Made by a program: the position numbers and the translations under genes
Notes under the pieces: model-generated
Databases searched by the model: none
What the model was told of the DNA's origin: nothing
The model's input: the letters and a program-made list of their open reading frames with translations, nothing else
Origin: Sphagnum magellanicum
Taxonomy: Eukaryota; Streptophyta; Sphagnopsida; Sphagnales; Sphagnaceae
Assembly (NCBI GenBank): GCA_021904315.1
Contig: CM038907.1
Span: forward strand, 26,605,223 to 26,669,222
DNA: 64,000 nucleotides
Direction of reading: 5' to 3'
In this document: in pieces, positions 1 to 64,000 of the stretch
Position numbering within the stretch: position 1 is the first letter of the stretch
How the letters are laid out: every line of letters starts with the position of its first letter

Positions 1-700
1 GACACTACTTCTGACCAATTGTTAACTGGAAGCTGGAACTTGGTGTACTATGCTCCTCCTTACCAAGTAGCTTTGTCGCTTGTGCACCATGTTCAGGACA
101 TCAAGGCCACACATCCTCAACAAGGAGAACAAGTGACAAAATGACATGAAATCCCTTTCTGGTGGCCTCAGTGAGTGAGAAAGCCAACTGCTGCTAAGAT
201 CATTGACCTTTGAGCTCAGCCAGTGAGGATTCAGTGACACTGTTATGAATCAATATGCTCAGTCAGATGACCTCAACCTACAAATGAAATTTCAGAGGAA
301 TAAGGACTGCTTAATGGGATGGGAGGACTGCTTGATTCATTCAGCCCCCACTAAGAAGACTGCTAGCATTGATTTGTACAAGGGACTGTACTGGGACAAT
401 CACCTTGTGAGCCTGGAACTCTAACATTTTAACACCCCCTCTGGAGATTTGAAGTTAATGAATTTACATACACAGTTGAACCTTTACCTTCCAAATTGAT
501 AGTGAGACCGGAGACACAAATTAACAAGACCTCAGCATGTAATCACTGGTGCAGAGGGTGCATTGCAATCACTCCTGGTCCAAGTTACTCTCAACCAATC
601 AAACACACTTCAAAACCACAAGAACCAATGTTGGAAACTTGTGCAGTTTGTATGCACTTCAAATCATTGAACAAGGAGACGATCAGGTTATGTACAAGAT
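1..700. other. Spacer downstream of the thioredoxin-like gene
   Basis: I see no convincing coding exon here. The stretch just left of 702 would be the 3' untranslated region of the minus-strand thioredoxin-like gene. Open frames on either strand are short and lack family signals. No repeat structure is obvious. Confidence 0.5.
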
Positions 701-701
701 T

Positions 702-2507
702 TTATGTCTTGATGGCTGCATTATTATGGCTCTCAAGATGGGCCTTGAGCTCATCCAATTTAGCTCCTGTGTGTGAGTGCACAAGTTCACCATTTCGGAA
801 AAACCTGAAGTTGGGCACCGCTCTTACACCCCACTTTCTCATCAATGCCTGCATTCATCCCATGCGAGAAAAAGGTAAATTAGGACCCCTGAATGTGCTA
901 TACATACCTGGGACAGTACTCAAATTAGTCAACTTCAAGCTCAATCAGAGTATGCAGAATATACAATTCAGCACCCCAGAAAACACAAACACTACTATTA
1001 CTTCAATATCAGGAACCCTCTTCTTGGCATAGACAAAAGTGAAAGCTAACCTGCAGATAGAACTCAAGAGCTGCAATAATAACACCTTCTTGCCATAGCT
1101 ATTCAAATGTAACTGAAACTGTGCAACACAAGGAAAAGCTAGGAACTTACCCTTGTGTCAGCACTAGTGTCACCATTGATTTTCAGAAACATTACATCTG
1201 GATACTCAATACTCAGCTGCACCACCTTGGGAAATATTATCTTGCAAGGTCCACATGTTTTGGTTGAAATATCAAGAACAACCTGCATCAAAATAAACAG
1301 CGCCCAAAACAGGTGAATTATGAAAGGACCCACTGAACATCCACCATCATACAGTGTAGTCCACGTCTCACACAGCTTTTGTGATCCTCCAAAGTATATG
1401 ATACTGAACAGGTTTCTGAATATTAATCCTCCAAATAATGAGATACAAATATCACTTTCCACAACCTGGGTGCTGGTAGATCTAACCCATGATTTTGCCT
1501 TAGGATAGGTGTTCAAGGAACGCACCCCAACAATCAAGAGCTAAATGCAATCAGGTACACAACTTCTTAAGAGAAAAAGGGTTGGTTCATTATATCTCTA
1601 ATGGACTTCAGAAGATGATGTGAAGAGAACACACAGTTATGTTCCTGGCACTTCTAGCAAATCTGCCATGAAGAATGCAAACGTTTTTCACATGGGCAAA
1701 ATCGTCAAGCTTGAAACTCTCCCTGGCCTGGAGCAGCTTATGGTGCGTGTCCCTTTTGCAATTGAAAATGCACAACAGTTTAGCGCTGCAGCTACTCCAA
1801 AACCCTAAGACAACATCTTACAAAAGAGAATTACAGGTAAGAAACATACCAGTCTTTCCCCTGCTTCTTGCAAGAGTCGATCAAAAGTCTCCGCTGTTTC
1901 AAGGGAAAGCAATAAATTAGGGTTCTGGATAGAGTAAAGATTTGCCTTCAACACTAACTGGACGAGGCTAATATGTACAGCAAGAATTGTAATGCAGCTT
2001 GTGAGCTCTAACGAACACACCTTTATAAAGCTAAAAAAAGAGGAGCAGCAACTGAGAATTCATAATTTGGGTTCTCGCATAACGATAGAAAAACAGGGTC
2101 GAAAGTAAGCAAATAACTGCAGGAAGAGAGAGAGAGAGAGTTCAAAACCACAGAAAGATTTTATTCAAGTACTCACAGTCTTCAACGATGGTTACATGTC
2201 CCTCAGCAGATTCAGTATCAGATAAAGCCTGGACAGCTTGACGACACACCGTGTTGCCAAGCGCCAAAGAGCATTTCTCGCGGAGAAACTCTGAGCTATT
2301 CAATATTCCCGCACTTCGTATTTGAGGATTGCAGAGAGATAAAGAACCCATTCTTCCTTTGGAGCCAATTTCAAGCCCTACTACCATTCTCGATGGCACT
2401 GAAGTACAGGACGAGGAGACTCTTCTCTGCGTAATAGTAGCGCCGCTGCTACAAGGCGTCGTCGTTGTTGTAATGATCGCCATGCTCGTCACCACCTGAA
2501 CTGCCAT
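702..2507 (-). CDS. Chloroplast thioredoxin-like protein, four exons, 217 aa
   Basis: Four exons on the minus strand join in frame: 2177-2507, 1850-1893, 1151-1282 and 702-848 (TAA stop at 702-704). All three introns (283, 567 and 302 bp) are GT-AG, with donors GTGAGT, GTATGT and GTAAGT. The 654-nt CDS gives 217 residues. The first ~75 residues are rich in Ser/Thr with scattered Arg and almost no acidic residues, which fits a plastid transit peptide. The mature part is a thioredoxin fold: a VVLDIS strand, the active site T-C-G-P-C, the FPKVVQLS helix, the MFLKINGD strand, the cis-proline loop AVPNF, then FRFFRNGEL and an HTGAKLDEL C-terminal helix. The usual active-site Trp is Thr. Motif order resembles plastid Trx-like/CDSP32 proteins (family knowledge); the exact subfamily is unsettled. 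The start is the first ATG of exon 1; a second in-frame Met lies nine codons in. The likely role is disulfide reduction in the chloroplast stroma. Confidence 0.88.
2127..2141. repeat. GA microsatellite in intron 1 of the thioredoxin-like gene
   Basis: A short run of GA dinucleotides lies inside intron 1, about 40 bp from the exon 1 donor. Confidence 0.8.
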
Positions 2508-4489
2508 TTGGCGCTAGAAAGAAAAAAAACTCCAATAAAATCTTTGTGTCTAGTTTCTCAGTTCTTCTATCTTCAAAACTAGTTACCAAGTCTTCACAAA
2601 TTTTGCTGTATGAACTTCAATGTGCGAAATTCAGAAGAGGTGGAATGAATTCCCATGGGCTTTTTAGAGCTCCTGGGGAAGAAAGAAGAAAGATTGGTTC
2701 TTCCAGTTTCTTCACAAGGACCTGATGAACGACGAAGACGACTCGTCCAAAAGCATTGCAAAAGTGTTTTTCTGACCACGGTTTTCTTCACTAAATCCTC
2801 CTCTCCAATTTTTCCACCTCAATTCAGCATTAAAAGTTGTGGTTTTTTTGGTCAGTTTTCTGATGTAGCATCATCAGGGTTTTTCTCTTTTTCATTTTTT
2901 ATGTTATCAAACATTTTGCGACTTTTTTCCAAAAATTAGCAAAATTAGTTTAATGTATAAGTTACTAGGAGACAAAATTTCCAAAACTTTTCCCAATTGT
3001 TTTTGGAAAAAAACAACAAAATTTTGTCAAATAAAAAAACACTGAGCATCATCGCAAGAAATATTTAGCATCAATGGCGACAACTTTTTGGAAAATGGTT
3101 CAAACTTCAAACAGTAGGAAAACTTACAAAAAATGGCCCCAAAACTAAAAACTTGGTCAAAATCAGGGGTTTTTTTTTCAATTTTGTGATGTCAAAAAAT
3201 TGCTAATTTTTCCCACGAAATTGCAAAATTATTCATATTTACACCCAAAAACAAAAATTTCCCAACTTTTCCCGCAACAAAAGCAACAAAATTTGTCTCA
3301 AAAAAAACAAATGATTGAAATGTGACAACTTTTTTTGGAAAAAACAAATTGATTTTTTTGGAAAAGAAAAGAGAATTTGCATCAGGATGATGAAAAACAA
3401 CTTCTGAAAATTCACGACAAAAAAAAAACACTGCTAGTAAAGCCCCAAAACAATGCAACAAAGCAAACAAGTGTTCAGTCATCAAAGTGCTGCATGCATT
3501 AAAAAGCAAAGCAGCATGCAAAGAGTTTGACCAACATACTTAGTAGCTTTTAAGTGGGAAAAAAATCAAATAAAAAAATTTTACTTTAGCTATGTTCTCA
3601 CTTTTGGGTCGATTTCTTTCTTTTTTTATTTTTTTAAATTTCAAAATTCGTGGAATTCATGAACAATAAATTTGTGAATGTTTTGGCTTTAGTTTTATTT
3701 TCATTTTTTTAATTTGTAAATGCAAATGCAATGGCAAGACTATTGCTGACATTGAAAATTTGCTGAAATGAATGAATGTCAGTACCAACTCAACATAGGT
3801 TTGTGCAGAATCAAATAGCCACAGCAACCCTAAAGAAAACAACCCATGAGTGGTCCAGAAGTAGATTACTCAAAGCAGATTAAGTCCCACTTAAAATCAG
3901 AGTTCAATCACAGGCAGACCGGCAAGCAGATCATGTACAATAGGGTTTGCTGGATGTATGGTATGACCAATAAAAGGAAAATTGTGTGACTCCAAATTGT
4001 GTGTTTAGGACTCTTGATTAGAGAGATAACTGAGCTAATTAGCGTCCTCACCCTATTACTTAATCACCTACTAGTGACTAACTAACTGATCAGGTAGAAT
4101 CCTTGCATTGTCAGCTCTGGCCATACAATGCCCGCCAGAGTAGACGATGGTATAAAGTAGCGCTGAGTAGACAGGAGTGGATGAGATACACATCAGAAAA
4201 CCCAATTCTGAGTTTGGGGAATACTTTCATTAAAATTCCATTACCACAAGTTTGTGGATCGAAATCACGGAATCACCCGCGCAAAGGAGGGAAGGAAGGA
4301 CCAGACTCTGTAGTCTTGCCTGTCAGTGCCTCCTCCACATGTAGGTTTTGGCTCAGATGTTCAAGACTCTAAAGCTCTCACAGCCTGCCCAATGGCACCA
4401 GTAAAATGGCCTTTCCAGTATGTTGTGGCTGAAGTGTTACAATCAAGTTGGTAGTGTAAAATTGCTTTGGGCTCATCAATATGCCCATG
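2508..4489. other. Upstream spacer with an A/T-rich low-complexity block
   Basis: The first ~250 bp upstream of the thioredoxin-like start presumably holds its promoter and 5' leader; I see no clear TATA box. From about 2,880 to 3,660 the sequence is a low-complexity mixture of A-runs and T-runs. Phrases such as CAACTTTTTGGAAAA and AACTTTTCCC recur about 250 bp apart (around 2,985-3,100 and 3,265-3,350), which suggests an old imperfect duplication. No gene is recognised. Confidence 0.5.
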
Positions 4490-4492
4490 TTA

Positions 4493-4864
4493 GAGCATCT
4501 ACACCGGTGTTCAATATGTCACTCTGGATAATAAAATTAAATGTCTAAGTTTAGCTTTTGTTTTTTTGGCAACCCCACCAATAAAACAGTAAGTGGAACT
4601 GCAAATACGTGGGAACTACCAATAGCAAACCACCTGGACCAATCATTATGATCGACAATCAGAAATACTGAGCCGCAGTCAGGTCCAATTTATTACACTC
4701 TGTTTTGGAGGTGCACAAGTGTGTTGGGCCTTTCACCAGCCATGGCAAGCTGCACCAATTTGGTGCAGAAAAATCAATTTCCTAAGCTAAACCGGCACAT
4801 TTTGACTTTTTCCCAATAAATTTTACTATCTGGAGTCACATACTAAGCACCGGTGGAGATGCTC
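4493..4864. mobile_element. Tourist-like (PIF/Harbinger) MITE, 372 bp, with TTA target duplication
   Basis: The ends form terminal inverted repeats: the left end starts GAGCATCTACACCGGTG and the right end finishes CACCGGTGGAGATGCTC. TTA lies immediately outside both ends (4490-4492 and 4865-4867), the 3-bp duplication typical of PIF/Harbinger elements. The interior has no coding capacity. A diverged second copy, carrying extra sequence, lies at 16,394-17,814. Confidence 0.88.
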
Positions 4865-4867
4865 TTA

Positions 4868-6900
4868 GCAATGCCTTTTGAGTCAGGCCAGTAAAAGGAA
4901 ATGACTATTTTTGATTGGTCAATCATACTGATTGACCCAGGTGGTAAGATTTGAATGGTGTATCACTTTTTTCGGCCCACTTTTTTCAAGTTTGCCTGGT
5001 GAGGATGCAAGAGAAATTACCACCACACTACACCTTGGATGTGCCAAATGGTGTTAGATGCTCAAATGGGGGCTGCCACTGGGCATGCTCTCAGAGAAAA
5101 TTTCTTAGTATATTTGGAAGGTACCTTACATCTACAGAGATCTCTCCTAGAAAAGAGGAGGGATCTTGGTCCTACTCTTTAAGAATGGGAAGGACACTAT
5201 GCTTACGTATGTAGGTATAGGTGTAAGGCCCCTCCAAGTGAAGTAAGCATAATTTCCATCCCAATCGCTTTTAAGGATAGGTGTAAAAACCTTCCAACAC
5301 TCCTACAACTTGTGATTTACATATTTTTAAATTCATAATAGTGTTTTCCTTGTACTTTACCATGGGTAATACCCACGGGTGGTGGGTTTTACACTATTTA
5401 ATTTCCTTCTTGCAACCTAGGAGGAAAATTATGTTGTTGACTAGGTTTTTCAATTTTGAGGAAAAAAAGTAATTTTTTTGCTAAATGTGTTATGCTAACT
5501 ACGGAATTAAGTCAGGATTAGCTTAATCCTAAAATGAATTAATGTAACTAAGTGTGATTCATATGTGTGAAATTGCAATTCTTGTGTACTCTATGCCACA
5601 ACAAACATTACATATTATACATAGTATAATGGATGGTCATACAATTTGCCTCACACAAGGGTCATGAGCCACCATTTTTTGTGTGATAAAAACCACTTTC
5701 TTTTATAGTGAGTTTTCTTTATTGCTAATTTTTCCCATAAATCCATCCATCCCTTAAAAAAACACTAAAACAATGTTCAATCTTTACATAAGATAATAAA
5801 CACCCTTGAACCAACATGTTCTCAAAATAAGGCCCCCTTTCTATCAATTAGGATTTTATTTTTAAAACACATCAATCTTTGAATGTTACCCTACACAAAA
5901 ATACTTAACAAAATTTTAATTGTTATATATTTGAAAGCACCATATAAATAGTAATATTTTCTTGTTACAAAATCAAAACACTTCACATTTCATTGTTACA
6001 TCCTAAATGTCCATGCTTAACAAGCATCTCATTATGTAATGATTATACCCTTTATGAAAAGTTCAAACTTTGAAGTATAAACTTCCTTTAAACAATTAAA
6101 ACTTTTCATTCAGATGCACGCACTTTTATGAAACATGCCCATCCATCATATGCACACATAAAATTTGAAATGCCACTCACACATTGGGTCGAGTTTGAAC
6201 AAAAAGTTTAATCCTACACCAATGTGAAATCTCTTCCCTATGGGTAAAGCTAATAAAATATTGCACTTTGTGGCTCCTTCAATGATGAAAAAATTGTGGT
6301 TGTGCTAGATTATGATGATTTCTTTGACTTGCCTACTTTCTTTCCATAGAAGTTGGTAAGTATTATGTTTCCTATTTTGTGTGTCCCTCAAGTCCATTTC
6401 CTTTAAGTTACAAGTTGTAACCTTTCCATTGATAATTCATTGTGTAATGTGTAGCATGTTCCCCAATAATAGAAAATGTTTGTGTCCTAAAAGGCTTGCT
6501 TGTGCCTTGAAATTGAACAAACAACAATGATGACTTGTGTGTTTCTTTTGTTAATTTGGTAGTCAATGTCAATGTTTTAGTTTTCCATCACAACTTTTGT
6601 CATTGCAACAATTTTTTTCTAATGGGTTTCACAAAACATTTTATGGAAAAAAAATCCCTTTTTAAAAATTTGAAGCTTGTGTCGAGGATGAAGAAAGTGG
6701 TACAAGGCTCATAGGGCTATTTGGTGAACTATAAAAACCTCAAAAAATAACATCAAAGTTGTTACAATCTATTGAAAGCCCTACCAAAAGTCCAAATGAA
6801 GTTCAAATAACAAAAGAAATTGTTGCATGGAAGGCACATTTTGTTTCCTTTGCAAAACAATTAACATTTTTGGGTGTCATGCACCATTGTTCAAGTGTTG
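4868..6900. other. AT-rich spacer
   Basis: No gene is recognised. A short near-duplication, TATAGGTGTAAGGC and GATAGGTGTAAAAA, occurs at about 5,215 and 5,276. Around 5,700 a TTTCTTTTATAGTG motif looks like the end of a CACTA element, but I could not find a matching start nearby. Confidence 0.4.
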
Positions 6901-8065
6901 TGTGGATTTTTTTTTCCTCTTCATGACCCAAAATTGTTTTGTGGGTGTACAATTTGTGTAAGTGATGAACTACATTGTTTTCTACAAACAATTACTTTCT
7001 TATTTCTAAAATTTCACAAATCTTAAAGGCCACTAAGTCAAGGAAGGGGTTGGTGCATTACAACCTTAGCCATGGAAACACCTACATCATGAAAAAAAAC
7101 ATTTGTTGGACAAGCATCAAAAAGACTTTGCCAAGTACAAAACTTAGATTGAATCTACAAAGGTGTGTGGAAGGAGGCAAAAAGAAATCCAAAACGTAGT
7201 ATGTAATGCATCCATCAAACATTACAAAATACTTTGGTGGTCATCAAGGTTATCAAAAGGATGACCCTCCTCAATTCAAGTCCATTAGAACCTTTTCTTC
7301 TACATTGCAAAAGGGTACAAAACATTTTCCTATATTGAATCACCCTGTCTCTATTGCCTTGTGATGTATTGAAACATAAAGATTCAATTCCCATTCCCAA
7401 GTAATTCATGGACAAACACATTTTGATTCACCTTGCAAACACCATGGAACCTTATGTTTTACTATTTTAGGTAGATGTGCAACTATCAAAATTAAAGCTT
7501 TGATATTTGGATGTCTAAAACATTAAGGTTCAACATTTGTCTTTTTGTTATAAATTTCATTAACAAGAGTTGGGTGCCAAAGCATGTGATTGTAAAGTTG
7601 CTTGGGGCACATGTAACATAACTAAAGTAGTTCTGGCAAAACTTGTGAAGCTTATCCTTACTGAATTCTAATTGACAAATAAAGTCGCCAATATTTTTAA
7701 CACCTTAACAACTACAATATCTTTAGTGGTCACATGTGCCCCCTTGTAATTTGATACATCTTTTCTAGGTTGGTGTTTTGGCTATGTGCAACAAAACATG
7801 CCAATATACAACAAATGAAACAAAACAACTTTTTGGCATGAAAGAAGTTTCACTTAAAGATGCACAACGTGAAGCTTTGCAAAAAATGATTGCTTGGACC
7901 AAAAAAATTTAAGTAGGGAAGACAAAAATGGGACAAGACTTGCATTAAGGCAAGGTTGCCAATTCAAAAGTTTTAAAACCCTGTGAAAACCTAATTTGCT
8001 TGAGTAAGGTCATTTTCTTCCAAGAAATCCTAGAAACATGTTGATGTTATCAACATTTGTTATCA

Positions 8066-8176
8066 CATGTAATGATTAAAGGTCAAAATGCCATCTAGTT
8101 TAACTTGGGCAATTATTTGTGTTGTCATAAAACCTTGATGGCCGTTATTAAGTAATATGTTCTAAATCAATCAAAA
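8066..8176 (+). repeat. Direct repeat, left copy (~111 bp), flanking the solo LTR
   Basis: Starts CATGTAATGATTAAAGG and ends TAAATCAATCAAAA right at the LTR edge. It matches 9,053-9,164 with only a handful of substitutions, several of them transitions. It consists of hAT transposase sequence. Confidence 0.9.
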
Positions 8177-9045
8177 TGACACACCCCTAAACTCCTTAAT
8201 GGATTCAACTGCAAATCCAAAGTTGAAAATAGTGGAAAGAAAAGGAATTGGGGCGTGCTCCCTGGTTTGCAACACTTTGGGGGTAAAAAGGGCGTGCTGG
8301 AGCTTCAAGATGAGGACCAGGAAGAATGACAAGTAAGTCAATTACTCACACGAACCTACACAAACCAACCAACAAGTTGGTTAATGCATAGTTGGAACAT
8401 TTTTAGTGGGTGGACAAGCCATGGGCAAACATGGACTCACAAGATTCACCATAGCCCGAACTTGGGGGAAGCCACCACCTTCCCCCTTATAGTATTCTCT
8501 GTGTCTGGCCATGAGGCTAGCAACCAAATGTCGTTTTGTCCCGAGACTTTGGAAGCCCATAACTTCTTCTGTAAACTTCTGATCGAAATGGGGTCTGAAA
8601 TAAAGTTGTAGCCTTCATTGAGAGCTTTCTAACAATATGTGGCACCCACCTACATGCAAATAAACCGAGTGATTCCCAACTTTTAGTGGTCGGGAGTCAA
8701 ATTGGCAGTTTGACTCCCAACCCTTCTTTTGGCCATAACTTATGTTTTAAATATCCAAATGGATCATGTGAATTCATTTTAAACATCTACGTTCTAAGAA
8801 CTTTCCAATGATATAAGGAAATCTTCAATTCAATGAATTTTAACCCCTGAAATTACCCCCTGAAGATTTAGGAGTCCATTGGGATTGCAACTCCCAAAGT
8901 GGGAGTTCATTTGGGAATGTTGGGGTTCATTCCTCACATTCTCTTACACTCCCGAGAGTATGAAATGTGACTCCCGGGCTTCATTCTTGGCCTGCATTTC
9001 ACAAGCCCTTGCCTTGGTCACAAGCCCAAAATTAGGGTTGCGACA
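8177..9045 (+). mobile_element. Solo LTR (LTR-retrotransposon fossil), 869 bp
   Basis: Begins TGACACACC and ends GGTTGCGACA, so it has TG...CA ends. Over its whole length it matches a second copy at 37,550-38,444. It contains no internal retrotransposon domains, so it is a solo LTR. The 5 bp on each side do not match; instead a ~111-bp direct repeat of target sequence flanks it, with 7 extra bases (9,046-9,052) on the right. Confidence 0.8.
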
Positions 9046-9052
9046 TTCTCCC

Positions 9053-9164
9053 CATGTAATCATTAAAGGTCAAAATGTCATCTAGTTTAACTTGGGCAAT
9101 TATTTGTGTCGTCATGGAAACCTTGATGGCCATTGTTAAGTAATATGTTCTAAATCAATCAAAA
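9053..9164 (+). repeat. Direct repeat, right copy (~112 bp), flanking the solo LTR
   Basis: Right-hand copy of the duplicated hAT segment. The transposase-like reading continues from this copy into GGTTACCGACTC and beyond, so this copy is in the original position relative to downstream transposase sequence. Confidence 0.9.
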
Positions 9165-9944
9165 GGTTACCGACTCTTTTTAGATGCATTACATGCCACC
9201 ACCATGATCATCATTAAGTGTAAAGGAAATATAATTATCATGCACATTGCTAACTACTTTTACAATGTAAGGACGTCAATTTAAAACTAAAAGTTTTATT
9301 TATGCATGGCAATAAAAGTAATGTGTTTTGAAATTATTAATTTTTTGTGTGTGTGAATTTCAAAATGAAAGGGCCCACAACATATTTGTTTTCATGTTCA
9401 ACCTTTGTTACAAGAATTTGCAATGCATCATGAAGTTTCTTGGTAGGGATATAGCTCAAATTCTTGTTGCCAAATGTGACAAAAAAACCCATGATTCATT
9501 TGTTGGTGAAAGTTAGTAAGGTTCTAAATCCTATTGGTGGCAACAATGCACTACAAACATTTTGATGTAAATAATTCCCTCTTTGATATTCCAACATCTA
9601 CTAAAGAAAATAATGATGCAATGCTAACATCTAAGATATTTGTGTTTTGGTATATTATTATGTTGAAGAAGAGGTTGTTCAACTTTTGAAATGGTGGAAG
9701 CACATTTAGCGATGTTCTTACATGTTTCTTTTTTAAATAAACATATACTTACAAGCCTAAATCTCAAATTGAAACTAAATGAATATTTTCAAAATTACGA
9801 TTTTTCTCATGAACTTGAGAGAATGTCACCTCAAAATTACAAAACTAGATGTGCTTGTATTGATTTTCAAAAACTAGTAAAATGGTATGAAAGACAATTT
9901 TTTTTATTGCATGTTCTATCATTAGAAAATCTTATTATATAGAG

Positions 9945-12900
9945 GTAAAATCATTGGATGAACATGAAGATCAAATAAGGGAGGTTAGATACTTTTAGGA
10001 TGATTAACACATGAAGTTCAATGTTTGTGTATAATTACTAAAAGTTTGTCAATATGTTAATTTCAACGCCTACTATTCCATTTCAATGTTCATTTTCATC
10101 TTTTGTGTCTTATGCACTTTTGATGTTTCAAGGTTGTTTAACAAGGCACAAATGATCCGATGGGTTGTTGGCATGGTAGGGTGGACCAATTTTGGCATCA
10201 CAAAGGTACTTTTTCTATAGTGGGTGTGATTACAAGTGTTATATCTTATTACATATAATGGGTTTGGTTAATAAGAACTCATTTTCAAATAATGGACTTT
10301 AATATTTACATGGTTTAAATTTTTTTTAATGCAAAAAACATAAAATCTTAAGAATTATGGACTTTTGAAATTGAAAATTTGGGGTGTAATGTCAACTACA
10401 ATTAGGCTAATGGACTTCAATTTGGTTCAATGATGGATCTAAAACTTGGTTAAGGAATTGGTTTCAAGGTGGAAATGTATTAATAAAACCAATGCAAAAG
10501 AATTTTGCATCATATGAATTAGAAGTATTACATTATGGACTTTTGATTGCTGAAAAACAAACCTTACTTTAAAAAGTCCATAGCATTTAAAGGTGTTTTG
10601 AGTTTAAATTTTGCAGACATATAAATCACTAGCCTCTATAATGCACAAATCATATATGGAAAAAAATTGTTAAGAATGGATAGATATCATTTTGCCATCA
10701 TCATGTGTCAACACTGTGCACACTATAAAGCTTGCAAAATGGACTTTGGGCCAAGTTTTTTTTGTCAGGTTTTGGTCCACCTAACCATGCCAAGACCCAA
10801 TGGACCTATAGTCTTGGGTTGACAACTTTTTAAAATGATCAAATTGTGTTATGAAGTTCATTGGCAACATGGGCCCATGTGTTTACTTAGGTAAACTAAA
10901 TGTTGATTTTCCAAAACCTTGTGATTCAAAATTTATACTTGCACTTTAGGGTTGATTATTGATCATTGATTGTTGTTTTTCTTTTACTTGAACATTTTGA
11001 TGTTGCAAGGTTGATAGTTTTGAACAATCTTTAAAAAATCATTGTCTATATTTTAAGGGTGTTAATTTCCATGACAATTCAATTGTTTATCATTTGGTAA
11101 ATGATGGGTGCATTTAAACTACTTAGACTTTGAGTGCATTAATACACATGTTTTTAAAACTTAGATCAATGCTCACATTTGGACTATTTAGATTTTAGAA
11201 ACTTTAAATACATTATGGCATTTTTTTTTACTTTAGATCAATGGGTGCACTTGGATTACTCAAACCATTCAAAGACTTTAAATGCATTATGGACACATAT
11301 GTAGTCACAATAATAGGAATCAAAACAATTGCAAGCATGTTTAATTTTTCATGTTTTAATGTCAAAATTAATATTAATGTTGCAAGTCATTTAAAAGCAT
11401 TTGTGATAATGCTTTTAGAATATACTATGGAAACATGTGGTATGATTTTGAATGAATATAATGATAATAGAATATTCAAAATCATTCATTAAACATTGTA
11501 ACCAATGTTTTTAACATTACAAAAATTCAATTTTTGGAGAGATTTTTTTAACATGACATATTTTTTAGGAGAATCTTTTTAAATATAATATTCTATTGTA
11601 ACATATTCTTGGGTCAATTTTGATTTTTTTCAACTTTCAAACCCAAAAAAATAATTTATAAAATATTATGAAAATACCTTATAATATACAGTCACCCACG
11701 TAGGTAAGTCTAGCTTTTATTATTTTCTTTGCACCCACACACTTTTTTTCATTTAAATGAATGGTTGCACTTAAACTATTCAAACCTTAAAGAGCCTTTA
11801 AATGTAATATGGAAACATGTTTTTAAATTTATATCAAAATAAGTCACAATAGGTTTACTCAAATTTGGCATGCTCAATATGGACATATTTTTATTTTTAG
11901 GGCTTCAAGTTGTACTCAAATGTTGGGCAATCCTGTCCTTGGGTGGTACCATTAGGAATGTCACACCTTAATTTTCCTAGGCCCATTGAACTTTGAAAAA
12001 TCATAAGAAACACTTAAATGAACATTTTCATAATCTAAAAAATACATTTATTAGGTTCCATAGATTTTTAAATCTTAATAATATCAAGAATATTTTTTAT
12101 TTTGATGTTCTTAATCATTGCATTTAGAAAAAGTTTTAAGAATGTAACGCTTGTATTTTTCCTTGAAATTTTTTGTCAGGAACACAAATTTGGAACATGA
12201 TTTATGAATTTTTTTCTAAATTAATATGGAAGTAATTTTTTATATTTTATTTGGAAATTAATTGATTAAATATGAATTAGTTATGAATTTCCAAATCTGA
12301 GGCTGTCAATTTTTTAAGGGACCATTTTAATTAGGAATATATATTTTTAAATTTTCCAATTATTTTAAATTCCCAACTAAATTTCAAGTCATATATTAAA
12401 GCATGCAATTGATAAACATGAAATAATAATAATTTATAATTGTGAAAAAAATTAATGAAAAGGGCCCAAAAAAATGATTTGGTTGTTTTTGGTTCTTAAA
12501 CCATTCCTTGCGGTGGTTCCTAGTGGTACCACCCAAGGATGGGTTCACCCTATTCAAAATCATGCATTTTATTAATTGAAAGTTATAAACTCCAATTCAA
12601 CTCGATTTTCCTTTTTCCATGTTACAGTTTTGTGTTGTGTGCAAAACATATTTCAAAATTTTGATCTTCAAACACAAATACCATACTAATATTCATATGG
12701 CTACAATCATAATTATAGTGAACCCAAAAAGGTACATGTCACATTATAAACAACTCCAATTCACCAAATTCAACTATAAATTTATTTATTTTTCTTTATA
12801 TTACGTTTTTTATTTGAAATAACCAATGAGTTTTTCAAGTTGCAATGAACATAAAATCAATTTATAAACTTGATGTATAGTTTAATGTGTTCAATGTTTC

Positions 12901-15900
12901 CAAAAAATATTTTTTATCATAATCACGAAAATTATAACATTCTTATATTAACATGGTATATAAGAATGAATAGGACTAGCAAACTTATGCCAAATTGCAC
13001 CAATTTGAACCATAAATTTTTTTTATTATTAGATATTGAATGTCATGAAAATTATACCATGTACATTTTTCAAAATTTTAATGACATGTTTAAAAAATGA
13101 AAATTAAAAATATTTTAAAGCTACAAGTATAAGGACTACTAAATAAACATTATTTAATGTATTGTCAAGCACATATGAAATATGTAAATGTAAATTAATC
13201 TTAAATGCAAAAATAATTTACACATAATTTAAAGTGCATGTGTCATACAATCAAAATTAGTTTTTAAAAAATTCTTTATAATTTAAAGCACCAAAGTTCT
13301 AGAATCTTGGTTCATTTTGTGCTAATTGTGACTATGGTCAAATTCATATGTAGCACAAAATGCAAGCATTGATACTAGAGTTATACCACACCAACCCACC
13401 CTTATGGGCATACTTATATCCAATTAGAATGAAAAATAGGAAGGTCCTATAATATCAATACTAGTCTAATATAAAAAGAATGATATACTAATTGATCATT
13501 GGTTCAAACCCATTTTAGTACTATTGTTGGTGGACATGCTTTATTGTAATAAAAATCTTCAATTACATGCCCTAATCTAACATTAATCAATATAAAAAAT
13601 TACTTTTTAAAAGTCATTTATGCCCACATTATCTAATATTTCTTTCTCTTTTTAAACCATGAAACAAGGTCTTGTCAACAATACTTTGTGGATGGTTTGC
13701 AAATATTTGACATTATATCATTTTTCCATATTCATTAATGTAGCTATTGTTTATTATGGTGGTTGTTTCTTATGGGTTACATACAATCAATATCCAACAC
13801 AAATATAGATGGAAGGGCCATGGCCTTTTTATATGGTTATATGTGGGATGAATGCATGGTACAATGTCAATAGTAATAAAAATTACACTCTCTATAAGTC
13901 CATACAAGGTTTTTTTAAATGATTGAGATGGACATAGTTGTTATTTTTAAAAATATTATTATTCTAATCTTTGAATAATACATGTTCAATCACATACAAT
14001 CCTTCCCAAATCTATGTGAAAACTTGTATTTAATGTAGCTGATGTCATTTTTAAATTTGAAAGGCTTCAAAGGAAAATGCACAAAGTCCAAAGGAATAAT
14101 GCCTCATTTAAAACTTTCAAAAACATATGTTTTTAGAACAAAGAAATTAAAAAACAAACAAAAATTGCAATTCATATGGACTTATGAAAATATGGTGAAA
14201 TTTTAACCATTCAAAAGTCCTTAACTATTAAATGGTTAAGGTTTTCAAAGAAAAGATTCTTCATATGACTTTATCATCTTGTATTACATTATATATTGAG
14301 TCTCAATAACAAATTTGAAATGTGAATCAATATAAAAAATTCCATTTTGTGATCTAGTGAAATAACCAGTCCATATTTTTTGACTTCAAAAGTTCATTAC
14401 TACTAACAAATGAATTTTTTGTCAATAAATAACCATATAGTTCTCTTCATAATGAAATTATTCATTTAAATCCAAGTCCCAATAAATAGATCTAAAGATA
14501 TATTAATCACCATATGCATTTGAACAAAGGGTACTTAGGGGAAAAACATTGTTTTGTCACAAAAATGAGCCACCATAGCTTGCATCTACCTTGTGACATG
14601 ATTCAAAAAATTTCCCTTTCTTGTAAATTTAAACTATGGTGTAATCATTTCCAACAAATTACAATTTGTAATGATTTTTTCCAATTTAAAATGAATGAAC
14701 TATTTAAAATGGTATTAAGTCATATTGTTTGGCACCTAACCATCCATTTTAGTTCATCATCACAAACTTCAAAACTTTTATGCACCCAAAATCAAATGTC
14801 CAAATTATTTAATTATTAAATATTGCCAATACATTCAAATCAAATTGATCAAATTCCAACTATCCAAATGTGGCTAATGTGTTTTGGCCTATAAAGTCAA
14901 CTTGGTCTACTTGACTTTAGACTTAACACAAAATTCCATGATCATTTAAATGGGGAATCTTTGGCATACACATATCATCCAAACTTATTGGGAAATTGGC
15001 AACTGTTGGGTGTAGCATTGCAACATGTATTATTATGTGATTGAAAATTTTGATAAGGGGCAATCATTTTGATGAAAATCACATGGAAAATCTAATGTCA
15101 TCACACAAGTACGCAATCTTATGTATAGACAAATTGGTGTTGTTGGAATCCATTTGCATATGATTCTAGAACATATTTTGTAGTGGATCCCGAATGTAAA
15201 AGTTCTTTCAACCTTTCAACCCATTTTAGCACTTTTTAAAAACTAATGATATATTTTATTTATTCCTCATATATGTTGGTTCAAGTTTTCATGGCATTGG
15301 GTTTTAATTTGTGCAAAATGGTTTTAGAATGCAATAACTATGAACCCAAAGGTTATAGGTTTCAAGTCATAGAAAGGTGCCAATCTTTAAGGTGGCACAA
15401 AAAAATCAAATATTTAGTTGTTTTTATATTTTAAAATATCGACAGGTTAGTTACAAATTGAAGGCCATAATTGGGAAAAAATAACCTTAGTGGGTCTAAA
15501 TAAATTATTTTTTATATAATCATCAATTAGAGGATAATTACATTTACGATTCAAAACTTTAGATGCATGGTCCTTTTTATTATCTCCAACAAGTATTTTA
15601 AAATATTCAACGAGGAAAAGGAAAATAACACAAATAAATCAACAAATTGATCATTATGCCACTTGATCATTAAAAACTTTACTTGAAAACTTTATAGAGC
15701 ACTAGTACAAATCGATTTCAACAAAGAGAGAAATGACACAATGTCATAGGCTACCCAAATTTTTGTTTGGAAAGGTGAACATTTTTTTCAATTCAATCAA
15801 GTTGTAAACATTTTAATGGGTTGTTGTTGATTGTATCAAGGCCAATGCACATATCAAAAGATGCACATATATGTTACGTGTCCATGGCTCAATTTGTTGC

Positions 15901-16390
15901 ACAAAGTGATTTATGTAACATAATATTTTCATGGGATGAAATGAAAGTGTATTGTTTTGGACAAACATAAAATATCTATAAAATACCATGTAAAACCAAT
16001 TATATTTAATCCACTTTTTAAAATCATTTATTGTGCTTAAAAATGTTTTCAATTTATAATAATGTTACAATCATTGAAAGTTGTTATATATTGTGTTTTC
16101 CACCCAAAAAACTACAAAAAATTACGTAAGAATATATTTTTTAGTCACCCTAAAGGACCAACACCCAAAGATCATAGTCATAATGCAAGGGTGCTTATGA
16201 GTTTAGAAGTTACAACAAGTAAAGAGGAAGCCTTTCACAATCTATTAGCTCATACACATCGAGTTATCACCTAAACAATGAATATGTAATGAAAGATTTG
16301 CTTGAATGCTTGTAGAACCTCACAATTGCATCATTCATCTTACTTGCCACATTCAAAACTCCAACACCTTATATTATTTCACGTAAGGTG
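9945..16390. other. Long AT-rich spacer
   Basis: About 6.4 kb with no recognisable coding region. Open frames here are short and have the composition expected of AT-rich DNA. Around 10,210 a TTTTTCTATAGTG motif resembles a CACTA end. An 11-bp perfect inverted repeat (CATTTTGTGCT / AGCACAAAATG) lies at 13,313-13,323 and 13,352-13,362. The region probably consists of transposon remains too old to name. Confidence 0.5.
13313..13362. repeat. Short perfect inverted repeat (11-bp arms, 28-nt loop)
   Basis: CATTTTGTGCT on the left is the exact reverse complement of AGCACAAAATG on the right. It could be the ends of a very small hairpin element or chance in AT-rich sequence. Confidence 0.6.
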
Positions 16391-16393
16391 TAC

Positions 16394-17814
16394 GAGCATC
16401 CTCATTGGTGCTCTATATATGACCACGCCATAATATTTCTCACATCCAAGTTTGGTTATTTACCTTTTTGCAACCCCACCCATAAAACTGAAACTGGATT
16501 TAGGTGGGAGACAACTAGTAAGAAACCACCTGGACCAATCAGAAACAGGGAGTAGTAGTAGTCAGATTATATTTTTTACACTCTTCTCTAGCAGGTGTAC
16601 AGCTTTGCTGCGCCTTTACCAGCCTCAGGACATTGCGAAAATGCAGGAGCAAAACCATTTTCCTAACCCAAACCGCCAGGAAACTGCCACTCGTCGTCTA
16701 CCTTTCACTTAAGTATGTAGCCATCAACCTAATCGGGTCTTGAACCTCCACTGGTCCGGGTACTTCAGCACCTTGACTAGAAGAGGTAGATGACCTCCTA
16801 CAGAGCCCTGTAGCCAAGCGCAAGGTAACGAACACCTAGTCCAAAGAGCTGGGCTTTTATTGGAAAAAGAAAATTCTTTCAACAAAGATATAACTTTAGG
16901 GTTTGTTGCATCGTCGTGTTTCTCCTGCCCATCTATCTGTTGTCGAGAGCTCAAGAATGCTAAACTTCCAGTTCACAAGAGCACGGTGCCAGATGGATCG
17001 AGAGAGTGGAAGATCGACGGGAAAAGACGGGAGGCATCAGAGGGATGATCACCTGGATCTCTCCCACAATCACACATTTTCACTTCATCCTCAGCTAGCG
17101 ATTCAAAGTCACCTACGGATCATCAACTGGAGCTGATGTCAAAGGGGGGGGGGGGCCCGGGAAATAGAAGGATCCGCACGTGTAACCCTAGCAGTTTTTG
17201 TTTCTCGGTCTTTGTATTCAGTTTTCTCTAGAGTTAGATTTCTGCATTTTCATGCTTGCTGATGGATTGCGGTTTTGTTGTTAGACCTGATAAATCCATA
17301 TCCCTATTATATGGTTAACTGTGTCAATTCTTCTCAGGTTGACAGAAATCGGAACCAAGGAGAAATTTTCAGTAGTTTTCCATGGAAAGATCCAGTTGAT
17401 GCTTACCGTCTTCAATAGCAGTAACTCCTAAAATAATATGATAACCTCACAGGTTCCTTTGGCTTGAATACCAATAATTCCTGAAATAACATCCTAACCT
17501 AATATGCTCATTTGGCTATAGAAGTGTTAGCTTCAAATTGAGAGAGAAGCACCCTATGTTTTATTCTCCATAGCGGCATACTCTGCTCCAACTGAGTCCT
17601 TTGACTGCTGATATGTTTCACCTTCAAAAAGGTCATCTCCTTTACAAACAACAATCTTGGTGTGATGCTTTGCAGAGTGTGACAATTGTAGGTAACAATC
17701 CGATGTTGTGTACCATGCATGCTCACCAACAGGGGCCCCTGAGTCGCTAGTAGCTTGTTTCTTCATCCAATTTTAATGTGGAGGGTCACATATTGAGCAC
17801 CGCTGGGGATACGC
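16394..17814. mobile_element. Second Tourist-like MITE copy carrying ~1 kb of extra, host-like sequence
   Basis: Left end GAGCATCCTCATTGGTGCTC and right end GAGCACCGCTGGGGATACGC match the inverted repeats of the 4,493-4,864 element. The left ~290 bp (to about 16,690) and right ~50 bp (from about 17,765) align to that copy; for example both contain AAACCACCTGGACCAATCA. The middle ~1.07 kb is absent from the short copy. It is GC-richer, has intron-like junctions and a short open frame on the minus strand (17,554-17,766), and contains a G/C homopolymer at about 17,145-17,160. It may be a Pack-type gene capture or a nested insertion. Flanking trinucleotides are diverged (TAC and TAA). Confidence 0.65.
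17554..17766 (-). pseudogene. Possible captured exon of an unidentified host gene
   Basis: A 70-codon frame inside the expanded MITE reads with balanced composition (for example LFEGETYQQSKDSVGAEYAA), unlike the AT-rich spacer. The spacing of its last part is vaguely like a double-stranded-RNA-binding domain, but I cannot identify it. It is not a stand-alone gene. Confidence 0.25.
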
Positions 17815-19370
17815 TAACACATGAAGTAGAAAACGAAAATAGAACTGTGAAAATCTGTTTTGGCTTCTCATGTATACATGCACATAAGGCAAAAGGAGTA
17901 CATGCAATAAAGAGGCTAAAACAGTCTCACGGTTCAGTTTGATTTTGGAAACCACCCACATTATTTGGTATGATATAAAAACTTGCCACATAATCCATGT
18001 GTTTGTTTCCAATTTGGCTAGGTTGTTCATATGGCAACTTGAGTACACACAAATGGCCCTCTTGGCAACACAAAGTCATTTCATTGTATGCATTATTGGC
18101 TATTTTGAAATGTCATTAGTAGGAAAAATGGAAATTAAGCTAAAACAAAGAATTGTTGCACAAATTTTGAAATGGTTGGAGAGTTCATCTTATTTAGACA
18201 ATTGCAGGTGTTTGTTTCAGGTGAATTTGTGATCTTCTTCATACATTCCTTTGTTTAGGTTGAAACTATGTTTTCTAAGTAAGAAATTAGTAAAAAATCA
18301 CCCAAAATAATACTCACCACATATAACTAGTGGCTTTGTTTTGGTGTGGAACTTCGTCAGAATGCACACAAAAAAATTATAATTTTTAATTTTTTTGGCC
18401 AAGTTTGGACCTGTGTTTTTATTTTTGCTTGAATTTTTTTCCAGAAAGTGAAAAAAGGGGAGTTTTTGGTCATTTATATGGATTTTTTTCCTTTTTTTGA
18501 AATAAAATAATTAAATTAGTCATACCTAGACCTAGGCTCTTCCTAGGTAGTCACATGTAGGAGCACTTTTGTAAAAAATGCTACAGCCCACCTAGGACAG
18601 TCGCCATTTAATGCTAATTAAATCTGGGGATCCTCTTATGGACCTACTTGAGGAATTTGAAGAAAAAAAAACCCTGATTTGAACTCTGATTTTAGTTTGG
18701 TAGCACTTTTCAATTAGGTTTTTACTATTTAGACAGGTTCTAAAAATATGTCAACATTTAATTTCTAAATCCCTCTAGGGATGCTAATCGATGGTGTCAC
18801 ATTGAAAACAATATCACTAGATATAACTATGGTAGCCTGCCCTATGACCGAACACCACCTATGACCGAACATTTTATTATTATCTTCCTCATCTCTTCTT
18901 CATTTTGATCGATTTAAAACTTCACGGGAGCTGTAACTTGAGCTCTTCAATTCGTCTTTGAACAGCAGAGGCAAAGGAGTAATTGTAGAAGACCAAAAAG
19001 AGAAATAAGCTTTTCCAAGTTATAAAACATGTTTTTCTTCTTTTTCCTTCTCTTCTACCCCTCTTACTTTCAAAGTTCATAACTTTCTCATTTCTTGTTC
19101 AATTTAAGTGATTTAAAGTGCTATAAGAGCGCAACGTTATGATCTACAAATAATCTTTGAACAATAAAAGCAATAGAGCGACTTTCAAAGACTTCTTTTG
19201 GGTGTTCAGTAATAGTCTTCCAAGTGTTCCTGTGGTTTTTCGTTTCCACCATTTGACGCCCCCCTACTTTGGAGGGTCACATCTGACTCATTTCTTCATT
19301 TTTTTTTAAGGATTCAACTTTCTGTGGGTGTGCAAATAGTAAGGCTATAATTCCTCTTTCAGCATGAAAT
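17815..19370. other. Spacer
   Basis: No gene is recognised. Around 18,840-18,870 the phrase CCTATGACCGAACA is repeated in tandem. A loose ~120-bp similarity joins 18,900-19,000 to 19,080-19,200 (shared GATTTAAA and TCTTTGAACA). Probably old repeats. Confidence 0.4.
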
Positions 19371-19473
19371 TCAAAGGAGCATTCTCCAGAAATTCGCAGA
19401 CCTCTGAGACACTAAGTGTTCGGTGACCACCCTGGTTACCCTATATGTCTCAAAATAATGTGAATACCGTGGG

Positions 19474-20014
19474 TTGGCAAAGAGGGAAAATGAAGAACAA
19501 GGAGGAGGTCCATCTAGCCAGAAAGCCACAGGACCAAACAACAAACACAACCAAAATGTTTCCAATCCTGATGTTAACCTAGAGGTGCATAAAGAGCAAG
19601 TGAATGTGGTGGGGTTGGATGCTACCCCTATGAACTGGTCCCCCAAAAAAATAGGAAACAACATCGGAGAGTAAGAAAAGGCAGTGGATCCAGATGCTAG
19701 TCCCATGACTTGGTCCCCTAGAAAAGTAGGGGGGCAACAAGAGGACTGCAGAAGAAATGGAAAGTGATGAGAATGAAGTTGAGGAGGGAAAGGATTTGGA
19801 AGAACAATTTCTAATGAATGGGCCAACAAACCGCATTGTGGACTTGACAGATCCTCATAGGAGAAATGAAAAGGCCCTAGATAGTGTCATTGAAAGTCCC
19901 CCATATGAGGCAACCTACACAAGTCATTCAAGATGTGGGTATGGAAGAATTGGTTCCTCTCTTGCAAGCAGTTATTTCACCTTTAGCTTAGTTAGCATGT
20001 TGTCACAAAAATGA
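19474..20014 (+). pseudogene. Uncharacterised, probably transposon-derived coding remnant
   Basis: Two overlapping open frames (19,474-19,674 and 19,757-20,014) read as polar, acidic protein. An internal repeat is visible: the first frame contains DATPMNWSPKK, and about 25 codons further on the same frame reads DASPMTWSPRK after a stop. The second frame has an acidic EEMESDENEVEEGKDLEEQ stretch. Such linker-like sequence is common in ORF1-type transposon proteins, but I do not recognise a family. Confidence 0.3.
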
Positions 20015-20305
20015 AGTTGAGGTGCATACATGTAGATCAGTCAAAGCACCACATATGAATTCAATTAGGATAAACATGCCTATCACTGAACACTTAACGA
20101 TGGATCATTATAACTCTCTTCTCCATGGTCTGTTGTTTTTGGAACTTCAAACAATTTTGTAGTCCTCCACTTGGTGCATCCAAATCTGTAAAAAAAATTC
20201 CAATCTAACGGTAAATGAATAAGATATGCCCTTTCAAAGTGAAGGGGGTTGTGCTTTGGTTTTTTGATAAGTGTCCAGTATGATTTTGAAGCTTAAGCTC
20301 TTCAA

Positions 20306-20584
20306 TTAGGTCTAAATTTTTTAAGGTGTACCAAAATCTTGTCACAACATCACATTTTTTAATCTTTTTTATCTAGTTATTTTTTACCATGTAAAGACAC
20401 ATTTATGGATGATTATGATGAAATTTAAAATTTTAATGGTCTAAAATATAGTTCTTCTGAAAATTTTAACAACTTTTGATTCATTATTTTTTATGGGGAT
20501 CAAAATATAAGATAAAAAAATAATATAGTAAGGACTAAACCCTTTTCGTCCTATGTGGTACACCTTAAAATATTTTCATCTAAA
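20306..20584. mobile_element. MITE-like element, ~275 bp, unclassified
   Basis: Ends are inverted: TTTTTTAAGGTGTACCA at the left and TGGTACACCTTAAAATA at the right, with weaker matching extending to about 27 bp. The interior is AT-rich and non-coding. I could not fix the target duplication. Confidence 0.6.
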
Positions 20585-21440
20585 TATTGTTTTTTTGTCT
20601 TTCATTTTAAACAAGTTTTATAGATCTTGAAATAACACATATGTAACCTTTGAAATCATGATAAATGAATGAAAAATGAACAAGATATAATTATTGGAAG
20701 CAAGGGGGTCTAGAGATAAAATTTGAAACAATATATCACTCTTTCTATTCGTGTGTTTTTTGCTTTGTTCCTTTTTTTTGAGGTTCAAAAAACATTTATA
20801 GCTCTTTGTTTTGCACTTCCAATGACATAAAAAAACCTTCAATTTGCTTCTAAAATGAGGGAAAACTTGAAAATGTTTGCTGATAGGATATCGTTTGGTG
20901 ATAGGTGTGTCTACCCTACCCCTTCCTATTATACAAGAAATTGGAGTAATGAACAAAGAAAAGGAACAGTTTGAAAATGTAGAAATCAATGTTTAATACT
21001 AGACCCACCTAGAAACTAAAACAAAAGATCAACTACCAAATAACAATAACCTTAGCAAAATTAAACCCCTAAAAGATTTAAATAAAAAGATTGGTTCCTT
21101 TAGTCAAACCCCACAAGCCCCAACCTCAAGTTCAATCATTATTGTTGAAGTAATAGTCCAAAAAAATAAAATAATTTAAGGGAAATAAAGATGGCTACAA
21201 GGGGTAATAAGATCTTTACTACAATAGGGAAAAACAATCTAGCCCATTTCCACACTTTCCATCATTGGAAAATATACATAAGCAATTGGGATGGGCCAAA
21301 AAATGACCTAATCAAACCCCATCATCACCACCTTAAACCAATGTTGCCACATCACCAGAATGAAAACCATTAATTTCAACCAATGGCCACATATATTTTC
21401 ATTGTTAAAAAAGCCCATTCACAATGAAAGTTTGTAGCAG
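20585..21440. other. AT-rich spacer
   Basis: No gene or structured repeat is recognised. Confidence 0.4.
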
Positions 21441-21691
21441 AACATTCAACATGTTAACTAACCCAAGGGAGTACTTCCCTGGATTTGAAGTTTTTTTATA
21501 CATAATATGTTTTGTCACATAGTGAACATTCAACATGCTAGCTAACTCAAGGGAGTATTTGCCTCACTTTGACTTTTTCTTTAGACATAATATGTTTTGT
21601 CACATAACAAACATTCAACATGCTAGCTAACTCAAGGGAGTATTTGCCTAGCTTTGAAGTTTTTTTATACATATTATGTTTTGTCACATAG
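21441..21691 (+). repeat. Tandem repeat, three units of ~84 bp
   Basis: Units begin AACATTCAACATG at 21,441, 21,525 and 21,610 and end with ATGTTTTGTCACATA. Each contains the phrases AAGGGAGTA and TTTGAAGTTTTTTTATACAT or a variant. Units differ by roughly 10 percent. Confidence 0.9.
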
Positions 21692-23090
21692 CTTCAAGTT
21701 TCATAAAACAAGTTTCATAAAACATTGTGATATTTGACATTTTGTTGAGACATTATGAGGGATTTAATGTTTGTGAAGTTGGTGGTGGTTCAAAAATTCC
21801 ATGGATTGTGGTATTTTGATCATCACAATTGGAATGTACAAGTTTTTTGCAACTCTCATGTTTTGTGTAGGCTTATAAGGTTTTGTTTGTGTGTAGGATG
21901 AAGGTGAGTAAGGTGCAATGGGTTCCTTGTTGAGTCTTGATTATTTTAGATTTCCACAAAACTTTATGGACTTTGTGCAATGTGTGAAACACTCAAGAGC
22001 TAACATGCAATTCTTTAAACCATAACCCAAACAATGTAATTCTATGTGATTTGGTGATCTATGCAATTTTATGTGATTTACCAAGCTATGCAATTGGATG
22101 AGCTATGTGATTCTCCACAATGCAAATGAATAGTGTGCCTCCATTTCCTTTTATATTTTCAGTATTCTTTTTTCGTATGGAAATGTTGCAAATTAAATGT
22201 GTAGGGGAGGTACATGCCATCTTTAAATGGGTTTGATGTGATTCTATGCAATTTGACCATGGTAATTTGAAATTAATTTTCTCCATTTCAAGGCTAAAGC
22301 AATTTGACCAAGGGTTGACAAGTTCAAATCTCCCTTCTAAGTCCTTGTATATTTTTTTCATTTTAGTTGTGTTACTATTTGAACAAGGTTTATGAAGCTC
22401 AAACCTCCCTTTCTACCTTTTCCTATGTACTTCAATAATGTTGTGTATAAATGTAATGTGCATTGTGGAATGTTGCATTACAAAGAGCAAAATCAAATGT
22501 TTTTTAGTTGCTTTGAAGGTGTTTCCAAAGTTTCAATTCTATTTTTCATTGTTTGAATTATAATTTTAACTTTGTTTGAAAATTGTTTGTAGGTTTTAGT
22601 TCTATTTTTTACATTTCTTTTCTACCTCCAATGATTATCCAAAATCTAGATTCTCCCCAGTCCATTCCTTTCACAATGCCACCATTACTTCCACAATCCT
22701 ACAAGTTCAAATATTTCCAATATGAACCCTTTTACTATGGGTGGGCCTCTTGTCATACCTAATTCCAATTTAGTTTCATCATTTCATGGTCCTTTTGCAT
22801 CTTCCCTTCCTTTATTTTCTTGAGGAAATATTGATCTTTCAAATGATTCAAATGATGAATATTTTATGAATGACGATGCTCCCACGCCATAGAATGAATA
22901 ATATATTATTATATAATGTGTAATATATTCAAAACATTACTACAAAATCATATTAAAAAATTCAACATTAATTCAACTTACCATTTTCAAATATGAAAAA
23001 TTAAGAAGTAATAGCTTATGTGGGCCCTAGCATTGTGTTTGGACCTGATTTTTGAACTACAAAACTTCCATATGCATGATTTTTTTTAAG
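21692..23090. other. AT-rich spacer left of the second hAT remnant
   Basis: No gene is recognised. The phrases CAATTTGACCA and AAGCTC AAACCTCCCTT-like recurrences (22,250-22,410) suggest local duplication. The part from about 22,600 may be 5' sequence of the following hAT element. Confidence 0.35.
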
Positions 23091-23094
23091 GTTA

Positions 23095-24700
23095 GATGGT
23101 AGCTTACATGTTATTAAATGTATGCTTTATAATGAGATGGAAGGGAAAGATAATTTTTTTGTTCTTAAGTGGGATTCCTTTTTATAAGCATGTAAGACAT
23201 AAGAAAGTTGATAAGAATATTGGGATTAATGTGAAAAAAGGGGATTATTATTATTCCAAGGTTTGCAAACATACCAAAAACAAAAAATTCCATGTTTCCC
23301 ATAGTTGCAAGAGTGTTATTACCCAAGTTGTAAATGGGTTGGCAAGAGATTAAGTGAGGAAAGTTGTCCAATTTGCCACAACTTTACATTTGTTGTAACA
23401 AGGACATCCCATCATGGAAGATGAAATGAAGCTTTTGTTTAAATTATCGGTACTGCCAAAAAAACAACAAGAAGCACTAAAGTGATAGCTCTAGCTAGAC
23501 AATGGTAGAATTCATGCATCAAGAAATAATGAGGGCAATTAGAGCACTGGTGATCATTGTATCGATCTCAATTGTGATGAATATTTTATAGTTAACAACC
23601 AATCTTGGTTGTTTGTTCATTTGTGTGTGGTGCAAAACTAACTAAGGATATCATTTTCATTTTTTTGGACTAGTTGTTTAAAGGACTAGGGAATGATGAC
23701 TTGACCAACATTCTTATGGAGGTTTTGATGGTTTGTAATGGTTTGCCCAAATACTAGATTATTCAAAAAACTCATTTGTTTTGGGATAGATTGTGTTAAT
23801 TTGTTTCAAGGAACAAATATTGGTGTTACAAAATAGGTTAATGACACTTATGTTCCTCATTCTATTGGGGTCCACTATATGGCCCACTGCATTAATTTGG
23901 TAATCTAAACATTTGTGGGACAACCTTTGGCGATGCACCTTCAAAATTTCATAATGTTTGTACACATTCACCTAAAATGCACTTTGGGTTCATAAAACTT
24001 GTGGAGTTCATTGCAATAAAAGGGATGAAAATTTTCCAGAATGTCAAGATAAGATGGATTTTGATGTTGAGCTTAACCAAGAAAATTATGACAAAATGTA
24101 AAACGTTCCTTATGAAGATGGCATTGGACAACCTTACAAACAATCAAGGTATGTTGAATTATGAGCACCTTTGTGACCTCCAAATTATGTTTAAACTTTC
24201 TTGCATTTTGTCATTGTTGAAATTTGTGCATGTTCTCATCAAATTTACACAATTCGGAAATGTGTTTGTGCATGACCTTGTGGTAGCCATCAAAGTCTAT
24301 TAAGGTGATGTTTCCAATATAAATTATGATTAGATTTTTAAGTTCACTAATGATAACTTTTGGGCCTTCAAATCATTGTTGGAGTTCAAAAGTGAAAACA
24401 TCTAATTGCATTAAATACCTTATTTCAATTTTGGAGTTTCACATTTGGCCTTTGAATTGGATGTCCAATAGGTTTAAGTAGTTCACTGGGATTTGAAAAC
24501 CATGTTGCCTTCAATGGTGACTAAGGATGTATCTGTTGTTGTTGAATCATTAGTGAAGAATGAATGCAGAGGAAAGCCCCACAACTTTTTCCTTTATGCA
24601 CTTCACCCCATTTTTTTCCTTTTACATATATTTTTCCATGTTCATGCAAGTCATAAGTCCATGAATTTTATTTATTTTGGTAGGGGCTAAAGAAGCTATA
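23095..24700 (+). pseudogene. hAT-superfamily transposase, second decayed copy
   Basis: Order of recognisable parts: a BED-finger-like N-terminus (23,150-23,350, with NVKKGDYYYSKVCKH), a middle region with a VHYMAHCINL-like stretch (about 23,870-23,930), and a region around 23,977-24,300 (MHFGFIKLVEF, then LNYEHLCDLQ and a VFVHDLVVAIKV stretch) followed by FWAFKSLLEF at about 24,360. These phrases match plant hAT-like transposases in which HLxFxKLxE is followed by a KTRWISML-type segment. Several frame changes and stops are present. The family assignment is from memory. Confidence 0.55.
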
Positions 24701-25500
24701 ATTCAAGAAGGAGAAATTAGGTTTCCAATTCATAGTGTCATGAATGTTTTTGGGATTGTGTACCTAAAAAAATTATAGTTATAATGTGATGCATCATTTA
24801 CCAAACACCTTCAAGTTATTAAATTAGCTTTTTACTATGCCCAACCCACAAGGTGGATGAACAAAATATGATAGTGGGTGAACATTTCAATGTAAGCAAG
24901 ACCTTGATTATGACTAGGACATGTTCAGCTCATAATGAATTGAGTGTGGTAACATGTATGGTGCCCCCTTTTGACTTGATCCTTTAACCAAAATGTGGTG
25001 CCTTGTGACAACATTTCTTTTACTTGTATCTAACTTTTCAAAGTATGTGAAATTGGCTAAATTGGGTAGGGGGTAGATGGTAGGCAATAGGGAAAACAAA
25101 AAATGTTTTTGTACTTTGGCTTTATGAAGTCAACACTTTGTAATAGGCTCATTATTCATCTACCACTAGTGCGCACATTTGCACAACAATTTTATACTTT
25201 ACATAATTTCCCATATGAAGAATGCATTAAACAATGGAGAGTGGCACCATATTGATATTGTTATGATGCACTATAAGAAAATACCATTTTTTTTACTGAA
25301 ATTTCACAAAACCCCCTCCCCCCCCCCCCCCCCTTGAGTGGTTTTTATACCCTTTAATCCAACTTGACTAAATTGCCATTTTGGACAAGTCAATTTGGAC
25401 CCAACCATTTTGACCATGTTTTTTTGTTGGGTTTTTTAATTAATCAAATGAAACAACAATATTTGGGCAACAACAAAAAATCTATAATATGCAAAAAATT
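24701..25500. other. Spacer with a CACTA-like end and a poly-C run
   Basis: CACTATAAGAAAATACC at 25,269 resembles the start of a CACTA transposon, but no matching end was found. A T-interrupted C-run occupies 25,312-25,333, with 16 consecutive C. Confidence 0.45.
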
Positions 25501-26440
25501 TATTATTTATTTATTTATTTACCTACCTAACTTACTTAGGCCTAGGCTAGGCTAAACCACCTAGGTGACTAAATCACGAAATCTAACTTAGGTGGCCTCA
25601 ACAAGGCCATCTAGGCTATTTAGCTACTCAACCTAAGTAGCCAAAATAGCTTAGGTTGCAAGTGTGGAGATTTGAACTTCTCATTTCCACAATGAAAACT
25701 CAAGTCTTTAACCATTGCACCATCACCTCATAAGGTGATTTTTTAAAATTTGACCAAAATGTCATTTTGGACTTAGCCATTTTGACAATGTGTATTTTAC
25801 TAGTCTTTTTTACTAGGTTTTCTTTATCTAGTTTTTTTTGGGTCAAATGAAACAATAATATTTGAATAACAACAAAAAAATATAATTTGAATTTTATTTT
25901 AAAAATTAATATGTGAAATAATAATTATTTATTTATTTACCTACTTATTCTACTTAGGCCTAAACTAAGCCACCTAGCTTAGGTTGCTTAAACGAAGCCG
26001 CCTAGCCTTGTTTAAGTAGCCTCAATGAGGTCAACTAGGCCTAAGTAGCCTACTAAGTGGGCCTAAGTAGATATGTAAATATGTTAAGCTACCTACATAG
26101 GCTTAATTATAGGCTACCTATGCCTAGCTAGCTAGTTATATGGTTATTTAAGCCTATGTAAATATACCTAGTCATAAGCCTACCTTACCTAATAATAACT
26201 TACCTAGCTAAACCTAAGTTACCTATAACCTAATTAAGCATAGGTTAATTTCCCTAGGTAGTAGCCTAACCTTATCCTAACTAAACCTAAATTATTTATA
26301 ACCTAATTAAGCCTAGGCTACCTACCTAATCTTATTTATTAATTGACATGTTGAGTTAGTTAGGTAGGTAGTCTAGGCATAAGCTAATCTATTAGCTATA
26401 ATAGGTTAAGTAAATAGCTTACGCTTGGCAAGTAGGTGAA
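25500..26440. repeat. CCTA/TAGG low-complexity tract
   Basis: Almost every line is built from variants of CCTAGG, CCTACCTA and TTAGGTAG in both orientations, with small palindromes such as GGCCTAGGC. It looks like a degenerated simple-sequence array. Similar tracts recur at 29,040-29,110 and 30,355-30,960. Confidence 0.75.
25662..25731 (-). repeat. tRNA-like remnant (SINE-type or tRNA fossil)
   Basis: On the minus strand about 70 nt has an A-box-like TGGTGCAATGGTT and a B-box-like AAGTTCAAATCTCC at tRNA spacing. The acceptor stem does not pair well, so it is not a working tRNA gene. Confidence 0.5.
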
Positions 26441-26869
26441 TTCACCAAATCAATATGGTTGATTTGACTATGCCCTAGCCATTTTGATGGACCTTTTTCT
26501 TGTGTCTTTTGATTAAATGTATGACTTGACATTTGGTCAAAATTTTAATATTAATTAAATGTAATCAAAAGTAACATGTTTTTTTATGCTCTAGGCTTTT
26601 AATCAAAATGAACAATGTGAACACTTTAGTTAAGTTGACCTTCTAAAAAACCATGTTTTCTTTCAATGGTTAGGGTGTTTTGTGGGCTTCCTAGGCATGT
26701 TTCTTCAAATGCAAAAACTTGATGACTTATGTTTCTATCTTTGTTGAATTCAAGGCTTGTTTTACAATCCAAACACTTTAGTTTCCATTGTGTCAACATG
26801 GCCTACCCACATTCTGTAGTTTAATTACTATGGTTTCTTTTTATTTGGTTTTTAAAAGTTGTAAATGCA

Positions 26870-26940
26870 TGTAAAGTTGGTTTGATTTTGTAGGTCACTT
26901 GTGTTGGAAAGGTTAATTTCAAGGGTTCGATTCCCTCACA
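26870..26940 (+). repeat. tRNA-like remnant with a strong B box
   Basis: AAGGGTTCGATTCCCTC at about 26,920-26,937 is close to a perfect B box and T-arm. The upstream A-box candidate is weak. Likely a tRNA-derived repeat. Confidence 0.4.
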
Positions 26941-27539
26941 AGTTCTTAGATTTGCTTGTGAAATTTGATGTCTCAATTGTTTATTCAATCTTCAAACATG
27001 CAAATCCATACCAAAAACAATTGTTCACCCTAAATATTACAATTTGGTTCAAGTAAATGTTAAATTTAGAAAAAATAATTTGATTTTTTGCTTGCAAACC
27101 CCATGTGCAATATTAGAATAACTAGAAAGCTTTAAGGTTTCAATGAAAGCTAGATTTTAACACTTTTAGATACAAAGGAAAGGCCAAATTTTTCACCTTG
27201 AAAATTTTAGGGGCAATCATATTGAGATAATGAATCTAGCAATGGGGCAAATTAGAGTTCATACTTTAAATGACTTTTAGCCAAATTTGCACCAAATGAT
27301 TTTCACAAGTGTCCCCATTGGTCATTTTTCAAAAATGAGAAAAAAACATAGTTTCACACAAAAAAAAAGTTCTTTACGTGGTGCCCTATTAAGCCCCACT
27401 TTCACCTCATATTTGGTGCTTCATCTCCTCCTACTTGTTGCCCATAAAGTCTTGTAATAAGGTACCAAAATTTGAAAACCTAACATGAACATTTTTTTCA
27501 ACCCATGGGCTACCCAACTATAGTCTATGTTATACACAC

Positions 27540-28290
27540 TATTTCAGGGTTATGACTTATCTACATAAGTTATAAGGCTATTTGTGGTACATGGTTATAT
27601 TAAGTTATATAAACTATTAGGCTATATTGTTATATGGTTATTATGCTATATATGTTATAAGGTTATATGGCTATGGGTTAATGGGGGCTATATGTTATAG
27701 GTTTAGGGTTTAACTTTTGAGGTTTAAAACATGAAATTTTAAGGTTTAGTTGTTAAGTTTTGTGTTTGGTCTTTCAAGGGTGTAAGTTTTAGGTTTTTTT
27801 CTTGAGGTTTATGATTTGAAATTTTTGAATTTAATTTTGAAGGTTTGTGTTAGGTTTTTTGGGATGTAAGTTTTAAGGTTTAGCTTTTGAGGTTTTGGGG
27901 TTAAGGTTTTAAAGTTTAGTTTTTATATTAGGGGTTGATCTTTATATATTAAGTTGAGGATTTAAGGTTAAGGTTATAAGGTATGCATTGTGTTCATGTA
28001 AAAGGTTGAAATTATGAATCATGTTGTAGGGCTAGGGTTGGGAACCATGGATTAAATTTAATGGTGGGTTAAAGTTTACAAGGTTTTGGTGTCTAGGGTT
28101 TAATTTTTAACCTTTAGTGTAAGCTTGAATGTAAAGTTTTATGGGCATGGTCAAAATGAATGTTAAGGAACAAATTATTATTAGGAAATGTGATTTGGGG
28201 TTTAATTAGAGTGTAAGTTTGGTGGGTAAATAAAAAGTCAGCCCCAAAGGTGTGGATCTAGGTGTAAATTAGGTAGTAGGTAGGAGGGAA
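27540..28290 (+). repeat. Degenerate telomere-like array (TTTAGGG family)
   Basis: Variants of GGTTTAGGGTTTAA, GGTTATA and AAGGTTTTGAGG recur throughout, all with the G-rich strand on plus. Units are no longer regular. It resembles an interstitial telomere repeat drifting by mutation and slippage. Confidence 0.6.
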
Positions 28291-29250
28291 GATTTAATGT
28301 TCTAGATGGGTCCAAACTTTTTTCATTTTCACTTGAACACATATGATGTCATTTTCAAGTTTAAACCATGGTTTTTTTTCCAATCATTATTACAATTCAT
28401 GATTTTTTTAACTATCCAAGTTGACTACCTTGTCCACTTGACTAAGGAACATGTTCATTTTGATTAGAGGCCCATGGCCTAAATGACATGTGTATTTTTT
28501 TTCTAATGAATTTGGTTATAATGATTTATTTGATTATCTATCAAATTGAAAATCTTGTTAAATTGAACAAAAAATTAATCACCTTGGTCAAAATGGCCAA
28601 TGGGTACTAGACAATAAGACATTTCACTAGAAAAAATCTACATATTTTTTACTTCAGTTTGCAACTAATTTTTAATCACAAATGACATTTATAACTAAAA
28701 TGATTTGTAATTATGTTGAACAAGTTGCATGGGACATTAGTTGCAAATGTTGATGTCATGATGATGTTATCACATAAACAATTGATGAAATATGTATTTG
28801 AGTTGACTATATTTTTTATTTGTTGACTATATAACACATGCAATTATCATGCAATTATCATGCAACTAGTGACCAATTTTCAATGACCAATATCATGTTG
28901 CGATGTGGCGTATCCAAAGAATATTAAATAAATCAAATTTATTACCAACCATTTTTTAAAAAGTCTTTCATTCATACATGTGGATAAATAATTTTGTGCC
29001 TTCTGGTAACATTTGTGATTTTAGAAACATTTAAAATAAAAATAGGTGAGTAAATAAGGAAGTTTAAGATAGGTAGGTAATGTAAGTAGGTTGAAGTAAG
29101 TTGGTAGGTAAGTCTTAAAACTTTTAAAAGTTTGTTTTATTTTATTTTGGATTTAACCAAATTAGAATTAAACTTTTTCAATTAGTTCATCCTATTTAAC
29201 AAAATCTTGTGTATTTGAATGTTTATAGGGAATTTAATCATATATTTAAC
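28291..29250. other. AT-rich spacer
   Basis: No gene is recognised. CACTAGAAAAAATC at about 28,629 resembles a CACTA left end; the nearest CTAGTG (28,867) lacks the matching subterminal bases. Confidence 0.35.
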
Positions 29251-29253
29251 ACA

Positions 29254-29372
29254 CTTGAAAGGGAAGCCAAACAATATGGGATAAAAAATCTAATTGCAAC
29301 CTAACTACAAATAATTTGCAATTAGGTTGTGACTATGTTTTTTATCCCACACAATTTGGTTTCCTTGTCAAT
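29254..29372. mobile_element. Hairpin element with ~55-bp arms and ~10-nt loop
   Basis: Left arm contains GGGAAGCCAAACAATATGGG and then ATAAAAAATCTAATTGCAAC; the right arm reads back GTTGTGACTATGTTTTTTAT and then CCCACACAATTTGGTTTCC. Arms pair at roughly 80-85 percent across their length. This is typical of a foldback-type MITE and would yield a long hairpin if transcribed. Confidence 0.75.
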
Positions 29373-29394
29373 TGTGTCAACTCGATAAGTAAGT

Positions 29395-29800
29395 AACTCA
29401 TTCATTAAGTAGTTAATTCGCTAATTAACTAATTAATTAATCAATAGTAAAAATCCATCAATAATTAGTATTAATAAATTAATTAAATATGCATGATCAA
29501 GTATTAATTATTAGTTATTTAATAGTTAATAAATTATTAATATGAAATAAATAATTATTTCATATTAAAAATTTATTAATGAGTAACTAATTGATTTACT
29601 AACTATTTTTAGTTAATTAAATAGTATTTAATATTTAAAAATAATTAATAAATAAATAAATATTAATATTAATCATTCAATTTTTTAAAAAAATAATTCT
29701 GAATTTATTGAATATTAATTATGAATAATTAATGATCAACTATTAATGACTAGTTATTATTAATTAATTAATTACATCATAATTATTGATAAGAAAAAAT
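29395..29800. repeat. AT-only low-complexity tract (TTAAT-type)
   Basis: Long runs of TTAATTAA, AATTATTAA and similar words with almost no G or C. Confidence 0.7.
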
Positions 29801-30354
29801 ATATAGTAGATATAAACTTAAATATCTTTTTTATAGCTTTAATATACCCTTAATGTACTTTTCATTAAAAAATTACAATAAACCCTACAAATATGTTGAT
29901 AATATTCATAAGACATATTTATTAGAGTCTAAGTAGACTTTTTAATTATACAATGCCAAATATGTATGCTTATCATGCCCATAATATACATCATACATCA
30001 ATTTGTGATTAAATTTTGGTTACACATGCAGTTAATGGGCCATGGGGGCTTATTCCTGGATGAATATAATCTTTAAAACATCACATAGGAGGATGAAGAA
30101 GATAGTAGTCGCACAATAGTCATAATATAATCACAAACCATTCCTAAGTTTGGTGAAGTTAGTAAGTAGTTCTAAAAGTAATTGCACATGACACAGTGTC
30201 ACATGTAGTCACAAATAGGATAGTTGCATATTTGCAAATTTCTTTTAGTGTCTAATCAAGTTTGACAAAATAAAATGACATGTTTAATCAATATGACCAA
30301 TGGTTTTTAATCAAATTGAGCATCCTACTTTAGTTAATAAATCAAATTAACTAT

Positions 30355-30960
30355 TTATTACTTTTGCTAGGTAAGTAAACCTAAATAGGTAATTAACCTA
30401 GGCGTATTCACTTATGTAGGCCTATTTATTTACACACCTACTACCTAGGTTAGATAGTTAGCCTAAGTTTACCTACTCTTTACCTAGGTCTACCTACCTA
30501 CCTATCTAGTTACTACCTAAGTTAGGTAGGTAAGTAAGTAGGTAGCCTAGGTTTACCTAGGTCTATCCATCTAATTATGTATTATACTTACCTACTTACA
30601 TTCGACCTTTTACATACTTATATTCCTACTTCCTACTTCAACCTACCCCAAGAGGTTGTTTTTTTTCCTTTTTCAACCTTAAGTTTTTTGCTTACTTACA
30701 TAAATAAACATGTGAAATAAAAAACTTAACAAGGTTTATCACCTTTTGATGGTGTAGTTCATTAGTAAAAATTTCGTTTCCCAATGTAAAAGTGAGGAGT
30801 TCAATTCCTTATACTTATAACCTATCTGCATGCCTAAGGGATTAAACTAACTAAATAGGTTAAACTAACATAATTAGGTAAGTTAGCTTGCTAGGTAGGT
30901 TAAGCTACCACCTACCTACCTACTTGCCTTTTCACAACCTACTTAAACCTATTTTCTATT
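30355..30960. repeat. CCTA/TAGG low-complexity tract, second large block
   Basis: Same vocabulary as 25,500-26,440: TACCTAGG, GTAGGTAAG and ACCTACCTACC. It is interrupted by the tRNA-like piece at 30,742-30,812. Confidence 0.7.
30742..30812 (+). repeat. tRNA-like remnant related to that at 25.66 kb
   Basis: GATGGTGTAGTTCATTAG (A-box region) is followed about 45 nt later by GAGGAGTTCAATTCC (B-box region). Layout and several phrases match the minus-strand remnant at 25,662-25,731, so both probably belong to one tRNA-derived family. Confidence 0.5.
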
Positions 30961-33900
30961 TACTGACCTAGAAAAAATATATTTCTATGATAATCCCAAA
31001 AAATGATTTAAGTTTATGTAAAAATTTGAATAGTCAAATGGCCCATTGTTTGTTAATCAAAATAACCAACCAATTAATTAAAAATATCATCTTAATCACA
31101 ACAATAGGTTCAAATTCACTTGTCCATACACAATAATTTTTTTTGTCTTTTTCCACCCCTAAACATTACAATTACTTTTCAATTTGACTACATTTGAACC
31201 ACATTTCATGGCCATTTTAAGTTTGCAAGCAACTTGTTACACTAGTTAATGTTCAATATTGTTTATAGTTATAACTTTCATTACATTGTTCATTTATGAG
31301 CATAATTTGAACCTTATTTTATTTTTTAATAATTTTGAATTATGGAGATGAAAATTGAGGTAGATTTTAAGATTGTTTGCAAAATGCATATAATGGATTA
31401 ATGATTTTTTTGAAATCTTTTCATCTATCAACATGGTACATGAGTTGAACCATTCACTTTTAATGTGTTGAAACATTTTGAATGTTTTAAATCCAATGCT
31501 CATGAATTGCACTTTGCATTCATTGTAATATGTTGAAATGGATGTATAAAAATTTAGTAGATTTCATATTTATATTTGAATGGGTTACAATAGGCATCAT
31601 GGACAAGTTTTTTATTGTGAATGTTCATGATGCCACACCAAAAAAACCTTGAAAATAGTTCCTAATTTTTTCCTAATTTTTTTTCTTGGTGTATAACAAA
31701 AAAAATTCCATGCTAAATATTTTTCATTAAATTTTTAACTCTTTTCATTATATATATTTATATAATTTATGTTTAACATGAAATTTAAAATTTTTTTGGG
31801 GTTTGTTTAGTTACAAGTTTATGTTTAAATATTCAGAGATGAATTTTAATTCATTCTTTTTTTTAAAAATAAATGAAAGAATTGAAAATGGTGATCATAA
31901 TAATGAATCAACAATTTTTACAATATTTTTGTTTTTTGAATTTTGTGGTGTTGTTCAAAATCATCCATAAAAAATTTAACCATGATTTAATTATAGATTG
32001 AATATATGAAATTACAAAAAAATATAATCCTTCTATATTTTGGTTATAGGTCCTAAAACCCATTGTAAAGTTTGAACATTTTTAAATAATTTTTTTTTGA
32101 ATTTTTTAAAAAAAATTAAAAACATTCTTTGTTGATGTTGACAATCTAGGCCTTTTTTATGTTTGCAAAATGATGAAAATTCACCACAATTTTCTTTTAG
32201 TTACATCGTTAATAATTATTTTTAATTTTTCAAAAATATGGATATAGTAATTTCAAATATTTTTAGAAAGTTTGAAAATAAATTTGATGTTGGAAATGGA
32301 AATGTTTATGGGTTTAAGGTTACAACTATTAAAATTATTTCATTTTTTTTGGTTCATTTGGGAAAAAAAATTTCCTCTTTCAAATATGTGATTTCAAATT
32401 TTTGGCGAAATTATTGTTGTTTGTATTTCCCCTTGAATTTTAACTTTAAGAAAAACTCCCGAAAAGAATCATCAAGTTGCAAAAACTCATCACCAAAAAG
32501 TTGTTGGGTACAAGGGGAGGGGTGAATCCAACTACTTAATGCCAAATTTTCACCAAATTATGTTGTTTTTACTTTTACAAAGTAACCAAAGGTAAAATAT
32601 ATCTTACATCATTAAAGATTTATAATATTAAAAATATGTTGTGATATTTTTTCAAAGTCATGTAATTTATCATTTGTATTAATATATGATTAATGTAGTT
32701 AAACAATTATGGTCTTGTAAATGAAGTGATAATATTGATTACTTAATTGACATTTATTTTTCTGGCCAATTTTTGCCAATTTAAAAGGGCAACAACATCA
32801 ACAAAGGATTTTTTAATTGAAAAATTGGAAAGAACATATATCATCAAATTTTTACAATAGGTTATAGTAGGTAGCCATAATATTAAACCCTAAACCCTAA
32901 ACCAAATTTTGTTAAATCTTTTTATGGATGATTATAATTTGAGCAAGATTGCAAAAAAGAAAAAGAAAATAAAAATGTATCTAATCATGTTGGAGAAATG
33001 CAATTCCTTAAAAAATGGACATATATTTGACATAACAAAATAACATTGTTAAAGACTTAATTAAGGCATTCTTGAATTCACATTGAATTTAATCACATTT
33101 ACAATGATTATAGGTCAACTTAAACAAAAAGATATTTTTTAATATATTCATAACATCTTATTTTAATTCTTTAACAAAATAAAATAAATTTATTATTTAT
33201 AAATTATATATATAGAATACATTATTGATTAAGTTTCAAGATCATGTTTTCATTTGTAACATATGAATAAATTTTGAAAAAGAAAATAAAGGTGAAAGTT
33301 TGAATTGCTTAAATAGTTTCATGTTGAACATAATAAAGTTAAAAGAATTCTTTTATATTAAAATGTTGAAGTGATTTGGTGGTTAAAACTTAGGTGCATC
33401 TCATGAAGTTCAAATTGTGATGGATGGGTGCATTAATGTATACAATGTATTTTATACATTGATACATAATGTACAAATGTAATATATAAACATGTACATA
33501 TGCTGGTGGTGAATGGTGCCAAAACTTTTTGCTAAGAAAATTTGTAATAATAATAAATGCAAGGTAGGTGTTGTCCTCATACTATACCATGAAAAGAATA
33601 CAATTTGTGACTCATTTGAAAAAAAAATTAAAAAATGGTGTGTGATCGTGATGTGGCATTTTAATCAATGTTATGGCATTTTAATCAACATCATATTAAC
33701 TTAGGACTTTATAATATCAATGTCATAATTCAAAAATTAAAAATAATTCAATGCAACATGTGATTATTCAAAATAATTAAACAATTTCATCAAAATGTCC
33801 TAATCAAGTATTTCTTTTTGACCAAAACCATATAAGTTGCATATTAGTCAATTTTTGTCCGATTTCATTGAAAACCCAATGTATTCAGGTAGTTGCAAAA

Positions 33901-34030
33901 CCCATGATTCCTTCTTGTGATATTGATAAAGTGGTTTTTTTTATGCTTGTCATTTTGGGTATTTTATTGGATTTTCTAATAAAACATACTTGTTTTTTAA
34001 GTAATGAATAATGATTGGTATTTTAAATAA
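30961..34030. other. AT-rich spacer
   Basis: No coding region is recognised. A near-palindrome of ATGTATACAATGTAT lies at about 33,436-33,467. A short exact telomere motif is listed separately. Confidence 0.45.
32885..32903 (-). repeat. Short interstitial telomere motif
   Basis: AAACCCTAAACCCTAAACC is two and a half exact copies of the plant telomere unit (CCCTAAA on plus, TTTAGGG on minus). Confidence 0.85.
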
Positions 34031-34039
34031 TATATTGTT

Positions 34040-35660
34040 TGATGAGATGGACCAAAAAGTTGTTATGTTTTTCCAATGTGCTTTCATTGTTTTCGATTTT
34101 AAATACATCTTTAATGACAATGAGGATGAAGAGAATGGCCAATTCGTTGATCTAGCAATGGAGGTCTAGGATGTCTTGGCCACAAAGTAGGCCACACAAA
34201 CATTATTAAAAAACTTCAACAATTTCACATTCACAGAGTTTGAAGAGTTGGTAATTCAAGTAATGCCAATAATAATCTTTCATAATAGGTCCACATACAA
34301 GCCTTCTTGCCCTCAAAGTTGCATGATTAAGAATAGGTGTGATTTTAATGTTAAGGTTACGGTTTGTTTTTAAGGTTTAGGGTTTAAAGTGGGTTTAAGG
34401 TTTGAATTTTAAGGATTAAGATTTGAAATTTAATGCCTTATAGTATGAAATTTAAATTTATGGTTTGAAATTTAAGGTCAAGATTTGAAATTTTAGGCTA
34501 GGTTCTGAATTTTGGGGTTTATGGTTTGAAATTTAGGGTTTAAGGTTTGAATATTAAGGATTAAGATTTGAAAAAGTTATAGTTTGAAATTTAGAGTTTA
34601 AGGTTTGAAATTTAGGGTCATGATTTGAAATTTAAGGCTAGGTCTTGAATTTTGGGGTTTATGGTTTCAAATTTAAGGTCATGGGTTTGAAATTTAAAGC
34701 TATGTTTTGAATTTTATGGTTTAAGGTCTGAAATTTAGGGTAAGGTTTGAATTTAAAGTTTAAGGTCTAAATTACAAGTTTGGATATAAGGTTTAAGGTC
34801 TAAAATTGAAACTATTAAGGTTTGAATTTTTTTCCCATCATTCCAAGGGATACATTAATTGTATCAAGAAAATCATCAAAGTAACCTTGAATAATGATTT
34901 TTGAGCTTCATATTATTCATGAAGCATGAAAATGTTATCATTTATAACACCTTCATGTGAAACTAGGCAAAATTGTTATTATTTTACATTGTGTTATTAA
35001 ATGCATCATGCATTAATGGTGTTTTGGCGAACAAAATTTGTTGACCCATGCTTGATGAAAGGGTTGTTTTGGGTAGGCAATTGCATAAGTTGCCAAGGTG
35101 CATTAGGTTTATTGATGGGACATTGGTTGATATCTATAGGCCATGTAAGAACTCAAAACATTGGTCATGTTTTAATGGTTGGAATCAAATATTTGCAATG
35201 AACAACATTATGGTTTTAAACCACCATGGCTTGTTTATTTATATCAATATGAGCTACCTTAGGTCTTACCACAACATAAACATTCTCCATCTCTCCACCA
35301 TCTATTGGAAATGGTGTCATTATTTCACTTATGGGGGTTAGTATTTTGAATATTTGTTGAAAGTGTTGGGCTACTTGGGGAAATAATTGTTCATTATGTG
35401 CATGATAGGAGGGTGAGAGTTATCATTTGATATGAACCATGGTGTAGTTCTAACTTACAACAAAATTCACATGAGATTTAAGGTCATGATGGAACATTGG
35501 GGAATTCGTGGATTCAAAAGGAAATATTAACATTTCATGAAAATATTTGATTCCACAAAACCAAAATTTTCACATCTTCTCCAAACTAGGGTTTTTGTGA
35601 CCAACTACTACATTGGTGCCAAATGGACTTCCCATACAAGTCATTAAATATTACAACCTT
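34040..35660 (+). pseudogene. PIF/Harbinger-type transposase, decayed, interrupted by a telomere-like array
   Basis: The best part is 35,040-35,345: GRQLHKLPRCIRFIDGT is the RFIDGT motif of Harbinger DDE transposases, and it continues HWSCFNGWNQIFAMNN and HHGLFIYI. A further piece at 35,450-35,620 (IRGFKRKY, then FDSTKPKFSHLL) fits the C-terminal part of the same family. An N-terminal piece (34,050-34,330) has FTEFEELVIQVMP followed by NRSTYKPS. Between them, 34,345-34,835 is telomere-like repeat. Frames are broken many times. Non-autonomous relatives of the same superfamily (Tourist-like MITEs) occur at 4.5 and 16.4 kb. Confidence 0.65.
34345..34835 (+). repeat. Degenerate telomere-like array inside the Harbinger transposase
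   Basis: Repeats of GGTTTAGGGTTTAA, AAGGTTTGAAATTTA and GGTTTATGGTTTGAAATT, with periods of roughly 14-30 bp. The G-rich strand is on plus throughout. Confidence 0.75.
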
Positions 35661-35714
35661 GACCTTACTACATAATGATGGGTAACACACTATTAAAATT
35701 TAAAATTACTCTAA

Positions 35715-36270
35715 CTTTTGCTCTAGGGTTTAGGGTTTGGATTATAGCTTTTGTATTAAGGTATAAATTTGTTAATGTTTAAATTAAGATTTAAGGTTTG
35801 AAATTAGGGTTTAAGGTTAAGATTTAGGGTTTAAAGGTTGAATTTTAAGTTTTATGGTCAAGATTTAAGGTTTAGGGGCCAAGTTTGAAATTAAGGTTAA
35901 TGTTAAGGTATAAAGGTTTTTAATTTAGGGTTAAAGGTTTGAATTTAATGTTTAAGGTTTGATTTAAGGTTTAAGGCTTGAATTTAAAGATAAAATAAAA
36001 GTTAAAATGTTAAAGTTTGAAATTTTAAATTTATGTTTTGAAATTAAGGTTTAGTGTTAGGGTTAAAGGTGAGGTTCAAAATTTTAAGGTTAGGGTTTTG
36101 GGTTTGAAAGCCTTTTATGGTTTGGATTTAAGGTTTAAATTTTAAATAAAAAAATTCAAGGGTTTAAATTAAGATTTTAAGGTTTGGATTTAGGATTCAA
36201 GGTTTTAGGTATGCATTTAGGTTTTAAAATTATTTTTTAAAAATTTAAGGTCTAGAATTTAATGTTTAAG
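35715..36270 (+). repeat. Degenerate telomere-like array right of the Harbinger transposase
   Basis: Same kind of repeat as 34,345-34,835 (GGGTTTAGGGTTTGG, AAGGTTTGAAATTAGGG), starting about 50 bp after the last recognisable transposase sequence. Confidence 0.75.
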
Positions 36271-37544
36271 GTTTATGGATTCAAAAGGAAATGGAAATAA
36301 TTTAAGATTATGTTAGATTACATAAAACTAATGCTTTCACATCAAACTATTAATTATAGTTCTAGAATTGTTTAATTTTTTTTCTAAAATCCTTTTATGA
36401 AATCATTGTTAAATTTTTAGCCATTTTCAAATTACTAAATTTTACTTTATTTTTCCTTTCATTGTTGATGTCCATTTTCCTTAACAAAAAGACATCATTA
36501 ACATCAAATGTGGAGGAAAATTGGCTTGCCATGGTTGCCATGCTTTTAAAATTCACCACCATTATTTCCCCCTTGGTTAGTTTTGCAATAGGTGTTTTAC
36601 ATTTTGGTGAAGGTGGTTATAAGGATAAGGTCCACGGAAGTTGCACTAATGGACAATCCATCAAGTTATTAAGGGATGTTAAAACTAGGGCTAAGAGATG
36701 GGGTTAGTGTTGTGGGTGTGTAATCATTAAACCTTTGTTGCCTTTTTAATACATTTTAGCTTACATGTTTATTCATAGCTTTGAATCACTCCAAAAGTTC
36801 ATCACATTGTATTATCGTTTGTTATAATCCTTCTTCAATGAAATTTCCTATTTTTAATTTCTTTGATGTTTTTTGTAAACGGTCTTTCAAAGTTTCTTGA
36901 ACAAGTGGGGCTTTAAAATAACCCTTTAAATAATCCTAGTAGATGGACACATTACATTTAGGATTAGTTGAGTAACCTATTTGTTTGTTGGTGTTATAAA
37001 TGATAAAGTGAACATTAAATATCACCATGAATGTGTTATATTGTATGGATTCCACAATCTCCCAAAACACCTTGTCCCAACAAAGGTTATTTTACCTTGT
37101 GAAAGGTAACTAATTTAGATTGAATTTTTGCCAAGAATTCACCCACCTTTGAAAATATTGCCATTCCTTTAAAAAGATTCACACACACAACATTCGCACA
37201 CATATTCAAATTAAAAACTAAAACATGTGAACCAAAATTGTTTTTAAATTTCTAAATCAATAATCATTAAAAGTCATTAAATCAAGGAAAAGGAAATGGT
37301 CATTGGAAATGGTTAATAAAAATCAATAACTATAAATGGTCATTGGAAATCAATCATTAAAAATTCATCACTAGAAAATTGGTCATTGAAAAAATACAAA
37401 AAAATCATTCTAAGGTTTATTTCATTATAATTCATAAGGAATGGACCATCATTAGACCCTTGTTATAAACTATAACTAAAAACTAAGAAAATTAATTGTA
37501 GATGTCAATTTAAAGTTTAATTCATTAAAAATCAATGGAAGATA
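36271..37544. other. Spacer with one short uncharacterised frame
   Basis: An 81-codon frame on plus (36,462-36,707) matches nothing I know. From 37,260 to 37,420 the phrase GGTCATTGGAAAT and relatives recur, a small degenerate array. No gene is recognised. Confidence 0.4.
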
Positions 37545-37549
37545 ACCAT

Positions 37550-38444
37550 TGACGCACCCCCAAGCTCCCTGATAGATTCAACTGCGAATCCAAGGTGAAA
37601 ACAATGGAAGGATGAAAAGTTGGAGTACACTCCTTGGCTCATAGCACTTCGGGGGTAGAGGGATGTGTTGGAGCTTTGGGATGGGGATTAGGACAAATGA
37701 CAAGCATGTTAATTATTCACATGGACCTGCACAAACCAAACAACAAGTTAGTTAGTGCATAGTTGGAACATTTTTGGTGCATGGACGAGCCATGGACAAA
37801 CACAAACTCACAAGACTCACCATGGCCTAGATTTGGGGGTAGCCATCACCTTCCCCCTTATAGTATTCTTTGGGCCTGGCCACGGGGCTAACACACAAAT
37901 GTCATTTTGGGAGTCTCGAAATTCATGAATTTGGGATTTCCGTAACTTTGGAGGCCCATAACTTTGTGTGTAAACCTTTGATTGAGATGAGGTCTATAAA
38001 AAAATTGTAGCTTTCGTTGAGAGCTTTCCAACAATATGTGGTACGCCACCTGCATGTAAGGAAATCAAGGCGATTCCTGATTTTTAGTGGGGAGTCAAAT
38101 TGGCAAATTGAGTCCCAACTTTTCTTTTGGCCATAACCTATGTTTTAAGTACCCAAATGGATCATGCGATCCCATTGTAGATATTTAATTTTCAATAGCT
38201 TTCCAATGGTATAAGGAGTTATTTACTCCAATGAATTTTGACCCCAACAATTATAATCTAAAGATTCGGGAGTCCATTAGGACTCTAACTCCCAAAGTGG
38301 GAGCCCATTTGGGAATGTGTGGGTTCATTCCCTCACACTTTCCTACATTCATGAGAGCATGAAATGTGACTTTCGAGCTTCACTCTTGGCCTACATTTTT
38401 GGAAGCCCTTGTGTTGGTCACGAGCTCAAGGCTAGGGTGTGACA
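37550..38444 (+). mobile_element. Solo LTR (LTR-retrotransposon fossil), 895 bp, with 5-bp target duplication
   Basis: Begins TGACGCACCC and ends GGGTGTGACA. ACCAT precedes it (37,545-37,549) and follows it (38,445-38,449): a perfect 5-bp target duplication. It matches the LTR at 8,177-9,045 along its length, with divergence of very roughly 20 percent. No internal region is present. The two copies are clearly old and independent insertions. Confidence 0.88.
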
Positions 38445-38449
38445 ACCAT

Positions 38450-40190
38450 CATTAGATTATAGTTGTAAACTAGAACCAATAACATTAAAAAACCCACTTG
38501 AAAATGTTAATTCAACTTTTGTTTCATTAGAAATCAAAGGAAGATGACCATCACAAAGGTTAAGATGATCACTAGAACCAATATCACAAAAAAAACCACT
38601 TGCATTGCCCATTTCAAAGTTTGTTTCACCATAAATGATAGGAAGATGAGGATCTTATGGTCAAAATGACCATTAAAATCAAGATCACCAATTGAAGATT
38701 ACCTATATTGCCCATTTTAAAGGTTGTTTTATTAGAAATCAAAGGAAGATTACCAAAAAAGTTAAGTTTGAATATGTACATAATTTGATTGTACAAAAAT
38801 GTCAATTTTAAAAAGCATTTACCTTGAGCAAATCATCTATTTGAAAGTAACATTTCAAGCATTCTACTTCAAATTGTGAACATGCTTTAAGAAGACATCT
38901 TGGAAGTCCTTGAGCTTGAATTGTTTGGTAGTAAAATGCCTTTACGATTTTCATAATCTTGAGTGCATTCTAGGCCATTGCATCATGCACAACCTTGTAT
39001 TAAGATTTGTTTACTTGGCAAAAACACCACATCATCAAAGGGTGCATGGGCAAATAAGCAACAATTTGCTTAATGATGAAGGCGTTTATGAAAATAAGGA
39101 TTAGATGCACTAGAAAAAAATCGTTTTTCGTGACTTGTTTTATGCAACTATGAAATGTCGTATGCAACTATTTTTGAGTTGCATGAATAATGTGTAATTG
39201 CAAAAGATAATTTTTTCTGCTAGTGATGGCCCCATGTTCTTCCATAAAATTTTATGTTTTATGAGTGTTAGGGGTAGAAGGCCTTTCAAGTTATGGTTTT
39301 ACTAGAGATTTTTGGCTATGGATTTTAGGTTTTGCAATAGAAGATTCCTCAAATTCTAACGTGGTTGGAGGAAGACTTCCAAATTTTTTTAGAGGTTTTA
39401 CAAGCCATGAAGCTATTAAGGTTTTTAGCAAACACATGATGTGACCACAATGAGAGGAGGAGACATTGCCAAAAGGTGAGTTCATCGATACTAGAATCAT
39501 AAAACATGTCTTTTTTTTCACTTGAGGTGGTGGATATGAACACCAATTCTTGGATTATGAGCTAAAGCTCCCCTCATAAAACTAGTTGTTGGAAAAGTGT
39601 TGCTTGAGGTTTTGAATTGCATTACAAAAAGTTTCCTCCCCGTGACACAAAAGATTGATGTTGACTATGAATTTTTGGTTTTAGAGGGGCAACCTTCTTT
39701 CCAAGATCGATTCTCTTGTAGTAGCTTGACTCCCTCCACTCCAAGTGGCACACAACTCCACTTGTTTGTGTTCACAAAACTTGCAAGGCTCCATGGTAGA
39801 TGGATCTCCCAATGTGCTGACTACTTGAGGAACAAGTGCTAACAAAGTTGGAAAACTACATTCCAAACACTCACAATGCTTGGAAGCAAGGGGAAAAAAA
39901 CAAGCTTAGATCTTCACATCTGTGAGCTTCACAAGGTGACAAGCTTCACATGCGTGAGGTTGCGATAGGCATCAACTTGCCATGAAATTGGATTTCTGAC
40001 AAGTCCTGGGGGAAATTCGAATTGCAATCCTCATTGGGGTGTGGTGTATTTTTCTTTGCCAAATTGGGAATGGACATTATGACCGGTGAATTGGGCAAGG
40101 ACCAGACCAAAAGCCTGCATTTGCCTGACATTACAAAAAAAACTCTAATAGATTGGGCACATCAGCCACAAAGGTCTAACACAGTGTCGA
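38450..40190. other. Spacer with a CACTA MITE and short unassigned frames
   Basis: Apart from the MITE at 39,108-39,225 nothing is recognised. The phrases AAATCAAAGGAAGAT and AAGATGACCATCA recur between 38,530 and 38,760. A 64-codon plus frame at 38,910-39,104 is unassigned. Confidence 0.4.
39108..39225. mobile_element. CACTA-type MITE, 118 bp, ATG target duplication
   Basis: Left end CACTAGAAAAAAATCG, right end ATTTTTTCTGCTAGTG, flanked by ATG on both sides (39,105-39,107 and 39,226-39,228). CACTAG...CTAGTG ends with a 3-bp duplication define the CACTA (En/Spm) superfamily. The interior contains a repeated TATGCAACTAT. Confidence 0.85.
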
Positions 40191-40830
40191 GCACAGGGGT
40201 CCCTGTAGCTATGTACAGTGATGTAACTGGTAACCACCCATGAAAGAAAATAGCACATCCTTGTAAGGAACAGTGCACTACAATGGATCACAATCAATTG
40301 CTTAAAAAGATAGGCTACGTACTGTGCTGCATAATAGCATTTGCATTTATTTTTCACTTTTCACTGAAAGCATCAAAGCGTTGTACTTTTTCAGCCCATC
40401 TTCTCATGGGAAGTATGATACATTTTGGGTATGATGCAACAGTGCTCAGCATGCAGGTAAAATTTGTTTACCGTCACATAGCTCCTCTCATGACACAAAA
40501 TAACACATTCTTGAGAGGAACAGTGCACTACAATGGATCACAACAATCAACACCTTTACAACATTATAGGCTTTTGTACTTATGTCTGGACCCACTTTTC
40601 ACCGACCCCATCAACATGTTTTACTTGCTCATCTGTTCTCCTTACATTTTTTGGGGCTAACTGTAGCTACAGGTACATAGCCACCATGAAAGAAAACAAT
40701 GCATTCATGAAAGTAGTAACAGTGCACTACAAGAATGGATCACACAGTCAAGGACTCAAAAAGTCTAGCCTACCTAAGTGTTGCATTATGGTAGCTTTTC
40801 ACACTGAGTTACCATCCTGAATTCCAAAAC
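40190..40830 (+). repeat. Three-copy imperfect tandem repeat, ~200-250 bp units
   Basis: Each unit carries TGTAGCTA...TACA-like sequence, then CATGAAAGAAAA or CATGACACAAAA, then AACAGTGCACTACAATGGAT (at about 40,269, 40,519 and, with three extra bases, 40,718). Units are diverged and of unequal length. Open frames across them have no recognisable family. Confidence 0.7.
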
Positions 40831-42529
40831 CATAGAGTGACCTAACATACTTATAGTCTACTGTTGGAATTCTGAACTATTCAAATTGGGGCTGCCAGAT
40901 CTCATTTTTTGTTATTTCAAGAAGATCTACCAATTATCAGTGGTAGGTACATCACTTGTTCTCAAGAGCTTCACTTCCCTAAGTTTCAAAAAGTAGATGC
41001 TGCACTGTACACACTGCTATTTTGCCAAAAGGGTCAGGGGCCAAAAATACAGTATGAAGGTCTACAGGTTTCACTTGCTTGCTCAAGTTTAGGGACATTG
41101 ACCAAGTTATCTAACACCCCTTCAGAAGCTGAATCCTTTTTAAGGATCATGATCTTGCCTACAATCATAAAATTAGCACAATGATATGCGTTTCAAGTAT
41201 TTTACTATAGTAGGCTCAGCTGCAAGTTTTTGCCCCTCCTTTATGTATAAACTATGTACTTTTTTTCTTTTTTTTTCTCCCCCTCAACACTCTTGAAATA
41301 AAGCAATATGAACTATGGTAGTCTTGAGGATGAGGTTTAAAAAGTGGTTCCCCCATTCGTCCAGTGAGTCCAACTCATGGCCTCTTTGCAAAAGGATTTG
41401 GGTTCAAAAGAAGAATGTCTGGAACTCTGTCAATAACCAAGGTTGTCACAACTGTGAATGACCAGGGTTGACAATCTAGGGTCATGTGTAAGGTGCCATA
41501 ATAAGGCATTGAATCCATGAGCCTTTGCAACGTTGTCATGAATCCTAACCATTAAATAATAAAGTACCACAACCAGACACCATAACCGCCGGTTAGGCTA
41601 TTGGATTGATGCTAGGTGTGGTTTTAAACATCCTTGATTGTGGGACATAAAAGAAATGACTCTGCTTTCATATAGTGAAATGTTATGGTGGCCATGAGAA
41701 TCAACCCAAGTACACCGCAATTTTGATTATAGCTGAAATGGAAGTGGCTAAAACCTTTCTCCTAATTATTTCCCCTTTTTTGATAAAGGATTCAGTATAT
41801 GGTTGGATGGGTGGCCTTCTTAGTTGACCCATGAAAGAATTCTGGCCAACTTGAAGTACTTCATGGCAAAGTTTATCTGAGATTTGGCATTTACACCTAA
41901 GTGAAGTCATGACCGACCAATTTGAGTCTGGTTAGCCAAATGAAGTTGATAATCCAAATTCCTACCTTCTTTAAACACAAGAAAAATGTTTTGTCCAATG
42001 TCCAAGACTAAACGCAAAGATTGAAAGTTTTAAAGATTTTATATGTAGAAAATGAGAAGCGTATGGATGTGACTGCTAACATTCATCCTTGAAGAGATAA
42101 TGATAGTTGAAGACACCAAAGTGAGGGTTGTAAAGTGCATTGAATGACAATACTAATTGATGCATTGATGCTTCAGTTACCAGTATTATGGGGAGCTGTT
42201 GATTGAAGTTGATCAATGCCGGATCCAAGTGTAAAAATTTCATAATGTGTGCCAATAATGAATCCAACATCGATTGATACAACAAATACATGTTTGTGTT
42301 CATTACATTCCCATAGCATGCAATTGAACAATTGGCCAACATCCATGATGGAACCAATAACTTGGATGTGTCAAAAGTTCTGAAATCTAAGGATTGAGAC
42401 TCCAGTTAGAATAACTGAGTGGTTATTAGAATTTATCTAAATGGTGCATTTGTTTTCCCCATTTCACCATTAGCTATATCATATTCACAAATACCCATCT
42501 CCAATACAATTACAAGGTCAAGGTAAACC
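40831..42529. other. Spacer
   Basis: No gene is recognised. Composition is less AT-rich than the 9.9-16.4 kb spacer. Confidence 0.4.
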
Positions 42530-42885
42530 ACTGTAGTACCTGAACAATTTCGGCATAAATTAAATTATTTTTCGTTTTGCTGAATTTTTGAAAAATTATT
42601 TATTATTTGTGCCAAGATTTTAAAAAAATCAAAAGTTCAACTGTCAGGTTTCAGCCGTGGACTGTCAAGTACAGAGACTTAACATGGAGTTAATCTAGAC
42701 ACATTAGAAGAGATAATCTAGACATATTAGACTGTTCCATGAACTTAAAAAAGAAGTGTTTATTATTTTTTATAAGCGTTACCTGCCAAAAATTTCAGAA
42801 TTAAAAAACCAACTGCTGAAGTTAAGATTTTAAATTTAATTAATTATTTGACAGTTTGTTGCCGAAATTGTTCAGATACTACCGT
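42530..42885. mobile_element. MITE, ~355 bp, 25-bp inverted ends
   Basis: Left end GTAGTACCTGAACAATTTCG (continuing GCA) and right end TGCCGAAATTGTTCAGATAC (continuing TAC) are inverted copies with one or two mismatches in 23 bp. The interior is non-coding and contains a repeated TAATCTAGACA. Superfamily not determined. Confidence 0.8.
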
Positions 42886-43679
42886 AATCATCTAAAGCGA
42901 TTATCAAAACTTAGCTCGTATTATGAGTTTTAAAAGGCAACAATTGGACTTGGTACCTATATGGTAGTTAGGAAAAACCCACATTAAAAGTGCCACAATC
43001 CTAGAAACCCTTAAGCCCTGTGTTGTAGTACAATATTGAGACTGGAGATCCTTCCCGCATACACATGGCGCCCTCTATATAATCTATTTATAAGACCCTA
43101 TGTGTTTAGGGCCTTAGGCATAAAGAGATGAAATTTAAAATTAAGTTGGCTTCAACATTAGCCCTTTTTCAAAGGATATTTTCTGAACACAAATTAATAA
43201 AGTAATTCTCCCCACCAAAATACCACCCCCCACCAGCCTTTTTTTCTTCTTTGGAATTTTTTTGTTGCAAACTTAATTTTTTTTGAAAAACTATTTTTTA
43301 TTTTTAAATCATAAAAAATTGCCACATTTCTAGATATTGTTCAAGAAGGTAGCAAAAAATACATAATGATGCTCAATTTTTTTTTCATATTTCAATAATA
43401 GCCAAATTTGGCTAGATCAGCTTATAGATGATTGCCACCTCAGCAACATCACAAAGTTGAAAAAAAACACAGGCCCTACAATCCCTCCAAAGCCTAAAGA
43501 AGAGCTTCCAAAAGCAGGGCAAAGTGTTTTTTGGCGAGAAAAAGAAGAAAAGAAAAGGAAAAAAAGGGAGTAATAGTAAATACAAACAAAGTTTGGCCAT
43601 TTTTCAATGGTGAAGATTAGTGGGAATGTAACCATGGTTAAAATAGAAAACAACCTAGGTTTACAAAGTGCGGTTAAGG

Positions 43680-44230
43680 GGGGTGGCCGGAAGACGAGAA
43701 AGGCGAAGCTCCCGGCTATGCCGGCAATCACCGCTTCCGCGCCTGCCACCATGAAGCTCGAGGTACATGGAACTGCCTGAAGCCAACGGCCGCACCAGCA
43801 CCTCCTCTTCCGTTCCCTTGTGAGCCTCTTAACTTCCGCTCTGTATTTCTGTTTTCTTTCTTTTTTTTCTATGAAGTATTTGTTGCAGGCGAGGACAGAA
43901 AGAGGAGAGACAGTCCAGATCGAGGTCCGTTGGTCTGTCTGTTGCGAGAATCTCAAGTAGATCGGGCGTGCGAGGTTCTTTTTGTGTCGTGCCCGTACTG
44001 CTCTGCCATTTCTTTTTTGAGGAGAAAAAAGGAACCGGGAATGAGCTTTTCTTGTCGGCTGGGAGCGGCGAACCTGAATTTGTGGTTCAAAAACATTGCA
44101 AAAACACGGGTGCCAGCAGCGTAGGGGGCATGGCGACCACAGTAGCAGCAGCAATCAGAGGTTCGCGAAGATTTTCTTGTTGTTGCAGGCTTCGCTTTCT
44201 CGCAGGTACGGAATCTCAAGAAATAAATTC
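43680..44230 (+). promoter_or_regulatory. GC-rich island: likely promoter and 5' leader of the IAA33-like gene
   Basis: GC and CpG content rise sharply compared with both sides, typical of a plant promoter/first-exon region. An ATG at about 44,130 opens a frame that begins MATTVAAAIRGSRR and runs to a good donor, GCAG|GTACGG, near 44,214. This could be a small first exon or an upstream open frame in the leader of the Aux/IAA gene. A 245-codon minus-strand frame across the same DNA (43,417-44,154) has arginine- and cysteine-rich composition and is most likely a by-product of GC content. Confidence 0.45.
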
Positions 44231-44689
44231 CAGAACTTGAGAGAGCTCTAATTGGCATGATGTATTTCCTCACGCTTTTGTTTGCGATTTCACTTTCACT
44301 TTTTGTTTCTGGATGGAAACGAATTAATCATGCGGCGACGTTTTTCTCCTTCCGAGACGGAGACGAATCAGGGCTAATCAGTTAGGGCAGTGGCCAGCCA
44401 GTTCTACTTGTTCATGTGCAATTCTGTTTCCAAGTTCAAAGAAGAAAGTGCGAAAAGATTAGAAAGAGAATAGGGAGAAGAACTGCGGCGTTTCTGCCGA
44501 CAGATGTGATACATCCTCTCTTTGCAGCCTTTTGCTGCTCCGTGAGAGATCTGGAGAAATGACCTTAGCAGGAGGGAATGAGGTCACGAAAATATTCTAC
44601 CGAGGTCTTGGAAGCTGCGAAGCTCTCACTCTGTGGACGATTGTTTGGCACTTTGAGCCCTGTTTGTAGCTGGATTGATGGTTCTAGGT

Positions 44690-44790
44690 CTCATTTACCA
44701 TGTACCAAGCAGGGATTTGAACACATGGTGATCTTGACCTGACAGAGAGCCCAATCTTTGGCTCAATGCTGCCCTGAAAAAACAAGTTGT
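44690..44790 (-). repeat. tRNA-like SINE remnant in the leader region of the IAA33-like gene
   Basis: Read on minus: TGAGCCAAAGATTGGGCTC (A-box region), then GGTCAAGATCACCATG and GTGTTCAAATCCCTGC (B-box region), about 50 nt apart as in tRNA-derived SINEs. The tail and target duplications were not found. Confidence 0.4.
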
Positions 44791-45251
44791 AAGGGAAGGC
44801 ACACATTCCTTGATCTGTCTGCATCAAAGGAAGAGTTTTGGTCAGCTTTCGAAAGACCTGGAGCTTAGAATGCACCTGCCACAAATTGTACCTACATTGG
44901 GGTAGAGTTTTGTAACTAGGTAGATTTGATTAAGTCTGCCAGAGTCTTTGGTTCAGATGATTCCCTGGCAAGTACATGGAGAGAGAGGATCTTGGTTTGG
45001 GACAAGGAATTGTGTTTGGTATTTAGCTGTCTTGTGGTGTTCCAGAAGTGTCTGTGTGTACTGATATGCTGCCGAATTGGCCAGGTAAAGTGTGATATGT
45101 GAAGGGGGAAAAAGAAGAGAGTCTACCTCTTGTTTCAAGGAGCTCCTCAGCTCTAGAAAAATTCAGGATGTTGAGGACATCCAGGGTTACTTGACCCAAA
45201 AAACATATTGGAGATTGGAAGCCAGTGTGTGGGCAATGCTCTGTTGCAACT

Positions 45252-47939
45252 ATGATGGCTGTGTGTGGGGCTTCATCAGTTCTCAGCCAATCCTCCTTTC
45301 AATATGAATGTATGGAACTGTGCCCTGGTGCATCTCCTGGGGGTTTGCAAACCAGTCTTTTGTGTTGGGGCATCACTAGGTTGGAAAGTGAGGCATCATC
45401 TTGTCTGTCAGCAACCATGGGCAATACGACTGATACTGAGGATTCTGGGGCATCACAGCCACCAGATTGGAATACAGGAGGTGGACAGCAGATGGAAGCT
45501 ACTCACGCTTCACAACTTGAACCTTTAAAGACTGCAGTACCTAGTTCAAATGATGCACAAGAACTAGGAGGTGTGAGCCAAGGGCAAGTAGATAAATGTG
45601 ATAGAGGCAATGAGGTGCAGGATGCCTCCACCCTCCAACTAGTCAGTATAATGAAGGAAGAGGCATCGGAATGTACATCTCAGGTTCAGGTGAAGCAGGA
45701 GGACTCCACAGGGGCTAGTAACGAAGATGGAATTATCAGTCCACCAAGAAAGCGGCTGCGTGTTGAAAGCCCCTCAGGTTGTACCTTGCAGGGAAGGTTG
45801 ATGAGTCAGGAAGTTGAGGTATCTCCTCACCAGCATTCATCACCCAAGACAAGCAATGTAGGGGCTAGACATGACATTTCAGGTAGGTTGAAGGAATCAG
45901 CTCCAAGCTCAAGCAGTCATTCAGGTGAGCAGGTGAGCAAGGGAGGGCAACATCTATGGTGGCTGATGCCCAGGAGCTCACCTGTCCAGCAGTTTCCAGA
46001 GCAGTCACAGTTAATGCTGAAGAACATGCAAGATAGGGATGGTATGGGAGATCTGTCCTTTGAGGGAAGAGGACAAAGAAGCACTTCAAAAGAAAATGAA
46101 TATTTATTTAAATCACCCACTTACAATCCATACATGCTGAATACATTGGATAGCAAGCAAGGGATAATGGGTTCACATACGATTTATTCCTCTCGTGTCA
46201 CAGCAGAACCAAATTCATCAGAGCACCCATTTCTGTCACTCCAAGATTCAACATCTCCTAGGCTTGGGGGCAGTAACATGGTTGCCAATGTGGAAGATCC
46301 ATCAAGGGCGGCCAATTTGTTCTTCGACAAAAGAGTTGCTGGAGGGCCTAAACCCAGCAATAATTCAGCCCAGGAAGCAGGTGATGCATTAGGAGTCAAT
46401 GATAGTGGGCATTTAGAAAGGTGTCTCTCAATCCCTGAAGCTGCTCAACACACTGGATTGGAGAACACAAGTGGTGAGACAAAAGGCACATCTGGCTTGC
46501 ATCTGCCCATCAGCAATTTACATGGAAATGCCAACACAAACTTTTATGCCTGCATCCGAGGAGCTATGCCTTTGGAATTAAGTGCTACCCAGGTGTTTCC
46601 ATCTGGTGAATTCTCTCAAGCAGGAGGTCTTCTTCCGAATTTCACTCAGGATCCTCCTAGTTTTGGTCTTTCAACAGCAGGACTCTCAAGCATTGGACAC
46701 CCACCTGCTGGGCAGGCTACACAATTGTTGGAAAGAAACATTCAACAAATTAGCAAGGAGATGACAGCAAGCAGTCTGCAGGCAAATGCACTGTCGAGCT
46801 TTGCTGTTCCAACTTTCAGGAGCTCATTGCAAACAACAGATGGCTTACATGTGAATGGACCTGACTTGAGCTCTTTAGAGTTTTTGCAGAGGTCTGCAGA
46901 TCATTATTCTAGGCATGTGCTTCCTCAGGGTTTAGGCAATAATGTTTCAAATTTTCAGTTCTCAAGTGTACCCTCTACACTACCTTATGGATTGCTCCCT
47001 ACTGAGTTGAATCTGTCACTCCCAGTGCTAGGAAGCCAGGAAACAGTGCGGTCTCATTCTGCCCCCTCTTGGCAAGAGTTTCGGATTCCAACACAAGGCT
47101 CTTACTGTCCTGTGAACCGAGCCCAGAAGCCAGAGGATGGCTTTGGGAGACACATTGGAGATCTTGCTGGAAACCATGAACTTCCTAGATCCCTACAACT
47201 TGATTTATCATTTCCTGCTCGGGCAGTGTCTCCATCAGTAACTGCAGTGATGGAAGGTCGTTCAATTGGTCAAAGAGTCTGCCTTAATGATTACAATTCA
47301 TATGAAATCTTTTCCCAGGCCATGCGGAAGACATTTCAGGATTGCATCCCAGAAGAGGATCTGGTTATGACAGGGCAAGAAATACATCTGGGGAATGCTA
47401 TTCCAGGATATGTAATTGCTTATGAAGATGATGAGGGAGACCTCCTTCTTGCTGGTGATTTGGTTTGGAGGTAAGGTGCCTGCATAGTGTCCCTTTGGGT
47501 AATGATGATGCACGGGTCTGACTGAAGCATTCCTGCTTCAGTAATTTTTGAAAGGTTGGAAGTGGGATACAAGTGTAATTGAGCTGTGAATATTTAGGAG
47601 GTTGTTCCTGGAGTTTGTTGTCTGCAGCTGTTTAGGATAAATGATGCTTGCCAGGGAGGGGTAGGGATGCCCAATAGTTATGTATCAGATCCCACAGAAC
47701 CCTTAGAAGTCTTCGAAGTAGCAGAAATGTGATGTGTTGGTGAGTGGAATAATGGCTTGAATACTTATGTATATTTATCTTGCTCTTAATCTGTGAACAG
47801 GGAGTTTGTGCGAGCAGCAAAACGGATCCGGATTGTGTCAGCTGTCAAGAGTTCCTGTCCAAATGTTCCTAAAGGTGCATCAAGACTTGTATTCATTAAC
47901 CAACATCATCTGGCATTTCCATTCATGCACTCTTCGTGA
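45252..47939 (+). CDS. IAA33-like non-canonical Aux/IAA protein
   Basis: Exons 45,252-47,470 and 47,801-47,939 join in frame (GTAAGG donor, AACAG acceptor, an AG|G codon split) to give about 785 aa. The C-terminal ~110 residues form a PB1 domain (Aux/IAA domains III-IV): VMEGRSIGQRVCL, LGNAIPGYVIAYEDDEGD, LLLAGDLVW and, in exon 2, EFVRAAKRIRIV. The NAIPG and AYED..DLLLAGD wording is that of Arabidopsis IAA33 (family knowledge). There is no B3 domain, and no GWPPV degron for TIR1/AFB binding. The N-terminal ~660 residues look disordered (Ser, Gln and Gly rich). They hold a basic nuclear-localisation motif PPRKRLRV (164-171) and two EAR-like LxLxL motifs: LNLSL (586-590) and LQLDL (648-652). 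Expected role: a nuclear, auxin-insensitive repressor binding ARF/IAA PB1 domains and TOPLESS. Translation may instead start at 45,417 (ACCATGG context). The 3' end may be spliced further, at 47,874 to 48,076-48,128. Confidence 0.88.
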
Positions 47940-50150
47940 ATGTTGTATCTTGTGGGTATTACTTATGTTCTGAAGGCCTTTTTGGTAGGGCATGAAATCT
48001 ATGTCCTCACCCACAAACTCACTTGGGTTATAATAGGTGAGCATGATGTTTTATCTGTTTCATTGCTATTGACAGCTCCTTCAAGTCCAACTTTGATGAA
48101 AAGGAATCAAGCCATGTGGTTATGGTGAAGATCTGGTAACCAAACCATAAACCATCTGGAATGATGGGGTGTTCTTACTCTCTATTGTAAAAATCTGGGG
48201 AATTTTAGCTTTTAGTGGAAGCTAAAAGGTTCAAATCATCTAGACATACACAGTTGGCTGTGGTGGAACTTGGATGAAACTGTGTGCAAAGATCATGGAG
48301 AGTGCTGCACCTTTTCCTGGTTTCCTTCTTTTGTTTTCCGTTCATAATTGAGGAGATTCCATCAATTTAGTGCTGATGCCAAGATCTTTTGTTGGTCATA
48401 AGTGCAGGTTTATGAAATGACTTAGTCATCTCCAGTCCAAGGATGCAAGCCAGTAGACTCTCTATTGGCACAACAGCATGCAAAAAGCTTCTTTAGTTCT
48501 TTTGCAGAAGAAACAAGAATTGTCTTGCTCTATTTTCTTTCATAAAAGGGAGGAATAGACTGAAGTAAGGCATGCACCCTTCAGTAATCAGAAGGGTGAT
48601 CCAATTTGAATTGTTCCTTATTGTCAGCAAGAGTTATTTATCAACTCTGCATACTTGTTGAGCAGCCTCTACCTCTTCTGTTGTCTTTGTGACGTGTCAG
48701 GATGGCAAAGTTGCTTGAATGAGAAACTCTACACCAGCTCTATTGAAGACATTGGTGAAGGAGTTTTGAGTTCCAACTCTACTTCATGTGCCTAAGAGGG
48801 GTGAATGTAGAAGCAACAGGAATTTCATTCTAAACTTTGCTGTGCTTGCCAGATAGGAATTGATGTCCTGTAGCATGGTGATGTGTCATAGTCCAGTCAA
48901 CAGGATTGTGGTCAAATGTTTCACCCTGTTTTCTTGTCTGCTTGAAAGTGTTTAAACAAGTTGACTTTATCTGTGCACTTGCCCAATTTACAATATAAGC
49001 TCAATCTCAAGCACATTTATTTGATGGCATAGATGAATATCCAGATTATGCAGATGGAGGGGTAATGTCTTTCATGCCTTGAGATTGCAGTAACTTTACA
49101 ACAAGATTTAGATGGCAACATGACAATGAGTGCTGTCAATCTTATGTGTATATTGCAAACTTTCAGACCATCATCTTCTTTGTGGATGGTGGTGATCTGT
49201 CATAACTACCCCACTGACTTCATCAGCTCCCGATGTTAGGTGTAGACAAATATACAATAATGTACTCAAACTCTTTAGACAAATCAAAATGGAAAATTTG
49301 TGTCCTGACATCCTGAAGCAATGAGTCATAATGTTAATGAGCACTTGTGGCACGGGACTATGTCTTTAGTCTAGTCAACATTAGTATAAGATATAAGCTT
49401 AGATAATATTTACCCTTGTCCACCTTCATGTTAATATGTTACAATTTGTGTCCATGAAAATGATTTAATTTTTTTGGATTAATTTCTTGTAACAAAAATT
49501 ACTCAAAATTCAATCTCTTGGACCCCTTCCCCCTGCAACATTATTTCTAAAAATTATGAAATCACCTCCAAAGAATGTCTCTTATCAAAGTCTTTCTAGC
49601 ATTACCAAATGCTTGTCCCGATTTCCCTACTTTATTTTATTTTAATAAAAAAATTGTTCAATACTCAAAAACTGCTATAGTGCACTCCTTCCCAACAAGG
49701 GCTTTCTGGTTGTATGAAGGGCATAGCTGGGTGTACCATGGTGCAGGAGATCTCAACTTGAGAAACAATACAAACAAACTACCTTGCTCAATAGATAGAC
49801 GTTCCTCATTTGTTCATGTTACATGCATAAATATCATTAAGTTACAAGTTTTGCATATTTCATGTCTTGTTTATGTTCTTGTGATTCTACTTGGTTGGGA
49901 TTATGATGAAGCATGTTTTGTTGTAGTATATTGTAATTTTTGTGCCCAAAATAGTTAGTTTCCATGCTAATGATAAATTTTACGTGACAAACAATGTGTG
50001 TTAATTTACACCATATGGTTGGATCACAATCAAAGGGGCATGTGACCATTGCTTAGTTTACCAAAGTCAAGTGTTCTATTGTATCCATTTTAAATCAAAA
50101 GTGTGATGTGGCCCAAAATCCCTTGCCGTTGGCCTCCAAATCCATAGAGG
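47940..50150. other. 3' region of the IAA33-like gene and spacer
   Basis: The first kilobase is probably 3' untranslated sequence or an additional small exon (48,076-48,128). Composition stays moderate to about 49,400 and then turns AT-rich. A 127-codon frame at 49,575-49,958 is unassigned. No other gene is recognised. Confidence 0.4.
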
Positions 50151-50153
50151 GTT

Positions 50154-51235
50154 TTGCATACTCACAATTTTGACCATCTTGTACATGACCAATTACATTT
50201 CATCTATTTGGTATCTTGCAATTTTAAAAGAATAGGTATATTCCATACAATACAAATAAGTCCGTGCAAGAGCTTCTTCCTTTGGGGGTTAGAGCATGTG
50301 TCCCCCTTTTTGAGCAATTTGCCAAAAAAGGCACAAATTGCCTTTAGGAGAGTATTTCACAGAGATTGCACAACCATCCTTTTACTAGCATCCTTTCTAT
50401 TTACTTTTCAATTTGCATCGAACACGTTTGAAGTCGTGCGCAAGGCTAGATGTAGGTGCTTGGTTGTTAGCCCGCTCAATCATTCATTTTTTCCACCTAC
50501 TCTCTAATACTTTCTTCACCACATTGTGCACTAGGTTGGGGCTTTCCCATCCTTTAGTCCTTGGGGTGTCACACTACATTTGTATTTGTAGTCAACCTTT
50601 GGATCCTATGGGGATACACCTTTTTCGTTGTGCACATGGTGGGGAGAAGATGGCTTCACATGATGTTGTGCAAATTGTTTTTGTGACCATTGTGAAAATT
50701 GCAGGGTTTCATGTTTCACAAAAGAAAATCCATGTCTTCGCCCCTTCCCCTACAATCTTCGCGTCATCGAATTGACATTGTGTTATTAATCAATGGTATT
50801 CACACATTGGTGAATGTTATCATTACCAACCCCATTTGAGTTGATTTGGTTTCAAGGGTTGCTCTTTTTTGTGGGGTTATGGTGACAATTACAACTCAGG
50901 CAATGGAAGGTCTTTATTGTGATCGGTTCCCAACAAACATGTTTCTCCCTCTAGTTGTGGAGGTTTTCAAATGTCTACATTAGTAGGCGGATGAATTTTT
51001 TCATTGATGTGCCAACATGGCGGGGGGAGCAAAAGGCATTGGAGGCCTTTTGCTTTTAGTTTTGAAAACATTTTATAGGCAAAAGGTGTTAGTGGCATTA
51101 TAGTGTGCGTAGGCAATCTCTATTTTGAGACATGTTGCAATTGGTGAAGGTCTTTTTAGGCTAGGTGTCCTTTCAAGAGGTCGTTCCCTTTCCTTATTTG
51201 ATATGCTTATTATGATGGAAAAGGGTTAAAAAACT
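50154..51235 (+). pseudogene. LINE (non-LTR retrotransposon) C-terminal fragment, decayed
   Basis: Within 50,413-50,775 the frame reads CICSQPLDPMGIHLFRCAHG, a C-x-C...H-x3-C-x-H zinc-binding pattern seen after the reverse transcriptase of some LINEs, followed by a MASHDVVQ stretch. Further right, with frame changes, come pieces such as EGLYCDRFPTNMFLP and RLGVLSRG that fit the same protein's end. The reverse-transcriptase part itself is missing, consistent with truncation. It ends shortly before the gypsy element. Confidence 0.5.
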
Positions 51236-51399
51236 TGATGTTTTCTTTGTGGTTTGCCTTTTTAGGTGGTGTTTTAGTTTTCTTGGATGTGGGTCTTTCC
51301 ATTTTGTTCCTTGTTTTCCCACTTTTTTAGGTGATTTTGTTTTTTTTGATTGGTAGGGTTTCATCATCATCAGTCATTTATATGAGTGTTGTCCATGTT

Positions 51400-52000
51400 A
51401 TTTAAAGCCATATTAAAAACATGGACTCCTAGACATGTTTGGAAATTATGAAAATTAAATATCATTAAATGGCATATTATTATGCATGTATGCATGGCCT
51501 CATACATGATGACCGGTTACGGGCATGACAATCATGTCTTTTAAAGTTAATGTACGTTCTTAGGGTTAATGTACGTTTTTTGGTTATTATACGCTATTAG
51601 GTGTTTTAGGGTTATGGCTTGATTAGGGCTTTAGCTTGTTGGCGGCTATATAAAAGGCTAAGGTCTTCCCTTCTTTTGTTAGTTTTTCAGAATTCCTTTG
51701 TTAATGAGAGTTTCCTCTATAGTCAGATTGGATTTCTAGATGCTCATGGCGGCTATTACACAGCCACCATTTACATACATTACACTTTATTTCCTTTTTT
51801 GTAATTTAATTATAGAAAAACTACTCTTTGTTGTTTAATGTTGAAAGCGATAGGTTTCTTTTGGTTTTGAGTTCTTGAATTTCTTTTGTTGGTGTTGTTG
51901 TTGTTGGTGTTACCACTAGTGTTGTTGTTGCTGCTAGAGGGAACTTGTGTTATTACACCTCTGCTAACCAACAGAGCCGGGATTGGAGGAGTTGGGAATA
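51400..52000 (+). mobile_element. Candidate 5' LTR/promoter part of the gypsy element
   Basis: A TATA motif (CTATATAAAAGG, about 51,646-51,657) in a stretch with ordinary promoter layout lies about 1.2 kb before the first gag-like sequence. Near 51,985 an ACAGAGCC stretch recalls the end of an initiator-Met primer-binding site. No matching 3' LTR is in the window, so boundaries are a guess. Confidence 0.3.
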
Positions 52001-52149
52001 GTGAAACCAAATGGGGGAGTGATGTATCTTGGAGTAGATGAGTTTCAAAGTTCTCTTTCTCGTGCATGTGCGACACAGGAGGAGCCTTGAAGATTCTTGA
52101 AGTTGCCAGAGTCAAATAAGAAGAAAAAAAAATAAAATTGTTTTGGCTT

Positions 52150-52440
52150 CCTAGGTGAATTGTAACACTTTGAGCAGCAACACTGCGAATTGTACTATTG
52201 CAAGCTGCAACGTCACGAACTATAGCGTTGTGAGTTGTAGTGTCGCATCTGCCATTGCTATAGTGCCGCGTCCATCATCATCGCTTCAACGTCACATTCG
52301 CCATCACTACAATGTTACAACCTGGAACACCATGAGTTGTAGCGTTGCCGTTGTAGCAATGCGTCTATTACATTGTCAATTGTCGTGTTGCCAGACATCA
52401 TAGTCAATGTCGTAGTCGACATCTGTCGGACTTCTGTTTG
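52150..52440 (+). repeat. Degenerate minisatellite in the gypsy leader
   Basis: Variants of AGTTGTAGCGTTGC and AACTATAGCGTTGTGAG recur at roughly 12-30 bp spacing. An AT-rich block with repeated ATTAATACATACATTTAC follows to about 52,640. Confidence 0.6.
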
Positions 52441-52817
52441 ACGTCCGTCTGTCCACCAACATTTTATTTTTATTTTTATTTTTAAAAATTATTTTAAAAT
52501 AATAATAATATGTACATTACATACTCTCATATTAATACATACATTTACATATTTAATATTAATACATATATTTACGTTATTTTTGTCTTAGTACATACAC
52601 TTATATAATATTATTAATACATAAATATATAATTCTTTCTTCCTCTATTTCGTCATTTAGCACTGGTGATTACAAAAACTGAAAGCTGCTTAGGGTATGT
52701 TCTTTTAAACATTTCACATTTCAGTTTTCATTATGATTGCATTTAATTGCATGGTTGTGTTAAAACTTTGTAGTTAGTTTCCTATGTTGCTACAATTTTT
52801 TTGGCATGAGACAACAC

Positions 52818-54131
52818 CATGTCTTCGAATGAGGAGAGCATTACCACTTAGCTAGAGCTTAGGAATCAGCTACGAAGTAACACACAATCTTTTGAATCGA
52901 TTTCTTTGAGCTCACGATTTTCACGACGATAACATCAAGTGTCTACAATGCCATTGTCATCTAGTACAACTCCTACTAGGAATTTAGGTTGAGGTTACAC
53001 TACATCAACGGTACATTATAGTCCATTTAGAGGGGTTTATCAGTGTGGTATGCCTGTTGCTACACTTGATTTCACACCACCGTATATTTCGTTGCAAGCC
53101 GTGACTTCTACACCTATATAAAGCATGGAGGTTAAAAGTTTTTTAGAAGAATTGAGAAGTTCAACGAAAGGCCAGGTACCATTTCTTTGAGAGAATTCAA
53201 GGCAACTTTTTCAACTGTGGTTTGTGAATTGGAGCTCAAGTATGGGGTTAATTACACTGAGGCATTCACATTCAAACAATTGGCCCGTTATGTGCATTAT
53301 GAGGCATTGGATGTCTATGAGCAACATTTTTCGAGGATTTTGGGCATCACTCAAATCCCCAATCTAACTTATGCCACAACCATTGCCATCATCTCTCAAG
53401 TTGCATTGCAAGTTGCTATTGCACATCATGGGATTATGCCCAATAATCCAGACTTGGTACCTACTTCAGTAAACCTTTCTCCTCAACAACTCATTGTTAT
53501 TATCGCAAACATTCCTCCCACCATCGATGCATTAGCTTTTGTTGATCTAGTGGGGGAATTCTTTCAAGTTCTTGAGTTGGAATTTTTGGTTAAAAGTTTT
53601 AAAAAAATTCTACAATTTGCCACCTTCTCTCGGCAGAAGGATGAAACCTTTAAGATGCTTTATAGGAGGTTTTTCAAGTTTAAAGAGGATACTCAAACCA
53701 TCATAGACCTGGAAGTTGCCCATAAGTATCTTCATTCATTGGAAGGTACTTTGACACTCCACGTGTAGGTTTTGCAATAGGTTTTTGTAGAATTTGGAAA
53801 CTTGTACATTTTGTTGGATGTGTATAACATTTCTGAAAAACTAGAATTGGTTCATGCACATTATGAGGCCAATACTATGAAGCCTCCATCACGTTCAAGG
53901 CCTCATCTTCCACCAGTTGCGCCAACCAGATCATCGCGTTCTTTTTCAAGGGCTAAAGCAATGCACTCAGCTGCACCCATCCTACCTTCTTGCAACTACT
54001 GTAGCAATCCCACCCATAAAGATAGTAAGTGCAACATTCCTTTCGAGGATTTCTTTTGTGATTATTGTGGGAAAGAGGGACATTACGAAGCTGTTTGTTT
54101 TGCCAAGTTTTCAAAACGGAAGCAATTCTGA
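52818..54131 (+). pseudogene. gypsy gag region with two CCHC zinc knuckles (fossil)
   Basis: The readable part at 53,187-53,768 has the helical, hydrophobic/aromatic pattern of a gag capsid region (for example FKQLARYVHYEALDVYEQHF). It is followed by two C-x2-C-x4-H-x4-C knuckles: CNYCSNPTHKDSKC and CDYCGKEGHYEAVC. Two tandem knuckles are usual for nucleic-acid binding by gypsy nucleocapsid. Confidence 0.75.
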
Positions 54132-55199
54132 TTACCACGGCAAAATTTGCTAACATCTTTCGTTGCCCTTCAACCAAAAGCCAAGGCGCTCAACTTTCCA
54201 TTCAAGCTTTCCCCACCAAGGGTAATTCCAATAAGAATGCTAAGAAGAAAGAGCACAATGCTGACAAGAGGGAAGTGCTTCAAGCCCATGCCGCTAAAGT
54301 TCAAACTCTACAAAATAAACTTGAATCATTGAGGGCCCAACTTGCTAATCTAGCTAATCTAAAAGGCAAGTCTTTTCAACTAGCTAGTCATGCCCAACCT
54401 ATACAGGGTTCAAGATCACACAAAGGACCTCCTAGGTCATTCTATGGCCTCTCACACGATGCCATGGTTGGGGAGTATGTTCTTTCCAGTGCACATAATT
54501 CTAGTTTCACACTAGAATTTGCCACTTTTTTTTGCCCTTCCTACTTTGTGGCACAAGAGGCTAATGTGGCACCTAAAGTTTTTGCTACTAGATAGGTAAT
54601 TCAGATTGATGGACTCACATTTGGTTCAAGTCCTATTACCAAGGCTAGAGGAGCTCGAGTAGTCATGCCACAATCTTTTCATCTTCTTAACACGAAAAAA
54701 GAATGCACCTTATTGGTGAGGGGGGAGGAGACTACTACACCACAAGCTACTAAGGCGTCAAATTTTCGTGTCCTAGGAGTACATGTACATCAGGAAAACA
54801 CACAATTTTCCAATGATCAGTTTATGGAGTGCTAACTTCAAAATGCGTGAAATGGCGCAAAAGCTTGTGAATACACCGTGTTTAGTTTTCAAGATTTGAA
54901 GCTAAGCACCAGGGACATAATTACAGTGTTAAAAGATACCTTGAACATTACATTAGGTCCTTTACTAATCCTTGATCCACATCCTACAGGGGTCCCGTCC
55001 AACACCTTGGAGAAACATTTGATTGGCTCACATGTTGCAGATGGCGTTTGTAATCTAGTCACTAATTTTAGCATGGCTAAACTAATGGGCTCTCCTACCT
55101 CTGATTCTACATTCACATATTAGAAGGGAACTAAGAACACCTCATTTGTGGATTTGTTACTCAACAAAAGTGTTGTGGATAGCCATTCTCTCCACAAAG

Positions 55200-55500
55200 T
55201 TTTTCATTCATTTTCAAAGGTGGTGCTTAATGAGAAAACTTCCATCGCCACTAGAGTTACCATTGTCGACAATATTGAGTTAGTAATCCAGGTGGGAGGA
55301 CATACACCCAGAGTGGTATTTCTTGATACATGTGCCCAACCAATGATTCTTGGAGTTCAATTCGCCAAGAAAATGTGCATGCTCAACTCCAAACTATGGA
55401 AATTTGTGTGGCAAATTTGCACCGTTAGTGGGAGCGTAGAAGAGGTATTTAGGGAGAGCTTGGATTTGATTACATTTAACTTCAATGAAGGTACAAATTA
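55200..55500 (+). pseudogene. Retropepsin-like protease region (fossil)
   Basis: A VVFLDT stretch followed by QPMILG about five residues on, in the position expected between the knuckles and the enzymatic domains, resembles the active-site loop of retroviral-type aspartic proteases. The rest of the fold is hard to follow. Confidence 0.5.
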
Positions 55501-55979
55501 AGAGCTTTGTTTACATGTTAGATGTTTAATCACCAATGCCACAGTTACGATGTGTTCATTGGGCAAGAAGCCTTGTTTCCACCAAGTTTCAAAATTGACA
55601 ATTGGTTTGAACATGCGTACTACCAAGTGGATTGGGAGATTAATGGCCACCACCTGGGATACATACCCTTTAATTTACATGGGAATCATAGTCCTATGGC
55701 TCACCATTGTATGCTCAAGGAAGCACACACCATTTCCTACATCCAACAAGCTAGCCACGAGTGGATAGAGGGAGATGAAGAGGAGAAAGCTTATGCCTAA
55801 GCTACTGAAAGCTTGAAGGTGGTTCCTATAAACATTCCACATGGACCAAAGGTTTTACAGAGGTTCAAAGCAACCTATAAGCCCTTGGTCAAAGTTCTGT
55901 TTAGTTTTGAGCATGGAGAGCCATGGTGAATCGATTAAACTAGTATTTCATCGACTAATCATTTGCACATCACCTAAGG

Positions 55980-56740
55980 AGGGGATTACATTACTAAAGC
56001 TCTTTGGTGGTATTGGGACAGATCTTGAAGCCCTACTATAGTTAGGGATGGTGGTTCGGAGGTATTTTTACGTAGACATTGATCATATTGCAAGGCAAAT
56101 GGCAGCATCGAGAATAATGGAACTCACAACCATATTTCCACAACAGTTTGCAACCATCGCATGGAAGGTTAATTTCACTTTCTTGCCTTTTGACATACAA
56201 TTAATTTAGAAGAAACATATGGATGTACTTGGCCTCATGGATTTCATCATTTTAGTTTGGGAGTGTTAAAGATTTTCAACGGCTAGATTTGGAGAAGGCT
56301 TGAATGACACAAGATCTAGTCTCTTCACGGACATGGTATGATTGATCACCTAGGCTTAATCCATTTCTCCTACGTTTGGTTATGTAATTGAAAAAACCCT
56401 TTCTTAGCTTGACCAAAGGGAAAAAGTCTAAGAACACTACGCGTTGGTCAAACATTACCTTGGAGCGCTCCTCCTACTCAATGTAGCACAATGCGGTTCC
56501 TATGCGCACTAGTAGTGCAATTGGTGGACCAACCTTGCACCACTTTCAATTCTACAATTTGCTCTGAGATACACCATCAAAGACCCCAACTTGTAGGTTT
56601 CTCAAATATTAGATGATCAAAGCTCCTACTAATTAGTTACAAGGCAACAAAAACCTCCTTGGTTTCTTGCGAACACAATAGGAAAACCAAAAGATGCTTA
56701 GCCCACCTTTATCTCCTTCCCATGAGCTATGAGCTCCATC
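55980..56740 (+). pseudogene. Cytosine-5 DNA methyltransferase domain inside the gypsy element (fossil)
   Basis: Ordered motifs of the C5-methyltransferase family are visible: motif I (S-adenosylmethionine binding) as LLKLFGGIG followed by DLEALL; a motif II-like YFYVDIDHIARQMAASR; a stretch ending in VWEC where the catalytic Pro-Cys motif IV normally lies, followed by a FGEGLNDTRS segment; a motif VI-like FGYVIE; and a motif VIII-like AQCGSYAH. The spacing fits a single bacterial- or DRM/Dnmt-like catalytic fold of about 250 residues. It is collinear with protease to the left and reverse transcriptase to the right. The copy is broken. Such a domain could in life have methylated the element's own DNA; that is inference. 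Confidence 0.72.
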
Positions 56741-56919
56741 ATTCTTACTGTTGGGGGTGGAGGAGGTACCATGTAATTTGACTCAAGATGTTTCTAATAC
56801 ACCTGAACATACATCAACTTTTGGAGAAACAATTACAACCTTCTACAAATCTGCGCAATTGGACATCACAAACTTGCCCCTTCTTTGTATGAGTGCTTTT
56901 ACAACACCTTAACAATATG

Positions 56920-57540
56920 TTCAACGTTCAATGTTGATACAATCATTGATATGATGTTAAAGTGACATTGTAACAACATGTCCTGAAATGGCATTGATAT
57001 AATACTAAAACATTTAACATCTTATCAATATTAAATCAATGAAAAAAATATGACCAACATTGGCACAACAGACATTAATAAGTCATCAAATTGACGACTA
57101 TATGTTGAAGATTCAATGCTAATATGGTCATTGATACAATATGTTGATGGCACTACAACAATATGTATTGAGTTAGCATTGGGATTATTTTGACATAATT
57201 TACATTTTTTCAACACAAATTCAAAAAATAAGATCTTGTCAATGTTGAGACAACACAAATTGATTAGCTATTGAATTGATGTTATTACAACCTTCATAAA
57301 GGTGGAATTTCAATGTTGTTGCATATCATATAAAATCAACACATTAAAAATGTTAAAACAATGGTACTCATTGTCACAACATTAATACAATCCTATGAAA
57401 TGCTGCAATATCAAATGGGCAAATAACGAACATTGATTCAATATAAATCAAATCTTGCATTCGATAAGTGTTGAAACAACTAGTAGCATTGTTTTGACAT
57501 TGATTCATAGCAAATCAATACAACATTGCATTTATATTGT
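56920..57540 (+). repeat. Left subterminal repeat array (AACATTGATACAAT-like words)
   Basis: Words such as CAATGTTGATACAATCATTG, CATTGATATAATAC and ACAACAATATG recur every 20-40 bp. The same vocabulary reappears near the right end of the insertion. Confidence 0.65.
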
Positions 57541-57819
57541 TCCATATAAATTATATAATATATACTTGCATTATGTATAGGTAAAGTGAAAAAAAACTCC
57601 AAGTCTTGCACTTTACAAGCTAGTCTTATTTTACAAACTATTTTCCTTGAAATGATTCACATTGATCACATGAGTTGGAAGGTCGGGCCTAGTCTTAAGA
57701 TCGATTCTTCAGATTTCTAAAATTTTTGGGTTCCAGTTATTTTTCCCGTCACTAGTTAAACAAAACAGCAGCTCGCCCTACCGGGCTCATCACATTCCTG
57801 GGTGGAATGGGCTCTGTTC

Positions 57820-57850
57820 CATGGTACATTCTGCCCTGGAATGTACCTCC
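57820..57850. repeat. Short palindrome
   Basis: GGTACATTC and GAATGTACC flank TGCCCTG; a perfect 9-bp inverted repeat at the AT-to-GC transition of the insertion. Confidence 0.7.
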
Positions 57851-57934
57851 TTCATTCAGTGGCATAAACTCGGGCAGTATGTGCTTTTTTAGTACCTATT
57901 CCACTGCGGGCTGAGGCAGTATTGAGGGCAGAAT

Positions 57935-58440
57935 TTAAGTTTTATAAGCGGGTAGTGCACGCAGAGCGAGAGAAAGAGTGAGAGAGAGAGAAAAAAAAAC
58001 AAGCATTGTTGTCTTGTGTCTCTCGCACTTCCTTCTTCCACCATCACCGCTGTTGTCAACGATTTCACTACTTCCAAGGACGTTGTGTTGCGGGTTAAGC
58101 TGCATGGAAGCTCTTCCAGTGCTCTGAACAACGAACGGCTGACGGGATTTGAACATTTTGGCGAAAATGTGGTAAGACCTTAAGATTCTTCTTCTTCTTC
58201 TGATGCATGCGTGGAAGCCTGAAGTAATAAAGCTGGAGCTCTCTCTGTCTGATATGTAGGCGGAAGTAGTTATATCCGGAATCTGTGTGAGAGAGAGGGG
58301 GGAATGAATGCGAGAATGTAGGATTTTCATTCAAGAAACAGAGCTCTCAAGCTGTTGCAGCTGAAGCTCTAATACTATTCTAGAGCCAACTGCAAATCAG
58401 GCAGGGCATGCTGTTGTAAGTGACGACGAACGAGAGCGGC
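57935..58440 (+). promoter_or_regulatory. Promoter/leader-like GC-richer stretch with a GA tract
   Basis: A TTTTATAAGCGGG motif (about 57,940) is followed by a GA-rich tract (57,965-57,990) and CT/GA-rich leader-like sequence, with a GTGGTAAGACC donor-like site near 58,168. It looks like a plant 5' leader captured in the insertion. Confidence 0.35.
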
Positions 58441-58443
58441 ACA

Positions 58444-58787
58444 ATGAACGACCTTCTAGCGGTATGTATGTTGCTAACCCTGTCCTGGTATCACGATTTT
58501 TCCTTTCTGTAAAAGAGTCGCTCGTAATGGATTGCGTGCTTGCGATCCATCAGATTCCTGCTTCCAACTGCCTCCAAGGAACTGATTGCAGAGTGTTTTT
58601 TTTTTCCTGTTCTTGAAACTCGCAATCCTCCTGTGTTGTTGTAGCTTTAAGCAAGATTTTCTTTTCTCGTTCGAAACAGGACCTTATCCGAACAAGCAAG
58701 TGCTTGTCGGACTTCTGCTGCAACGTTGTGACCAGATCCTTCACCGTAGAGATCCTTAAGGAAACTCTGCGACCTGCTGAAACATAG
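58444..58787 (+). CDS. Possible two-exon small frame (41 aa), captured host fragment
   Basis: ATG at 58,444 opens six codons (MNDLLA) up to a donor G|GTATGT at 58,461. An acceptor TCGAAACAG at 58,679 leads into 35 more codons that continue in frame (DLIRTSKCLSDFCC..., ending ETLRPAET) to TAG at 58,785. The splice sites are good, but no family is recognised and the product is very short. It may be only the start of a truncated gene. Confidence 0.2.
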
Positions 58788-59436
58788 CTATTATGCTATT
58801 TCACGGTGCTTTACAGGAGCAAATCGGCAGTCTAGAGGAAATGCGGGTTTCCGATTAGCGGGATGCTTGCTTGTTTGCTTGTCTACTGATTACATTGTGC
58901 ACATCTTCTTCAGAACTTGAACTAGTGTCAATAGTTCAGGCCATATCAACTACCAGAACTCTACGATCTTCTTGTCTCGTTTGCAAAATAGGTTGAAACA
59001 AAAGCTTCAGCTGCTCAGAAAAGCAAGCTCTACCAGAACTAGTATTGTTTTCACTGTTCACCACTGAGTGCAGGAGAAACAGTGGAACCTTTTGATCCAA
59101 GCAAGCTTGTATGATGTGGTATGCTTTCCAGTGCAACTACAAAAACTGCATTGCATTAGGGCTATAACAAATCAACCAACTTGATTGATTTCCTGTGCAA
59201 CTAGAAAATGCAATATAGAGTTCCAACAGATGTGGTAACAGTGGCGTTAATGTATACCTTAGGTCTTACATGCAGCTGCTTGCCTGTACAGAAATGAAGC
59301 TTACCCTCATCACAAGCTTATTCGCAGCTTGGGTGATCACTACACAAGATTTTCATTACTGATGTCTCTTAAGTGTTAGCCAACATTGTGATGCAGTCCT
59401 CTTGTTGCTTCCAGAAACTTAACAGAAACTCAGAGG

Positions 59437-59679
59437 ATGCACATGTTCTATAATGCAGTTTACCCAAAATGTTGGGCAGAAGATATAACCTATACTTTAT
59501 CTACACCCACCCACTGTCAGGAGTTGTTGAAGTTTGTAGGGAGTCATGGTAGGTTGAAATTTCAACACATTGAACACATGGACAATGTGGAATGTGGTGT
59601 AGTAAGTGTTGGAAATGTAAGAAGTTTTAATGTGGTATTTGTCTATGAACTAGAGAAAAACTTTGCTAGCAAAATTTGA
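59437..59679 (+). pseudogene. Unidentified open frame in the insertion core
   Basis: An 80-codon frame with protein-like composition (for example HCQELLKFVGSHGRLKFQH). I do not recognise it. It may be an exon of the same captured locus as the J-protein-like fragment to its right, or a chance frame. Confidence 0.2.
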
Positions 59680-59934
59680 TTGTAGGTTATGTGTAGTTTG
59701 AGGAGTGAATGATTTTGAATCACAATCATCGAGGTTTAGAACTGTTTATGATTGTTAACATGAGATCACAAAAATAATGAACATAATTGGATGCTTATAG
59801 GATTTGTTTGTGCAAGTAGCTGTGCGGTAGGCACCAAAGTTTTGCAAAGAACATTTGAAATAGCAGTGAGATTTTAAAACCAAGATGCTCATGAGTTTTA
59901 TATCTTGATAATGCAGCAGAAGTCATTCAATGTG

Positions 59935-60400
59935 CAGGTCTTCCAAAGATTGTTGCGTTTACTCCTGTTTGCAGGCATTTAGGCTGTCTCACTAGGTACA
60001 CTATGACATATGAAGTTCATCTGCTTCTCATTCCATCAAATCTCAGAAGGCTTGTCCTATTTCCATTCTATGCAATTAGTCACTCAGTGGGGATGAAGAG
60101 TGTTTCAGTTTCTGGTGACTAAATCACAATTGGCAACCTACAGTTTGAAAAAGACTAATGGAGAGGGTTGTGAATTACAGGTTTCATGGGGAGAAGACAG
60201 TGGATGCTTTGGTGGAATGGGTGGCAACATCCCTTCTCAAGTTGCCTCGCATCTTGTACGATGGTGCTAAAGGCTTGGTAACCCACAATACCCACTATCT
60301 GAGTAATAGTTTTATGGTTGAAGTTCTACAAGGTTGCCTCTGTTGCCTTTGTCTTGAATTTGCAACAGCCCACTTTATACTTGTGTGAAGTTTTGATTAG
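59935..60400 (+). pseudogene. Fragment resembling the thioredoxin-like region of plant ER J-domain proteins
   Basis: A piece near 59,937-60,000 reads GLPKIVAFTPVC followed by GCLTRY. From 60,158 comes YRFHGEKTVDALVEWVATSL, then KLPRILYDGAKGL, and in another frame from about 60,328 KVASVAFVLN. This order (LPxLVAF..C..DCxTRY, RFxGExxVDAVxxWxAT..LxLPRILYYSKE, then SFAFVL) is what I recall from plant DnaJ/thioredoxin-fold proteins of the ER. Intron-like gaps remain, so it would be a DNA-level capture rather than a processed copy. At least one frame change is present and the J domain is absent. Confidence 0.4.
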
Positions 60401-61968
60401 TCAGGTTTTTGGATCTTTAGTTCAGAGAATGCACACAACAATTGATTGCAGAGTGCTTCTGGAAGGGAATCATGGCCTTGCCATGGTGAACCCAAATCAT
60501 GAATCCAAGCTGATTACCTGATCATTTGTTGGGTGAAATACATGCAGATGACAGATGTAATCTAGAAAACAGGTCTTCACTTAATTTTTCTTTGCCTGCA
60601 CTGTTGGTGATGACATACATGATGTTGATGAATATTATTGCTTCCATGCTTTGTTGGAAATTACATTGAGCAGAGCTGTGTTTATAATGGTAGGAATTCA
60701 GTGTTCAACATTAAGCTTCTAGGACAACAAACAAAAAAACGAAATTAGATCAAAGAATGCTTTCTGGGACTTCGCATATTTTCTTGTGTGGAAACTTAGC
60801 AAAACTGGTTTGTGCTTTTTCTTCTTCACCTTGAACCAAATTTGCAAGTGGTTGTTTGTTTATACTCGAAGCTGCTGCACACAAATTAAGAACTCTGAAG
60901 ACAATTCCTTTGCTGTAGTAGATTCTGTTGTTGAAAGATTGTCTATCCAGTGTCGATAGATAGTTCCTAGTACAGTACTACGTAGGATCTGGATCTGAAT
61001 TTGACCACTGCACTGCTGAAAGAAAGTCTCCTTTCAGAAGTTCGGATTCCGGAATAACCCCAGGCCCTTGCGTGGCAATAGAATTTTTTCTCACGTCGTT
61101 CTTTTGTATATAGTCGAACATTTGCACTTCCTCTATGATTGGAATTGCGTACAGGAAGTTGTTGCTCATGAAGTAGGTGTGCAACTCTGGTATAATGTGG
61201 GGTCCCTTCACTTGTGAAAGTCATGAGAGATTGCTGTTACGTATGGCATGGTATTGCGACGCTTGTAACCCCTAATCTTGCTTTCCAGGAGTCAGCCACT
61301 CCTGAGTTTCTATATCCAATCCATTTCATGCACCCTCCAAAGTACTAGGGTTTCAAATTTTGACAGTAGTTGTTTCTGCAGTTGCAACAAAATGAGGTCA
61401 AGGTTGAGATCATGTCTCCTGACATACCTATTTGTGTTCCTTTCATGAGAATCTGTAAATCGTTGGTCTGTGAATGATCAGTCCTTGCATCTCATTGGGA
61501 GCTGCGGTTATAACCTTTTTCTCCTTTTCACGCACCTTCTAATTTGCCTTCTGTGGCTTGCAACAATTGAGAGCAAGTCTTTCAGCCAAAGCAAATATTG
61601 AAAGGACCACTGGCAGATGATGGTGGGCAAGGATTTTGCTTTGCAATGAAGAACTGCAGCTTCAAGCAGTACTCAGGCCACATCCAGTAACACCCCATGG
61701 GATGACATTCAGGGAGTTGATGGCACATGCACACATCTTCAAGCATTTGTAGATCTGCTACGGACAATTGATGTTACAATGCAAATGGTGCTAAGTGCTG
61801 CTGCTTGTTAGTCATACCAGTTGGAAAATGGTATGCAGAGCAGAGATAGCTAGTTCATTTCCATTGATTTCACCTCCTTGATCCTGGGCCCTGACAAATA
61901 TATAATAGGATTTTTGCACTCTGTCAGCTTTTAGTGGGAAGAGCAAAACCCTGGACACACTTGTGCCC
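60401..61968. other. Insertion core without a recognised gene
   Basis: GC-richer, host-like sequence. A 77-codon minus-strand frame (60,978-61,211; for example FMSNNFLYAIPIIEEVQMF) has reasonable composition but no family I know. Confidence 0.3.
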
Positions 61969-62465
61969 CTTGCAGAGGAATGGTAGAAATTGAAATGGTG
62001 TTAAAGGTCAGGGAGGTGGGTGAGAGTCTTGATACTCTGTTCAAGCACCAGGATTGCCAAGACAGGGAAGCAATGCTTATTCGGGCAAGCTTTTCCAACG
62101 TAGGAGAGAGTTTGATTGGTGGCTTGACCCTGGGATCCAAGCGAGCAGTTGTTTGTGCAGAACCTTCAAACACCTCCTGTCCTTCAGCAACATTGATGTT
62201 GTCTACTTCTCCTTCAAAGGCCACAATTGCAAGCTCACATGCAAGCTTTGTGTCTTCACAACCCATTCCCATTGTCCTGCAAGAGAAACACAATCCATAT
62301 GTTACAGACAAGGGACATTTGGTCACATGGCTAGATGCCATGAAAGCTCAATCTCCTCCCCAGTTCCACTCTCTTCATGGAGATACTCCTGAATCATATG
62401 ACATGGAGGCAGCAGAATATGCAGCTTGGCTTGTAAGCAACAAGAACTTCAAAACCCTCGAGTGA
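61969..62465 (+). CDS. Uncharacterised 161-aa frame, possibly the last exon of a captured host gene
   Basis: The frame from ATG 61,980 to TGA 62,465 sits directly after a good acceptor (TGTGCCCCTTGCAG|AG, 61,968). The product is Ser-rich in the middle and ends with HGDTPESYDMEAAEYAAWLV then SNKNFKTLE, a plausible helical C-terminus. I do not recognise the family. An antisense frame of 136 codons overlaps and is judged a shadow. Confidence 0.3.
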
Positions 62466-62649
62466 AGATTTGGATGGTAGATAGGGAGTTGCAATGGTTG
62501 GGCTTCTACTGTACATTTATTCTTTCATAATTGCTAGCCACACTCTCATGGAGTTTTTCATCTGGTTTTTGAGTCTGCTTCTTGAGTCCTTGTTGACATA
62601 AGTGTCACTATGGATACCTGCCAGCTAAGATATGGAAGAATGCTGATTG

Positions 62650-63080
62650 AAAAGTAACATAAATAACAAGAATATAACATTGAGTCAATATTGAATATCT
62701 AGTTTGTAGCTATGTTGTTGCAACATTGCATCCCCTATGTTCAACAATGCACATGCAATGCAAATACGATGTTGAAAAAATATGAGTACAACATAAATAC
62801 AAAATATACCCAACATGAATACAATATAGAATCAATACAATAATAGAGATTGTAACCATATTGTAACAACATTGTATCATTTACAACTAAAAATGCATAT
62901 CCAATATAATCATAATATTAATGCAATATCATTACAATATGGACATAATGTGAATACAACATGGCAAATAACATAAATACAATGCAAATATGATGCTACA
63001 TCAATTATCATTGAAACAATACCAAAATTAAATCAATACAATCTAAATTGTTTCAATGCCTATTTTATACGAACAAAGCA
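62650..63080 (-). repeat. Right subterminal repeat array
   Basis: AT-rich words (ACAATATGGACATAATG, AACATTGTATCAT) mirror those at 56,920-57,540 when read on the opposite strand, which supports both arrays belonging to one element. Confidence 0.6.
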
Positions 63081-63153
63081 CTAAACCTTGGACATCTTGT
63101 AAAAGTATTGTGAAAGCACTTAAATAGCACTAATACAAAAGGGTCCCCACTTT

Positions 63154-64000
63154 GTGATGGATAGTGGAGAACCTAATACACCATGTTCTTCAAACACACT
63201 TTCCAACTCCATCCCATGTGTTTCCAACTACTCTTTCATTATGGGGAACCAACTCACCAAGAAGGAGAGACACCAGGTCACAAACTTGTTAATTAAATAT
63301 GAGAATTTGTTCGCATTCTCAATGAAAGACTTAGGTAGGTGTAAGACCATGCAGTTCTCTATAAACCTTATAGATGAGATCCATTTATCAGAGGAGGCAT
63401 AGGTTGAACAAGCATGAGTGGGAATTGATAGATGAAAGATGCAAAGAGCTCCATGAGGCTGGTCTCATTCAGCCATCAATATCTAATTTCGTAGCCACTA
63501 TAGTATTGCTAGCAAAGAAAGATTCAGCTAGATTATGGACTGAAAAAAGGATGTGCGGGGATTATAGGCTTTTGAATTTGGTTACACCTCAAGATAGGTA
63601 CTGCATGCCCATCCTTGAAAAACTATTTGATAGCATTGGAAACTCAAACATCTTCACAATTATGGATATGAGGCAACGCTTCAACTAGATTGTGCTCGTT
63701 GCAAAGGATTGCAAGAAAACGACATTCCATGGAAGTAACAAGTTTTGGGAATTGCTTGTGATGCCTTTTGGATTGAAGAATGCACTTGTCTTCTTTTAGT
63801 GAATCATTGTTTTCAAAGGGGCAGATTTCCTGAAGTGTTACATAGATGACGTCCTAGTGCATAGCAAGGGATTCTTGTAACTCTTCTTCATTTTGAGGAG
63901 TTATTTAAGAGACTCCACGAAATCAATATGAAGATCCATCTTAAAAAGTGTGAGTTTGTTGTCACCTTAGTAGTCTACCTTGGACACAAAATTTTGCCAA
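63154..64000 (+). pseudogene. Ty3/gypsy reverse transcriptase region (fossil), continues past the window
   Basis: The order of gypsy reverse-transcriptase landmarks is plain: a KYENLFAFSMKDLG lead-in, ELHEAGLIQPS, a CGDYRLLNLVTPQDRYCMP block, an IFTIMDM stretch, then VMPFGLKNA, a CYIDDVLVHS-like box and, near the window end, a KCEFVV...YLGH block. It is collinear with the gag/protease/methyltransferase parts to the left and is broken. Confidence 0.85.

Follow-up and report, generated by a model that had tools for sequence, protein, structure and literature searches.

The genome of the peat moss Sphagnum magellanicum harbors gypsy-type retrotransposons that encode their own C5 cytosine methyltransferase, of the DNMT3 type, between the protease and the reverse transcriptase (RT). 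From a single stretch of DNA, the initial annotation had proposed a gypsy element of this kind and remarked that a land-plant lineage with one would be notable; the order it described is repeated in intact relatives. That stretch, the window (64,000 nucleotides; GCA_021904315.1, C1:26605223-26669222), contains one damaged copy. What can be read from sequence is the order of domains and its recurrence across many copies, purifying selection on the methyltransferase, the relationship to the domain in algal elements, and the decay of C to T in the window copy. Taken as a whole, our reading is that the window holds a dead copy of a high-copy Sphagnum family whose methyltransferase pre-marks new element DNA, and we give it an even chance of being right.

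The methyltransferase domain in the window (55980-56722, + strand) is recognized by its ordered motifs, by protein matches and by tblastn. The five C5-methyltransferase motifs claimed at the outset were all recovered, in order and in a single forward frame (56000-56509): LFGGIG (motif I, 56000-56017), YVDID (motif II, starting at 56069), VWEC (motif IV, 56258-56266, its cysteine encoded by 56264-56266), FGYVIE (motif VI, 56375-56392) and AQCGSYAH (motif VIII, 56486-56509). The profile match proposed as a check was borne out in part. Intact relatives lie above the PF00145 gathering cut-off of 22 bits (five of five; 35.4 bits for the element L029), but the stop-masked translation of the window copy alone lies below it (17.7 bits, E 0.0025) because the copy is decayed. 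The identity of the domain is far beyond chance, since the masked translation has matches at E<=1e-3 in 202 proteins, of which 120 are listed and the best reaches 6e-112, and since P0121, an open protein of 1,214 amino acids, aligns by tblastn at E 0 to 1.7e-149 across 53148-56722, on one strand, from gag through methyltransferase.

The element in the window begins after the 5' copy of a target-site duplication, ATAT (51474-51477), with a decayed repeat A1 (51478-51786, + strand, its start placed by alignment; 73.8% identity over 309 columns to repeat A of L032 by blastn, E 1.5e-46), whose first bases have decayed. All the coding parts lie on the + strand as well. A gag-like part (53148-54188; tblastn with P0121 residues 9-355, 68.9% identity; three stops) contains two CX2CX4HX4C zinc knuckles, found by eye, near 53.99-54.10 kb; no curated gag family matched this part, either in the window copy or in L029. 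The rest of gag and the aspartic protease follow (54167-55579; P0121 residues 349-818, 51%), the protease motif reading DTCA in the window copy and DTGA in relatives, and then a linker (55495-55923; P0121 residues 797-937, 66%) leads to the methyltransferase.

Beyond this point use was made of P0122, an open protein of 820 amino acids (methyltransferase-RT-RNaseH), which aligns by tblastn to the window at 56048-56722, 56745-56864 and 63157-63999. The part matching its residues 226-335, roughly the final quarter of the methyltransferase together with some linker, is missing from the window between 56722 and 56745. The linker to the RT (56745-56864; P0122 residues 336-375, 70%) is followed not by the RT but by a 6,292-bp insertion foreign to the retrotransposon (56866-63157), with imperfect terminal inverted repeats (TCACAAA...) and flanks TGGACA / TGGATA. 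The RT resumes behind the insert (63157-64000; P0122, 73-89%; RVT_1 on the masked translation 27.6 bits, E 2.9e-6, slightly below cut-off) and continues past the window into L041 (C1:26669000 onward), where B1, A2 and B2 lie at 4133-4281, 4287-4598 and 4601-4773 (window equivalents about 67.9-68.55 kb), the last followed by the 3' ATAT (L041:4774-4777). With 13 stops in 55910-56722, frame changes upstream of the methyltransferase, the C-terminal quarter of that domain deleted and a nested insert, the window copy is dead.

Its family, here called family 1, is abundant. A search of the genome (438,994,042 bp, 31 contigs) with the methyltransferase, in which 100 of 1,158 candidates were scored so that copy counts are lower bounds, gave at least 101 matched stretches at at least 100 places, the window copy not among them; 11 of the 101 are free of stops. 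L029 is a single open frame of 2,379 amino acids in the order gag-protease-methyltransferase-RT-RNaseH-integrase-PHD (protease at residues 728-824, methyltransferase from about 961, RT 1487-1641, integrase 1952-2120, PHD 2330-2374). Its gag-like start is given by an alignment with P0121 that spans residues 10-1225 of L029, its protease scores exactly at the cut-off (PF13975, 28.2 bits), and its Pfam hits run protease, RVT_1, RNaseH, H2C2, rve. The best PDB match of the RT-RNaseH part is Ty3 (E 5e-62). L030-L037 have the same order, spread over one or more frames of at least 250 amino acids. The PHD finger was recognized in L029, L030, L033, L034 and L035 and not in frames of that length in L031, L032, L036 and L037, nor does the RT of L036 lie within such a frame. 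Similar proteins are known from elsewhere: P0099 of Sphagnum compactum belongs to the family 1-type proteins (80% identity to L029), the metagenome protein P0122 is 97.6% identical to L029, and a different host is possible for P0014 (70%) and P0121 (76%). The unnamed proteins among P0001-P0122 are considered moss-type by their similarity.

The position of the domain was also checked genome-wide, as the initial annotation had suggested. A search with the RT gave at least 114 matches (4,873 candidates); for 77 of them, among these 53 of the 60 best, a methyltransferase match is listed no more than 4.5 kb upstream. Six of the 37 RT copies without a listed match were fetched for inspection: in L053, L054 and L057 the methyltransferase is present and frame-broken, L055 retains only its C-terminal part, and L052 and L056 have the RT linker but lack a methyltransferase within 2.6 kb, apparently through a cut or an interruption in that linker. 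Among the 77 RT copies with a match and the six inspected, no clean absence of the methyltransferase was seen. The domains of L053, L054 and L057 are not among the matches listed, another reason to take the copy counts as lower bounds.

The ends of the elements are unusual. They start with TGTC and end with GACA, and are flanked by 4-bp target duplications: CTCT (L029), CAGC (L032), TGAC (L033), GGAG (L034), GGTT (L035), TTTC (L038, of a second family), ATAT (the window with L041) and TAAT/CAAT (L036), exact in seven of eight elements and with one mismatch in the eighth. Five elements (L029, L033-L036) consist of A-coding-B only, with the duplication directly after B1. Five others (L030, L031, L032, L038, and the window with L041) have a further A-B after B1, and the arrangement A-coding-B-A-B is complete in L032, L038 and the window with L041; in L032, for example, A lies at 1026-1340, B at 9247-9424, A again at 9423-9737 and B at 9738-9915. 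For L030 and L031, the right end (B-A-B) is in view and A1 lies outside; for L037, B1 and part of A1 are in view, with no A-B within 913 bases behind B1. L030 (8906-9763) and L031 (9368-10000) also contain tandemly repeated sequence, either ahead of the coding part or next to it.

The elements thus combine features of two classes. The order protease-RT-RNaseH-integrase (rve), the Ty3-like RT and the short target duplication typical of an rve integrase are those of Ty3/gypsy, but in place of two identical LTRs there are differing A and B at the ends in view. The split direct repeats are those of DIRS/PAT elements, but the integrase is rve, and no tyrosine recombinase appears among the Pfam hits of L029 or L038. 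In L030, L031 and L032, a GC between B1 and A2 gives GACAGCTGTC, a perfect palindrome, and L038 has the identical ten bases at its B1/A2 junction. Such a palindrome would be expected of two element ends joined in a circle. Since split repeats are paired here with duplications of the rve type, the integrase perhaps opens the joined B-A junction.

Family 2 (L038-L040, beginning at C14:10652000, C18:10527000 and C8:22141000) is divergent from family 1, so far as to saturate dS between them, and has the same domain order, with a PHD finger in L038 only and no protease seen in L040. With 98.6% identity between its two A repeats, L038 is probably a recent insertion.

Within family 1, pN/pS for the methyltransferase is 0.232 (9 copies, 36 pairs), compared with 0.271 for RT (10 copies, 45 pairs), 0.249 for RNaseH and 0.157 for integrase (8 copies and 28 pairs each), 0.259 for gag (7 copies, 21 pairs) and 0.406 for protease (12 copies, 66 pairs), all from open stretches chosen for their intactness and from non-independent pairs. 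By this measure, the methyltransferase is under purifying selection about as strong as that on the RT. In family 2 the ratios are 0.41-0.83 (0.52 for the methyltransferase), from one to three pairs per domain, with too few changes to carry weight.

What function is being selected? The domain is a C5 methyltransferase (PF00145) of the DNMT3 type: relatives exceed 22 bits, and their motif order, I-IV-VI-VIII-IX/X, is canonical. The proline before the catalytic cysteine is usually near-invariant in C5 methyltransferases. Motif IV in family 1, however, reads GWECQ or SWECQ, Glu-Cys in place of Pro-Cys, while family 2 has GWPCQ. Of the 112 moss-type rows, at least 97 carry ECQ, as do at least 87 of the 120 of algal type, among which PC occurs in at least 12; this substitution may alter or abolish DNA methylation. 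The domain might be kept for something other than methylating DNA, as an RNA methyltransferase or as a module that binds S-adenosylmethionine and nucleic acid and aids packaging or strand transfer, a role that would reconcile the prevalence of ECQ with the strong selection on the domain. The algal element KnitGypsy-Dnmt3 lends itself to the same interpretation, for its enzyme, the only comparable one to have been assayed, produced no methylation in yeast, a result its authors call inconclusive (PMC5890265). We nevertheless hold such a role to be somewhat unlikely, as the cysteine, the Glu-Asn of motif VI and a tyrosine are invariant in 25 aligned rows, motifs I and VIII are mostly retained (some decayed moss rows deviate, e.g., VIKNT in 8 of 96), and family 2 of the same genome retains PCQ and ENV.

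From the sequences we infer self-methylation, which might work as follows. The methyltransferase would be made inside the particle beside the RT and would methylate freshly made double-stranded cDNA or circles of the element itself, copies thus being marked by the time they arrive, and the PHD finger beside the integrase would help to choose or hold chromatin. Copies marked in advance would pass for silent DNA of the host and be less harmful, and the family could in this way reach high copy number.

The window copy, the only one for which a decay spectrum was computed, retains probable traces of methylation. Compared with four agreeing copies, it differs at 753 of 6,504 sites, of which 503 are C>T or G>A. 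The rate of C>T is 33.5% at CG, 39.1% at CHG and 12.1% at CHH; this bias of the decay toward CG and CHG makes it probable that the copy was methylated, and for long. CG and CHG are the contexts served by plant MET1 and CMT, and these host enzymes are expected to leave such decay on any plant transposon, so the pattern does not implicate the enzyme that the element encodes. The same decay in an old copy would also fit a host that keeps or tolerates the domain because the element silences itself, with no advantage from hiding, one of the options put forward by de Mendoza et al. (PMC5890265). We regard such self-restraint as improbable, since selection acts on the element's own frame and the idea needs an extra, slower benefit, though sequence alone does not separate it from pre-marking.

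Relatives of the domain occur in algae. A search seeded with P0123 found 145 proteins at E<=1e-3 among 8,000 candidates scored, of which 120 are listed (P0123-P0242). The named sources are Chlamydomonas eustigma, Haematococcus lacustris and 'Chrzof1', which we take to be Chromochloris zofingiensis; most are unnamed metagenome proteins, and by extension from those named, all 120 are presumed to be algal. In these polyproteins the methyltransferase lies between RNaseH and integrase. The order RT-RNaseH-methyltransferase-integrase-PHD is found exactly in 44 of the 120 (the rest show parts of it, some with a doubled match), and integrase followed by PHD in 78. Haematococcus P0199 is an exception: its gene model has a protease followed by the methyltransferase, and lacks an RT. 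A G-patch-like domain, weak in several cases, directly follows the methyltransferase in P0123, P0127, P0128, P0139, P0141, P0144 and P0226.

A methyltransferase tree was made from 54 rows: 38 of the 109 full-length algal-type sequences (every third plus the named ones), P0199, 10 moss-type sequences and five references (DNMT3A, three Sphagnum DRMs and HhaI, with no unrearranged plant DNMT3 and no KnitGypsy row). On the question that the initial annotation had put to such a tree, the domain groups with algal retrotransposon methyltransferases and not with Sphagnum DRM, DNMT3A or HhaI, the comparison being with these five reference rows only. All retrotransposon rows stand apart from the references (95/92), the algal-type rows form one group (99/99), and family 2 branches outside a group of family 1 and the algae (97/95), though DNMT3A and HhaI are long branches and one joint clade of the moss rows is not rejected (p 0.466). 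In a tree of RT plus RNaseH (28 rows: 24 of 48 eligible algal-type, two of family 1, one of family 2, and Ty3), the algae group at 97/97 and the moss families at 87/69. Alternatively, a single moss element could have acquired a host methyltransferase gene of Sphagnum recently and on its own, with no link to the algal elements. For dinoflagellates and charophytes, independent capture of host DNMTs is what has been published (PMC5890265). In the moss, such an origin is quite unlikely, given that the retrotransposon domains of both Sphagnum families group with 39 algal rows, apart from the five references, that moss-alga identity averages 36% as against 25-31% to DNMT3A or DRM (whose rows cover only about half of the columns), and that the host methyltransferase genes seen are three rearranged DRMs (L042, L043, L044) and one of the DNMT1 type. 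In passing, L043 has SPCQNFS where L042 and L044 have SPCNNLS.

The simplest reading of the trees would be one old domain that predates the split between moss and alga elements and moved once within Pol; independent captures from related hosts are possible. Shared ECQ, a PHD finger and relatives among algae suggest that the lineage is ancient. The fuller proposition, that gypsy elements with a methyltransferase are no oddity of a single charophyte but an old green-plant lineage extending from chlorophytes to mosses, with split repeats, a PHD-bearing integrase and a DNMT3-type domain that went from PCQ to ECQ and moved once, and that they mark their own DNA and in a land plant are both abundant and active until recently, seems to us evenly balanced between true and false.

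By its published description, KnitGypsy-Dnmt3 of the alga Klebsormidium nitens is the closest of the published kinds to the Sphagnum elements: it has gypsy domains, a DIRS-like repeat structure (Fig. 4 legend), an unrearranged DNMT3-related methyltransferase in the Pol frame, and purifying selection (PMC5890265). The Sphagnum elements likewise have an unrearranged DNMT3-type domain in a gypsy Pol frame together with DIRS-like repeats, but differ in their moss host, in having at least two families in one genome, one with at least 100 copies, and in their PHD finger, a word absent from the main text on KnitGypsy-Dnmt3 (PMC5890265). SymbioDIRS-Dnmt3 of Symbiodinium, as described there, shares a retrotransposon-borne DNMT3 and split repeats but has a tyrosine recombinase rather than an rve integrase with 4-bp target duplications (PMC5890265). 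The algal P0123-P0242 share with the moss families a methyltransferase clade, mostly ECQ, and a PHD after the integrase, but have the domain between RNaseH and integrase rather than between protease and RT, and sometimes a G-patch. Animal DNMT3A/3B catalytic domains show 19-25% identity in structural alignments and have PCN where family 1 has ECQ; neither ADD nor PWWP is among the Pfam hits of L029. Plant DRMs, such as the three in Sphagnum, are DNMT3 relatives with a rearranged motif order, in contrast to the canonical order of the element domains.

Of other accounts, one, with reference to de Mendoza et al. 2018, places DNMT3 within retrotransposons of streptophytes and dinoflagellates and names LTR Copia and DIRS (PMC12344493), and another reports no DNMT3 in the green algae of MMETSP (PMC9998398). 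No report of a land-plant element of this kind was found in open-access full texts, subscription journals lying largely outside that search. Within the open-access literature, then, these are the first land-plant cases found: two families, with a PHD finger, a distinct place in Pol, and ECQ under selection.

DNA-methyltransferase retrotransposons are thereby brought into land plants. Why a transposon should carry the mark used to silence it is a long-standing question, now testable because a sequenced peat moss holds many copies, some of them open throughout, and the presence of an ECQ family and a PCQ family in one genome provides a natural comparison. Surveys of host genes in mosses or green algae that are based on PF00145 may miscount unless the element domains are set aside.

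Elsewhere in the window, 34351-34766 and 35772-35987 contain tandem arrays of TTAAGGTTTGAAATT-like units with periods of 20, 41, 58 and 140, perhaps decayed telomere-like or satellite sequence.
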